Shown here in pieces: positions 1-34,349 of a stretch of DNA of 34,349 nt. The notes beneath the pieces are model-generated. The model saw nothing but the letters and a program-made list of their open reading frames with translations. It ran no database searches and was not told the origin of the DNA. Both the position numbers and the translations under genes were made by a program. The first letter of the stretch is position 1, and each line of letters begins with the position of its first letter. Origin of the DNA: Bacteroidaceae bacterium (GTDB lineage: Bacteria; Bacteroidota; Bacteroidia; Bacteroidales; Bacteroidaceae); assembly GCA_017647225.1 (NCBI GenBank), contig JAGCLA010000044.1, positions 1 to 34,349 of the forward strand. Reading direction: 5' to 3'.

Positions 1-989
1 CATTTGAAATTGGGCAGGTATTCATCAAGCAACAGATTGAGATTCTTCAGTTTTGAACCTCCACCGGTAAATATCAGATGATTTACATTCTCGTTGAATT
101 CTTCTACCTGGTATTTTACGTTCTGGAGAATCTCGTTCATTCTTGCCTTGATAATTGTATTTGTAGTGTCTGAATCGAGAGGCCCGAAATCGTTACCCGA
201 TGGTTTGTAGCCACGTGTGATTTTTATTTCCTCGGCCTCGTCCCTTGAAATCTGCGCAGAACATAGGTCGGTTGTGATGTTGTTGCTACCAAGAGGCAAT
301 ACGATAAGTTTACGCATCATGTCGCTGTTGTATATGGCTATTGTCGTGGTGTCTGCACCTATGTTGACAAGAGCGCAACCATTGCGACGTGCATCGGTTG
401 AAAGAATTATGTCGGCATCCATGCGTGCCGCGCAGAAACTGTCCTCAATTTTTATTTCAGCCTGTTCAAAGCTGTCGTTCAACTGTTTAAGATACTGCTC
501 CTTGATGACAATGTTAAGGTAGTTGCCTTCAATGACTCTTGTAGGTGCTCCGATAGGGTTCTTGTCAATCATACCGTCGAGTCGGTACTCCTGGCTGATA
601 GCCTGCACTCTTGTGTAGCCTTCGGGAGTGATGAACGTTGAATCGTTCTCCTCGGCCATATCGTTTATTATGTCGGGAGTTATCTTTGTGTAATTCTCGA
701 AGGTACGTGTAACCTTTGACCTGATAGAGTGTACTGTCAGGCCGGCAAGAGATACATAGGCTTTTTTAATGGCTATGTTGTCAAGACTGCTCTCAAGTGA
801 ATTGATTATGTAGTTTATAGCATTGCTCGTTTCATCGACATTGCGCACTACACCTTTGGAGATAAATCCTATTACAGGGGTGCTCGCCGCTGCAAGAATT
901 TTTATTCCTTCGTAGGTCTTAACGCCTACTGTTCCGGAAATCTTCGATGAACTTATCTCAATCGCTGTTATGTAATCATTTTTTCCCAT
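1..989 (-). CDS. ftsA: Cell division protein FtsA (5' part; runs off the left edge)
   Basis: This actin-like ATPase anchors FtsZ filaments to the inner membrane and signals to the divisome. About 329 codons are visible, read from the ATG at 989 to the window edge; the C-terminal part, including the expected amphipathic membrane-targeting helix, lies outside. The N-terminus reads MGKNDYITAIEISSSKISG, the phosphate-1 loop region of the actin fold. A second nucleotide-binding loop reads NIGADTTTIAIY (about residues 209-220), and LIFTGGGSKLKNL near the visible end fits the adenosine motif. It starts inside the end of ftsQ (14-base overlap), so translation is probably coupled. Position as the last visible dcw gene, with ftsZ expected next, supports the call. 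The edge makes it partial; I see no disruption. Confidence 0.95.
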   Translation of the reverse strand, partial: MGKNDYITAIEISSSKISGTVGVKTYEGIKILAAASTPVIGFISKGVVRNVDETSNAINYIINSLESSLDNIAIKKAYVSLAGLTVHSIRSKVTRTFENYTKITPDIINDMAEENDSTFITPEGYTRVQAISQEYRLDGMIDKNPIGAPTRVIEGNYLNIVIKEQYLKQLNDSFEQAEIKIEDSFCAARMDADIILSTDARRNGCALVNIGADTTTIAIYNSDMMRKLIVLPLGSNNITTDLCSAQISRDEAEEIKITRGYKPSGNDFGPLDSDTTNTIIKARMNEILQNVKYQVEEFNENVNHLIFTGGGSKLKNLNLLLDEYLPNFK

Positions 990-1719
990 ATCTATCTCTT
1001 TTGGTACAAATAACCTTGTCGCTAAATTCTATATTGAGTTTGTTGTATTTATTCCATCCTATATTGTTCATTCCGTTCTGGTAGAATGTGTATAGCTTGT
1101 TGAATTTCTTTTCTATGTTGTCGGCCTCTCCAAATTCTATTATGTGGTTGCCGACACGTGGTATCAGTATTATCTTCCCGTTCTTGTCGAAATATATCTG
1201 TTCAATCTGTGAACTCCAGAACTTGTCCCTGTTTATCTCTTCTGCCATTGCGGTGATATCCTTTGCCATGCTCTTGTCAACATGTCCGCTTACAACGGGA
1301 AGGTATAGTGCCTTTTGTATTCCTGTTATTATGTTGCCTTCGTTGTCGATATGATAAACGGAATTCTCTTCATCATGGACCTTTACTATCGGTATGCGAC
1401 AATCAACGTTTACAACGACATACCCTTTTGTGCTTTTATATACCTGACACTCTTTTATGGCCGATATGTTGTTCATGTATGTTTCAATATCTCCACAAAC
1501 GATATTGTCGAGCATCTTGCCTATAGGGTCGAGTCCTTCGTTCTTCAGGATATCGATAATCTCATCGCGGTTGATGATATTCATGTCGTTGTCGTCCACG
1601 TTTACAAGCACGCCCCTGCAAACCTCTGTCTTTTTTGACGAGGGTATTGCAATTATGGCGAACAAGGCATATCCGGCAAAAATCGCTATAATCAGATATT
1701 TGAAAATTTGTTTAAGCAT
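976..1719 (-). CDS. ftsQ: Cell division protein FtsQ/DivIB
   Basis: FtsQ is a bitopic membrane protein that links cytoplasmic and periplasmic divisome parts through FtsB and FtsL. The 247-residue product has a short cytoplasmic N-terminus, one membrane segment at about residues 5-26, and a periplasmic domain. Residues of about 40-110 fit the POTRA position, and a beta-rich domain follows. Sequence similarity in FtsQ is low, so the call rests on topology, size and position between murC and ftsA. Its ATG overlaps the murC stop by one base (TAATG), and its 3' end overlaps ftsA by 14 bases. The C-terminus is basic (CTKRDRYGKK). Confidence 0.9.
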   Translation of the reverse strand: MLKQIFKYLIIAIFAGYALFAIIAIPSSKKTEVCRGVLVNVDDNDMNIINRDEIIDILKNEGLDPIGKMLDNIVCGDIETYMNNISAIKECQVYKSTKGYVVVNVDCRIPIVKVHDEENSVYHIDNEGNIITGIQKALYLPVVSGHVDKSMAKDITAMAEEINRDKFWSSQIEQIYFDKNGKIILIPRVGNHIIEFGEADNIEKKFNKLYTFYQNGMNNIGWNKYNKLNIEFSDKVICTKRDRYGKK

Positions 1720-3101
1720 TATCTGTTCTCAAGTATCTCTTTAATTCGTGGAACGTCGTTTTCAATATCTCCTGCACCTAATGAAACAAGCACTTCTATA
1801 TTCTCTTTCTCCTTCTCGATGCAACTGATGACTTCGCTTCTGCTGCACATTGATTTCTCTACCTGCGGAGCAAGGCAATCGTATATCAGTTTGCTTGTCA
1901 CGCCCGGCATAGGCAACTCTCTTGCAGGGTATATGTCAACCAATATGACCTTGTCAAACAGTGAGAGGCTCTCTGCAAATTCCTTGTAGAAATCGGCTGT
2001 GCGGCTATAAAGGTGTGGCTGGAACAGTACGGTTATCTTTCGTCCCTCGTACAACTCCTTTATCGATTTTGCACATGCACGGACTTCGTCGGGGTGGTGT
2101 GCATAGTCGCTCAACAATACAAGGTCGTCGCGCTTTATGTGAAAGTCAAAGCGTCTGTCGGCACCTGCAAAATTTGCCATGCCCTGCTTGATTTCTTCAG
2201 CTGTGGCACCGCAAATCTCTGCCATAGCCATAGCCGTAACACCGTTTTCAATGTTTATGCTGACAGGAACTCCAAGCTCCACGTCCTTAATGGTCTGCCA
2301 TGGCGAAACGTAGTCGATAATTATTCTGCCATTGCCTATTCTTATGTTCTCGGCATGGAAATCTCCGCTTTCGCGCCCGTATGTATATATCTTTACACCG
2401 GCTTTTGTGCGTGGTGTAACCTCAAGGCCTTCATGTATTATAAGGTATCCGTCTTCTCTTATCCTTTCGGTAAACTGTGCAAATGCTTCAAGGTAGTTCT
2501 CCTTGTTGCCGTAGATGTCGAGGTGATCGGGGTCGGCCGATGTTATTGTTGCGATGTATGGCTCGAGGTGTAGGAACGAACGGTCATATTCGTCGGCTTC
2601 AATAACCACGAAGTCGCTCTTCTCGCTCAGAATCAAATTGCTTTTATAGTTCTTTGATATACCGCCGAGGAATGCCGCGCAATCGACATGTGACTGATGA
2701 AGCAGATGTGCGGTCATTGTCGATGTCGTTGTCTTTCCATGTGTGCCTGCGACACATACGCCCAATTTTCCTTTTGTTATGATTCCAAGCACTTCGGCAC
2801 GTTTCTTTATGCTGAAGTTGCCGTTGCGGAATATATCCCATTCCTTATGGTCTGCCGGTATTGCTGGGGTATAGACCACGAGGGTGTTCTCAGGGTTTTT
2901 ACATTCATCGGGAATCAGTTCCACATTCTCTTCAAAGTGTAGTACAGCACCTTCCTCAATGAGCTTTTCCGTGAGGGGGCTTGGGGTGCGGTCATATCCG
3001 GCAACAAACTTGCCTTCGCTAAGGAAATAGCGAACGAGCGCACTCATTCCAATGCCGCCGGCACCGAGAAAATAGACTGATTTTATATCTTCAAGTTTCA
3101 T
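1719..3101 (-). CDS. murC: UDP-N-acetylmuramate--L-alanine ligase
   Basis: MurC adds L-alanine to UDP-MurNAc with ATP hydrolysis, the first step of peptide stem assembly in the cytoplasm. The 460-residue protein has an N-terminal Rossmann motif GAGGIGMS (13-20), the Mur-ligase P-loop GTHGKTTTS (119-127), a central catalytic domain (YDRSFLHLEP) and the C-terminal domain motif DYAHHPDEV. Length is normal for MurC. MurC is favoured over Mpl because of the context and the HPDE motif. It follows murG after a 20-base gap and overlaps ftsQ by one base. Confidence 0.97.
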   Translation of the reverse strand: MKLEDIKSVYFLGAGGIGMSALVRYFLSEGKFVAGYDRTPSPLTEKLIEEGAVLHFEENVELIPDECKNPENTLVVYTPAIPADHKEWDIFRNGNFSIKKRAEVLGIITKGKLGVCVAGTHGKTTTSTMTAHLLHQSHVDCAAFLGGISKNYKSNLILSEKSDFVVIEADEYDRSFLHLEPYIATITSADPDHLDIYGNKENYLEAFAQFTERIREDGYLIIHEGLEVTPRTKAGVKIYTYGRESGDFHAENIRIGNGRIIIDYVSPWQTIKDVELGVPVSINIENGVTAMAMAEICGATAEEIKQGMANFAGADRRFDFHIKRDDLVLLSDYAHHPDEVRACAKSIKELYEGRKITVLFQPHLYSRTADFYKEFAESLSLFDKVILVDIYPARELPMPGVTSKLIYDCLAPQVEKSMCSRSEVISCIEKEKENIEVLVSLGAGDIENDVPRIKEILENR

Positions 3102-3121
3102 TTTATATTATTCTTTTAGCC

Positions 3122-4252
3122 TCATGTGTTCTTTTCGATATATGCATCGGCAAGTTTTATCACCTCATCTGCAATTACTTCAGCAGCATTCGGTCTGCCG
3201 AGTTCCACTACGTTCCTTTCCAAAGTGGCAATCCTATCCTTGTCCTGTACCGTAGCTATGGCAACCTTTATCATCTCTTCCTTTGCCTTAATGTCGGCAA
3301 TATGTATGGCCGCATCTTTTTCAACCAATGCCATTGCATTTTTTGTCTGGTGGTCCTCGGATACGTTAGGTGAAGGAACGAGAATGACCGCTTTGCCAAG
3401 TAGTGCAAATTCCGATATTGAACCTGCTCCTGCGCGTGAAACTACAAGGTCGGCAGCGCTCAATGCATTGGCCATGTTTGAAACAAAGTCGGTAACTGTC
3501 AGGTTTTCTGGTTTGCCCACAGCTGCGCATCTTTCCTTCATCTCTTCGAAATAGAGTTTGCCTGTCTGCCAGATGAATTGTATATCCTCGTTTTCTTTTA
3601 TAAGGTCAATGTTTGCAAGTACGGCTTCGTTTATGCTTCGTGCTCCCAAACTGCCTCCTACAATGAGAACGCATTTCTTGTTCTCGTCAAGTCCCATCGC
3701 TTTCATTGCCTCACTGCGGTTCGCTTTCATGTCGATAAGGCTTTTGCGCACGGGGTTGCCTGTCATCTTTATCTTCTCTTTAGGGAAGAAACGTTCCATG
3801 TTGTCGTATGCAACACAAATCATCTTTGCATTCTTGGACAATATCTTGTTCGTTACTCCTGCGTATGAGTTCTGCTCCTGAATGAGTGTTGGAATGTTCA
3901 TGCTTGCGGCCATTTTCAATGTCGGTCCGCTTGCATATCCGCCAACTCCCACCACAGCCTGTGGTGCGAATTTCTTGATGACCTTTTTTGCCATGCGCTG
4001 GCTCTTGAGTATAAGCCAAAGCACTTTGATGTTCTTGAAAAGATTCTTGCGGTCAAATCCGGCTATCGGTAATCCGACAATCTCGTACCCGGCATCGGGG
4101 ACACGCTGCATCTCCATTCTGTTGTTGGCTCCGACAAAGAGTATTTTTGCTTCAGGATTCTTGCTCTTTATGGCATCTGCAATCGATAGTGCCGGGAATA
4201 TGTGTCCGCCGGTACCACCGCCACTTACAATTATTCTATACTCCTTTTTCAT
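3122..4252 (-). CDS. murG: UDP-GlcNAc:undecaprenyl-PP-MurNAc-pentapeptide GlcNAc transferase
   Basis: MurG transfers GlcNAc from UDP-GlcNAc onto lipid I to make lipid II at the inner face of the cytoplasmic membrane. The 376-residue GT28 protein begins with the glycine-rich loop GGGTGGH (11-17). The C-terminal half carries VGGSLGARSINE and SRAGAGSISE, the donor-nucleotide binding region. The start ATG overlaps the ftsW stop by four bases (ATGA), typical of coupled translation. Full length, no anomalies. Confidence 0.97.
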   Translation of the reverse strand: MKKEYRIIVSGGGTGGHIFPALSIADAIKSKNPEAKILFVGANNRMEMQRVPDAGYEIVGLPIAGFDRKNLFKNIKVLWLILKSQRMAKKVIKKFAPQAVVGVGGYASGPTLKMAASMNIPTLIQEQNSYAGVTNKILSKNAKMICVAYDNMERFFPKEKIKMTGNPVRKSLIDMKANRSEAMKAMGLDENKKCVLIVGGSLGARSINEAVLANIDLIKENEDIQFIWQTGKLYFEEMKERCAAVGKPENLTVTDFVSNMANALSAADLVVSRAGAGSISEFALLGKAVILVPSPNVSEDHQTKNAMALVEKDAAIHIADIKAKEEMIKVAIATVQDKDRIATLERNVVELGRPNAAEVIADEVIKLADAYIEKNT

Positions 4253-5484
4253 GATAACTTGATGTTTTCGTTCATATTGTCGTTCTCACTCTCTTCAAGG
4301 CTCTGCTTCGGGTTGGCACTTGCCTTCTTTGCATATCGGCTTATGCTCAATATCATACCTATATATACGCAGTTTATGATAACCGAAGTACCTCCCTGGC
4401 TTATAAGCGGCAACGGCTGTCCTGTTACAAAGTCACCTACGGAAATATACATGTGCAACAGGGCCTGCAACGTTATAATCATACCTATTCCCATTACAAG
4501 GAATGCAGGGTAAGGGTCTTCACATTTATTGGCAATTTTGCCACATCTGTAAAGAATTGTCATGTAAAGCAACAGGACAATTATGCCTCCTGCCAAACCA
4601 AGTTCTTCGATAATTATGGCATATATGAAGTCGGAATATGCGTGTGGGATAAAATCGCGTTGCTTTGAGTTGCCCGGGCCGCAACCGAAGATGTGGCTCG
4701 ATGCAATGGCTATGTTTGCATAGGTTCTCTGTTCGTTCTTTATGACATAGTTCTCGGCTGTTACAGGCTCTCTTTTCCTTGCATCGATAATACGGTTTTG
4801 CCAAGTAATAACTTTCTGCTTGAAACCGTCTTCGTTTGCCCAGCTTTTTGGAGCTGACATAATAGCCGTTATACCCATGATGCATACGGCAAATGCTGCA
4901 GCCAATATATACAGCATCTGTTTCTTCGGGTATCGGCTTACAAACATCATGGCATACAATGTAAGCAGAATTATAACCGCAGTCGAAAGGTTCTCCTTAA
5001 GTATTATAAGAATGGGCAGAGCTCCGTATATCGCTATGCGTTTGAGAGCAAAACGGTCTGTTCCATCTTCGTCCTGATGCTGCGAAGTAATAAGTGCCGT
5101 CACCATTATAAGTCCCATCTTTGCAAGTTCCATAGGTTGGAATGTGAGACCCATGATTTTAATCCAGCGTGCACTGTCATTGATTTTTGAACCTTCGTCG
5201 AACTGTGCCCATATCAGTCCGGCAAGGCCGAGCCAATAGATGACATGGGTAAGTTTCTTTATCCATGTAACCTTCATGTTGTGCATAATCCATACGACAA
5301 CAATGCCGCCTGCAAGGAAAATTGTATGTTTTATGATGGGTAACCAATAGCTGCCGGACTCGTTTATCTGTCGGCTGGTCGCACTGAAGACCTCCACCCA
5401 CGAAATTGAGCAGATTATGAAGAAGACAATCCAAATGGTCTTATCTCCCTTGAATAGTATTCGTTTTAACTGGTCGCCTCCCAT
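4249..5484 (-). CDS. ftsW: Lipid II polymerase FtsW (SEDS family)
   Basis: FtsW polymerises glycan strands from lipid II at the septum, together with the class B PBP FtsI. The 411-residue product has many hydrophobic segments consistent with the usual ten-helix SEDS fold. SEDS-type motifs are FQPMELAKMG in the middle, GPGNSKQRDFIPHAYSDF before a conserved acidic pair (IIEELG), and PLPLISQGGTS near the C-terminus. FtsW rather than RodA is chosen because the gene sits between murD and murG in the dcw cluster. The C-terminal tail is hydrophilic. The gap to murD is 8 bases. Confidence 0.95.
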   Translation of the reverse strand: MGGDQLKRILFKGDKTIWIVFFIICSISWVEVFSATSRQINESGSYWLPIIKHTIFLAGGIVVVWIMHNMKVTWIKKLTHVIYWLGLAGLIWAQFDEGSKINDSARWIKIMGLTFQPMELAKMGLIMVTALITSQHQDEDGTDRFALKRIAIYGALPILIILKENLSTAVIILLTLYAMMFVSRYPKKQMLYILAAAFAVCIMGITAIMSAPKSWANEDGFKQKVITWQNRIIDARKREPVTAENYVIKNEQRTYANIAIASSHIFGCGPGNSKQRDFIPHAYSDFIYAIIIEELGLAGGIIVLLLYMTILYRCGKIANKCEDPYPAFLVMGIGMIITLQALLHMYISVGDFVTGQPLPLISQGGTSVIINCVYIGMILSISRYAKKASANPKQSLEESENDNMNENIKLS

Positions 5485-5492
5485 CTTATTGT

Positions 5493-6824
5493 TTATAATT
5501 TACAAACATACTCCTTGAATAATTTACCACGCTCCTCATAGCTCTTGAAAAGGTCAAAGCTTGCGCAACATGGACTCAACAACACTGTTTCTCCCGGTTT
5601 AGCCATGCGGTATGCCTCTTTCACGCACTCCTGTATTGAATTTGTGTCGGCAATGGGCAAACCGAATCCTTTGAAGAATTCGTGCAGCTTGCTGTTGTCG
5701 GCACCAAGGAAAATGAGTCCGCTGCATTTTTCTTTTACAAGCTCGGCTATTTCGTTGTAATCATTGCCTTTGTCTTTGCCGCCAAGTATAAGAACGGTCT
5801 TTGTCTTCATACTCTGCAAGGCATACCAGCAGCTGTTTACATTTGTAGCTTTAGAGTCGTTGATATATTCGACTCCATTCACTTTTGCCACCTTTTCAAG
5901 ACGGTGCTCAACGCCGGCAAACGAGCCTAACGCTTCGCGGATTGTCTCTTTGCGTATTCCTGCAACGTTGGCCGAAATACCTGCCGCCATTGAGTTGTAC
6001 AGGTTGTGTTTTCCTGTCAGCGACAACTCCTCGAGTTCCATGTTGAATGGTGTGGGTTCGGTGAAGACAAGTTTTTCGGCTTCGGTATATGCCGCCGCGT
6101 CTGTTTGTCTTTCCTCGGCAAAAGGGTACAGCTTGCCATGCTTGTATTTCGGCAATTCCTTTTTAATTATAGGGTCGTCATTCCAATATACAAAAGCATC
6201 TTCGGGCTTTTGATTCTGTAGAATACGCAACTTGGCATCGACATAATTCTGCATGTTGTAACCGTAGCGGTCGAGGTGGTCGGGGGTTATGTTCAGCAAT
6301 ACGGCAACGTTTGCGCGGAATTCATACATATTGTCGAGCTGGAAACTGCTTAGCTCTACAATGTAGTAATCCTTGTCACCCTCGGCAACCTGCAATGCAA
6401 GGCTCTTGCCGATATTTCCTGCAAGGCCCACATTCAGCCCTGCTTCGCGGAATATATGGTATATAAGCGAGGTGGTGGTTGTTTTTCCGTTACTTCCTGT
6501 AATGCAGACCATCTTCGCTTTGGTATATCGTCCGGCAAATTCTATCTCTGATATGATAGGAATTCCGGCTTCCTTTATCTTAACAATAATAGGAGCTTCG
6601 TTTGGAATACCCGGGCTTTTGATGACTTCGCCTGCGCTCAGTATTATCTCTTCGCTGTGCTGTTTCTCTTCCCACGCGATGCTGTGCTCGTCAAGCATCT
6701 TCTTGTAGTTATCGGCAATGCTGCCAAAATCCGAAACAAACACTTCGAATCCCAACTTGTTTGCGAGTATGGCTGCTCCGCAACCGCTCTCTCCGGCTCC
6801 TAATACAACAATTCTTTTCTCCAT
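5493..6824 (-). CDS. murD: UDP-N-acetylmuramoyl-L-alanine--D-glutamate ligase
   Basis: MurD adds D-glutamate to UDP-MurNAc-L-Ala in the cytoplasm. The 443-residue product shows a Rossmann motif GAGESGCG (9-16), the P-loop GSNGKTTTT (110-118), the Mur-ligase central motif NITPDHLDRYG and a C-terminal domain with LGGKDKGNDY and LSPCCASFD, the last typical of MurD. Its ATG overlaps the mraY stop by one base. Normal length. Confidence 0.97.
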   Translation of the reverse strand: MEKRIVVLGAGESGCGAAILANKLGFEVFVSDFGSIADNYKKMLDEHSIAWEEKQHSEEIILSAGEVIKSPGIPNEAPIIVKIKEAGIPIISEIEFAGRYTKAKMVCITGSNGKTTTTSLIYHIFREAGLNVGLAGNIGKSLALQVAEGDKDYYIVELSSFQLDNMYEFRANVAVLLNITPDHLDRYGYNMQNYVDAKLRILQNQKPEDAFVYWNDDPIIKKELPKYKHGKLYPFAEERQTDAAAYTEAEKLVFTEPTPFNMELEELSLTGKHNLYNSMAAGISANVAGIRKETIREALGSFAGVEHRLEKVAKVNGVEYINDSKATNVNSCWYALQSMKTKTVLILGGKDKGNDYNEIAELVKEKCSGLIFLGADNSKLHEFFKGFGLPIADTNSIQECVKEAYRMAKPGETVLLSPCCASFDLFKSYEERGKLFKEYVCKL

Positions 6825-8083
6825 TATCTTATCTTTAATGTCATGAGGGTGATTGCAGCCATAATGATAGTCACAATGCAGAAACGCAATGTGATTTTTG
6901 CCTCATGCATAGGTCTTGACGGTCCTTTGAATATATATGTGCAATCTTTGTCAAGTTTCTCGTCCTCTACGTTATAGTGGTGATGAAGCGGTGTTCTGCG
7001 GAAGATGCGCTGTTTGACACCTTTCTTCTTTCCTTTTTTATAATATGCAACCTGTAGAATTACCGACAGGTTCTCAACGACGAATATGCCGCAAAGCAGA
7101 ACAAGAAGTATCTCCTTGTGTATAAGTATGGCTGTTACACCAATTATACCGCCTATGGTAAGGCTGCCGGTATCACCCATAAATACCTGTGCAGGATATG
7201 CATTGTACCAGAGGAAACCGATGAGCGCACCTATGAATGCAAAGGTGAATACTACCACCTCTTCAATGCCCGGCAAGAACATTATGTTCAGGTATTCGGC
7301 CCACCCGACGTGGCTCGAAACGTATGCCAGCAGGGCTAGGGCGACTCCTATAATGGCGGCATTTCCGGCAAGCATACCGTCCATACCGTCGTTCAGGTTG
7401 GCACCGTTTGAAACAGCTGTCACAACAAAAATAGTGACAATGATAAAGAGAATCCAGCCTGCAATCTCTTTGTACTCTCCGCAGAACGACATGATCTCGT
7501 TGTAGTCGAGGTTGTGGTTCTTTATGAACGGTATAGTGGTCTTGTTCAGCTTCTCAGGCATCTTCTTGTGATATACGGCCTCTACATTGTTCGGCTTTTC
7601 TATGGTTATGTTCTCACGCATTACAGCCTGTGGGCTCAAATACAGGGTTATGCCAATGAAAAGGCCGAGTCCTACCTGTGAAAGAATCTTTACTTTTCCC
7701 GATATGCCGTCCTTGTTCTTCTTGAATGTCTTTATGTAATCATCGGCAAATCCGAGGATACCCATCCAGACGGTTGTGACAAGCAGGAGAATCATATACA
7801 CGTTGTCCAAACGTCCTACGAGCAGACATGGTATGAGTATGGCAATGATAATTATAAGTCCTCCCATTGTGGGAACACCTGCCTTGAGATTGTTCTTGTC
7901 AAATTCGCGCAAGGTTTCTGTTATCTGTTTCTTTTTGAAGTACTTGATAAGGAAACCACCGAACCATGCCGACAAAATCAATGACAAGACAATGGCAAGA
8001 AGCGACCTGAACGATGTGTATGTAAGAAGTCGTGCTCCGGGCAGGTCGGCATTCTGTATTAGATTGAAAATGTAGTGTAGCAT
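6824..8083 (-). CDS. mraY: Phospho-N-acetylmuramoyl-pentapeptide transferase
   Basis: MraY moves phospho-MurNAc-pentapeptide onto undecaprenyl phosphate to form lipid I in the cytoplasmic membrane. The 419-residue polytopic protein carries GVPTMGG (69-75), the catalytic aspartate pair in ADDYIK (D114-D115), NLNDGMDG (229-236), FMGDTGS and the histidine cluster PLHHHYN (367-369). A hydrophilic stretch at about residues 155-205 lies between membrane segments and accounts for a length above the roughly 360 residues of the enterobacterial enzyme; as far as I recall this is usual in Bacteroidota. It follows murE after 5 bases. Confidence 0.97.
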   Translation of the reverse strand: MLHYIFNLIQNADLPGARLLTYTSFRSLLAIVLSLILSAWFGGFLIKYFKKKQITETLREFDKNNLKAGVPTMGGLIIIIAILIPCLLVGRLDNVYMILLLVTTVWMGILGFADDYIKTFKKNKDGISGKVKILSQVGLGLFIGITLYLSPQAVMRENITIEKPNNVEAVYHKKMPEKLNKTTIPFIKNHNLDYNEIMSFCGEYKEIAGWILFIIVTIFVVTAVSNGANLNDGMDGMLAGNAAIIGVALALLAYVSSHVGWAEYLNIMFLPGIEEVVVFTFAFIGALIGFLWYNAYPAQVFMGDTGSLTIGGIIGVTAILIHKEILLVLLCGIFVVENLSVILQVAYYKKGKKKGVKQRIFRRTPLHHHYNVEDEKLDKDCTYIFKGPSRPMHEAKITLRFCIVTIIMAAITLMTLKIR

Positions 8084-8088
8084 AGTTC

Positions 8089-9543
8089 TTATAAATTAAA
8101 AAATTCTCTTATAATCTCTTTGTCGTCGAAATGGTGTTTTACACCTTTTATCTCCTGATAATCCTCATGTCCTTTTCCTGCCACGACAACAACATCTCCT
8201 TTGCTTGCCAGGCTGCATGCTGTCCTTATGGCCTCTTTTCGGTCGGTTATCGACAACACGTTTCTTCTCTGTTCGTCGCTCAGTCCGGCAAGCATGTCGT
8301 TTATGATGTCTTGTGGTTCTTCGTTACGTGGGTTGTCCGATGTCAAGATGACCCTGTTGCTGTTCTTTACGGCCTCTACCGCCATGATCGGGCGTTTACC
8401 CTTGTCGCGATTACCGCCCGCACCGACAACTGTTATTATATTTCCGTTGCCACGCAAAACCTCCTTTACAGTGCCAAGGACATTTTTTATGGCATCGGGG
8501 GTATGTGCATAATCCACAACGGCGGTTATTCCGTCATTTGAATGGATTGTTTCAAAGCGTCCCGAAACAGGTCGTAATGTGCTTAGTACGCAAAGTACAT
8601 CTTCGGGGTTTTTGCCAAGCTCTACTGCGGCGCCGAATATGGCAAGCAGGTTGCTTATGTTGAAGCGGCCTGTAAGTAATGTGTTGAATTCTATATTGTT
8701 GAATTCCAGTATCATACCGTCGAGGTGAGTCTCGACAAGGCGTGCCTTGTAATCACATAAGGTACGTGTAGAGTAGTTCTTTATGTCGGCACGACAGTTC
8801 TGCACCATGACCGGACCGTTCTTGTCGTCGAGGTTGGTTATGGCAAAAGCGCTGCGTGGCAGGTTGTCGAAGAAACTCTTTTTTGCTTTAAGATAATTTT
8901 CCATGTTCTCATGGAAATCCATATGGTCGCGTGTGAGGTTTGTGAATATACCTCCTGCAAACTCCAGCCCTCCGACTCTTTCCTGTGCAAGAGCATGCGA
9001 ACTTACCTCCATGAAGGCGTACTCGCATCCTGCCTCAACCATTTTTGACAATAGTCTGTTGAGTGAAATTGCATCGGGAGTGGTGTGTGTTGAAGGATAG
9101 GCCTCGCCGTCAATATAGTTGCATACGGTTGACAACAAACCGCATTTATGTCCCATTTCGCGGAACAGTGCATACAGCAATGTGGCAATGGTGGTCTTTC
9201 CGTTTGTACCTGTTACACCTACCAGCTTAAGCTTTCTTGATGGGTCGCCATAGAAAGTTGTTGCCAACTTGCCTGTGACGCTTTGGGCATTGGGGAGAGT
9301 TATGTATGCCACGTTCGGGTTTTGTCTTTCGGGCATCTCTTCGCATACAATGGCTACTGCGCCTTTTTCTTCGGCCGAAGCAATGTATGCATGTCCGTCA
9401 GTCTGTGTACCCTTTATGGCAATGAACATATCACCCTTTTGTACCAGGCGCGAATCGATATTTATGCCGAGCACATCTACCTCATCCTTTGGCATAACCA
9501 AATGAGTGTATTGAATCTCTTTTACAAGTTCACTTAAATTCAT
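8089..9543 (-). CDS. murE: UDP-MurNAc-L-Ala-D-Glu--2,6-diaminopimelate ligase
   Basis: MurE adds the third residue of the peptide stem. The 484-residue protein has the N-terminal uridine-binding domain, the P-loop GTNGKTT (112-118), central motifs [12 protein letters not shown] and EVSSHAL, and the specificity motif DNPR (403-406). In established MurE biochemistry, DNPR marks enzymes that add meso-diaminopimelate, whereas lysine-adding enzymes differ here. The organism therefore probably has DAP-type peptidoglycan. Spacing is 28 bases after ftsI and 5 bases before mraY. No murF follows, which fits the Bacteroidota version of this cluster. Confidence 0.97.
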
Positions 9544-9571
9544 CCTGTATAGTATTTATTCCTTATTATAT

Positions 9572-11815
9572 TTATGGTGCAAGGGTAAGTCTTACCTTTC
9601 TTCTTTCCCTTACACGTGTTCCTGCTACAATGCTTTGGGACTTGACCGTTCCGTAACCATGTACTTCAACGTCAAGATTGCATTGTTGCATCAGAAAAAC
9701 AGCGTCTTTTGCTCCCATGCCACATACGTTAGGCACAAAATCCTTGCTGTATTCCTTGTTGTTGAACTCATATATGCTGTCGTTCTCAAATTTCGTTTTT
9801 CCCCATACGATGTTTTCGTCATCTTCAAGTTCTCTCTTCTTTCCGCTGATGAATCCCATCTCTTTCAATATGCCATAGGCTTCGGTCATGTTACCGTCCT
9901 TTACCGTAGGCTCATGACGATAAATGGTGTCGGCTACCGCTTCGAGCGGAATTGTGTATTCCTGTGCCATTATCTTCTCGGCAATCTCCTTGAATGCAAC
10001 AGCCGCGGTGCTACCGCCTCCAAGCTTTATTCTTAATGAATCGGGGCGTGTGTCCTGCTTCTTGTCGTACATCATCTGCACCAGCAGGGTGTATTTCGGT
10101 TTGTCTGCCGGGAAGAAGCCGCAGAAACTCATCATCTTCTCGCTATTGTCGTACTTGCCTGTTTGCGAGTTTGGTACATTGGCTGTTCCTGTTTTTCCGG
10201 CAACAAGCATCATGCCTGATTTCGCACGCGCTCCTGTTCCGTCCTTTCCGTTTACAACCTCTACAAGCAGGTCGGTAACGGTGTCGGTTGTCTTCTTCGA
10301 TATAAGCTGTTCGTTGAGAACCTTTGTCGGGTACTCCTCGATAATCTTGCTGTCTTTTATTACAGCCTTTACAAGTCTTGGCTGCATCTGCTTTCCACCG
10401 TTGGCTATAGTATTGTAGAACGACAGAATGTTTATACCGGTCATGCCGACCGCATATCCGTATGACATGGAGTTCAAGCTGAATCCATTCCACCTTTTTG
10501 TGCCGGGCAGCGTAAGGTATGGTGTAGCCTCATTGTCAATGAGCCTGTAATTCTCGGTCAAGCCAAACCTTTGCAGAGTGTTTGTGTATTCCTTCGGGTT
10601 TGTTCCGTATGCCTTCCTTATATATTGTACCATGCTTATGTTCGAAGAGTATTTAAGCGCTTCGGCCATACTGTACATTCCTGTTCCGTTGTCGCGGTAC
10701 ATCTCGTCGGTCACCCTTTGTCCGTTGAAGTTGCATACCTTTGATGCATATGCCTTAACGGAGTCGTTCGTTGTCAATTTGCCGTCTTCAATAGCTGCGG
10801 TAAGTGCTATGGTCTTGAATATCGAACCTGGCTCCATAAGACGGCATAGCGCGTGGTTTGGAGTGGGGTTGTTCGGGATATTCTCGATTGTTTCTGCATA
10901 AATGCCGTCGCTAAGTTTTGTTAAATTGACAATAGCCTTTATATCTCCAGTCTCTGTTTCCATGAGCATTGCCCAGCCTGCAGGAAGGTGATACTTCTTC
11001 AAAACTTTCTTTACGGCGTTTTCGCAGATGTCGAGCATCTCGGAACTGATGGTTGTCTGTATGTCCATACCATCTTCGGCCGCCTTGTCGGTCTTTAGGA
11101 TAAACTTGCCACCTGTCTTTTCCTTTCTGCCTATACCCTGCACACCACGTAGGTACTTGTCATATTTCTTTTCAAGTCCGTTGATCTCTTCAATCTCCTG
11201 CTTGTTGTTGTCGGTTGTCTTGCGTACAATACCGAATGTACTCATTCCTATGTCGCCGAAGATATTCTTGCGCTGTATCTCCTCCTCGACAATTATACCG
11301 CTGTATTTCTTGCCTTGGTTTATAATTGGCAATTCAAGGATACGCATATACTGCGTGTATGAAATTTTGCGGTTATACAGGGGGTGGTATCTTTTATTGT
11401 TCTTCTGGCCGTATGCAAGGTCCTTCTTGAAACTCTCCACACTCTTTTGCGGGAAAATCTCATTCAACCCTACGCAGAGGTCATGCAGGTCGGCATTCCA
11501 TAGTGAATCCCTTTTGCGCCTCGTTTCGTTCTCGTCTTTCTGGCTATGTCTGTTTATATATTTGAAATCGAGATGAATCCTGTATAGCGGCAATGTGCTT
11601 ACAATGAGTTCGCCTTTGTCGTTAAGGACGTTTCCGCGACGTGGCTCAATAGGAACATTGTATTTTATGTTCCTCTCCTTGATTTTGTTCCATTCGTCAC
11701 GCTCTTTGAACATAATAATGGCTGCATTGCCAATTATTACAAGGGCAAAGAGTGTGAAACCGAACACAACAAGGATGTTGTAGCGAAAAACTGTATCCTT
11801 ACGGAATTTGAACAT
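9572..11815 (-). CDS. ftsI: Septal peptidoglycan transpeptidase (class B PBP, FtsI/PBP3) with PASTA domain
   Basis: FtsI crosslinks septal peptidoglycan and works with FtsW. The 747-residue protein has a short N-terminal cytoplasmic tail, one membrane segment (about 13-35), the dimerisation domain opening with IEPRRGNVL (56-64), and a transpeptidase domain with all three active-site motifs: SIFK (serine 331, lysine 334), SSN (390-392) and KTG (541-543). A single PASTA-like domain follows at about 690-747 (FVPNVCGMGAKDAVFLMQQ to the C-terminus). The PASTA domain is absent from E. coli FtsI. The gene lies 8 bases after the ftsL-like gene. Confidence 0.96.
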   Translation of the reverse strand: MFKFRKDTVFRYNILVVFGFTLFALVIIGNAAIIMFKERDEWNKIKERNIKYNVPIEPRRGNVLNDKGELIVSTLPLYRIHLDFKYINRHSQKDENETRRKRDSLWNADLHDLCVGLNEIFPQKSVESFKKDLAYGQKNNKRYHPLYNRKISYTQYMRILELPIINQGKKYSGIIVEEEIQRKNIFGDIGMSTFGIVRKTTDNNKQEIEEINGLEKKYDKYLRGVQGIGRKEKTGGKFILKTDKAAEDGMDIQTTISSEMLDICENAVKKVLKKYHLPAGWAMLMETETGDIKAIVNLTKLSDGIYAETIENIPNNPTPNHALCRLMEPGSIFKTIALTAAIEDGKLTTNDSVKAYASKVCNFNGQRVTDEMYRDNGTGMYSMAEALKYSSNISMVQYIRKAYGTNPKEYTNTLQRFGLTENYRLIDNEATPYLTLPGTKRWNGFSLNSMSYGYAVGMTGINILSFYNTIANGGKQMQPRLVKAVIKDSKIIEEYPTKVLNEQLISKKTTDTVTDLLVEVVNGKDGTGARAKSGMMLVAGKTGTANVPNSQTGKYDNSEKMMSFCGFFPADKPKYTLLVQMMYDKKQDTRPDSLRIKLGGGSTAAVAFKEIAEKIMAQEYTIPLEAVADTIYRHEPTVKDGNMTEAYGILKEMGFISGKKRELEDDENIVWGKTKFENDSIYEFNNKEYSKDFVPNVCGMGAKDAVFLMQQCNLDVEVHGYGTVKSQSIVAGTRVRERRKVRLTLAP

Positions 11816-11823
11816 AGTTGATA

Positions 11824-12168
11824 TTACTTTTTAACTTTATATGTGGGTCTTGTCGCAACTTTCAATTCGCTGTCCGATTCTTGCAGAAAATTCTCAATTT
11901 CTGTCTGACGGCTTTTATATGAAAATTCGCTCTTCAATGTAAGCAGATTGTTTTTCAGTTTATCTCTTCTCTTTGTCAAGCGGTCTATCTTCAGCAATTT
12001 CTGTTCATGTTCATATCGTATTCCGACATAGATGAACGAGTATAGTACTATCAGAGCGAACAGCCAGGCGTTGTCGGTGATAATCCTGCTTGTGAATATC
12101 TGACCGCCCATTATCCTGTTGAGGATTCCGCCTTTATTCTTTTTCTTTGTGTTTTTCTCTTCGCTCAT
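11824..12168 (-). CDS. ftsL: FtsL-like cell division protein
   Basis: This 114-residue bitopic protein has a basic cytoplasmic N-terminus (MSEEKNTKKKNKGG), one membrane helix at about residues 34-50 and a charged, heptad-compatible helix from about 53 to 100. That is the architecture of FtsL, which pairs with FtsB and binds FtsQ to activate FtsWI. Sequence identity across FtsL families is very low, so identification rests on topology and on position between rsmH and ftsI, where ftsL always sits. It lies 4 bases after rsmH and 8 bases before ftsI. Confidence 0.88.
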   Translation of the reverse strand: MSEEKNTKKKNKGGILNRIMGGQIFTSRIITDNAWLFALIVLYSFIYVGIRYEHEQKLLKIDRLTKRRDKLKNNLLTLKSEFSYKSRQTEIENFLQESDSELKVATRPTYKVKK

Positions 12169-12172
12169 ATGT

Positions 12173-13084
12173 TTATATCTTTATGGCAATGCGCAGTTTT
12201 GCGCTTCTTGAACGTGGGTTGGCTTCCAATTCTTCGTCTGTGGGGACAATCACCTTTTTCATGTCGAACGGCGATGTTGACCTGCCGAAGAAGTCTTTCT
12301 CCAAAACACCCTCGAAATTTCCGCTTTTCATGAAGTTCTTGACAATGCGGTCTTCGATGGAGTGGTATGTTATGACAACAAGTCTTCCGCCGGGCTTTAG
12401 CAGGTCCTTTGCACTTATCAACATCTCCTGCAGGGCTTCAACCTCTTTGTTTATCTCTATTCTCAAAGCCTGGAAAACCTTTGCCAGTTCTTTCTTTTCG
12501 CGCTGTGGGGGGCAGAACGGCTTGGCTATCTCTATTAGCTCGTTTACTCGTTGTATAGGTTTTATGGCTCTCTCCTTCACAATTCTTGATGCGAGTTTGC
12601 GTGCGCAGTTCAGCTCTCCGTACAATTTGAAGATTCTTGCAAGCTCTTCTTCTGAAGCCTTGTTCAAAAGGTCGGCGGCAGTGTTGCCTCCGCGTTTGTT
12701 CATGCGCATGTCAAGGTCGGCATCGAAACGGAACGAGAAACCGCGTGTCTCATCGTCAAAGTGGTGTCCCGACACGCCCAAGTCGGCAAGTATAGCATCG
12801 ACCTCTGTCGTGTCGTGGTAATGCATGAAATTGTAGATGAAACGGAAATTACCGCGCACGAAGGTAAAACGCTTGTCTTCGGGAGCATTCTTTTCGGCAT
12901 CCTCGTCCTGATCAAAGCTATACAGATGTCCCTTTGCTCCAAGACGTGAAAGTATTTCCCTTGAGTGTCCCCCACCGCCAAAGGTTACATCAATGCAGGT
13001 GTCGTCAGGCATAATCTGCATGCCGTCAACACTCTCCTTAAGTAGTACCGGTGTGTGGTAAACATTATTCTCGTTCATGCTCAT
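12173..13084 (-). CDS. rsmH: 16S rRNA (cytosine(1402)-N(4))-methyltransferase
   Basis: RsmH (MraW) methylates N4 of C1402 in 16S rRNA, using S-adenosylmethionine. The 303-residue protein begins with YHTPVLLKESVDG and has the SAM-binding loop DVTFGGGGHSREIL (about 32-45), ILADLGVSGHHFD, RFDADLDMRMN, and the C-terminal motif VVITYHSIEDRIVKNF. All are hallmarks of the family. Two in-frame ATGs (13084 and 13078) are possible; both lie inside the 3' end of mraZ (20- or 14-base overlap), so translation is coupled. The C-terminus SRSAKLRIAIKI is complete. Confidence 0.97.
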   Translation of the reverse strand: MSMNENNVYHTPVLLKESVDGMQIMPDDTCIDVTFGGGGHSREILSRLGAKGHLYSFDQDEDAEKNAPEDKRFTFVRGNFRFIYNFMHYHDTTEVDAILADLGVSGHHFDDETRGFSFRFDADLDMRMNKRGGNTAADLLNKASEEELARIFKLYGELNCARKLASRIVKERAIKPIQRVNELIEIAKPFCPPQREKKELAKVFQALRIEINKEVEALQEMLISAKDLLKPGGRLVVITYHSIEDRIVKNFMKSGNFEGVLEKDFFGRSTSPFDMKKVIVPTDEELEANPRSRSAKLRIAIKI

Positions 13085-13535
13085 CTCTTTTTTCAGCTGT
13101 CATTATTTTTTCAAGTTCATGTCCGAACTCCTCGGCCGACATGAATGGCTTTTCAACTTTTTCTTTTGCCCAGATTTCAATAGTGTCGTCCATACCTATA
13201 AAACGCACCTCCTGCTTGATGTCCGCCAAGCCTAAATATCTTTTTGGCAAAAGAATACGTCCGTTGCTGTCAATGGACAGTTCCTCAACGTCTGCGACGA
13301 ACTGGCGGAAAATCATCTGGTGTTTCGAGTTCCACTTGTCAAGGCGTGAACGCAATAGGTCAAGCTGTTCGTTCCAGCTAGAAACAGGGTATAGGACAAG
13401 GCAATCCTGATACACATCCTTGCGTAGCATTATCTTGTCACACCCTTCACTCTGGAGGATGCGACGGAAACAGGCAGGCAGGAAAACTCTGCCTTTGTTG
13501 TCTGTTTTTGCCTCTATGTTGCCTATGAAACGCAT
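13065..13535 (-). CDS. mraZ: Transcriptional regulator MraZ
   Basis: MraZ is a SpoVT/AbrB-fold DNA-binding protein that forms rings and represses its own dcw promoter. The 156-residue product contains two tandem AbrB-like halves, each with the family's DxxxR motif: DNKGR (12-16) and DSNGR (89-93), each followed by hydrophobic beta-strand residues. It is the first gene of the cluster. A tandem repeat of the MraZ-binding type (GTGGGG with a 10-base period) lies at 13571-13596, in its own promoter. Autoregulation of the dcw operon is therefore the natural inference. Confidence 0.97.
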   Translation of the reverse strand: MRFIGNIEAKTDNKGRVFLPACFRRILQSEGCDKIMLRKDVYQDCLVLYPVSSWNEQLDLLRSRLDKWNSKHQMIFRQFVADVEELSIDSNGRILLPKRYLGLADIKQEVRFIGMDDTIEIWAKEKVEKPFMSAEEFGHELEKIMTAEKRDEHERE

Positions 13536-13565
13536 GGATTGATCTCTAATTTAGATATTTCGTTT

Positions 13566-13598
13566 CAAAATTACACAATTCCCCACAATTCCCCACAA
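13566..13598 (-). promoter_or_regulatory. Promoter of the dcw operon (upstream of mraZ)
   Basis: On the minus strand, TAATTTTG at 13573-13566 matches the Bacteroidota -7 consensus TAnnTTTG exactly. A TTG (-33-like) lies at 13598-13596, separated by 22 bases. The predicted start of transcription is near 13560, about 25 bases before the mraZ ATG. No other good promoter was seen within the closely packed cluster. Confidence 0.65.
13571..13596 (-). promoter_or_regulatory. MraZ operator: tandem GTGGGG boxes with 10-bp period
   Basis: On the minus strand GTGGGG occurs at 13596-13591 and again at 13586-13581, each followed by AATT, with a degenerate third box GTGTAA at 13576-13571. MraZ proteins of other bacteria are known to bind direct repeats of a GTGGG or TGGG core with this one-turn period. 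The boxes fill the spacer between the -33-like TTG and the -7 element and overlap both, so binding should block the polymerase. Confidence 0.75.
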
Positions 13599-13799
13599 TA
13601 AATTCAGAGGAAATTTTTATAAAGTTTTCAACAATGTGTTCATATCTGAACGGCTACTCTATTTCGCTAATAATAAATACGTTGTTGCCTTGTGTCTAAG
13701 AGTGGGGCGACAGTGTGTTTCAAGCATGAAAAACGTGATTTTTTCAGACAAAAATGACGTAAGGTTTTTTGCAATAGCCGTTATCTGCGAAAAAAGTTT

Positions 13800-13807
13800 T
13801 AATTTTG
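13800..13807 (+). promoter_or_regulatory. -7 element of the M28 peptidase promoter
   Basis: TAATTTTG matches TAnnTTTG exactly. No convincing -33 element is visible 19-22 bases upstream. The predicted start of transcription is about 10 bases before the ATG at 13823. An in-frame TTG at 13805 lies inside this element, which rules it out as a start codon. Confidence 0.55.
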
Positions 13808-13822
13808 TCAAAAAATTATTTT

Positions 13823-14830
13823 ATGAGAAATAGAGTCAATACAATTTTCACATTTGTTGTTTTTGCATTCCTGTTGTTCGGCACAGTCGGTGTGTCTGCT
13901 CAGAATTCGTCAACGAAAGGATATGACAGCATAACCGAGGAGTCTGCGCGAGAATTTGTCTATACCCTTGCCGACGACTCTTTCGAAGGTCGTGAAGCCG
14001 GTTTGCGTGGTGGTGAGATGGCTGCCGAATATATAGTGTCATTGCTCGAAAAATGGGGTGTCAAGCCTTTGTCCGAATCGGGTTATTATCAGGAATTCGA
14101 ATCGGTTAAGAACCAGATGAACTGGATAACGGAGTCCGACATGCCTCTTGATGAATTGAAGGCCAAAGGTTGTGAAACACGCATAATGAAGAATATCCTT
14201 GCATGCATACCCGGTAAAGGCGACGGCTATGTCGTTGTAGGTGCGCATTACGACCACTTGGGAATAGATACGACACTCGTTGGCGACCAATGCTACAATG
14301 GCGCTGATGACAATGCGTCAGGCGTAGCGGCTGTTCTTCAGCTTGCAAGAGCAATCAAAAAGTCAAAGGTACGTCCTGAACGTACTATCGTTTTTGCTTT
14401 TTGGGACGGAGAGGAAAAAGGCTTTCTCGGTTCAAGGTTCTTTGTTAAAAGAACTCCCTTTTTATCGAACATTTCTGCCTATATGAATTTTGACATGGTA
14501 GGTCGTGGTGCCGAAGAGAACCCATGTAATCTGAGCTATATCTATTCGGCCGGCAATCCCGCTTTCGGTGAATGGCTGCAAGCCGATGTTGAGAACTATA
14601 AACTCGACCTGATGCCTTTCTACAATGCTTCCAAAAACCTTCTTGGAGGCAGTGACAATTCACCCTTTGCACGAAAAGGAGTGCCCATCGTGTGGTATCA
14701 CACCGAAGGACACTCCGACTATCATCGTCCGTCGGACACTGCCGACAAGGTTAATTATCTGAATCTTTTGGAAATAACCCGTGCAGCCTACCTCTGCCTG
14801 TTGCGTCTGGCAAACGAGGCAAGTTATTGA
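13823..14830 (+). CDS. Secreted M28 family metallopeptidase (aminopeptidase)
   Basis: This is a zinc-dependent exopeptidase of MEROPS family M28, probably periplasmic or surface-exposed. From the ATG at 13823 the product is 335 residues, with a signal peptide (hydrophobic 7-24, cleavage probably after SAQ at about 27). The two-zinc site can be traced: H142 and D144 in GAHYDHLG, bridging aspartate D162 in GADDNASG, catalytic E197 and ligand E198 in DGEEKG, D224 in NFDMVGR, and H301 in SDYHRPSD. No PA insertion domain or C-terminal sorting domain is seen. An in-frame upstream TTG lies inside the promoter and was not used. The stop overlaps the convergent nhaA stop by seven bases. Exact substrate is unknown. 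Confidence 0.92.
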   Translation: MRNRVNTIFTFVVFAFLLFGTVGVSAQNSSTKGYDSITEESAREFVYTLADDSFEGREAGLRGGEMAAEYIVSLLEKWGVKPLSESGYYQEFESVKNQMNWITESDMPLDELKAKGCETRIMKNILACIPGKGDGYVVVGAHYDHLGIDTTLVGDQCYNGADDNASGVAAVLQLARAIKKSKVRPERTIVFAFWDGEEKGFLGSRFFVKRTPFLSNISAYMNFDMVGRGAEENPCNLSYIYSAGNPAFGEWLQADVENYKLDLMPFYNASKNLLGGSDNSPFARKGVPIVWYHTEGHSDYHRPSDTADKVNYLNLLEITRAAYLCLLRLANEASY

Positions 14831-16170
14831 TTCTGCTCTTTCGGAAGGAATCTGTTAAGCAATACAGAGCCTAAAATCGCAGAAATTATTGAGCCGCAAA
14901 GGATACCTAATTTCGCTTCGTTCAGCAATGTAGCTCCGGCTCCGTTGAGCGAAGCGTATGAAAGGTCTGCTATGAATATCGAAACGGTAAGTCCTATACC
15001 GCAAAGCATACATACCGAAGCAAATGATTTCCAGTTTGCTCCATGAGGAAGCTGTACAACTCCCAATTTTATGGCTATCCATGAGAATGTAAACACTCCG
15101 ATGAACTTTCCGGCAACAAGGCCAATGATTACCGAGAGGCCAATGCCACCCACCAAGCTGCCTATACTCATTTCAGAGAGGTCAATGCCTACATTCGCAA
15201 AGGCAAAGAGCGGAATAATGAAATATCCGATAATGTTGTGCAGGCTGTCCTCAAACTCCTGTAATGGGCTGATAAGTTTGTCGGCTGCCGATTCTATACT
15301 CTTCAACTTGTGTATCTCTTCGTGAGTAAGTATCGCTGTATGGTGCTTTCCAACAACGTGTACCTGGTCGAAACTGTTTATATTCTCCTTGATACGCGCA
15401 ATGTAGCGTGTAGCTCCCTTGCGTAGTGAGCCGGGGACACAGAAAGCAACAATCACACCAGCAATTGTAGAATGTATGCCCGAGTTCAGCATCAGATACC
15501 AAAGAACAATTCCTGTTACAAGATAGAAGTTCTTCGACATAATTTTTCTGTTATTGCCGATAATGAGAATGGCCACGCACGCGCCGGCAAGCAACAGATA
15601 GCTGAGGTTTATTGTAGAAGAGTAGAACAGGGCAATGACAATTATACCGCCAAGGTCATCGGCAACGGCTAGCGCAGCAAGGAAAATTTTCAATCCGATA
15701 GGAACTCTTTTGTCAAAAATTGACAACACGCCGAGCGAAAATGCAATGTCGGTAGCCATAGGAATTGCCACACCGCGTAGCATGTCGGGGTCGTTGGGGC
15801 AGGTAATCCAGAAGAAAAGTACCGGAATGAGCATACCGCCACAAGCACCAATAATAGGCAACATGGCCTTCTTGGCCGACGACAGCTCGCCAACAAGAAT
15901 CTCACGCTTTATTTCAAGACCGACCGACAGGAAGAATATGGCCATAAGGAAATCATTGATGACCTGAATCAAGGTCATGTTGTGGCCGTTGTGGCTGAAC
16001 AGGTTGAAATTGCCAATAGAAAGGCTTACCTCATTGTTCCAAAAACTGAAGAACGCTTCTTTTAGTGGAGAGTTCGCAATAACAAGAGCCAATATGGTGC
16101 ATACTATGAGAACAGCACTGCTGTTCACATACTTTTTGACCATACTCTTAAAACTGTAGTTGTTTGTCAT
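14824..16170 (-). CDS. nhaA: Na+/H+ antiporter NhaA
   Basis: NhaA exchanges two protons for one sodium ion across the inner membrane and supports pH and sodium homeostasis. The 448-residue polytopic protein contains the conserved FFLSVGLEIKRE segment, MATDIAFSLG with the aspartate equivalent to E. coli D133 (D141 here), and LAVADDLGGI with the ion-binding pair D171-D172. It is longer than the E. coli protein (388 residues), largely through a hydrophilic stretch at about 255-300 in the middle of the protein. It has its own promoter (16225-16232) and converges on the M28 gene. Confidence 0.95.
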   Translation of the reverse strand: MTNNYSFKSMVKKYVNSSAVLIVCTILALVIANSPLKEAFFSFWNNEVSLSIGNFNLFSHNGHNMTLIQVINDFLMAIFFLSVGLEIKREILVGELSSAKKAMLPIIGACGGMLIPVLFFWITCPNDPDMLRGVAIPMATDIAFSLGVLSIFDKRVPIGLKIFLAALAVADDLGGIIVIALFYSSTINLSYLLLAGACVAILIIGNNRKIMSKNFYLVTGIVLWYLMLNSGIHSTIAGVIVAFCVPGSLRKGATRYIARIKENINSFDQVHVVGKHHTAILTHEEIHKLKSIESAADKLISPLQEFEDSLHNIIGYFIIPLFAFANVGIDLSEMSIGSLVGGIGLSVIIGLVAGKFIGVFTFSWIAIKLGVVQLPHGANWKSFASVCMLCGIGLTVSIFIADLSYASLNGAGATLLNEAKLGILCGSIISAILGSVLLNRFLPKEQNQ

Positions 16171-16224
16171 TTTATTTATGTTTTAGACTTTCAAATCCAA
16201 AGGACGGAAAAATTTTTACGGATG

Positions 16225-16232
16225 CAAAATTA
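16225..16232 (-). promoter_or_regulatory. -7 element of the nhaA promoter
   Basis: On the minus strand TAATTTTG (16232-16225) matches TAnnTTTG exactly, about 55 bases upstream of the nhaA ATG. No clear -33 element is visible. The predicted leader is about 50 bases. Confidence 0.5.
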
Positions 16233-16309
16233 TATTATCTTTTTCGCTGTTCGAGTTGCGATTTATTGTTAGTTTCGATTAATACAATTGAATTTTCCGA
16301 TAAAAGCAA

Positions 16310-16341
16310 AAGTTCCTCCCTGCATACACAAGAAGGAACTT
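16310..16341 (-). terminator. Hairpin terminator downstream of the C1 peptidase gene
   Basis: The arms AAGTTCCT (16310-16317) and AGGAACTT (16334-16341) are perfectly complementary over 8 bp with a 16-base loop. In the minus direction the hairpin is followed by a T-rich run (TTTGCTTTTAT). It lies 57 bases past the peptidase stop and upstream of the nhaA promoter, the right place to separate the two transcripts. Confidence 0.55.
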
Positions 16342-16398
16342 GGAATTTATAGTCGGTATTACCTATAATAACAATTTTGTATCTGTTGTTTCCGGAAA

Positions 16399-17811
16399 TT
16401 ATTCTTCAGGAATGAACATAGGGTCCCATGCCGGGAGCATAGTTGGTTTCTCGTCAAGGATTTTGAGAATGTTTTCAGGGACATATTTCTTGTCAACAAC
16501 AAGACGGAACATATATTCGTTGAACCATTCGTCGGTCATGATAAGTGTTCCCTGGAAGCCTGAACCTGCACCCCAGCTGTTCTCTACCTGCCATTTTACA
16601 GTGTTTCCGTTCTTGTCAATGTCAACAGCCTTCAATGTCATAGCGTGTGAAGAACCGCTGTCAAATGTTACGATGCGTTCTCTCTTGTCCATGCCGAATG
16701 TTGTGCCGAACATGTCCTCATAAATGTAGTTGTCGATGTCGAGTGTTCCACGCTTTGAGTCAAGGAACTTGCCCACGTCGCAAGAGAAATACATCATTGT
16801 GCTGTCCTTTATTGACGCAATGGCCATTTTCTTTATCTCTTCGATAGGAAGGTTGATATACAGCCAGTTGTGTCCGTCATATACATGGCGGTCGTACTCA
16901 ATCTCGTAGCTCTTCCAATATGGACGGCTCGGGTCGTTCATGAACATTACATAGTCGTCCTGTAGGTTTATGTTGAGATATTTCTCATAGAAACTGCGTG
17001 GAGTGTATTTCTGTGGCTCCTCGCGGTATTTGCCGTTTGCATCCTTTGGTGCCCATGTGAATTCTGTCGGCGGTACACCATATACCTGTGCGAGCATCTT
17101 GTAAACCACCTTCAACTGCTCTTTCTTCAGGTTAAGGAGTTCTTTCTCTTTCTTGCCGCTGTCGTGTGCCTTGCGCAATTCAAGACCGAACTCGCGCAAC
17201 TTTGTCTTCAGCAATGCCGAAAATGCCGATGTGTTGTCGCTTGTGTAGCTCTCTTTCATCACGCCCTGTGGTACTATACCGTACTTTGCAATAAGGTCGG
17301 CCACGCCTGTGAAGGTACCGCCGTCGCTTAGAGGGTTCTTGAACAACCACTCAACAGTGCGGTCGTCATAAGGTTTCTTGCGTGTGTCAATAACGCCCTG
17401 AAGGAATAGGTTTGACTTCTCCAGCTGGTCGTAGAAAAAGTTATATACCTGTGAGAACTCGAATGCTCCGAGGTTCTCGTTTGCAATCATCTTGGCACGC
17501 AAAACGTTCATACCTGTAAACAACCAGCAACGTCCCGACGATTTCTGGTCGGTAATACCTTTTGAAGGTACGCTGTGGCTGAAATAGGTGTCAAGTTCGT
17601 TGAGGTTCTCCTGGTTGAGTGACAACACCTTGATTGAATTGCTGAGCATCACGTTCTGCAATGCCTTCTCGGCTGTTGTGGGTTTGTAACTCTCTCTAAT
17701 CTCGTTGAGAGTGTTGCTGTCGATGCCTCCGTTGGCAGTCTGCGCTGTTGCTCCTGTCGCCATAAAGGCTGTTGCGATGATGCAACCTGCTGTTTTGAAA
17801 AATTTGTTCAT
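16399..17811 (-). CDS. Exported C1 cysteine peptidase (PepC/bleomycin hydrolase family)
   Basis: This is a papain-fold peptidase of the C1B (aminopeptidase C/bleomycin hydrolase) group. The 470-residue product has the family triad: Q89 and nucleophile C95 in SSGRCWLF, H389 in SSHAMTLKAV and N411 in WQVENSWG. Unlike the classical cytosolic PepC and bleomycin hydrolase, it begins with a signal peptide (MNKFFKTAGC, hydrophobic to about 22, likely cleavage after ATAQ), so it probably acts in the periplasm. It lies 28 bases after mfd with no TAnnTTTG box between, so it is probably co-transcribed. A terminator-like hairpin follows. The C-terminal end (FIPEE) is complete. Confidence 0.92.
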   Translation of the reverse strand: MNKFFKTAGCIIATAFMATGATAQTANGGIDSNTLNEIRESYKPTTAEKALQNVMLSNSIKVLSLNQENLNELDTYFSHSVPSKGITDQKSSGRCWLFTGMNVLRAKMIANENLGAFEFSQVYNFFYDQLEKSNLFLQGVIDTRKKPYDDRTVEWLFKNPLSDGGTFTGVADLIAKYGIVPQGVMKESYTSDNTSAFSALLKTKLREFGLELRKAHDSGKKEKELLNLKKEQLKVVYKMLAQVYGVPPTEFTWAPKDANGKYREEPQKYTPRSFYEKYLNINLQDDYVMFMNDPSRPYWKSYEIEYDRHVYDGHNWLYINLPIEEIKKMAIASIKDSTMMYFSCDVGKFLDSKRGTLDIDNYIYEDMFGTTFGMDKRERIVTFDSGSSHAMTLKAVDIDKNGNTVKWQVENSWGAGSGFQGTLIMTDEWFNEYMFRLVVDKKYVPENILKILDEKPTMLPAWDPMFIPEE

Positions 17812-17839
17812 ATTCTCAATGTTTTATATTATGTTGTCT

Positions 17840-20800
17840 TTAGTTGAAGTTCATTGCATGTCGTTGTATCTCTTCGATAAAGGCAAGAGCCGTTTCTACA
17901 TTTTTCACGTTTTCAACGGTGATTATGCAGCGTCCGTCGTTGTCGCGTACCAGGCAGTTGAAGCTACTTTTTTTAATGTAGCCTATCATTCCTCCGAACA
18001 GGTCGCTTGAATAGAATTTCTCGTTTCGCGCATCAACGAAGAAAAGGCTCATCTTGCCACCTTTCAGATATATCTTTTCCACTCCAATTTTCTGTGCTTC
18101 GCGTCGCAGGGTTACCATGCGTATAAGCTCTTCTCCTTCTTTGGGGATTTTTCCGAAGCGGTCCTTCATTCTTGTGCGGAATGCCTCTATGTCACGGCTC
18201 TCGGTAAGTGAGTCAAGTTCGCGGTAAAGTAATATGCGCTCGTTGCTGTCGGGGACATATATGGCAGGGAACAACAATTCAAGGTCGCTCTCGACAAAGC
18301 ACTCTTTGACAAAAATGTCATTGTCGTTCTCTTCGTCCTGTGGCAGAATATCGGCAAACTCTTCGTCCTTGAGCTCGTGAACGGCCTCGGCAAGCAGTTT
18401 CTGGTAGGTCTCGTATCCGAGGTCGGCGATGAAACCGCTCTGCTCTGCGCCTAAAAGGTTTCCTGCTCCGCGTATGTCGAGGTCCTGCATTGCTATGTGC
18501 ATGCCACTTCCAAGCTCGCTGAAACTCTCTATGGCTTCGAGGCGTCGGCGTGCATCGGTGCTGAGGCTCTCACGTGGCGGTGTAAGCATGTAGCAGAACG
18601 CTTTGCGTTTTCCGCGTCCTACGCGTCCGCGCATCTGGTGCAGGTCGCTGAGGCCAAAGTTCTGTGCCTGGTTTATTATTATGGTATTTACATTCGGTAT
18701 GTCTATGCCGTTCTCGACAATTGATGTCGCAATGAGCACATCGTAATCGTGGTTTATGAATTCGTACAGCTTTTTCTCAAGCTCTGCAGGCTCCATCTGG
18801 CCGTGTCCTATACATATACGTGCGTCGGGAACAGCTTTTCTTACCACCCTCGCAAGTTCTTCCATGCCCGAAATTCTGTTTGTGATGAGGAATACCTGTC
18901 CGTTACGGCTCAACTCAAAGCCTACAGCCTCTTTTATCACTTCGGCATCGAAGGTGTGTATCTCGGTATGTATGGGATAACGGTTGGGGGGCGGTGTCTG
19001 TATCATCGAGAGGTCGCGTGCTCCCATTATCGAGAACTGTAAGGTGCGCGGAATAGGAGTGGCTGTCATTGTGAGTGTGTCAACATTCACTTTGAGCTGG
19101 CGCAGTTTTTCCTTTACTGCGACACCGAATTTCTGTTCCTCGTCAATGATGAGCAATCCCAAATCCTTGAACTTGACCTCTTTGCCTGTCAGCTTGTGTG
19201 TGCCGATGATAATATCAATTTTGCCCTCCTTGAGCTCTTCGAGTATCTTTTTTGTCGTTGTCGTGCTACGCGCTCTGCTCAGGTATTGCACGTTACATGG
19301 GAAGTCCTTGAGGCGTTCCTTGAACGTGAGGTAGTGCTGGTATGCAAGCACGGTTGTCGGGACAAGTACCGCTACCTGTTTGCCGTCGGTAGCAGCCTTG
19401 AATGCGGCACGTATGGCAACCTCGGTCTTGCCAAAGCCCACGTCACCACAAATGAGTCGGTCCATCGGACGTTTGCGCTCCATGTCGCGCTTTACGTCGT
19501 TGGTTGCTTTCAGCTGGTCGGGCGTGTCCTCATATATGAAACTTGCTTCAAGCTCATTCTGTAGGTAGCTGTCGGGCGAGAATGCGAATCCCTCCTCCTT
19601 GTAACGCTGTGAATACAGCTTTATAAGGTCGCGTGCAATGTCTTTTATCTTGCTCTTTGTACGCTCTTTCAGTCGTTCCCAAGCGCCTGTACCCAATTTG
19701 TTGAGCACCGGAGCATCACCTTCCTTGCCATGGTATTTCGATACCTTGTGCAGGTTGTGTATCGAAACAAAAACGACATCATCGTTCTTGTAAATAAGCT
19801 TTATGGCTTCCTGTGTCGAATTGCCGTTGGGGATGCGTACCAAACCGCCGAACTTGCCGACGCCATGGTCTATGTGTACTATGTAATCACCTATTCCGAA
19901 CTCTTTAAGCTCTTTTATTGTCAGAGCCACCTTGCCACTACGGGCACGATCGCTTCGCAGCTTGTAGTTATGGAAACGGCCAAACAGCTGGTGGTCGGTG
20001 AAAAACGCAGTGTGCAACGTGTTGTCGATAAAACCGTCGTGTATGGTGCGGCCTACCGGGGTAAACGGAATGTTGTCGCCCCTGTCGTCAAATATGGCTT
20101 TCAATCGCTCCGCCTGGTGCAGGTCGTCGGTCAACAGCAACAATTTATAGCCTTTTTCGATATAGCTGCTGAAACTGCGGCTCACCAAATCGAAATCCTT
20201 GTGGAATAGTGGCTGTGGCGAAATGTCGAACTTTATCTTTGTGTCGGTGCTGTTTGCGTCGTTGCGTAGTTCCCAATGTTTTACGCTTCGCGCAAATGTC
20301 TCAATTTCGACAGCAGACATGAGCTCCGGCATGTCGGGCAGCTTTGTTTCCGACAGTTTGGCCTGTAATGTGAAGCCTTCGTTGCGCAGCTTCTCGATGT
20401 TGCCTTTGACAAAATCGAAGTCCTTTGTTATGAGAATAGCGTTCTTTGGCAAGAAGTTCGTTATGGGAACAGCCTGTCGGCCGGTCACTTTGGGAACAAT
20501 GGAAATTTCATCGATTTTCTCTCTCGACAACTGTGTCTCCACCTCAAAGGTTCTTATGCTCTCTACTTCATCGCCAAAGAAGTCGATACGGTAAGGATAT
20601 TCCGATGAAAAGGAGAAAATATCGATAAGACTGCCTCTTACGGCAAACTCTCCCGGCTCGTAAACGTATGTAACTTCCTTAAATTTCAGCTCTGACAATT
20701 TCTGCTCCACCGCACTGCGTTCAATCCTGTCGCCCAAAGCTATCTCAAGCGTGTTTTTCTCAAGGTCGCCCTGTGAAGCCACCTTCTCGGCCAATGCTTC

Positions 20801-21187
20801 GGGGTGAGTGATTATTACAAGCCCCTCTTTTCGGCGACGGCACGACAGTTTTGTCATTACCTCGGTGCGGAGTATGCGGTTGGCATCATCTTCCTGGCCG
20901 TATTTCATTGCTCTGCGGAACGACGACGGGAAGAACAGCACTCCGTTTTCTCCCATAATCTGCACCATGTCGTGATAGAAATATCCTGCCTCTTCGGCAT
21001 CGTTCAGTACGACAAGGAATGTCTGTTCGGGAGCCCTTTCTCTCAGTCCGCAAAGTACCATTGCGGCAGCGCTGCCATAAAACCCTTCAAGGAGAGCATG
21101 TTTCTTGCCCCCCTCCTCGCGCAATTGCATCAGTGCCGTTACGCCCGGATGCGATGCGTATTTCTGCTGAATCTCTTTGGATTGCAT
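17840..21187 (-). CDS. mfd: Transcription-repair coupling factor Mfd
   Basis: Mfd removes RNA polymerase stalled at DNA lesions and recruits UvrA. From the ATG at 21187 the protein has 1115 residues. Visible parts in order are a UvrB-like N-terminal region, the CarD-like RNA-polymerase interaction domain (GDYIVHIDHGVGKFGGLVRI), a RecG-like helicase with Walker A GDVGFGKTEVA (about residue 580), the DEEQKFGV box, TATPIPRTL, and QMRGRVGRGKRKAFCYM, then the C-terminal TRCF domain. An in-frame TTG two codons upstream (21193) coincides with the predicted transcription start, so ATG is preferred. Confidence 0.97.
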   Translation of the reverse strand: MQSKEIQQKYASHPGVTALMQLREEGGKKHALLEGFYGSAAAMVLCGLRERAPEQTFLVVLNDAEEAGYFYHDMVQIMGENGVLFFPSSFRRAMKYGQEDDANRILRTEVMTKLSCRRRKEGLVIITHPEALAEKVASQGDLEKNTLEIALGDRIERSAVEQKLSELKFKEVTYVYEPGEFAVRGSLIDIFSFSSEYPYRIDFFGDEVESIRTFEVETQLSREKIDEISIVPKVTGRQAVPITNFLPKNAILITKDFDFVKGNIEKLRNEGFTLQAKLSETKLPDMPELMSAVEIETFARSVKHWELRNDANSTDTKIKFDISPQPLFHKDFDLVSRSFSSYIEKGYKLLLLTDDLHQAERLKAIFDDRGDNIPFTPVGRTIHDGFIDNTLHTAFFTDHQLFGRFHNYKLRSDRARSGKVALTIKELKEFGIGDYIVHIDHGVGKFGGLVRIPNGNSTQEAIKLIYKNDDVVFVSIHNLHKVSKYHGKEGDAPVLNKLGTGAWERLKERTKSKIKDIARDLIKLYSQRYKEEGFAFSPDSYLQNELEASFIYEDTPDQLKATNDVKRDMERKRPMDRLICGDVGFGKTEVAIRAAFKAATDGKQVAVLVPTTVLAYQHYLTFKERLKDFPCNVQYLSRARSTTTTKKILEELKEGKIDIIIGTHKLTGKEVKFKDLGLLIIDEEQKFGVAVKEKLRQLKVNVDTLTMTATPIPRTLQFSIMGARDLSMIQTPPPNRYPIHTEIHTFDAEVIKEAVGFELSRNGQVFLITNRISGMEELARVVRKAVPDARICIGHGQMEPAELEKKLYEFINHDYDVLIATSIVENGIDIPNVNTIIINQAQNFGLSDLHQMRGRVGRGKRKAFCYMLTPPRESLSTDARRRLEAIESFSELGSGMHIAMQDLDIRGAGNLLGAEQSGFIADLGYETYQKLLAEAVHELKDEEFADILPQDEENDNDIFVKECFVESDLELLFPAIYVPDSNERILLYRELDSLTESRDIEAFRTRMKDRFGKIPKEGEELIRMVTLRREAQKIGVEKIYLKGGKMSLFFVDARNEKFYSSDLFGGMIGYIKKSSFNCLVRDNDGRCIITVENVKNVETALAFIEEIQRHAMNFN

Positions 21188-21198
21188 AATCAATGATG

Positions 21199-21231
21199 CA
21201 AAAATAACGATTTTATTTAAGAATTATCCAA
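21199..21231 (-). promoter_or_regulatory. Promoter of mfd
   Basis: On the minus strand TATTTTTG (21206-21199) matches TAnnTTTG. TTG at 21231-21229 lies 22 bases upstream, the same spacing as in the mraZ promoter. The predicted transcript starts about 6 bases before the ATG, leaving almost no leader. Confidence 0.55.
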
Positions 21232-21281
21232 TATTGGGGTAATGTGTATAGGTTTATTCTATAATTTTTCTTAAAAAAGTC

Positions 21282-21302
21282 AACAATAATTTTATTATTG
21301 TT
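21282..21302. promoter_or_regulatory. Palindrome next to the thioesterase -7 element
   Basis: AACAATAA (21282-21289) and TTATTGTT (21295-21302) form a perfect 8-bp inverted repeat with a 5-base centre. Its right arm touches the first base of the -7 element. This could be an operator, but the region is very AT-rich and chance is possible. Confidence 0.3.
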
Positions 21303-21309
21303 ATATTTG
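21302..21309 (+). promoter_or_regulatory. -7 element of the thioesterase operon promoter
   Basis: TATATTTG matches TAnnTTTG exactly, 18 bases upstream of the ATG at 21328. No good -33 element is seen. It is divergent from the mfd promoter. Confidence 0.5.
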
Positions 21310-21327
21310 TAATTACATATTTGCGGA

Positions 21328-21747
21328 ATGACAGAGAAATATACATACAGCATTGAAATGAAAGTGCGTGACTACGAATGTGATATACAGGGCGTGGTCA
21401 ACAATGCAAACTATCAGCACTATATGGAGCATGCACGCCATGAATTCCTTGAATCCATAGGTGGCAGCTTTTCGCTTCTTCACGAACAGGGTGTCGATTT
21501 GATGGTTTCAAAGATAACCATCGAGTACAAGCGTCCTTTGCGTGGTGGTGATAAATTTGTGGTGTGTATAAACATGGAGCGTCGTGGTGCAAAGCTTGTT
21601 TTTGTCCAGGACATATACAACAAGGCAGACGGCGTGTTGTCGGCAAAGGGTGTTATCGATGTCGTTTGTCTGAAGAATGGGCGTTTGACACGTGGCGAGG
21701 TCTTTGACGATATGTTCAAGGATTATTTTCAAATTAAAAACGATTAG
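21328..21747 (+). CDS. Acyl-CoA thioesterase, 4HBT/YbgC hotdog family
   Basis: This 139-residue single hotdog-domain protein probably hydrolyses acyl-CoA thioesters in the cytoplasm. The catalytic region reads DYECDIQGVVNNANYQHY (15-32), which matches the 4-hydroxybenzoyl-CoA thioesterase pattern with D19 as the likely catalytic aspartate and the long helix MEHARHEFLESIG behind it. It is the first gene of a run that includes a CoA-transferase, which fits a role in acyl-CoA turnover. The chain length it prefers cannot be told from sequence. The next gene starts 3 bases after its stop. Confidence 0.88.
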   Translation: MTEKYTYSIEMKVRDYECDIQGVVNNANYQHYMEHARHEFLESIGGSFSLLHEQGVDLMVSKITIEYKRPLRGGDKFVVCINMERRGAKLVFVQDIYNKADGVLSAKGVIDVVCLKNGRLTRGEVFDDMFKDYFQIKND

Positions 21748-21750
21748 GCT

Positions 21751-22101
21751 ATGGAGTTGTTTTTTATTTTGATTCTTGTAGCGGTATATGTCGTGGTTTT
21801 TGTGGTGAAGACATTGAGTTCGAAAGCCGACGACGTGAAGGGTACGCCTGTTATGGGTGACGTGTTCCCTAAAATAGAGGTCTATAACGAATCTGTCAAT
21901 GAATATAAACCGAAAGAGCCTGTGCAACAGGCCGTTTCAAGGAAAAAAGAGCCTTTGAGACCGGCAAGGCGCGTGGTCGTGGAAAAACAGCCTGAAACAA
22001 CCGAAAAGGTTGCCGACGAGGATAAATCCATCTCTTTGAAGAAAAAGTCGGAAGCCCGACGAGCCTTTATCCACGCTGAAATACTGAACAGGAAGTATTA
22101 G
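21751..22101 (+). CDS. Small membrane-anchored protein of unknown function
   Basis: I do not recognise a characterised family. The 116-residue product starts with a strongly hydrophobic segment (about residues 2-20, MELFFILILVAVYVVVFV) and continues as a charged, low-complexity linker rich in K, E, P and V. It ends in a short block, KKSEARRAFIHAEILNRKY, that looks like a conserved C-terminal helix. The N-terminus could be an uncleaved anchor with the rest in the cytoplasm, given the basic residues after it. It sits 3 bases after the thioesterase and 34 bases before the CoA-transferase, so it is probably co-expressed. Confidence 0.75.
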   Translation: MELFFILILVAVYVVVFVVKTLSSKADDVKGTPVMGDVFPKIEVYNESVNEYKPKEPVQQAVSRKKEPLRPARRVVVEKQPETTEKVADEDKSISLKKKSEARRAFIHAEILNRKY

Positions 22102-22135
22102 AATTTGATTTTTGTGCAAACATAAAAACACGGAC

Positions 22136-23623
22136 ATGAATTATCGTATTTTGACACCGCAGGAAGCCGCATGCTATATCAATGACGGCGATGGTGTAGG
22201 TATTAGTGGTTTTACGCTTTCAGGAACTCCCAAGGCAGTTCTTCCAGAAGTTGCCCGTCGTGCCGAAGAGGCGCACGCAGCCGGCAAGCCATTTAAGATA
22301 AACCTTTATTCGGGAGCATCGACAGGTGATGCAATCGACGGAATGTTGACACGTGCCAATGCTATCAATTTTCGCGCTCCGTTCATCTCGAATCCGACAG
22401 TACGCAATGCTATCAACGGTAGAGAGATAACATATACCGACCTGCATCTTTCGCTTATGGCACAGGACTTGCGCTATGGATATTTGGGAAAGGTCGATGT
22501 TGCGATATTGGAGGCCATAGACATCACTCCTGACGGAAAGGTCTATCTGACAACGGCAGGCGGTATAGGCCAGACAGTAGCAAACCTTGCCGATAGAATA
22601 ATAATCGAACGCAATACCTATCACCATACAATGGGCTTGCACGACGTGTATGAGCCTCTTGACCCTCCTCGCCGTTGCGAAATACCTATATACAAGGCTT
22701 CCGACCGTGTCGGCAAACCTTATGTTCAGGTCGATCCAAAAAAGGTCATCGGTATTGTCGAGGTTCATCAGCCTAACGAACAGGTTGTTTTCAAGGAACT
22801 CGATCCCGTGACAAGCAAGATAGGTGAAAATGTGGTTAATTTCATTCTCAGCGATATGAAGCGCGGAATAATACCGGCTTCGGGCTTGCCAATACAGAGT
22901 GGTATCGGCAACGTGGCAAATGCTGTCCTGAAGGGTCTTGAAGATTGTAACGGAATACCGCCTCTCGATTTGTATTCCGAGGTGCTTCAGGATTCGGTTA
23001 TCAAACTTATGGAGCTTGGACGCGTAAAGGCAGGAAGTACATGTTCGTTGTCGCTCAGTCAGGAGTGTCTGAAACATGTATATGACAATCTCGATTTCTT
23101 CCGCGACAGGCTTATCTTGCGTCCGTCGGAAATATCGAACCACCCCGAAATCATACGTCGTTTGGGTATAATAGCCATGAATACGGCAATAGAGGTTGAC
23201 CTGTACGGTTGTGTCAATTCATCGCACATCTGCGGTACTCGCCTGATGAACGGTATCGGTGGTTCCGGCGATTTTGCACGTAATGCCTTCGTTTCGATAT
23301 TTACATGTCCGTCAACACAAAAGGACGGTATGATAAGCTCTATCGTTCCAATGGTTACTCATGCCGACCATACCGAACACGATGTTCGTGTGGTTGTGAC
23401 AGAGTGGGGTGTTGCCGACCTACGTGGTAAAGGACCGGATGAACGCGCAAGGCTGTTGATAGAGAATTGTGCGCATCCCGATTATAGAAACCTCTTGTGG
23501 GATTACCTGAAAATAACAAAGAAAGGTCATGTTTCGCACAATGTTGCGGCGGCTCTTGCCATGCATGCCACATTTGAGCGTGAAGGCGACATGAGAAAAA
23601 CTTGTTGGGAAAAATTCGCATGA
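22136..23623 (+). CDS. Acetyl-CoA hydrolase/succinyl-CoA:acetate CoA-transferase family protein
   Basis: Enzymes of this family exchange CoA between succinate, acetate or propionate; in Bacteroidales such enzymes serve acetate, succinate and propionate fermentation. From the ATG at 22136 the protein has 495 residues, starting MNYRILTPQEAACYINDGD. Visible motifs are the N-terminal GFTLSGTPKAV loop, LDLYSEVLQDSV with E282 as the likely catalytic glutamate (by analogy with the TEM/SEV segment of related CoA-transferases), and the C-terminal NGIGGSGDFARNA. An upstream in-frame TTG (22112) is an unlikely start. The stop overlaps the trmH ATG by four bases. Whether it acts on succinyl-, acetyl- or propionyl-CoA needs assay. 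Confidence 0.88.
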   Translation: MNYRILTPQEAACYINDGDGVGISGFTLSGTPKAVLPEVARRAEEAHAAGKPFKINLYSGASTGDAIDGMLTRANAINFRAPFISNPTVRNAINGREITYTDLHLSLMAQDLRYGYLGKVDVAILEAIDITPDGKVYLTTAGGIGQTVANLADRIIIERNTYHHTMGLHDVYEPLDPPRRCEIPIYKASDRVGKPYVQVDPKKVIGIVEVHQPNEQVVFKELDPVTSKIGENVVNFILSDMKRGIIPASGLPIQSGIGNVANAVLKGLEDCNGIPPLDLYSEVLQDSVIKLMELGRVKAGSTCSLSLSQECLKHVYDNLDFFRDRLILRPSEISNHPEIIRRLGIIAMNTAIEVDLYGCVNSSHICGTRLMNGIGGSGDFARNAFVSIFTCPSTQKDGMISSIVPMVTHADHTEHDVRVVVTEWGVADLRGKGPDERARLLIENCAHPDYRNLLWDYLKITKKGHVSHNVAAALAMHATFEREGDMRKTCWEKFA

Positions 23624-24159
23624 ACAGAAAGAAGTTGGTTACAGAAATGGGACGCATAAGCGGTGACGATTTCCGCAATGCCGAAAAGCTCCCGTTGGTG
23701 GTCGTTCTTGACAACGTGCGTAGTCTGCATAATGTAGGCTCGGTGTTCCGTACAAGTGATGCCTTCCGTGTGCAAAAGATAGTGCTGTGCGGAATTACCG
23801 CAACACCTCCCAATACCGAAATCCATAAAACAGCACTTGGTGCCGAAGATGTTGTCGAGTGGCAATACTTCCAATCGACAGACGAGGCTGTTGCCATGTT
23901 GCGTGAAGAGGGGTATCGTATATACTCCATAGAGTTGTGCGACGGCAGTATTGCTCTTCAGAATTTTAATACATTGCCGGGTGAACGCTATGCCGTAATT
24001 CTCGGCAATGAGGTAAAAGGTGTGCAGCAGTCGGTTGTTGATGCCTCTGACGGAGCGATAGAGATTCCACAGTTCGGAACCAAACACTCATTGAACGTGT
24101 CGGTGACAGCAGGCATGGTGATATGGGAGTTTGCAAAGAAACTCGGTTGGGTTGAATGA
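23620..24159 (+). CDS. SpoU/TrmH family RNA 2'-O-methyltransferase
   Basis: This SPOUT-fold methyltransferase uses SAM to methylate the ribose of a tRNA or rRNA base. From the ATG at 23620 it has 179 residues. All three SpoU motifs are present: VRSLHNVGSVFRTSDAF (motif 1), YAVILGNEVKGVQQSVVD (motif 2) and IEIPQFGTKHSLNVSVTAG (motif 3). There is no N-terminal RNA-binding domain of the RlmB type. The start was chosen because ATGA overlaps the upstream stop; the earlier in-frame TTGs lie inside the CoA-transferase gene. The target nucleotide is unknown. Confidence 0.9.
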   Translation: MNRKKLVTEMGRISGDDFRNAEKLPLVVVLDNVRSLHNVGSVFRTSDAFRVQKIVLCGITATPPNTEIHKTALGAEDVVEWQYFQSTDEAVAMLREEGYRIYSIELCDGSIALQNFNTLPGERYAVILGNEVKGVQQSVVDASDGAIEIPQFGTKHSLNVSVTAGMVIWEFAKKLGWVE

Positions 24160-24219
24160 TGCAGTTATTAAAAGGTCTTAAAATCAGAAATTTCCCCCTG
24201 AAGAAACAATAAATAATAG

Positions 24220-24227
24220 TACATTTG
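24220..24227 (+). promoter_or_regulatory. -7 element upstream of the ABC exporter
   Basis: TACATTTG matches TAnnTTTG exactly, 26 bases before the ATG at 24254. No convincing -33 element. It lies in the 94-base gap after the methyltransferase gene and would start a new transcript for the downstream genes. Confidence 0.5.
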
Positions 24228-24253
24228 TAGTCATTTTTATAAAAGCAAAATAT

Positions 24254-26095
24254 ATGAAAGAGTTTTTTAAGGTACTAAAGCGTTTTGTCCCTCCATATAA
24301 GAAATATTTGATACTATCTCTTATATTTACCCTGTTTTCGGCAATTCTGAATGTATTCTCTTTTATGGTTATAATACCTATATTGCAGATACTGTTCAAA
24401 ATAAATGATACTTCAGGAGTGCAGTTCGTTGATTGGTCCATGATGGACTCTTCCAATGCAAAGGAGGTTGTTATCAACAACGCAACCTGGTATCTGAATT
24501 CTTTCAGCGAGGAGTATGGTGCTTCTATGGTCTTGTTGTTCTTGGGTATATTCCTTATTTTCATGACAATGCTGAAAACAGGATGTTACTTTGGCTCTTC
24601 GGCAGTTATAATACCTATGCGTACGGGTATCATCCGCGATATGCGTACTCAACTATATGATAAGATTGTAAGTTTGCCTATAGGCTTTTTTTCAAAGCAA
24701 CGTAAGGGCGATATTATGGCGAGAATGATTGGCGACGTTGGTGAGGTTGAGAATTCAATTGCTACATCGCTTGATATGCTCATAAAGAACCCTATGTTCA
24801 TAATCATATATATAACCACATTGTTTTATATCAGTTGGGAATTGACACTGTTTACATTGTGCGTTGTACCTTCTCTTGGTTGGGTCATGGGTGCTATTGG
24901 CCGTAAGCTCAAGGCTCGTTCTGCTGTTGCTCAACAGAAATTGGGTGAAACAACATCTCAAATGGAAGAAACTCTTGGCGGACTTCGTATAATAAAAGCT
25001 TTCCTTGCCGAAAAGAAGATGTCGGCACGTTTTAGAAAGTGTAGTAACGAGTTGCGCTCGGCAACAATAAAGGTTTCTACACGTCAAGCCTCTGCGCACC
25101 CGGTAAGCGAACTTTTAGGTACAGCTCTTATTGTTGTTGTCTTGTGGTTTGGTGGTACATTGATTTTGGGTGATAACTCACCAATCTCTGCGGCTTCCTT
25201 CATCTATTACCTGACAATTCTGTATAGTGTCATAAACCCACTTAAAGACCTTTCAAAGGCGTCTTATAACATTCCGCGCGGTTTGGCCTCAATAGAGCGT
25301 ATCGATGCAATTTTGAATGCAGAAAATCCTATAACCGATGGTGAGAAGGGTGTGGAAATTGCAGAAATGGAAGAGGGCATCGAATTCAAGAACCTCACAT
25401 TCTCATACGACGGAGAGCGCGATGTGCTTAAAAACATAAACCTTAAGATACCAAAAGGTAAAACGGTTGCGCTTGTCGGTCAGTCGGGTAGTGGAAAATC
25501 GACAATGGTTGATCTAATACCACGTTATTACGATGTAGAGAAGGGTGAAATTGCAATTGACGGAGTGAATGTCAAGGATATGAAAGTCAAGTCATTGCGT
25601 TCTCTTATGGGTAACGTGAACCAGGATGCAATACTTTTCAACGACAGTTTCTACAACAATATAACCTTTGGTGTCGAGAATGCAACAATGGAGCAGGTAA
25701 TAGAGGCTGCGAAAATTGCAAATGCACACGACTTCATTATGGAAACCGAAGAGGGCTATAATACAAATGTCGGCGACAGAGGTTGTCGCCTGTCGGGTGG
25801 TCAGCGTCAGCGTATAAGCATTGCGCGTGCGATACTCAAGAACCCGCCGATATTGATTCTTGACGAGGCTACATCGGCTCTCGACACAGAAAGCGAACGT
25901 CTTGTTCAGGAGGCTCTTGAACGTCTTATGAAAGACCGTACCACTATTGCCATAGCACACCGTCTTTCAACAATCAAGAACGCCGATGAAATATGTGTGT
26001 TGCGTGAAGGTGAGATAGTTGAGCGTGGCAAACACGACGAACTCCTGAAACTTGACGGAGTATATAAGCGCTTGAACGATATGCAATCGTTGTAA
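24254..26095 (+). CDS. MsbA-like ABC exporter (fused membrane and ATPase domains)
   Basis: This 613-residue half-transporter should work as a homodimer in the inner membrane. The N-terminal part has about six hydrophobic segments (residues about 18-345). The ATPase domain has Walker A GQSGSGKS (409-416), signature LSGGQRQR (about 513), Walker B ILILDEATSALD (about 530-541) and the switch region IAHRLSTI. In Bacteroidales such proteins are often annotated as MsbA, the lipid A-core flippase, but the same fold exports peptides and drugs. No neighbour here fixes the substrate. The next gene starts one base after the stop. Confidence 0.9.
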   Translation: MKEFFKVLKRFVPPYKKYLILSLIFTLFSAILNVFSFMVIIPILQILFKINDTSGVQFVDWSMMDSSNAKEVVINNATWYLNSFSEEYGASMVLLFLGIFLIFMTMLKTGCYFGSSAVIIPMRTGIIRDMRTQLYDKIVSLPIGFFSKQRKGDIMARMIGDVGEVENSIATSLDMLIKNPMFIIIYITTLFYISWELTLFTLCVVPSLGWVMGAIGRKLKARSAVAQQKLGETTSQMEETLGGLRIIKAFLAEKKMSARFRKCSNELRSATIKVSTRQASAHPVSELLGTALIVVVLWFGGTLILGDNSPISAASFIYYLTILYSVINPLKDLSKASYNIPRGLASIERIDAILNAENPITDGEKGVEIAEMEEGIEFKNLTFSYDGERDVLKNINLKIPKGKTVALVGQSGSGKSTMVDLIPRYYDVEKGEIAIDGVNVKDMKVKSLRSLMGNVNQDAILFNDSFYNNITFGVENATMEQVIEAAKIANAHDFIMETEEGYNTNVGDRGCRLSGGQRQRISIARAILKNPPILILDEATSALDTESERLVQEALERLMKDRTTIAIAHRLSTIKNADEICVLREGEIVERGKHDELLKLDGVYKRLNDMQSL

Positions 26096-26096
26096 T

Positions 26097-26648
26097 ATGG
26101 CGAAAGAGAAAAATATAGCTGTTTTTTGTGCGGCATCTGAAACGATAGCCCCTTGTTTTGTTGATGCGGCCTATGAGGTTGGTGCTTTGATAGGACGAAT
26201 TGGTGCATCATTGGTTTATGGTGGTGCCCGTTTCGGGCTTATGGAGGCAACGGCAAAGTCGGCAAAAGAAGCCGGCGCGCGCATAATAGGTGTTGTTCCC
26301 GAAATTCTTGTGGAGCGTGGTCGTGTAAGCACATTGCTTGATGAACATGTTCCTTGCCGTAATTTGAGCGACCGAAAGGATATTATGCTTGCAAAAAGTG
26401 ATATTCTTGTGGCATTGCCCGGTGGAATAGGCACACTCGATGAGATATTCCATGTCATGGCGGCTGCGACGATAGGTTATCACAGCAAGCGTGTGGTGCT
26501 GTATAATGTCAACGGTTTTTGGGACAGCATGGTCGCCATGTTGGATAACCTCAATGCCACAGGTTTCATCAGAGGTGACCTGGAACGTTTCATGGCAGTG
26601 GCAAACAGCATCGAAGAGTTGGAAAAGTTGATAAACGAGGCAATATAA
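26097..26648 (+). CDS. LOG family protein (putative nucleoside 5'-monophosphate phosphoribohydrolase)
   Basis: This 183-residue protein is a Rossmann-fold member of the LOG (Lonely Guy, TIGR00730) family. Motifs are YGGARFGLMEATAKSA (41-56), the R93-K94 pair in SDRKDIM, and PGGIGTLDEIFHV (108-120), the family's catalytic and phosphate-binding signature. Family members release the base from nucleoside monophosphates, including cytokinin-type nucleotides; the bacterial physiological role is often unclear. It is translationally linked to both neighbours: 1 base after the ABC gene, and a one-base overlap (TAATG) with the kinase gene. Confidence 0.9.
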   Translation: MAKEKNIAVFCAASETIAPCFVDAAYEVGALIGRIGASLVYGGARFGLMEATAKSAKEAGARIIGVVPEILVERGRVSTLLDEHVPCRNLSDRKDIMLAKSDILVALPGGIGTLDEIFHVMAAATIGYHSKRVVLYNVNGFWDSMVAMLDNLNATGFIRGDLERFMAVANSIEELEKLINEAI

Positions 26649-27577
26649 TGAGTAGGGTAATAGGCATAGGAGAAACGGTATTCGATATACTTTTTAAGAA
26701 TGGTCAGCCGGTAAAGGCTGTGCCGGGAGGCTCTGTATATAACAGCATCATTTCTCTTGGCCGTGTCGGAGCCGAGGCCGCATTCATCAGCGAGGTCGGC
26801 GATGACAGGATAGGCGAAATCATACTCTCACATTTGCGCGACAGCGGTGTCGATGCCTCTTCGGTATGCAGCTTCTCGGGTGGCAAATCGCCTCTTGCAC
26901 TTGCATTCCTCAATGAGAGGAACGATGCCGAATATCTTTTCTATAAGGATTATCCCAACAATCGTCTTGAGGTCGATTTCCCCTCTATAACCAAAGGCGA
27001 TATTGTCCTTTATGGCTCATATTTTGTGCTGAACCCCGTTTTGCGCGAAAAGACAAAGGCTTTTCTTGAATATGCCAAGGAGAGTGGTGCCATACTCTAC
27101 TACGATATAAATTTCCGTAAGAATCATGTTGCCGAGCGTATAAAGCTTGGCGAGGCTCTTATTGAAAACCTTGAATTTGCAGATATAGTACGTGGCTCTG
27201 CCGACGATTTTAACTATCTGTATGAAATGACCGATGCCGACAAGATATATAAGGAGAAGATAAAATTCTACTGTCCGAACTTTATCTTTACGAGTGGCGA
27301 CGGCGATGTACGCCTTTTCACTAAGGATTTTACAGAACGTTTCCCTGTAAAGAAGGTCGATGTTGTAAGCACTGTCGGTGCCGGCGACAACTTCAATGCA
27401 GGAGTGGTATATGGCTTGCTCTCCGCGTCGGCCGAACGCGATATGTTGCCGATGCTCGGCAAAGAACAATGGAACGGAATTGTGTCGTGTGGTCTTGATT
27501 TCAGTGCGCACGCATGCACTCTTATCGAAAACTATGTCGATAAGGAGTGGGCGGTAAATTACAGAAAGGCGAAATAA
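26648..27577 (+). CDS. PfkB family carbohydrate kinase
   Basis: This 309-residue ribokinase-fold enzyme probably phosphorylates a sugar with ATP in the cytoplasm. It starts with VIGIGETVFDILF and PGGSVYNSIISLGRVGA (26-42, the sugar-binding region) and carries the anion-hole and catalytic motif VGAGDNFNAG (243-252, catalytic base D247). Fructokinase-like is the closest impression, but substrate cannot be assigned. Following a LOG hydrolase, which can release ribose 5-phosphate from nucleotides, it could equally act on a nucleoside or ribose; this is inference only. The next gene begins directly at the base after its stop. Confidence 0.88.
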   Translation: MSRVIGIGETVFDILFKNGQPVKAVPGGSVYNSIISLGRVGAEAAFISEVGDDRIGEIILSHLRDSGVDASSVCSFSGGKSPLALAFLNERNDAEYLFYKDYPNNRLEVDFPSITKGDIVLYGSYFVLNPVLREKTKAFLEYAKESGAILYYDINFRKNHVAERIKLGEALIENLEFADIVRGSADDFNYLYEMTDADKIYKEKIKFYCPNFIFTSGDGDVRLFTKDFTERFPVKKVDVVSTVGAGDNFNAGVVYGLLSASAERDMLPMLGKEQWNGIVSCGLDFSAHACTLIENYVDKEWAVNYRKAK

Positions 27578-28000
27578 ATGAAAAGAAGGGCTAAAATATC
27601 ATACATGGTTGTACTCCTGGCAATGATAATGTTCATGGGTACACGTATTGTGCCCCATCATCATTGTGCTACAGCAACGGACTCTTCTGTGCATTTCGGG
27701 TTTGGCGACTGCGATGGCTGTGAACATAGTCATGGCGGCGGACATGACTGCGGGCACAACGATGCTCATTCACATTCGGAAACACCTTGTTTCAGCGATT
27801 CCAAGTTTTTCTTGCGTATATATGACGATGATACATTTATCGTCAAAAAGATATCGGCTTTTCAGCCGGCAATGCTGTTGCCTGAGTCATTGCAGGCTTA
27901 TGCACTAAGTGTTCAGTTGGTCTTATGTTCTGACGACGAAATACCACCGTCAATAGGAATTTTCCCTTTCCGTTCACTCCGTGCTCCCCCTGTCGCTTGA
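27578..28000 (+). CDS. Small histidine-rich exported or membrane-anchored protein
   Basis: This 140-residue protein has an N-terminal hydrophobic segment (about 9-22) followed by PHHHC (26-30) and a His/Cys/Asp/Gly-rich stretch with CDGCEHSHGG, GHDCGHND and HSHSETPC (about 48-71). The rest is not metal-rich and ends FRSLRAPPVA. Small proteins of this kind are found in Bacteroidota next to heavy-metal efflux genes (I recall the name DUF6769, not verified here). The composition suggests binding of zinc, copper, nickel or cobalt in the periplasm. It abuts the kinase gene and precedes the efflux adaptor by 47 bases. Confidence 0.75.
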   Translation: MKRRAKISYMVVLLAMIMFMGTRIVPHHHCATATDSSVHFGFGDCDGCEHSHGGGHDCGHNDAHSHSETPCFSDSKFFLRIYDDDTFIVKKISAFQPAMLLPESLQAYALSVQLVLCSDDEIPPSIGIFPFRSLRAPPVA

Positions 28001-28047
28001 TTTGTGTTCAATCGAGTTTATCAGGGTTCTAATCAATTAATTTTACT

Positions 28048-29598
28048 ATGAAAAAGATATTATATTCAGCAATTCTTATTGCTGTTATGGCATGTGCAGG
28101 ACACAGCCATAAAGAGAGTGCAGAACATCACGAACATGCACATATAAGTTCATTCACTGCATATACCGATAAAATGGAACTTTTTATGCAGCACGAGGGG
28201 CTTGAGAGTGGAAAAAAGGCGTGCATAACACTTTATGCAACAAATCTTGTCGATTTCAAGCCGAGTGATGCTGACAGCGCAACAATTCTTCTTTCCGTTG
28301 GTGGAAAAAGAGTATCGGCAACAGCCAAGGCGGGACATAAGGGTGTTTATCATTTCGACCTTACTCCCGAGAATGACGGACATGGAATGTTGTATCTTGA
28401 CATTGCCGGCGAGCATGCCCATTTCGACATAGAAGTACACCACTCCCACAACGGTGAATGCGCTCACGACCATAGCCATGAAGGCCATGACCATGCGGCT
28501 CATGCGCATGCTCATTCTCATTCACATCAGCCTCACCCGGGGCATGGTGCTGCTACCGATGGCAAACCGGGAGATGTATCATTCAGCAAAGAGCAGAGCT
28601 GGAAAATAGATTTTGCGACAGCCGTTGCCGAAAAAAGCTCTTTCGACGGCGTGGTTAAGGTTGCAGCAAAGGTTGAGGCTCTGCCCGACAATTTCACAAC
28701 CATTGTGGCTACAGCCAACGGCAAAGTCCGGTTCGCAGGAAACATCGTAGAAGGCAAGGCTGTCGGTGTCGATGAGTTGCTGTTCAATCTCGAAGGCGGT
28801 GATGTAACCGACAATGATGCAGCTGTGAAATATGCTGAAGCTGAAAGCGAATACACTCTTTCAAAGGCCGATTATGAACGTAAAAAACAACTTTTTGCCG
28901 ACAAGATAGTTTCGGAACGCGAATATCAGGAGGCCGAAGCCGCATATAACCGTGCCCAGGCGCGTTATGAGAGCATGAAACGCAGTTATGGCGACGGCAA
29001 GGTCTCTCTTCGTTCTCCGCTTGATGGCTATGTGGCATCGTTGCTTGTTGCCAATGGCGATTATGTACAGCCGGGAACTCCGCTTGCAACAATCCAGCGC
29101 AACGGCAATGTGAATATAGTTGCCGAACTGCCTGTGCGTTATGCACCCCAATTGCGCAATGTAAAGAGTGTTAATATAGAAACATTGGCAGGTGAGTCAT
29201 ATTCTCTTGATGATATCAACGGTCACATGCTTGCTGTCGGTAGTTCTGTAAACGAATGTAACATGATACCTGTAACCCTTGCTGCCGATGCCATCGACGG
29301 TGTCTTGCCGGGAAGCATTGTTACATTGTATCTCGCATCGGAAAACAAAGATGCCGAAAATGTCGTTGTGCCACGTTCTGCCATTGTCGAGGAGATGGGC
29401 AACTACTTTGTATTTGTCCAGAACAATCCCGTATCGTTCGAGAAACGCAGTGTGGTGTTGGGCGCAACAGACGGCCTTATGGTCAAGGTACATAGTGGCG
29501 TGAATGCAGGTGAGCGTGTTGTAACAAAAGGTGCTGTGGTGTTGAAACTGTCGCAAGGTGCGGCGGCTCTCGACCCTCATGCAGGTCATGTTCATTAA
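28048..29598 (+). CDS. CusB/CzcB-like efflux RND periplasmic adaptor (His-rich lipoprotein)
   Basis: This 516-residue membrane fusion protein should link the RND pump to an outer-membrane channel. The N-terminus is lipoprotein-like, with a candidate lipobox VMAC (cysteine 16). A beta-domain follows, then a histidine-rich stretch (about 131-167, with HDHSHEGHDHAAHAHAHSHS) and the HlyD-type core: a lipoyl half, a coiled-coil hairpin at about 265-325 (ESEYTLSKADYERKKQL region), the second lipoyl half SLRSPLDGYVASLLVANGDY, and beta-barrel domains. The His tract points to a divalent metal, probably zinc, copper or nickel. It is 12 bases upstream of the pump gene. Confidence 0.9.
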   Translation: MKKILYSAILIAVMACAGHSHKESAEHHEHAHISSFTAYTDKMELFMQHEGLESGKKACITLYATNLVDFKPSDADSATILLSVGGKRVSATAKAGHKGVYHFDLTPENDGHGMLYLDIAGEHAHFDIEVHHSHNGECAHDHSHEGHDHAAHAHAHSHSHQPHPGHGAATDGKPGDVSFSKEQSWKIDFATAVAEKSSFDGVVKVAAKVEALPDNFTTIVATANGKVRFAGNIVEGKAVGVDELLFNLEGGDVTDNDAAVKYAEAESEYTLSKADYERKKQLFADKIVSEREYQEAEAAYNRAQARYESMKRSYGDGKVSLRSPLDGYVASLLVANGDYVQPGTPLATIQRNGNVNIVAELPVRYAPQLRNVKSVNIETLAGESYSLDDINGHMLAVGSSVNECNMIPVTLAADAIDGVLPGSIVTLYLASENKDAENVVVPRSAIVEEMGNYFVFVQNNPVSFEKRSVVLGATDGLMVKVHSGVNAGERVVTKGAVVLKLSQGAAALDPHAGHVH

Positions 29599-29610
29599 AA
29601 GACTACCGCT

Positions 29611-32600
29611 ATGCTTAACAAAATAATTAAGTTCTCTTTGAACAACAGGTTGCTGGTATTGCTTGCGGTGGTGCTGGTGACGGTAGGCGGTATATATTCG
29701 GCAAAGAAAATCGAGGTCGATGTGTTCCCCGACCTGACCATGCCTACTGTGGTGATTCTTACCGATGCATCGAATATGGCTCCCGAAGAGGTGGAGCGTC
29801 TTGTTACATTCCCCATTGAAACGGCTGTGAACGGAGCGACCAATGTACGAAGGGTGCGTTCTTCGTCATCGCAGGGTTTCTCTTTCGTGTGGGTTGAATT
29901 TGATTGGGGCATGGATATCTACCGCGCCCGTCAGGTCATAAGCGAAAAGATGAGTCTGTTGTCGGGGCAGTTGCCTACCGGCATTACCCCTATGCTCGCT
30001 CCGCAGTCGAGTGTAATGGGAGAAATCATGTTCATCGGCATGCAGGCCGACAGCACATCGATGATGGAGCTGCGAACACTTGCCGAATGGATAATAAAGC
30101 CAGCAATCCTTGCAACAGGCGGCGTGTCCAATGTAACGATAATAGGTGGTGACTATAAGCAATATCAGGTTCTTGCCGACCCTGTACGAATGGAGATGTA
30201 CGGTGTTACAATGAGCGAACTTGAGAGTGCGGCGGAATCCATGAGTGTAAACATCGGTGCAGGTGTCATTCGTGACTTCGGTAATGAATACAACCTGCGT
30301 GGTATGGGACGTAGCAACGACGTAGCTGAACTTGGAAGTACGGTTGTGAAGAGCGACGGCGGAACAGTTGTGCGTGTTGCCGACGTTGCCGACGTTGTCA
30401 TAGCTCCGGCCGTAAAACAGGGATATGCTTCGCAGAACGGTACTCCGTCCGTCATTCTTTCGATATCAAAGCAACCGGGTATAAACACTCTGAGCGTTAC
30501 GCAGAACATAGAGCGCAACATCGAAAGCATTGCAAAATCATTGCCTGCCGATGTTGTCCTCGATACAAAAATTTTCCGTCAGGCCGACTATATACAGGCA
30601 TCGGTGAATAATGTAGGAAGTTCTCTTGTCGAAGGTGCGGTTTGTGTGATTCTTGTATTGTTCCTTTTCCTCACAAGCATACGTTCAACGGTCATCTCGC
30701 TGCTGGCCATTCCTTTGTCGTTGTTGGGTACGGTAATTGTATTGTATCTGTTGGGAATGGATATAAATACCATGACTTTAGGTGGTATGTGCATTGCCAT
30801 AGGCTCACTTGTCGATGATGCCATAATCGACGTTGAAAACGTATATAAACGCTTGCGCGAGAACCATGCCTTGCCAAAAGAGGAGCGTAAATCGACACTT
30901 AACATAGTCTTTGAAGCTTCGTCCGAAATACGTGCATCGATAATACATGCCACCCTTATAATAATGGTTACATTTACTCCGTTGTTCTTCTTGAGTGGCC
31001 TTGAAGGACGTATGCTCAAGCCGTTGGGCATTGCCTATCTCATAGCTCTTGTAATGTCGCTTGTCGTGGCAATGACCGTTACACCGCTGTTGTGTAAGAT
31101 GATGCTTTCAAGCGATAAATACCTGACAAAGAACGAAAAGAAAAATTGGGTTGACAAATGGTTGCTCGACAAGTACAGCACAGCATTGCAGTGGGTGCTT
31201 GCTCACGCGAAACTTATTGTAGGCGCCGTTGTATCTCTTTTTGTCGTTTGTCTTTTCCTCTTCTCCGGCATGGGACGCAGTTTCTTGCCTGAATTCAACG
31301 AGAAAGCTCTAACAATCTCTGCGGTGTCGCGCCCGGGAGTGTCGCTCGAAGAGAGCAATAAACTTGGTGCAGCGATAGAGAAGGAACTGTTGCAGATTCC
31401 GGAGGTGGAGAGTACAGCACGACGTACAGGCCGTGGCGAGCTTGACGAGCACTCACAAACTTCCAACGGTGCCGAGATTGATGTCAATTTCACCCTTTCA
31501 GGCCGTAGTAAAGCCGAATTCCTTACAGAGGTACGTGCGCGTCTTGCCACTATCCCCGGTGTGGTAACATCGGTAGGACAACCGCTTGAGCACCGTATCG
31601 ACCACATGGTGTCGGGAACACAGGCCGACCTTGCCATAAAAGTGTTTGGTCCTGACCTCAGCACTCTGTTCCGTAAGGGTACAGAGATAAAAGAGGCATT
31701 GAAGGCATTCCCCGAAGTGGTTGACGTCAATGTGGAACAACAGGTTGAGACACCACAGTTGCAGATACGTGCCGACAGGGAGAAACTCGCATATTACGGT
31801 ATAACAATGAGCGAATTCAACAGCTTCATCGAATCGTCATTCCCCGGTAAAAGAGTGGGTAGCGTATATGAGAACGAACGTAGCTTTGACCTTATAATAC
31901 GTTTGAACAAGGATTACACCGAAAGCGTTGACGGCGTTAAACGTGCGCTCATAGACACTCCGAACGGAAAGGTGGCCCTCGACGATGTGGCATCTATCGT
32001 TTCTGTCGGTGGCCCAGGAAGTATCAGTCGTGAGAATGTGCAGCGCAAGGTCGTTGTTTCGGCAAATATAGCAAGCGGCGATGTTGCCGGTGTCGTGGAA
32101 CGTGTGGCAGAGCATCTTGAGAAGACATTGTCGCTCGACGAAGGCTATCGCCTTGAATATGGCGGGCAGTTCGAGAGTGCAGAATCGGCATCGAGAATAC
32201 TATGGTTGACAACGGCGTTGGCCATACTGGTTGTTTTTGTGCTGTTATATAGCGAATTCAAGAGCGCGTCGTTGTCGGCTGTCGTGTTGCTTAATCTGCC
32301 GTTGGCATTGATAGGCGGCATCCTTGCCACATATTTTACATCGGCGGTAATGAGTATCCCTGCAATCATAGGACTCATAACACTGTTCGGTATCGCAACA
32401 CGTAACGGTATATTGCTCGTGTCGCGTTATCAGCACCTGCGTGCCGATGGCATGCCGCTTGACAAAGCTGTTGTCGCAGGCTCTGTTGACCGCCTGACAC
32501 CAATTCTCATGACAGCCTTTACATCGGCATTGGCCCTTGTACCAATGATAATGAACGGCTCAGCATCGGGTAATGAGATACAGAGCCCAATGGCTGTTGT

Positions 32601-32694
32601 AGTGCTTGGTGGTTTGCTCTCTTCGACTCTGCTGAACATATTTATTATTCCGATAGTATATCGTTGGCTGGCTTGTAGAAAAGTAAGAGGGTGA
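29611..32694 (+). CDS. HME-type RND metal efflux pump (CusA/CzcA family)
   Basis: This 1027-residue inner-membrane proton-driven pump has the RND layout: one N-terminal helix (12-29), a large periplasmic loop, six helices in the middle, a second periplasmic loop and a C-terminal helix bundle. Family motifs are VDVFPDLTMPTV (porter start) and GSLVDDAIIDVENVYKRL in helix 4, with acidic residues D402, D403, D407 and E409 in the proton-relay position. That motif places it in the HME group with CusA and CzcA. I could not identify the CusA methionine triad from the sequence, so the metal is left open. No TolC/CusC gene is in the window, so the channel must be encoded elsewhere. Confidence 0.92.
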   Translation: MLNKIIKFSLNNRLLVLLAVVLVTVGGIYSAKKIEVDVFPDLTMPTVVILTDASNMAPEEVERLVTFPIETAVNGATNVRRVRSSSSQGFSFVWVEFDWGMDIYRARQVISEKMSLLSGQLPTGITPMLAPQSSVMGEIMFIGMQADSTSMMELRTLAEWIIKPAILATGGVSNVTIIGGDYKQYQVLADPVRMEMYGVTMSELESAAESMSVNIGAGVIRDFGNEYNLRGMGRSNDVAELGSTVVKSDGGTVVRVADVADVVIAPAVKQGYASQNGTPSVILSISKQPGINTLSVTQNIERNIESIAKSLPADVVLDTKIFRQADYIQASVNNVGSSLVEGAVCVILVLFLFLTSIRSTVISLLAIPLSLLGTVIVLYLLGMDINTMTLGGMCIAIGSLVDDAIIDVENVYKRLRENHALPKEERKSTLNIVFEASSEIRASIIHATLIIMVTFTPLFFLSGLEGRMLKPLGIAYLIALVMSLVVAMTVTPLLCKMMLSSDKYLTKNEKKNWVDKWLLDKYSTALQWVLAHAKLIVGAVVSLFVVCLFLFSGMGRSFLPEFNEKALTISAVSRPGVSLEESNKLGAAIEKELLQIPEVESTARRTGRGELDEHSQTSNGAEIDVNFTLSGRSKAEFLTEVRARLATIPGVVTSVGQPLEHRIDHMVSGTQADLAIKVFGPDLSTLFRKGTEIKEALKAFPEVVDVNVEQQVETPQLQIRADREKLAYYGITMSEFNSFIESSFPGKRVGSVYENERSFDLIIRLNKDYTESVDGVKRALIDTPNGKVALDDVASIVSVGGPGSISRENVQRKVVVSANIASGDVAGVVERVAEHLEKTLSLDEGYRLEYGGQFESAESASRILWLTTALAILVVFVLLYSEFKSASLSAVVLLNLPLALIGGILATYFTSAVMSIPAIIGLITLFGIATRNGILLVSRYQHLRADGMPLDKAVVAGSVDRLTPILMTAFTSALALVPMIMNGSASGNEIQSPMAVVVLGGLLSSTLLNIFIIPIVYRWLACRKVRG

Positions 32695-32710
32695 GTTTAG
32701 AGTTTATTGT

Positions 32711-32753
32711 CCACCTATTAAGGGGATAGCAATGCCTTAAGCATTGCAGGTGG
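32711..32753 (+). terminator. Two-part hairpin just after the RND pump gene
   Basis: An inner stem GCAATGC/GCATTGC (32729-32735 with 32741-32747, loop CTTAA) sits directly on an outer stem CCACCT/AGGTGG (32711-32716 with 32748-32753), with a 12-base bulge on the 5' side. It starts 16 bases after the pump stop. The tail on the plus strand is TAAAAAA rather than a T-run, so it may be an RNA 3'-end stabiliser or weak terminator, or may act on the other strand, where it is preceded by T's. Confidence 0.4.
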
Positions 32754-32807
32754 TAAAAAATGATGAACGTTAATCGAAGTTCTTAACCTTTAGACTTTTT
32801 CGTTTAT

Positions 32808-32815
32808 TATTTTTG
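32808..32815 (+). promoter_or_regulatory. Promoter-like -7 box inside the left arm
   Basis: TATTTTTG matches TAnnTTTG and would start a transcript near 32821, running into the element. No -33 element is visible and the box is not kept in the right arm, so this is weak. Confidence 0.25.
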
Positions 32816-32829
32816 TAGTCTTTCTCTCT

Positions 32830-32854
32830 TTACTTTTCATTGTGTGAAAAGTAA
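32830..32854. repeat. Arm hairpin, left copy
   Basis: TTACTTTTCA (32830-32839) pairs perfectly with TGAAAAGTAA (32845-32854) around the loop TTGTG. The mirrored copy at 33386-33410 has the same geometry, with compensating changes at three base pairs. Confidence 0.7.
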
Positions 32855-32898
32855 CAAAAGCACCCGGCACGCGTAAAAAATAGTCGCTCTGTTCTTCT

Positions 32899-32932
32899 GT
32901 TCGTGCCACCAATGGTGAGCACTCAGCCGAAC
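32899..32932. repeat. Interrupted hairpin inside the element
   Basis: GTTCG (32899-32903) and CGAAC (32928-32932) enclose CACC (32907-32910) and GGTG (32914-32917) around AAT. The stem is interrupted by small internal loops. Confidence 0.4.
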
Positions 32933-32957
32933 TTCGCTTGCCATTCAAAGCTTTCTC

Positions 32958-33056
32958 ATGTTTTTGGGGTGCTCCGAAACTCGCGTAGTGTGGCTATATA
33001 AGAAAAATTATACCCACACTACGCTCAAACATTCTCACACAATGGCCCAAAAACAT
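32958..33056. repeat. Two-tier inverted repeat inside the element
   Basis: The outer arms ATGTTTTTGGG (32958-32968) and CCCAAAAACAT (33046-33056) are perfectly complementary over 11 bp. Within them GCGTAGTGTGG (32983-32993) and CCACACTACGC (33014-33024) form a second perfect 11-bp stem, with an AT-rich 20-base loop that can extend the stem by a further TATA pairing. Confidence 0.65.
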
Positions 33057-33158
33057 TTGGCTTTTCACTCTATTTTTATCGGTGCCGTATTATTAACAAT
33101 ACTCATGCTATGATAACGTACTATGCTTTCCGCTTACTAAAGTAATTCCCTGAAAAAA

Positions 33159-33376
33159 CCGGCACTGTAAGTGAGAGAGTGAGTGTTAGTTCCAATAGAG
33201 GAATAGAATGGGGATTGTCTGAGCGTGTGTGCCATGCGATGCTGTTATTGCGTGAAGCGAGTTGCCCCATTCCCTCTATTGGAACGTCAAGACACGAACG
33301 GCGAGTTTGCGACGGCCGAGCGATGTGCTTGCACTCACGAGCAAAAGGAGCAAACGAATTAAGCGCCCTGTGCCGG
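33159..33376. repeat. Nested inverted repeats inside the element
   Basis: Three concentric pairs are present: CCGGCAC (33159-33165) with GTGCCGG (33370-33376); GTGAGTG (33179-33185) with CACTCAC (33332-33338); and GTTCCAATAGAGG plus AATGGGG (33189-33213) with CCCCATT plus CCTCTATTGGAAC (33265-33285). The innermost pair matches over 20 bp with a 4-base length difference between the arms. The loop at 33214-33264 shows no gene. Confidence 0.6.
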
Positions 33377-33384
33377 GCGTTTTT
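33363..33384 (+). terminator. Intrinsic-terminator-like hairpin in the right arm
   Basis: CGCCC (33364-33368) pairs with GGGCG (33375-33379) around TGTGCC and is followed by TTTTT (33380-33384). No annotated gene ends here, so it may end a transcript from within the element. Its right strand shares bases 33375-33376 with the long-range pair CCGGCAC/GTGCCGG, so the two folds exclude each other. Confidence 0.5.
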
Positions 33385-33385
33385 G

Positions 33386-33410
33386 TAACTTTTTGTGCGT
33401 CAAAAAGTTA
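33386..33410. repeat. Arm hairpin, right copy
   Basis: TAACTTTTTG (33386-33395) pairs perfectly with CAAAAAGTTA (33401-33410) around TGCGT. It mirrors the left copy at 32830-32854. Confidence 0.7.
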
Positions 33411-33475
33411 GTAAAGAAAGATTAAAAACAGGATAAACAGCCAAAGTGTAAAGGTTAAAAACTGCAGTAGAATAA

Positions 33476-33545
33476 CGATTAGCGTGGAACGTGGAACGTT
33501 AATCGTTAAACGTTCCTCGTTAAACGTTCCACGTTCCTCGTTAAA
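33476..33545. repeat. Tandem array of ten 7-bp CGNNNNN units
   Basis: Ten contiguous heptamers are read on the plus strand: cgattag, cgtggaa (twice), cgttaat, cgttaaa, cgttcct, cgttaaa, cgttcca, cgttcct, cgttaaa. CG is invariant and the last five bases vary among a few variants, giving a higher-order repeat of 14 bases (cgttcct-cgttaaa). The last unit contains the stop codon (TTA on plus) of the phosphopantetheinyl transferase gene. There are no spacers, so it is not a CRISPR. Confidence 0.85.
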
Positions 33546-34137
33546 CTCTACAATACGATAGAAGAATATCTCCAAGAGAGAGAATGAAACATTTTGCTGT
33601 AGAGCCGTCGGGGTAGGTTATTGAATAGGCTATGTCGTTCTTGACGGCGCGGATATCTTTTAATGTGGCTGCTTTTTCAGGTGCATACTTGAAGGCAGCC
33701 TCTTTTATTATCCATAGGTTAAGTGCCTCTTCGGCTGTTATATTGTCAAGCTCTTGCTGTTGCAGGAAACCACCGGCTACGCCTTGGGCATTGCGTCCTT
33801 TGTGCTCAATGTCAATACCTATAGGGCTTTCTGATATTGCAATGGCAACAAAATCGCGTGTGTGGCTTATGCTTATATATCTCTTCTCAAGATATGGCTG
33901 ACCGTTGGTATGGTAAAAGATTGTATCCCCTTTGTATGGTGTCTGCAGTAGCAGGGCGCGTGTGGCAAGCCATTCGCGTTGCCTTGTTACCGACTTGAAC
34001 TTTGCTTGCGCCTCGGTAAGCAACATGCTGTTGTCGTCGATAAGTCTTGATAACTCATCGCAATCCTCTTCGATATGCCAGAAGTAGAATTCTGTATCAC
34101 GAATTTTATCTATGTCCTTAAAACAAACCTGTGGCAT
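33541..34137 (-). CDS. 4'-phosphopantetheinyl transferase family protein
   Basis: Enzymes of this superfamily move the phosphopantetheine arm of CoA to a serine of an acyl or peptidyl carrier protein. The 198-residue length and single chain fit the Sfp/AcpT-like rather than the short AcpS type. Family motifs are SISHTRDFVAIAIS (89-102), GIDIEH with metal-binding D109 and E111, and LWIIKEAAFKYAP with W142, K145 and E146. It has its own near-leaderless promoter. Its last codons and stop lie in the heptamer array. No carrier protein or synthase gene is nearby, so the partner is unknown. Confidence 0.88.
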   Translation of the reverse strand: MPQVCFKDIDKIRDTEFYFWHIEEDCDELSRLIDDNSMLLTEAQAKFKSVTRQREWLATRALLLQTPYKGDTIFYHTNGQPYLEKRYISISHTRDFVAIAISESPIGIDIEHKGRNAQGVAGGFLQQQELDNITAEEALNLWIIKEAAFKYAPEKAATLKDIRAVKNDIAYSITYPDGSTAKCFILSLGDILLSYCRV

Positions 34138-34144
34138 GGCTGTA

Positions 34145-34152
34145 CAAAATTA
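34145..34152 (-). promoter_or_regulatory. -7 element of the phosphopantetheinyl transferase promoter
   Basis: On the minus strand TAATTTTG (34152-34145) matches TAnnTTTG, only 7 bases upstream of the ATG at 34137. Transcription would start 2-4 bases before the start codon. No strong -33 element. Confidence 0.5.
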
Positions 34153-34199
34153 TAATTTCTTTCATAAACCTCGTTGTTTTTCTTTTTTTTTGTAATCAG

Positions 34200-34230
34200 T
34201 TGCTTTAATAAGTGAAAAAAACTATATTTG
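34200..34230 (+). promoter_or_regulatory. Strong Bacteroidota-type promoter facing the right edge
   Basis: TTG (34200-34202), a 20-base spacer and TATATTTG (34223-34230) give the best full promoter in the window. Transcription would start near 34236 and proceed to the right, away from the transferase gene. Confidence 0.6.
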
Positions 34231-34256
34231 CGTATAAAGTTGCAAAGATATTTTTT

Positions 34257-34349
34257 ATGTGTGTTAATTCATTAAATATCGGAATCATGTGTGTAAAAGA
34301 TTGCCAAGAATTTGGTGGTCTTGGAAATTTGTATAAACACACACACACA
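34257..34349 (+). CDS. Possible 5' end of an unidentified gene (runs off the right edge)
   Basis: An open frame begins with ATG at 34257, about 20 bases after the predicted transcription start, and stays open for 31 codons to the edge (MCVNSLNIGIMCVKDCQEFG and on). I do not recognise it. The final codons come from the CA repeat. It may equally be an untranslated leader, with the true start outside the window. Confidence 0.25.
   Translation, partial: MCVNSLNIGIMCVKDCQEFGGLGNLYKHTHT
34338..34349. repeat. CA dinucleotide repeat at the window edge
   Basis: Six CA units run to the last base, so the true length is unknown. A dinucleotide tract close behind a promoter could be a slippage site. Confidence 0.5.

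Follow-up and report, generated by a model that had tools for sequence, protein, structure and literature searches.

A tail-to-tail pair of structure-conserved repeat units in a Bacteroidaceae genome, probably the body of MITE-like elements

Two repeat units between convergent genes

The window analysed here, a stretch of 34,349 nucleotides from a Bacteroidaceae bacterium (contig JAGCLA010000044.1), carries towards its right end an RND pump gene with its stop at 32694, followed by 846 bases without a plausible gene and then by acpT on the opposite strand, which reads as phosphopantetheinyl transferase-like (both names were taken from the translations). In the gap between these convergent genes an earlier note had described an element with long inverted arms, an interior packed with hairpins and no real coding sequence. 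That description holds in these respects: the arms lie where they had been placed and align over 94 bp at 73% identity (E 8e-12), they are recovered when the region is compared with itself by blastn (84-176 against 769-676), and their local alignment score of 45.5 exceeds the maximum of 31.0 among 2000 first-order Markov shuffles. Inverted repeats are found inside both halves, and the longest ATG/GTG/TTG frame within 32766-33475 is 69 aa.

The similarity is not limited to terminal arms, as had been supposed. Each half is a unit of about 345 nt that matches the family profile over most of its length, and a single element with short arms is ruled out, because each half matches as a full unit. 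An alignment of both halves with two other copies, the solo L031 and L034, shows the unit. The stretch is a tail-to-tail pair in which the repeat unit, ~345 bp long, is present in two full copies, arranged as follows; the covariance model scores of the two copies are not independent, since both were in its training set.

32766..33111, forward strand: unit 1, head 32766, tail 33111 (covariance model 244.8 bits, model positions 1-345 on the complementary strand; profile match 32778-33094)
32778..32870, forward strand: left arm, which is the head part of unit 1 (73% identical to the right arm in reverse complement)
32865..33087, forward strand: long-range helix P1 of unit 1, CGGCAC (32865-32870) with GTGCCG (33082-33087), read from the sequence; helix 1 of the consensus fold
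32983..33024, forward strand: inner hairpin of unit 1, GCGTAGTGTGGCTATA / TATACCCACACTACGC, from the inverted-repeat scan
33112..33132, no strand: spacer separating the two tails, the gap between the two covariance model matches
33133..33475, reverse strand: unit 2, inverted, tail 33133, head 33475 (covariance model 255.6 bits, 1-345; profile match 33465-33139)
33159..33376, reverse strand: long-range helix P1 of unit 2, CCGGCAC (33159-33165) with GTGCCGG (33370-33376), read from the sequence; helix 1 of the consensus fold
33189..33285, reverse strand: inner stem of unit 2, GTTCCAATAGAGG / CCTCTATTGGAAC, from the inverted-repeat scan
33370..33463, reverse strand: right arm, the head part of unit 2, from the alignment to the left arm
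33473..33545, no strand: flanking 7-bp-periodic array (TTAACGA / GAACGTT type), which adjoins the unit 2 head and is a repeat family of its own

Relative to unit 2, unit 1 is short of about 10 bases near its head. The right arm had been drawn as far as 33485; the sequence to the right of about 33473 belongs to the separate 7-bp-periodic repeat that follows the element. Degenerate arrays of this kind (TTAACGA, GAACGTT and AACTGAG types) occur at many places in the same genome, some of them abutting unit heads (window 33473-33545; also L038, L039, L040, L041, L043, L044, L045 and L046), and PMC4679880 reports TAACTGA heptamer arrays in Beggiatoaceae, Cyanobacteria and five Bacteroidetes. On the other side, between the pump stop and unit 1, lies a small palindrome-like stretch (CCACCTATTAAGG...CCTTAAGCATTGCAGGTGG, 32711-32753).

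Dispersal, pairing and ends of the unit family

The earlier note had named a lack of other copies as evidence against an element; many were found. In the genome of the window (a 2.13 Mb draft in 56 contigs), BLASTN with 32695-33545 returned many partial matches, and a covariance model search gave nine matches, several at contig ends: four are full length at 245-256 bits and two are pieces of one copy. DNA matches to the unit (E<=0.001) are present in 27 of 44 genus genomes, this one included. A covariance search of 151 family genomes, in which ten candidates were scored per genome under strict filters so that weak relatives elsewhere may be missed, matched eight of the nine genus genomes (G027 weak, 29.4 bits). 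Among the 142 family genomes outside the genus, six gave single matches of at most 30.5 bits, which we take as chance hits; all strong matches fall within the genus. As far as sampled, the unit family thus appears confined to one genus. A pattern scan of named genomes yielded 62 stretches, 50 in Bacteroidaceae/Bacteroidales MAGs and 12 others; 49 of the 50 match the profile (L166 lies outside the scanned set), and none of the 12, which include Bacteroidales MAG U_127143 and are attributed to other taxa or chance, does so. Judged by their titles, 37 of the 50 stretches come from ruminant gut sites, the remaining 13 (SIG125, SIG128, S39M_St_69) having no named host.

Copies at separate places can be closely similar. 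Two copies at different loci of the window's genome are 95.8% identical over 215 bp; in different MAGs, L120 and L130 are 97.6% identical over 414 bp with differing outer flanks, and L149 and L159 are 99.1% identical over 329 bp. Host genes recur beside the units in at most three loci, and other clusters of open reading frames overlap the unit itself; an RNA-guided or retron-like reading, raised by the unit size, was dropped because no neighbouring gene recurs. One copy (L093) searched for a phage or plasmid origin gave no DNA match, and six IMG/VR pattern matches fail the profile. Many copies end at contig edges, and the family may account for assembly breaks in these MAGs.

Pairing is a frequent state of the unit and has a preferred polarity. 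After removal of one doubly counted copy there are 114 units with a tail, 20 of which reach the locus end; of the 94 visible tails that remain, 42 have an opposite-strand partner within 300 bp, two have a same-strand neighbour and 50 have none (42, 2 and 51 before the removal). The corresponding figures for heads are 8 opposite, 1 same-strand and 98 without a neighbour. A looser threshold lists 29 pairs, with 48 tails paired and 51 solo. These counts take in both members of each pair and are descriptions rather than independent trials, because the loci were fetched for holding units (some via the window pair) and the copies are related. Whole pairs can be aligned as a block comprising both arms and the spacer, as at two places of one contig (L126/L143, 81.6% over 768 bp). 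Crude motif typing labels the arms differently in 10 of the 29 pairs; the two window arms also carry different labels. At L104 (genome G003), two facing head fragments (profile 1-106) lie 14 bp apart, at 1020-1125 (+) and 1237-1139 (-), and resemble an internally deleted pair that kept only its outer ends.

How are the units bounded? When near-identical copies are aligned with their flanks, some turn out to be enclosed in longer elements that have GGCTCAGTAGAAA-type sequences, inverted relative to each other, at their ends, and in sister species units, single or paired, sit within short elements that end in GGCTCA-type terminal inverted repeats (TIRs). A scan for GG.TC-type TIRs was positive for 11 of 104 unit intervals; among random control intervals it was positive for 34 of 1036. 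Many loci end at contig breaks, one copy is counted twice among the 104 and the pairing of L139 is doubtful. Perfect 8-bp target site duplications (TSDs) surround the unit elements at L162, L093 and L092, the last a whole pair of 885 bp; a perfect 8-bp TSD also surrounds a 150-bp element at L087, a short derivative without a unit match. A further TIR pattern, type C, occurs in 28 of 44 genus genomes and in none when read backwards, and 20 of 30 loci fetched by it hold a unit, always on the inner side, a few of these being copies already counted. The earlier note offered two readings, one of a non-autonomous mobile element and one of two old interspersed repeats, and it is supported in both: the stretch is a pair of dispersed repeats, which in sister species lie within TIR elements, some with 8-bp TSDs. 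Other dispersed-looking repeats (GTCATTCTGGAGCGAAGAGTAACGG.. / GTCATCCCGACAGAGCG..) adjoin units in the flanks of L057, L087, L177, L078 and L128.

An ISL3-family transposase (PF01610) is found in 19 of the 44 genus genomes, in 15 of them over the cut-off, and elements with both ends, 1313-1429 bp long, at six of 19 loci. Three kinds of end were distinguished:

L255, L259: ISL3 ends of type A, GGCTCACC..
L256-L258: ISL3 ends of type B, GGCTCAACG..
L252: ISL3 ends, GGTTCATCC..

Three of the six elements have 8-bp duplications (L252, L255 and L259, the last with an interrupted frame). The first 14 letters of the type A ends are common to the TIRs of L092 and L093, and of type B only the upstream end was found beside units (L161, L141, L176). 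No ISL3 element with both ends holds a unit (profile at E<=0.01, 19 loci), and the unit body does not look like a deletion derivative of the ISL3 insertion sequence. For type C no autonomous insertion sequence or transposase was found; IS1595 transposase, considered as a partner, was met in none of eight genomes. No PF01610 match was found in the draft of G002, a genome with TIR-bounded pairs. As a separate observation, where one long transposase might be expected the genus ISL3 elements carry a first frame of about 120-133 aa that overlaps a second of about 322-330 aa (L255 972-1367 and 1327-2316, L254, L267, L256-L258), and the overlap of 41 or 14 nt hints at programmed frameshifting.

The window copy differs from its bounded relatives in that sharp transposon ends are not confirmed there: the end scan at the locus found no recognisable ISL3-type TIR and no TSD. 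Its genome has no type-C TIR and no PF01610 match, and its TIR-like sites number 20 against 12 for the reversed pattern, none near a unit. A CGCTAAWCG stretch stands before five of the nine heads seen in this genome, and 7-bp arrays often lie farther out. The window pair may therefore be an old copy that lost its ends, or may belong to a lineage moving by ends that are not recognised; since ISL3-type ends cannot be recognised, its mobilisation is itself inferred.

A branched fold kept by compensatory change

For the analysis of structure, 38 of the 67 full-length copies were chosen at less than 88% likeness. Alignment A1 comprises 35 of these with window unit 1 and alignment A2 comprises 32 with the same unit (33 rows); three divergent rows are absent from both and three more from A2, an exclusion that favours a clean fold result. 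Base-pair probabilities averaged over the 33 rows converge on one multi-branched structure. Changes on both sides are observed at 72 of its 88 pairs (A2, 33 copies), and double-changed cells number 633 against a shuffled mean of 221, a value reached in none of 500 shuffles. Paired cells amount to 82.6% in A2 (63.2 shuffled) and the covariation score to 0.506 (0.185 shuffled), while further pair types, 189 against 177, are matched by 8 of 500 shuffles. Sliding the partner by 1-3 columns reduces the double-changed cells to 120-192; the structure is favoured over the slid versions in this comparison because it was derived from the same sequences, and the double changes go far beyond that bias. 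Helix 4 (67.5% of cells paired) and helix 6 (55.3%) are weak. Conserved unpaired blocks are present, the long-range helix spanning more than 200 nt is also double-changed, and A-runs and T-runs flank the closing helix. When seven copies were folded individually, the strand complementary to unit 1 was lower in energy in six. In the unit body structure is better conserved than sequence, and we know of few small bacterial mobile elements with covariation as strong over so long a fold.

Is this fold one of RNA or of DNA? G.U pairs are tolerated in an RNA fold, whereas A.C pairs are not. At unit positions flanked by Watson-Crick pairs we counted 1323 Watson-Crick, 31 G.T, 19 A.C and 99 other combinations, against 167, 15, 0 and 1 in the stems of 29 tRNAs from the same loci, a control in which the acceptor-stem register was fitted by best Watson-Crick count. 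The ratio of G.T to A.C differs between units and tRNA (Fisher p 0.003, on modest numbers), the share of G.T is about 2% of flanked positions in the units and about 8% in tRNA, and within the units G.T is not significantly above A.C (binomial p 0.12); covarying stems here do not show the tolerance of G.U without A.C that is expected of a structured RNA gene. Flanked mismatches were used because the count over whole column pairs supported on both strands (96 G.T, 73 A.C) is diluted by misalignment. Mismatch types that are nearly strand-symmetric, unlike those of tRNA, are modest evidence against a single-strand RNA and for a cause at the DNA level, be it a selected DNA fold or template switching.

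Compared with Rfam 15, the window stretch has no match at gathering score. Four hits stay below the threshold (17.9-28.7 bits, E 0.0047-0.21); all of them fall between 33436 and 33595, mostly on the 7-bp array. On five further loci none fell on the units at E<=0.5. An Rfam match to abiF RNA (60.9 bits) lies at L093 393-429 (genome G002), about 500 bp from a unit.

Competing readings and the preferred explanation

Two readings would deny the pair the character of an element. The first sees a local region, regulatory or a terminator, that is tied to this pair of convergent genes. It would fit the position between pump and acpT and the A-runs and T-runs beside the closing helix, and is nevertheless highly improbable: copies abound elsewhere, no gene family stands beside the units in more than three loci, and a terminator scan of the region returned no terminator-like site. 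At the acpT loci of 29 other genomes (flanks of up to 1.5 kb, some cut by contig ends) the pump gene was not seen, and only one of them (L187) has part of a unit beside acpT; the tie to the pump gene that the earlier note had set against a mobile element is contradicted by the dispersed copies. That two unrelated solo insertions landed tail-to-tail in the window by chance, so that pairs are not elements, is a better but still improbable account. It can point to the 50 of 94 tails without a partner and to the differently labelled arms of the window pair; it is opposed by the preponderance of opposite over same-strand orientation (42 to 2), by the recurrence of whole pairs as alignable blocks such as L126/L143, and by the whole pair at L092 that lies between TIRs with an 8-bp TSD.

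The other two concern the origin of the fold. Read from the strand complementary to unit 1, the unit could be a structured non-coding RNA gene that transposable elements took up and multiplied, much as Alu arose from 7SL RNA, with the fold selected in the RNA. Overwhelming covariation together with conserved unpaired blocks, and the lower energy of that strand in six of seven copies, would suit such a gene; the mismatch counts, the scarcity of G.T and the lack of Rfam families on the units speak against it, as does the fact that no fixed single-copy ancestor was met, and we judge it rather unlikely. The compensatory changes might instead stem mainly from intrastrand template switching, a correction of quasi-palindromes in a selfish repeat free of structural selection. 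Few wobble intermediates and near strand symmetry are what this process would leave, and in the 33 copies columns 60-180 show all four Watson-Crick types without any other pair. Short-loop hairpins, however, are where template switching works best, and the double changes extend to the helix that spans more than 200 nt; the conserved unpaired blocks also speak against this reading. We hold this reading possible, though on the unlikely side.

The explanation that we prefer, and consider probable as a whole, is that the window holds a tail-to-tail pair of a genus-specific, dispersed, non-coding unit of about 345 bp, which would be the body of MITE-like transposable elements. An ISL3-family DDE transposase encoded by a separate insertion sequence would most likely act in trans on GGCTCA-type ends and produce the 8-bp duplications. 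The body would be kept as a multi-branched palindrome, with two branched arms closed by a long-range helix and one more hairpin after it, and its fold would matter, or arise, at the level of DNA, as an extruded cruciform or in single-stranded DNA. We infer three parts of this explanation: the action of the ISL3 transposase in trans, the movement of the window copy by the same means before its ends were lost, and the role of the fold. A bolder and rather doubtful extension would make the ~345-nt body a structural module of DNA, a branched cruciform or single-strand fold that is selected as such and that a protein recognises (for example in replication, priming or transposition). What mobile elements carry and spread would then be neither a gene nor an RNA but a structural site in DNA, and the inverted pair would be the form in which this site works, with two arms.

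Scarce wobble pairs make a single RNA the less likely carrier of the fold, and should the fold be a DNA structure, the many natural variants of the family could be used to test why long palindromes persist in bacterial genomes. The family also exemplifies an unrelated body placed between ISL3-type ends. New are the long branched palindrome, which compensatory changes preserve, its occurrence as an inverted pair and its restriction to a single genus within the genomes sampled; no description of the unit family was found in the open-licence literature.

Among known systems, BIME/REP sequences are extragenic palindromes that likewise occur as inverted pairs, whereas the unit is much longer and multi-branched. 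BrickBuilt (MITE239, MITEPgRS) of Porphyromonas gingivalis, as described in PMC4596501, contains tandem repeats of 23 nt, and its TIRs (GAGACC...) are similar to those of IS5-family elements; like the unit family it is gene-free and intergenic, with predicted stem loops and TIRs akin to those of resident insertion sequences, and it is set apart, by this description, from elements ending in GGCTCA.... ISL3-family insertion sequences (PF01610) have GGCTCA-type ends and 8-bp TSDs in common with the unit elements of the genus; the unit elements, in contrast, lack a transposase, the unit is absent from the ISL3 elements seen, and type C has no known partner. Prokaryotic MITEs, as reviewed in PMC10969869, are short, non-coding, multi-copy, intergenic and stem-loop forming and lack a transposase, as does the unit family, and their TIRs with target duplications are also found around some unit copies in relatives. 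The unit family is short, multi-copy and without coding capacity, and differs from them in a body that is a ~345-nt multi-branched fold, with 72 of 88 pairs double-changed and often in an inverted pair. The window copy has no TIRs, and its formal membership among MITEs is not established, because two defining features are missing there. By its apparent behaviour in relatives the family is best filed with MITEs, as a MITE-like non-autonomous family, because units bounded by TIRs and TSDs occur in sister species and unit-free ISL3 elements with matching ends occur in the genus.
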